From Dehalococcoidia bacterium CG2_30_46_9 (GTDB lineage: Bacteria; Chloroflexota; Dehalococcoidia; GIF9; AB-539-J10), in contig MNYE01000097.1 in NCBI GenBank assembly GCA_001873005.1, forward strand, positions 1-5,559: 5,559 nucleotides of DNA, written 5' to 3'. Positions within the stretch are counted from its first letter, which is position 1; every line of letters begins with the position of its first letter. The notes under the pieces were generated by a model that saw only the letters and a list, made by a program, of their open reading frames with translations, was not told where the DNA came from and ran no database searches. This document shows positions 1-5,559 of this stretch, piece by piece. A program made the position numbers and the translations under genes.

Positions 1-48
1 TTTCACGCATAGGTGAGGTAAATCCTAAACGTAACTACTCACCAATAT
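1..48. other. left-edge noncoding stretch
   Basis: No coding region is visible here. The stretch contains GTAACTAC at 31-38, which is the reverse complement of GTAGTTAC at 140-147 on the far side of the composite repeat. It also contains CCTAAAC at 24-30, which recurs in direct orientation at 149-155. These may be the outer parts of the adjacent repeat element. Nothing else is recognised. Confidence 0.4.
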
Positions 49-126
49 TGTCATGCTGAACTTGATTTAGCATCTATGCCCTGAAACAAGTTCAGAGTGA
101 GATTCCGAAACAAGTTCGGAATGACA
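49..126. repeat. composite of three hairpin repeats (copies A, B, C)
   Basis: Three copies of one 19-21 bp inverted repeat lie in tandem. Copy A (54-72) has arms TGCTGAA and TTTAGCA around CTTGA. Copy B (79-97) has CCCTGAA and TTCAGAG around ACAAG. Copy C (102-122) has the perfect arms ATTCCGAA and TTCGGAAT around ACAAG. The block is bounded by TGTCAT (49-54) and ATGACA (121-126), itself an inverted pair. Its right end abuts the TAA stop of the ATP-grasp gene (127-129), so copy C would form a hairpin at the 3' end of that mRNA. There is no strong T-run after it, so calling it an intrinsic terminator would be overreach. I recall similar dispersed repeats from Dehalococcoidia-type genomes. Confidence 0.85.
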
Positions 127-1152
127 TTAGTACGGCTGTGTAGTTACTCCTAAACAAGGTAGGTTTTGCCTTCTTAGAGCACTATTCAGTATTAGACCAA
201 TGACGGTTTTGTACTCATAACCCATCTCCTGAGCCATAATGGGGAGGTCGCTGTAGCCGGGACGCAATCCCGGCAAGGGATTTACCTCAAGCAAATATGG
301 CTTTCTTTGAGTATCCACACGAAAATCAATCCTTGCCACATCTCGGCATCCCAGAACCTTAAAAGCTTTAAGACTTGCCTCGGCAATATCTTGCATGGTT
401 TTTGGGGGAAGTCTTGCCGGACATTCATAGCTTACTAACTTCTCCCACTCTCGCTTTACCTCGAGGGAATAAATGAAATTGGGGTCACACCCCTGTCTGG
501 GAAGCACACGCATGATGCCCAGTATCTGCGGTGGTGTGCCCACTATTCCCACCGTCACCTCATCTCCGGGAATAAACTCCTCGAGCATCGCCGGCTGCCC
601 ATATTTCTCTAACACAGTTTCAACCGCCCCAGGTATCTCCTTTGGGCTTTCGACCCTAGAACTGAAACGTATTCCTTTACTTGAGCCCTCGTAGGCTGGC
701 TTGACAAAGGCGGGGAAGGGAAAACTATCCCAGACTATGCCTTTAAGCTCTTTTATATCACTTATCACCTGCCATGCCGGGGTGAGAATACTGGCCTCCG
801 CTACCAGTTTCTTGGTTAGCGGCTTATCCAGACAAATTGTCAGACACTGTGGGTCTGCCCCTGAATAGGGCATATTGAGCATCTCCAGAATAGCTGGTAC
901 CTGTGCTTCCCTGCTGCGATATTTTCCCCTTCCTTCAGCGATATTGAAGACAAAATCCACATTGTTTTGCAGGATATTGATAAGAAAATCCTTTCCTCCC
1001 CCCAGCATGACCACCACATGTCCCAGAAACTCTAGAGCTGTAGCAATAGCTTGCACCGTTTCCAAGCAATCGTATTCCTCAAGAGCATCTTCAGGCTGTC
1101 CCGCACTTAGGGCTACATCCTCTTTGAGATCATAAGCCATCCCTATCTTCAT
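127..1152 (-). CDS. D-alanine-D-alanine-ligase-like ATP-grasp enzyme
   Basis: This 341-residue cytoplasmic protein has the Ddl-type ATP-grasp layout: an N-terminal pre-ATP-grasp domain (about 1-105), the DK motif (K110), VKPAYEGSSKGI (K151, E155, G156-S158) for ATP, EEF (E191-E192), and RIDF (D276) with LEVNPLPG (E289, N291) for Mg and phosphate. ATP-grasp ligases join a carboxylate to an amine through an acyl phosphate. The usual Ddl N-terminal GGxSxE/REVSLxSG signature, which carries a catalytic Glu, is absent; the protein instead begins MKIGMAYDLKED. True D-Ala-D-Ala ligase activity is therefore doubtful. The ATG at 1152 is preceded by GGAG about 10 nt upstream. The gene follows the aminomutase by 51 bp and is probably co-transcribed, so beta-lysine or a derivative is a plausible substrate (inference). 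The last five residues lie at the edge of repeat DNA. Family assignment is firm; the substrate is unknown. Confidence 0.85.
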   Translation of the reverse strand: MKIGMAYDLKEDVALSAGQPEDALEEYDCLETVQAIATALEFLGHVVVMLGGGKDFLINILQNNVDFVFNIAEGRGKYRSREAQVPAILEMLNMPYSGADPQCLTICLDKPLTKKLVAEASILTPAWQVISDIKELKGIVWDSFPFPAFVKPAYEGSSKGIRFSSRVESPKEIPGAVETVLEKYGQPAMLEEFIPGDEVTVGIVGTPPQILGIMRVLPRQGCDPNFIYSLEVKREWEKLVSYECPARLPPKTMQDIAEASLKAFKVLGCRDVARIDFRVDTQRKPYLLEVNPLPGLRPGYSDLPIMAQEMGYEYKTVIGLILNSALRRQNLPCLGVTTQPY

Positions 1153-1162
1153 TTCTTGGCTT

Positions 1163-1166
1163 CTCC
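1163..1166 (-). promoter_or_regulatory. ribosome binding site of the ATP-grasp gene
   Basis: Read on the minus strand this is GGAG, within CCGGAGAAG, ten nucleotides before the ATG at 1152. It supports that start and independent initiation after the aminomutase stop at 1204. It lies just outside the AT-rich repeat, so alternative folding of that repeat could affect its access. Confidence 0.5.
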
Positions 1167-1180
1167 GGTGGGAATTACCA

Positions 1181-1279
1181 AATTAAAAATCAAAGGTCAA
1201 AAGTCAAAATGACAACTCAAAATGCAAATTTTTAACTTTTGCTCTGTCATTTTGCATTTTTATTTTTGCCTTTTGATTA
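1181..1279. repeat. AT-rich interspersed repeat with crossing inverted repeats
   Basis: This is a low-complexity block of CAAAA/TTTTG-type units spanning the 3' end of the aminomutase gene and most of the following gap. It holds two perfect inverted pairs: AAAATGCAAA (1219-1228) with TTTGCATTTT (1251-1260), and AAAATGACA (1206-1214) with TGTCATTTT (1245-1253). The pairs cross and share bases 1251-1253, so the two stems exclude each other. The aminomutase stop codon (1204-1206) is inside the block, so about the last 21 residues of that enzyme are repeat-encoded. I recall similar AAAATCAAAA-type blocks as common intergenic repeats in some anaerobe genomes; a genome search would settle this. Confidence 0.65.
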
Positions 1280-2568
1280 CGACCTCCATTGCGACGGTTT
1301 CCTTTGGCTGATTGCCACGCCTTCGGCTCGCAACTTCGGTTCAGTGCTGGCAGCCTGGGGTTTCGGTAGCGAAAGATATGCCCCTGGTAATTCCTCAATA
1401 TAAGCTCGTCCTCTGTCTGCGAGAGTACATAGTTTGGCTGAAGCGGGATCTTCCCACCACCACCAGGCAAATCAATCACGAAGGTAGGGATAGCTAAACC
1501 TGAGGTATGCCCGCGCATTCCCTCCAGTATCTTTATACCTGTTTCGACAGGTGTGCGTAGATGTTCCGTTCCCTCTACTTCGTCAGTTTGAAAGAGATAA
1601 TAGGGTCGCACCTTTATCTTGAGAAGTCCCTGACATAGCTTTAACTGTGTCTCAACTGAGTCATTTACCCCGCGGAGTAACACGGACTGGTTGTTGACAG
1701 GAACTCCGCTCCGCAATAGCCTGTCGCAAGCCGCAGACGCCTCGGGCGTTATCTCGTTGGGATGGTTGAAATGGGTATTAAGCCATATTGGCCCGTATTT
1801 TGAGAGCATGGCACAAAGTTCATCATCTATACGCTGGGGCAGCACCACAGGAAATCGAGTGCCGATCCGAATAATCTCTACGTGTGGTATCTCCCTCAGC
1901 TTGGATATAACTTCTTCCAGATGAGCTGTGGAGAAGGTAAGTGGATCGCCACCGGAGATGATGACATCCCTGACAGCCTTGTTCTGGCGAATATAATCCA
2001 ACATGCGCTCAATCTCAGCGGAACTACGTACCCATCCGCCATTTCGCCATTCCCTCTTACGTGTGCAGTGACGGCAAAACATAGGACAGATATTTGTTAG
2101 CACCATCAGAACCCGGTCAGGATAGCGACGGACTAGTCCCAGAACGACCGAATCTCTTGTTTCCGCCAGTGGGTCCTCTCGTCCCATTCCGGCTAGAGTT
2201 ATCTCCTCAAAAGAGGGTATAGCCTGTTTCCTGACAGGATCATTGGGGTCATCTGGATTGATAAGGCAAAGATAGTAAGGGGTTATGGAAAAGGGATATT
2301 TCACAGTAACGAGCTTCAGTCTTGCTCGTTCAATAGCTGAGAGGGGAATAAATCTGGCTAGTTCTTCAACACTGGTGATTCGATTCTGGAACTGCCATCT
2401 CCAACTTCGCCACTGTTCCTCGGGCACATGGCCAAAGAATATCTCCTTATTCCTCAGGAATCTTTTGCTTGGAGGTTCTTCCGCTTCGCTTGTCCCCGTA
2501 CTGGGAGGTTTTTCGTCAGCTTGACTAAAAGCTTCGCTTTCCTTGGTTGATGCTGATACTTTTACCAA
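1204..2568 (-). CDS. kamA: lysine 2,3-aminomutase (radical SAM, PLP)
   Basis: This 454-residue cytoplasmic enzyme interconverts L-lysine and L-beta-lysine using SAM, a [4Fe-4S] cluster and PLP. CPMFCRHCTRKR gives the CxxxCxxC cluster ligands C161, C165 and C168, and R170 matches the carboxylate-binding arginine. SGGDPL lies at 205-210. D329 and D366 match the lysine-recognising aspartates, and K373 in PGGGGKIP is the PLP lysine. All align with the Clostridium subterminale enzyme, as I remember it, at a constant offset of +36, favouring lysine over glutamate as substrate. The N-terminal 36 residues are an extra polar, Glu/Ser/Pro-rich leader. The C-terminal zinc-cysteine cluster is missing except for C413, and Ser304 stands where the fourth Cys would be. 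The tail from about 411 on looks repeat-derived. The start is TTG: an in-frame TAA lies 18 nt upstream and no ATG occurs before the conserved core. AGAGAG five bases upstream is a weak ribosome site. Its own promoter lies upstream, and the ATP-grasp gene follows. Confidence 0.93.
   Translation of the reverse strand: MVKVSASTKESEAFSQADEKPPSTGTSEAEEPPSKRFLRNKEIFFGHVPEEQWRSWRWQFQNRITSVEELARFIPLSAIERARLKLVTVKYPFSITPYYLCLINPDDPNDPVRKQAIPSFEEITLAGMGREDPLAETRDSVVLGLVRRYPDRVLMVLTNICPMFCRHCTRKREWRNGGWVRSSAEIERMLDYIRQNKAVRDVIISGGDPLTFSTAHLEEVISKLREIPHVEIIRIGTRFPVVLPQRIDDELCAMLSKYGPIWLNTHFNHPNEITPEASAACDRLLRSGVPVNNQSVLLRGVNDSVETQLKLCQGLLKIKVRPYYLFQTDEVEGTEHLRTPVETGIKILEGMRGHTSGLAIPTFVIDLPGGGGKIPLQPNYVLSQTEDELILRNYQGHIFRYRNPRLPALNRSCEPKAWQSAKGNRRNGGRNQKAKIKMQNDRAKVKNLHFELSF
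1310..1334. repeat. TCATTGCGAG-like repeat inside the kamA 3' end
   Basis: The minus strand reads GTTGCGAGCCGAAGG then CGTGGCAATC. It resembles the repeat at 4296-4319 (TTGYGA...CGAAG...CAATC in both) and, from memory, a widespread bacterial repeat of the form TCATTGCGAGCGAAGCGTGGCAATCTC. It contains a small imperfect hairpin (TTGC/GCAA enclosing GCC-ttc-GGC). It encodes aminomutase residues 412-420 (SCEPKAWQS) in frame. The match is partial and the copy is degenerate, so this call is tentative. Confidence 0.5.
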
Positions 2569-2593
2569 TTCTGCTCTCTGTTTTTAAGCTTAA

Positions 2594-2631
2594 ACTATAC
2601 TTCACTATACAACGAATTGAGCCAATGTCAA
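2594..2631 (-). promoter_or_regulatory. sigma70-type promoter of the kamA-ligase unit
   Basis: On the minus strand a perfect -35 TTGACA (2631 to 2626) is separated by 16 bp from -10 TATAGT (2609 to 2604), five of six matches to TATAAT. Transcription would start near 2597, leaving a leader of about 29 nt before the TTG codon at 2568. The -10 belongs to a direct repeat, GTATAGT at 2610-2604 and again at 2600-2594, spaced exactly 10 bp. This could be a second -10 or a one-turn protein-binding repeat. Confidence 0.7.
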
Positions 2632-2704
2632 GTGGAACTCACGATTGACGAAAAATTCTGGCAAAATTTTTTTGACAAATTTCAGATATTAGCTATTTGT
2701 CTAG

Positions 2705-2723
2705 CCCTGAACTTGATTCAGGG
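2705..2723. repeat. hairpin repeat copy D
   Basis: A perfect inverted repeat has arms CCCTGAA and TTCAGGG around CTTGA. It begins six bases after the amidohydrolase stop codon (2730-2732, minus strand), so it would form a 3'-end hairpin on that transcript. No T-tract follows directly. Function as a terminator or mRNA 3' protector is possible but not shown. Confidence 0.85.
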
Positions 2724-2729
2724 TAGTGC

Positions 2730-4292
2730 TTAGCATTTACGATATACTACTTCTCCACCAATGATAGTCATCTCCACCTCTAAATCCTTCATCTTCTCAA
2801 CAGGTACCTCCGTGGGATCACCGCTCAAGATCACCAGGTCGGCAAGCTTGCCGGGTATTATATTGCCCTTTATTCCTTCTTCAAAGGAAGCATAGGCGGC
2901 ACCTTCAGTATACATTCGAAGTGCCTCCAGGGGAGAAATACTTTCTTCGGGCAAGATAGTTTCTCCCGTCTCTGCTTTGCGCGAAACAGCGGCGTAAATA
3001 CCAACTAAAGGATTGGGTGGAACTACAGGACAGTCGGAGCCAGCAGCTACCTTAACACCGGCTTTAATAAGAGTGCCAATAGGGTATAAGCGCTCAAGTT
3101 GTTCCTGCGCTACTGTATTGAGATATCTTTCACCACTATAATAGATAAAAGCCGGTTGAGTAACCACTACCACTCCCAGTGACGCCAGTCGTTTTGCCAT
3201 TTCTGGTCGGCACACAGAGCAATGCTCTATACGATGGCGATGTCCGGCTCGAGGAAACCTCTTAAGTGTGCGCTCCATAACTGAGCATGCTGCCTCAATT
3301 GTGTTCTCCTCAACAGCATGTATGGCAACCTGTCCTGAAACAAGTTCAGGATCAGATTGATGAACTTTTAATACCATCTGTTCCAGCTCCTGCCAACTCG
3401 GGCAGAGCCGTCCCGTGGTTTCCTGTAAAACTATTTTCACGGCACCAAGGCGCATTTCGCTGCCACTTGTCATTCCTGACCCTGAAACAAGTTCAGGGGA
3501 AGATTGTTGAAACCCCTCCTCCCCCAACATCAAGCTTAGCCGGCACCTCAGGCTCCCTTGACTTTTCCAGCGTTGAAACAGATTCCATTGTGACATAGTG
3601 TTCAAAGAGGCATCTCCAACTGAGGTTATGCCCAGGGAAAGCAATTTTTCGCCAGCTAACTTTATTGCCCGATTCAGCTCACTATCCGCAAGTGGTGGAA
3701 CCTTCTTAGCTAACATACCACCCATGTCATAAAGTAAGCCATTTGGCTCACCTGACTCACAATCGCGCTCAATAATGCCACCAGGAGGCTCAGCGGTCTC
3801 CTTAGAAATACCAACAAGGGCTAGAGCCAAGCTATTCAATACATGAGCATGCCCGGAGCGATGTGTTAGTTTCACGGGATGTAGGGAAGTTGCTTTATCC
3901 AGGTCCCAGCGTTTAGGATGTCGTTTCTCCGCCAGGTAGAATTCATTATACCCTTCACCATTTATCCAGCTTCCCGGCGGCAAGTCCCTGGCTGATCTGG
4001 CAACCTCTTTCTGTATATCAAGAATGGAATGCACCCGGGACGGACTTAAGTCGAGACTTACCATGCTTTTAGCCAGGGCAATAAGGTGACAATGAGCATC
4101 ATTAAAACCAGGCAGGATCGTCTTCCCCCGGCAATCTATAATAGCAGTCTCTGGCCCTTTGAATTCCTCTAATGCCTCATTTTTTGCCACTGCCAGCACC
4201 TTGCCATTCTTAATAGCGATAAGCCGAGCCCTGGGATAATTGGAGTCCAGGGTTAATACATTAGCATTGTATAGAATTAAGTCAGCGCTCAT
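2730..4292 (-). CDS. YtcJ-type metal-dependent amidohydrolase (amidohydrolase 3 family)
   Basis: This 520-residue protein has the composite urease-like TIM-barrel architecture: an N-terminal beta-sandwich strand set (1-60), the HxH metal motif NDAHCH (H67, H69), HRSGHAHVLNS (144-154), K286 in GAVKI as the likely bridging lysine, H325 in AIHAV, H357 in RIEH, and D420 in GSDCPV, then a C-terminal GKLADLVIL return segment. Relatives hydrolyse amide or N-formyl bonds (N-substituted formamide deformylase is the characterised example I recall), but most have unknown substrates. The usual HAIGD motif reads HAVEE here, and the stretch after K286 (VLQETTG) also departs from the family pattern. Two copies of a dispersed hairpin repeat are inserted in frame, each encoding PELVSG (residues 266-271 and 315-320), just before conserved elements and probably in loops. 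The ATG at 4292 matches the family start, but no clear ribosome site precedes it. The deacylase gene lies 49 bp upstream. Confidence 0.88.
   Translation of the reverse strand: MSADLILYNANVLTLDSNYPRARLIAIKNGKVLAVAKNEALEEFKGPETAIIDCRGKTILPGFNDAHCHLIALAKSMVSLDLSPSRVHSILDIQKEVARSARDLPPGSWINGEGYNEFYLAEKRHPKRWDLDKATSLHPVKLTHRSGHAHVLNSLALALVGISKETAEPPGGIIERDCESGEPNGLLYDMGGMLAKKVPPLADSELNRAIKLAGEKLLSLGITSVGDASLNTMSQWNLFQRWKSQGSLRCRLSLMLGEEGFQQSSPELVSGSGMTSGSEMRLGAVKIVLQETTGRLCPSWQELEQMVLKVHQSDPELVSGQVAIHAVEENTIEAACSVMERTLKRFPRAGHRHRIEHCSVCRPEMAKRLASLGVVVVTQPAFIYYSGERYLNTVAQEQLERLYPIGTLIKAGVKVAAGSDCPVVPPNPLVGIYAAVSRKAETGETILPEESISPLEALRMYTEGAAYASFEEGIKGNIIPGKLADLVILSGDPTEVPVEKMKDLEVEMTIIGGEVVYRKC
3333..3351 (-). 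repeat. hairpin repeat copy E, in frame within the amidohydrolase
   Basis: Perfect arms TCCTGAA and TTCAGGA flank ACAAG. The copy encodes residues 314-320 (DPELVSG) on the minus strand, immediately before the conserved QVAIHA strand. The outermost stem pair is T-A where other copies have C-G, a compensated change. Confidence 0.9.
3468..3498 (-). repeat. hairpin repeat copy F with flanking unit, in frame within the amidohydrolase
   Basis: Perfect arms CCCTGAA and TTCAGGG flank ACAAG at 3480-3498. They are followed on the minus strand by TCAGGAATGACA (3479-3468), which resembles the GGAATGACA edge of copy C (118-126). The unit encodes residues 265-275 (SPELVSGSGMTS), a loop-like stretch before the conserved RLGAVKI strand. 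Reading frame and peptide are the same as copy E. Confidence 0.9.
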
Positions 4293-4295
4293 GCA

Positions 4296-4319
4296 GTCAT
4301 TGTGAACGAAGCAATCTCA
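4296..4319. repeat. TCATTGCGAG-like repeat upstream of the amidohydrolase
   Basis: GTCATTGTGAACGAAGC followed by AATCTCA matches, from memory, a dispersed bacterial repeat of the form TCATTGCGAGCGAAGCAATCTC with two changes. It is joined to hairpin copy G, so nearly the whole 49-bp gap between deacylase and amidohydrolase is repeat DNA. It occupies the position where the amidohydrolase ribosome site should be. Confidence 0.6.
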
Positions 4320-4322
4320 ATC

Positions 4323-4341
4323 CCCTGAATTAAGTTCAGGG
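4323..4341. repeat. hairpin repeat copy G at the deacylase stop codon
   Basis: Perfect arms CCCTGAA and TTCAGGG flank TTAAG. On the minus strand the repeat begins at the very next base after the TGA of the deacylase gene (4342-4344). It could act as an intercistronic hairpin like REP/BIME elements; no T-run is present. Confidence 0.87.
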
Positions 4342-5196
4342 TCAATCTAACTCGGCTAACTCCTTAATCACTCTGGGAATAATGTAAGTTGCTAACTGCC
4401 GCCTGGAGCCGCCACAAAGAATAGTCACTAACCTACCCCGGCAAACAGTGTCAGCCGTATCTTTGATTACCTTAGCCAATTTTGCCGGGCAATCCTTACT
4501 TATTCCCTTATCTCCATACTCTCCATGGACAGCATCATAGCCCAGTTCCCAAAATATAAACTCAGGCTTGAATACTATAGCCCGCCGGGTAAATTCCTGC
4601 TCCATTTTTCTAACATAAGCGCCATCGCTTATACCGTAAGGAAGGGCAATATCAACATTTCCGCACTCATCGTGATAGTCCTGATAACAAAAACAAACAT
4701 GAAGTACTTCTTTATCCTGGCAAAATATGTCTCTTGTGCCATCAGCGTGATGACTATCAGTATCCACTATGGCGAATCTTGTTACCCCTCCTTCCCTTAG
4801 CATAGCTATTGCCACAGCAGCGCCATTAAAATAACACCAACCACCAAAGAAATTCCTGCCGGCATGGTGGTCGCCAACACCAGTAAACACAAAAGCATTA
4901 TCAATTCTTCCCCAAAGTATTTCCAGGGCTGCCTGGACAGTTCCGCCGGCAGAATACAAAGCTGTCTCATAATATCCAGCCCTCTTCACCCCTTCTATCA
5001 TATCTCTTGAATGGACTTTGACTAGCATTTCCTCCGTAGCCGGTTTGACATAATAGGGATTATCGCTAGTATAAACACCATCATAGTAACTAACATTCTC
5101 CTTATCCAGGATATTAGCTAAAGCTTGAGGGAAATCCTTTAACCTTTGTCCCTCAAAGCGAGGGAAAAAGATGCCCGTTTTTTTCCTTTGCCTCAT
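4342..5196 (-). CDS. histone-deacetylase-superfamily deacylase
   Basis: This 284-residue zinc-hydrolase-like protein belongs to the arginase/deacetylase fold that includes AcuC, acetylpolyamine amidohydrolases and HDACs. VHSRDMI (61-67) and the SAGGT-containing helix (82-86) match the family. GDHHAG gives the catalytic His pair H110-H111. VDTDSHHADGT gives D145 and zinc ligands D147 and H149, and GYDAVHG gives the third ligand D221. The usual transition-state tyrosine of the GGY motif is replaced: LCGGSRR has S264. The usual PGHH is GDHH. The zinc site is intact, so hydrolysis of an acyl-amide is plausible, but rate or substrate may differ from classical deacetylases; in bacteria the substrate is more likely a small molecule than a protein. 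It is the first gene of a likely two-gene unit with the amidohydrolase. The ATG at 5196 has only a weak AGG five bases upstream. No signal peptide or membrane segment is seen. Confidence 0.87.
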   Translation of the reverse strand: MRQRKKTGIFFPRFEGQRLKDFPQALANILDKENVSYYDGVYTSDNPYYVKPATEEMLVKVHSRDMIEGVKRAGYYETALYSAGGTVQAALEILWGRIDNAFVFTGVGDHHAGRNFFGGWCYFNGAAVAIAMLREGGVTRFAIVDTDSHHADGTRDIFCQDKEVLHVCFCYQDYHDECGNVDIALPYGISDGAYVRKMEQEFTRRAIVFKPEFIFWELGYDAVHGEYGDKGISKDCPAKLAKVIKDTADTVCRGRLVTILCGGSRRQLATYIIPRVIKELAELD

Positions 5197-5235
5197 TTGT
5201 GCCTGAAGGTAACCTTAAATATACTATACGAGATT
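5197..5235. promoter_or_regulatory. divergent promoter region with overlapping -10 candidates and a palindrome
   Basis: Only 39 bp separate the divergent starts. For the plus gene, TATACT (5220-5225) is a good -10 with a poor -35 TTGTGC (5197-5202) 17 bp upstream; the leader would be very short. For the deacylase, TATAGT (5228 to 5223 on minus) overlaps it, with no convincing -35. The same GTATAGT string forms the kamA -10. A perfect 11-bp palindrome, AAGGT-A-ACCTT (5206-5216), lies between them and could be an operator. Expression of the two genes may be mutually exclusive or coupled. Confidence 0.4.
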
Positions 5236-5559
5236 ATGAAAAGAGGAAAGTTACCCCAAGTCACTCGGCAGGAAATAGATGAGGCTCTATCTTATTGGGA
5301 TATACCTGAAATGCCAGAACCAGTTATGTCAAATTGGCTATATGAGCTGGTGAAGCGAAATGTCAAGAGGGGTAGATTTTTCCACCTAAGAGATGTGCTA
5401 CTCCACCGGCAAGCTGATTGCCTGGGTTATGCCCAGCTAATGAATTGCTTGGGGCAAAGATTTGGCTTGGATAGCGGCATTGTTGAGATAGTCATAGACA
5501 ACGGAGGGCGATATGTACCACATTATATTAACCTTATCAAATTTCCCTCTAACGAAAGG
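5236..5559 (+). CDS. transglutaminase-like protein, N-terminal part, runs off the window
   Basis: An open frame of 108 codons starts at ATG 5236 and has no stop before the window end, so the gene is truncated by the edge. It encodes MKRGKLPQVTRQEIDEALSY and onward. The segment RQADCLGYAQLMNCLGQRFG (59-77), followed by VEIVIDN (83-89) and YVPHYINL (93-100), resembles the transglutaminase-like core, in which a Cys at the start of a helix (C62) is followed by a strand carrying the catalytic His (H96). The aspartate of the triad would lie at or beyond the edge. Members act as cysteine peptidases, amidases or inactive binding modules, so no reaction is assigned. There is no signal peptide. Spacing and direction make it divergent from the deacylase. 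It could be another cysteine-hydrolase-fold family; the family call is moderate, the coding call strong. Confidence 0.6.
   Translation, partial: MKRGKLPQVTRQEIDEALSYWDIPEMPEPVMSNWLYELVKRNVKRGRFFHLRDVLLHRQADCLGYAQLMNCLGQRFGLDSGIVEIVIDNGGRYVPHYINLIKFPSNER

What the first reader, a model, noticed from the sequence alone, without database searches (positions are those of the whole stretch)
3333..3498. Repeat inserted twice in frame in an enzyme gene, giving PELVSG both times
Copies E and F lie in the same orientation and frame within the amidohydrolase and encode PELVSG at residues 266-271 and 315-320. One frame of the repeat on each strand holds a TGA, so an open frame is needed. Both insertions sit just before conserved strands (RLGAVKI and QVAIHA), apparently in loops. 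This is a domestication of repeat DNA into protein, similar in principle to Rickettsia palindromic elements.
Basis: partly seen in the sequence, partly recalled or inferred. Interest (0 to 1): 0.75.

Follow-up and report, generated by a model that had tools for sequence, protein, structure and literature searches.

The report
Hairpin repeat adding five codons, in-frame
A 19-base hairpin repeat, present about 268 times in the genome of an uncultured bacterium, lies in frame inside dozens of its genes, including two sites in this enzyme gene, and its commonest effect is to add exactly five amino acids, likely because it replaces four bases of its target when it inserts.

Summary
Copies E (3333-3351) and F (3480-3498) are one 19-bp hairpin, YCCTGAA-CTTGW-TTCAGGR, read in the same frame as PELVSG at residues 315-320 and 266-271. 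None of the 119 best-listed homologues has PELVSG. Site E is five residues longer than in all 119; site F four longer than in the nearest two. Both lie between a helix and a strand in a confident model. The genome (taken to be a Dehalococcoidia MAG) holds 268 copies against 5 for a reversed control.

PELVSG is not special. In a 274-kb sample, 66 of 146 copies lie in 51 called genes, in all four open frames (LKQVQ-type 29, PELVS-type 13, LNLFQ-type 12, PETSS-type 12). Hosts include Mfd (five copies), UvrA, MetG, Ffh and topoisomerase I. Of 59 copies inside one coding frame, 2 carry a stop.

Beyond the finding: the commonest net change is +15 bp, i.e. 19 bp replaces 4, in genes and at 7 of 14 paralogous empty sites; the rest scatter. 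Insertion would thus often be frame-neutral. "Domestication" is unsupported; tolerated insertion fits. Closest kin: CGTC/TGTC-tagged REPs and Rickettsia RPEs. New variant of a known kind; the mobilising enzyme is unknown.

The parts
2730..4292 (-). amidohydrolase (Amidohydro_3, several homologues named YtcJ), 520 aa, host of both insertions
   Evidence: ORF; PF07969 E=1.5e-92; homologues named 'predicted amidohydrolase YtcJ'
3333..3351 (-). copy E: 19-bp hairpin TCCTGAACTTGTTTCAGGA (gene strand), codes PELVSG at residues 315-320
   Evidence: +5 residues against 119 of 119 listed homologues
3480..3498 (-). copy F: 19-bp hairpin CCCTGAACTTGTTTCAGGG (gene strand), codes PELVSG at residues 266-271; the following bases TCAGGAATGACA resemble the far end of a longer compound repeat (inference)
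   Evidence: +4 residues against the two nearest homologues, +2 against 101 of 119
2705..2723 (+). intergenic copy, CCCTGAACTTGATTCAGGG
4323..4341 (-). intergenic copy, loop variant CTTAA
49..126 (.). compound intergenic repeat: TGTC-preceded hairpin 49-73 (+), untagged 79-97 (-), TGTC-preceded hairpin 102-126 (-)
   Evidence: hairpins of the tagged kind counted

Best explanation
The two PELVSG stretches are two copies of one 19-bp hairpin repeat that sits in frame in an ordinary amidohydrolase gene whose 119 listed homologues lack it, and it is likely a non-autonomous mobile element that an unidentified recombinase would exchange for, most often, four bases of target. Shown: the repeat is dispersed (268 copies), has defined ends (seven paired positions, then pairing below chance), is read in four frames in 51 sampled genes, many of them housekeeping genes, and its commonest net change is +15 bp, five codons, both in genes and at paralogous empty sites. 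Inferred: because 19 - 4 = 15, the commonest insertion keeps the reading frame; two of six orientation-and-frame combinations carry TGA and are removed by selection together with insertions that hurt folding; the survivors in loops are neutral passengers. Inferred and untested: movement is catalysed, and the enzyme prefers targets of the form T-W-R before and (T/C)-W after.
For: Dispersal: 268 matches against 5 control matches; at up to 2 mismatches 244 in this genome and at most 9 in any of 99 relatives. Ends: the outermost pair of the 19-mer is complementary in 153 of 158 hairpins (85.9 expected from composition), the next position in 45 of 158 (62.8 expected). In genes: 66 of 146 copies within 51 proteins; hosts named. 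Net +5 aa, against the 119 homologues listed for each protein: site E 119, Mfd residue 24 118, reductase 102 119, reductase 158 107, Mfd 261 86; MetG, RibF, HisA-type, GltB-type and acyl-CoA dehydrogenase 146 against relative G003. Outside genes: 7 of 14 empty sites give +15, with ACTT, AATT or CTTT replaced; an eighth, with GCTT replaced, shows at shorter flanks. Similar flanking bias inside and outside genes. Stops: 2 of 59 copies in a coding frame against one third expected, p = 3e-8. Between helix and strand here.
Against: The size preference is a mode, not a law: the other 7 of 14 empty sites give 11, 12, 13, 14, 16, 17 and 19, once each. Four of the seven +15 cases lie in loops of sister hairpins and may not be independent; without them it is 3 of 10 (p = 0.09), and all multiples of three together are 8 of 14 (p = 0.06). 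Among ten sites with deep homologue sets, five show +5; the others show 0 (reductase 237), +10, +7, -3, and +2 to +4. Against distant relative G003 7 of 30 comparisons give +5, 5 give +4 and 18 something else. No mobilising enzyme was found: Y1_Tnp is absent from a genome 83% complete, and other families were not searched. No insertion was seen segregating; movement is inferred from comparison only. The gene calls are my own simple method.
Confidence: 0.6

Rival explanations
1. No dedicated enzyme: the hairpin likely spreads by replication slippage or template switching, which copies a palindrome into a stalled fork and loses a variable few bases of target.
For: Removed lengths vary from 0 to 8 at paralogous sites, and about 19 bp were replaced at reductase 237 (net 0 in 114 of 119). 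The nested insertions fall at ACTT, which the repeat's own loop region also carries. No Y1 transposase.
Against: Sharp element ends, a mode at 4 bp and a flank bias shared in and out of genes suggest recognition.
Confidence: 0.3
2. Domestication: PELVSG was kept because it improves the amidohydrolase.
For: The same hexapeptide at two sites of one protein.
Against: Four reading frames are used across 51 proteins, with the LKQVQ frame commonest (29 of 66); copies are under-represented in genes; residues 271-276 have pLDDT below 50.
Confidence: 0.05
3. DNA-uptake signal: copies arise by point mutation and are kept because they promote DNA uptake.
For: High copy number and occurrence inside genes.
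Against: Length changes: listed homologues are 5 residues shorter at E, Mfd 24 and reductase 102. Known uptake signals are shorter and not hairpins (recalled). Competence genes were not searched.
Confidence: 0.03
4. Translational bypass: ribosomes skip the hairpin, as with mitochondrial byps (recalled).
For: Hairpin insertions in many genes; one superoxide dismutase gene carries a copy in its TGA frame (L047).
Against: If copies were skipped, about a third should sit in stop frames; 2 of 59 carry a stop.
Confidence: 0.03

Closest known systems
CGTC/TGTC-tagged REPs (Di Nocera, De Gregorio and Rocco 2013, PMC3733652; read: abstract, sections 6 and 15, part 1 of 2 of section 17, and passages)
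   Same: Short high-copy hairpins with 4-5-nt loops, no known dedicated transposase, found inside genes including uvrA, tRNA synthetase and pseudouridine synthase genes. This genome's sampled part also holds 29 TGTC-preceded hairpins with 8-bp stems, an outer A-T pair and the same GAACTnnnTTC centre.
   Different: The common 19-mer has a 7-bp stem and mostly no tag: within 6 nt of either end CGTC in 0, TGTC in 11 and CCTC in 2 of 182. The parts read do not report a net +15 bp preference; CGTC repeats are listed there for five phyla, Chloroflexi not among them.
Rickettsia palindromic elements (RPE; passages in PMC10969869, and PMC3733652; the 2002 original was not held)
   Same: Palindromic repeats in frame inside unrelated genes.
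   Different: RPEs are described there as about 150 bp; RPE-4 and RPE-6 as CGTC-type REPs. Here the unit is 19 bp and most often adds five residues. No RPE sequence was compared.
GTAG REPs and RAYT transposases
   Same: Short dispersed hairpins, often paired or nested.
   Different: GTAG lies within 6 nt of 3 of 182 copies and no Y1 transposase was found.
Double-hairpin elements of organelle genomes (search listing only; rest recalled)
   Same: Small hairpin elements thought to be mobile.
   Different: Mitochondrial elements; their sequences were not compared here.

Membership tests
CGTC/TGTC REP superfamily | unpaired CGTC (or TGTC, CCTC) tag at one end | tested here: not met
   Within 6 nt of either end in 0, 11 and 2 of 182 19-mers, no shuffled control made; a smaller set of 29 related hairpins is TGTC-preceded
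CGTC/TGTC REP superfamily | stem of 8-9 bp beginning with A-T, loop of 4-5 nt | tested here: not met
   Loop of 5 met; stem 7 bp with outer pair C-G or T-A; pairing falls below chance at the next position
CGTC/TGTC REP superfamily | no association with a transposase gene | tested here: inconclusive
   Y1_Tnp absent from a genome 83% complete; other transposase families not surveyed
GTAG REP / REPIN | GTAG tag and a RAYT (Y1) transposase in the genome | tested here: not met
   GTAG within 6 nt of 3 of 182; PF01797 no match in the own genome, matches in 5 of 14 control genomes
Rickettsia palindromic element | palindromic repeat inserted in frame in unrelated genes | tested here: met
   66 copies in 51 called genes
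Rickettsia palindromic element | sequence homology to an RPE family of Rickettsia | not tested
   No RPE sequence was fetched
MITE | target-site duplication on insertion | tested here: not met
   13 of 14 paralogous empty sites show loss of target bases; the fourteenth, weakest, shows neither loss nor duplication

The most novel reading that the evidence does not exclude
A frame-neutral mobile hairpin: an element whose insertion chemistry swaps 19 bp for 4 bp, so it adds exactly five codons wherever it lands and can colonise essential genes; four of its six readings are open, so two thirds of in-gene landings make a protein with a short loop extension.
Probability: 0.4. Interest if true: 0.8.

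Novelty: new variant of a known kind. Interest (0 to 1): 0.6.

Why it matters
REPs and Rickettsia elements inside genes have been known for over a decade; in the passages read, surviving insertions are put down to removal of harmful ones. Here the size of the exchange, measured also outside genes, points to a process that favours frame-neutral events. If true, it offers a natural five-residue insertion scan of the housekeeping proteome: dozens of sites where Mfd, UvrA, MetG, Ffh, topoisomerase I and others seem to accept extra residues. It also gives a concrete handle (19 in, 4 out, T-W-R before the site) for finding the unknown enzyme behind untagged short palindromes.

Tried and rejected
Y1 transposase in the own genome: none. 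Rfam on the window at gathering scores: no match. Reductase structure: low confidence (pLDDT 60.8), not used. Literature search for the repeat and peptides by their letters: 0 papers; further searches listed REP, RPE, MITE and organelle papers among others; no title, abstract start or passage that I saw reports a 19-for-4 exchange, but most subscription papers are not held. A strict target motif (NCTT) suggested by noncoding sites was dropped: the glycine codons at the MetG and RibF sites do not fit it (my reading). Stretches of G017 and G019 with a few copies gave no close empty sites. A first regular expression for tagged hairpins was wrong and returned 0; the corrected one gave 29. That called genes contain no stop-frame copies is circular; one search is the fair test. 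The -1/+1 base counts counted both strands and were redone with oriented copies.

Full report
WHAT IS THERE. The window is contig C30 of genome G000 (1,075,535 bases, 138 contigs, 83% complete). Its same-family relative G003 carries the closest orthologue among the 40 relatives searched; the best named match is a contig of the same length, 31,063 bases, from the Dehalococcoidia MAG CSMAG_2498, so the host is taken to be a Dehalococcoidia bacterium (inference). The amidohydrolase at 2730-4292(-) is an Amidohydro_3 protein.

INSERTION, NOT ANCESTRAL RESIDUES. The protein search found 7567 homologues and listed 120, the first being the query; all statements on homologues concern the other 119. 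None has PELVSG. The nearest (84% identical) reads HQCKL-QVAIHA at E and QQYQEGLLNTKGSE at F. At E, 119 of 119 are five residues shorter; at F the two nearest are four shorter and 101 are two shorter, in a loop of variable length. At F, four other homologues (P0018, P0022, P0026, P0028) carry other peptides that look like translated repeats (SEAKQ, HSERSEES; that these come from repeats is recalled), so this loop has probably accepted foreign sequence more than once. The AlphaFold2 model (63 sequences, pLDDT 92, pTM 0.91) places both inserts between a helix and the next strand.

THE REPEAT. The unit is 19 bp. Among 158 hairpins with this centre, the seventh pair is complementary in 153, the next position in 45, below expectation; in the 19-mers C-G and T-A alternate at the outer pair. 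It folds as RNA at -7.1 to -8.6 kcal/mol and as DNA at -5.5 to -5.7. Loop variants CTTGT, CTTGA and CTTAA dominate. Matches: 268 at up to 3 mismatches, 5 for the control. At up to 2 mismatches 244 here; of 99 relatives the highest counts are 9, 7 and 4 (G019, G017, G065), so the expansion looks recent and local (inference). Four of G019's nine lie on a stretch 99.9% identical over 1,380 bp to G000.

IN GENES. I took stretches around copies (273.7 kb distinct) and called genes with a simple codon-usage method of my own. Of 146 copies, 74 were intergenic, 6 overlapped gene edges and 66 lay inside 51 genes, 11 of which hold two or more. Readings: LKQVQ-type (LKQVQ 20, LNQVQ 6, three others) 29, PELVS-type 13, LNLFQ-type 12, PETSS-type 12; the four are not equal (p = 0.005). 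Positions along genes fit a uniform spread (KS p = 0.73). Of the 51 proteins, 37 were scanned for families, the window's own among them: Mfd with five copies, RelA/SpoT, glutamate synthase, a HisA/HisF-type protein, IspD, methionyl-tRNA synthetase, acyl-CoA dehydrogenase, a phosphorylase-family protein and a reductase; UvrA, Ffh, trigger factor, PurD, acetolactate synthase and, below their cut-offs, PurL and an electron-transfer flavoprotein; TruA, MnmA, CarB, ThiE, AroA, an RluA-type synthase and, below its cut-off, FtsK; RibF-type, NuoF-type, aconitase family, dihydroorotate dehydrogenase, topoisomerase I and a trypsin-like protein. Four of the twenty scanned against NCBIfam gave nothing at 1e-20. 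Copies in genes are fewer than coding density predicts even after allowing for lost stop frames (p = 6e-15), so selection has probably removed many. A separate test that lets frames run through stops, on 211 copies, found 59 flanked by one coding frame: 57 open and 2 with a stop. One of the two is a superoxide dismutase gene (C-terminal piece PF02777) with a TGA in the copy (L047); the other lies before a weak DDE transposase match and carries a mutated copy (L074).

THE SIZE PREFERENCE. With homologue sets for three proteins (10 sites, 119 listed homologues each), five sites show exactly +5 residues in 86 to 119 of 119; reductase 237 shows 0, Mfd 111 +10, Mfd 249 +7, Mfd 304 -3, and F +2 to +4. 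Against G003, 7 of 30 comparisons give +5, 5 give +4 and 18 something else, at 29-83% identity and in variable loops. Outside genes no frame selection acts. Of 183 oriented 19-mers, 14 have a paralogous empty site in the sampled sequence with both 20-nt flanks at up to 4 mismatches: net +15 in 7, and 11, 12, 13, 14, 16, 17, 19 once each. Whether each of the 14 lies outside genes was judged from their repeat-like flanks, not by a separate gene call. The replaced four bases are ACTT (5), AATT and CTTT. Against a flat spread over nine values p = 0.0004; leaving out the four cases nested in loops of sister hairpins, 3 of 10, p = 0.09. So 4 bp is the preferred replacement, not a rule. Flanks show mostly T at -3, A/T at -2 and purine at -1, and T/C at +1 and A/T at +2, similarly in and out of genes.

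MECHANISM. Defined ends, a preferred replaced length and a shared flank bias favour a catalysed exchange; the scatter of lengths and nesting at ACTT leave room for template switching. No Y1 transposase was found.

KNOWN KIN. Di Nocera et al. 2013 described short REPs inside genes, many of replication and repair, and CGTC REPs without a dedicated transposase (PMC3733652). The sampled part of this genome has 29 TGTC-preceded hairpins with the same centre, so the untagged 19-mer is likely a trimmed relative; by its tag and stem it does not meet the definition. In Mfd, 31 of 119 listed homologues match motifs that I take, from recall, for other translated repeats, so repeat insertion into this gene may be common in the lineage.

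Noticed in passing
L047 about 1498-1518: A superoxide dismutase gene is interrupted by a copy of the repeat in its TGA frame: a likely pseudogene or an unusual decoding case.
   Followed up: partly
L077 1-3429 (-): Mfd carries five in-frame copies; 31 of 119 listed homologues carry other repeat-like peptides (SEAKQ, CHSERSEES, EERSDEAI); at residue 111 the nearest homologue has one of them at the same place.
   Followed up: partly
G003 stretches L091-L130: The relative without this repeat has its own abundant palindromic words (such as CCCAATAAATTGGG, 35 in 730 kb), so each lineage may have its own family.
   Followed up: no
L029 1501-1517 (AroA) and L080 2501-2517 (PurD): Copies lie inside what looks like another translated repeat (CHC...EAIS), giving compound in-frame insertions, in PurD directly before LEFNARFGDPET.
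   Followed up: no
L271 3465-4844 and L074 9335-10714: A contig of G019 is 99.9% identical to G000 around a transposase gene carrying copies of the repeat: misbinning or recent transfer.
   Followed up: partly
window 1181-1278: AT-rich inverted repeat (42-nt arms, 74% complementary) with TTTTGA-type words; similar sequence is a target of the 19-mer at L083, L033 and L177.
   Followed up: partly
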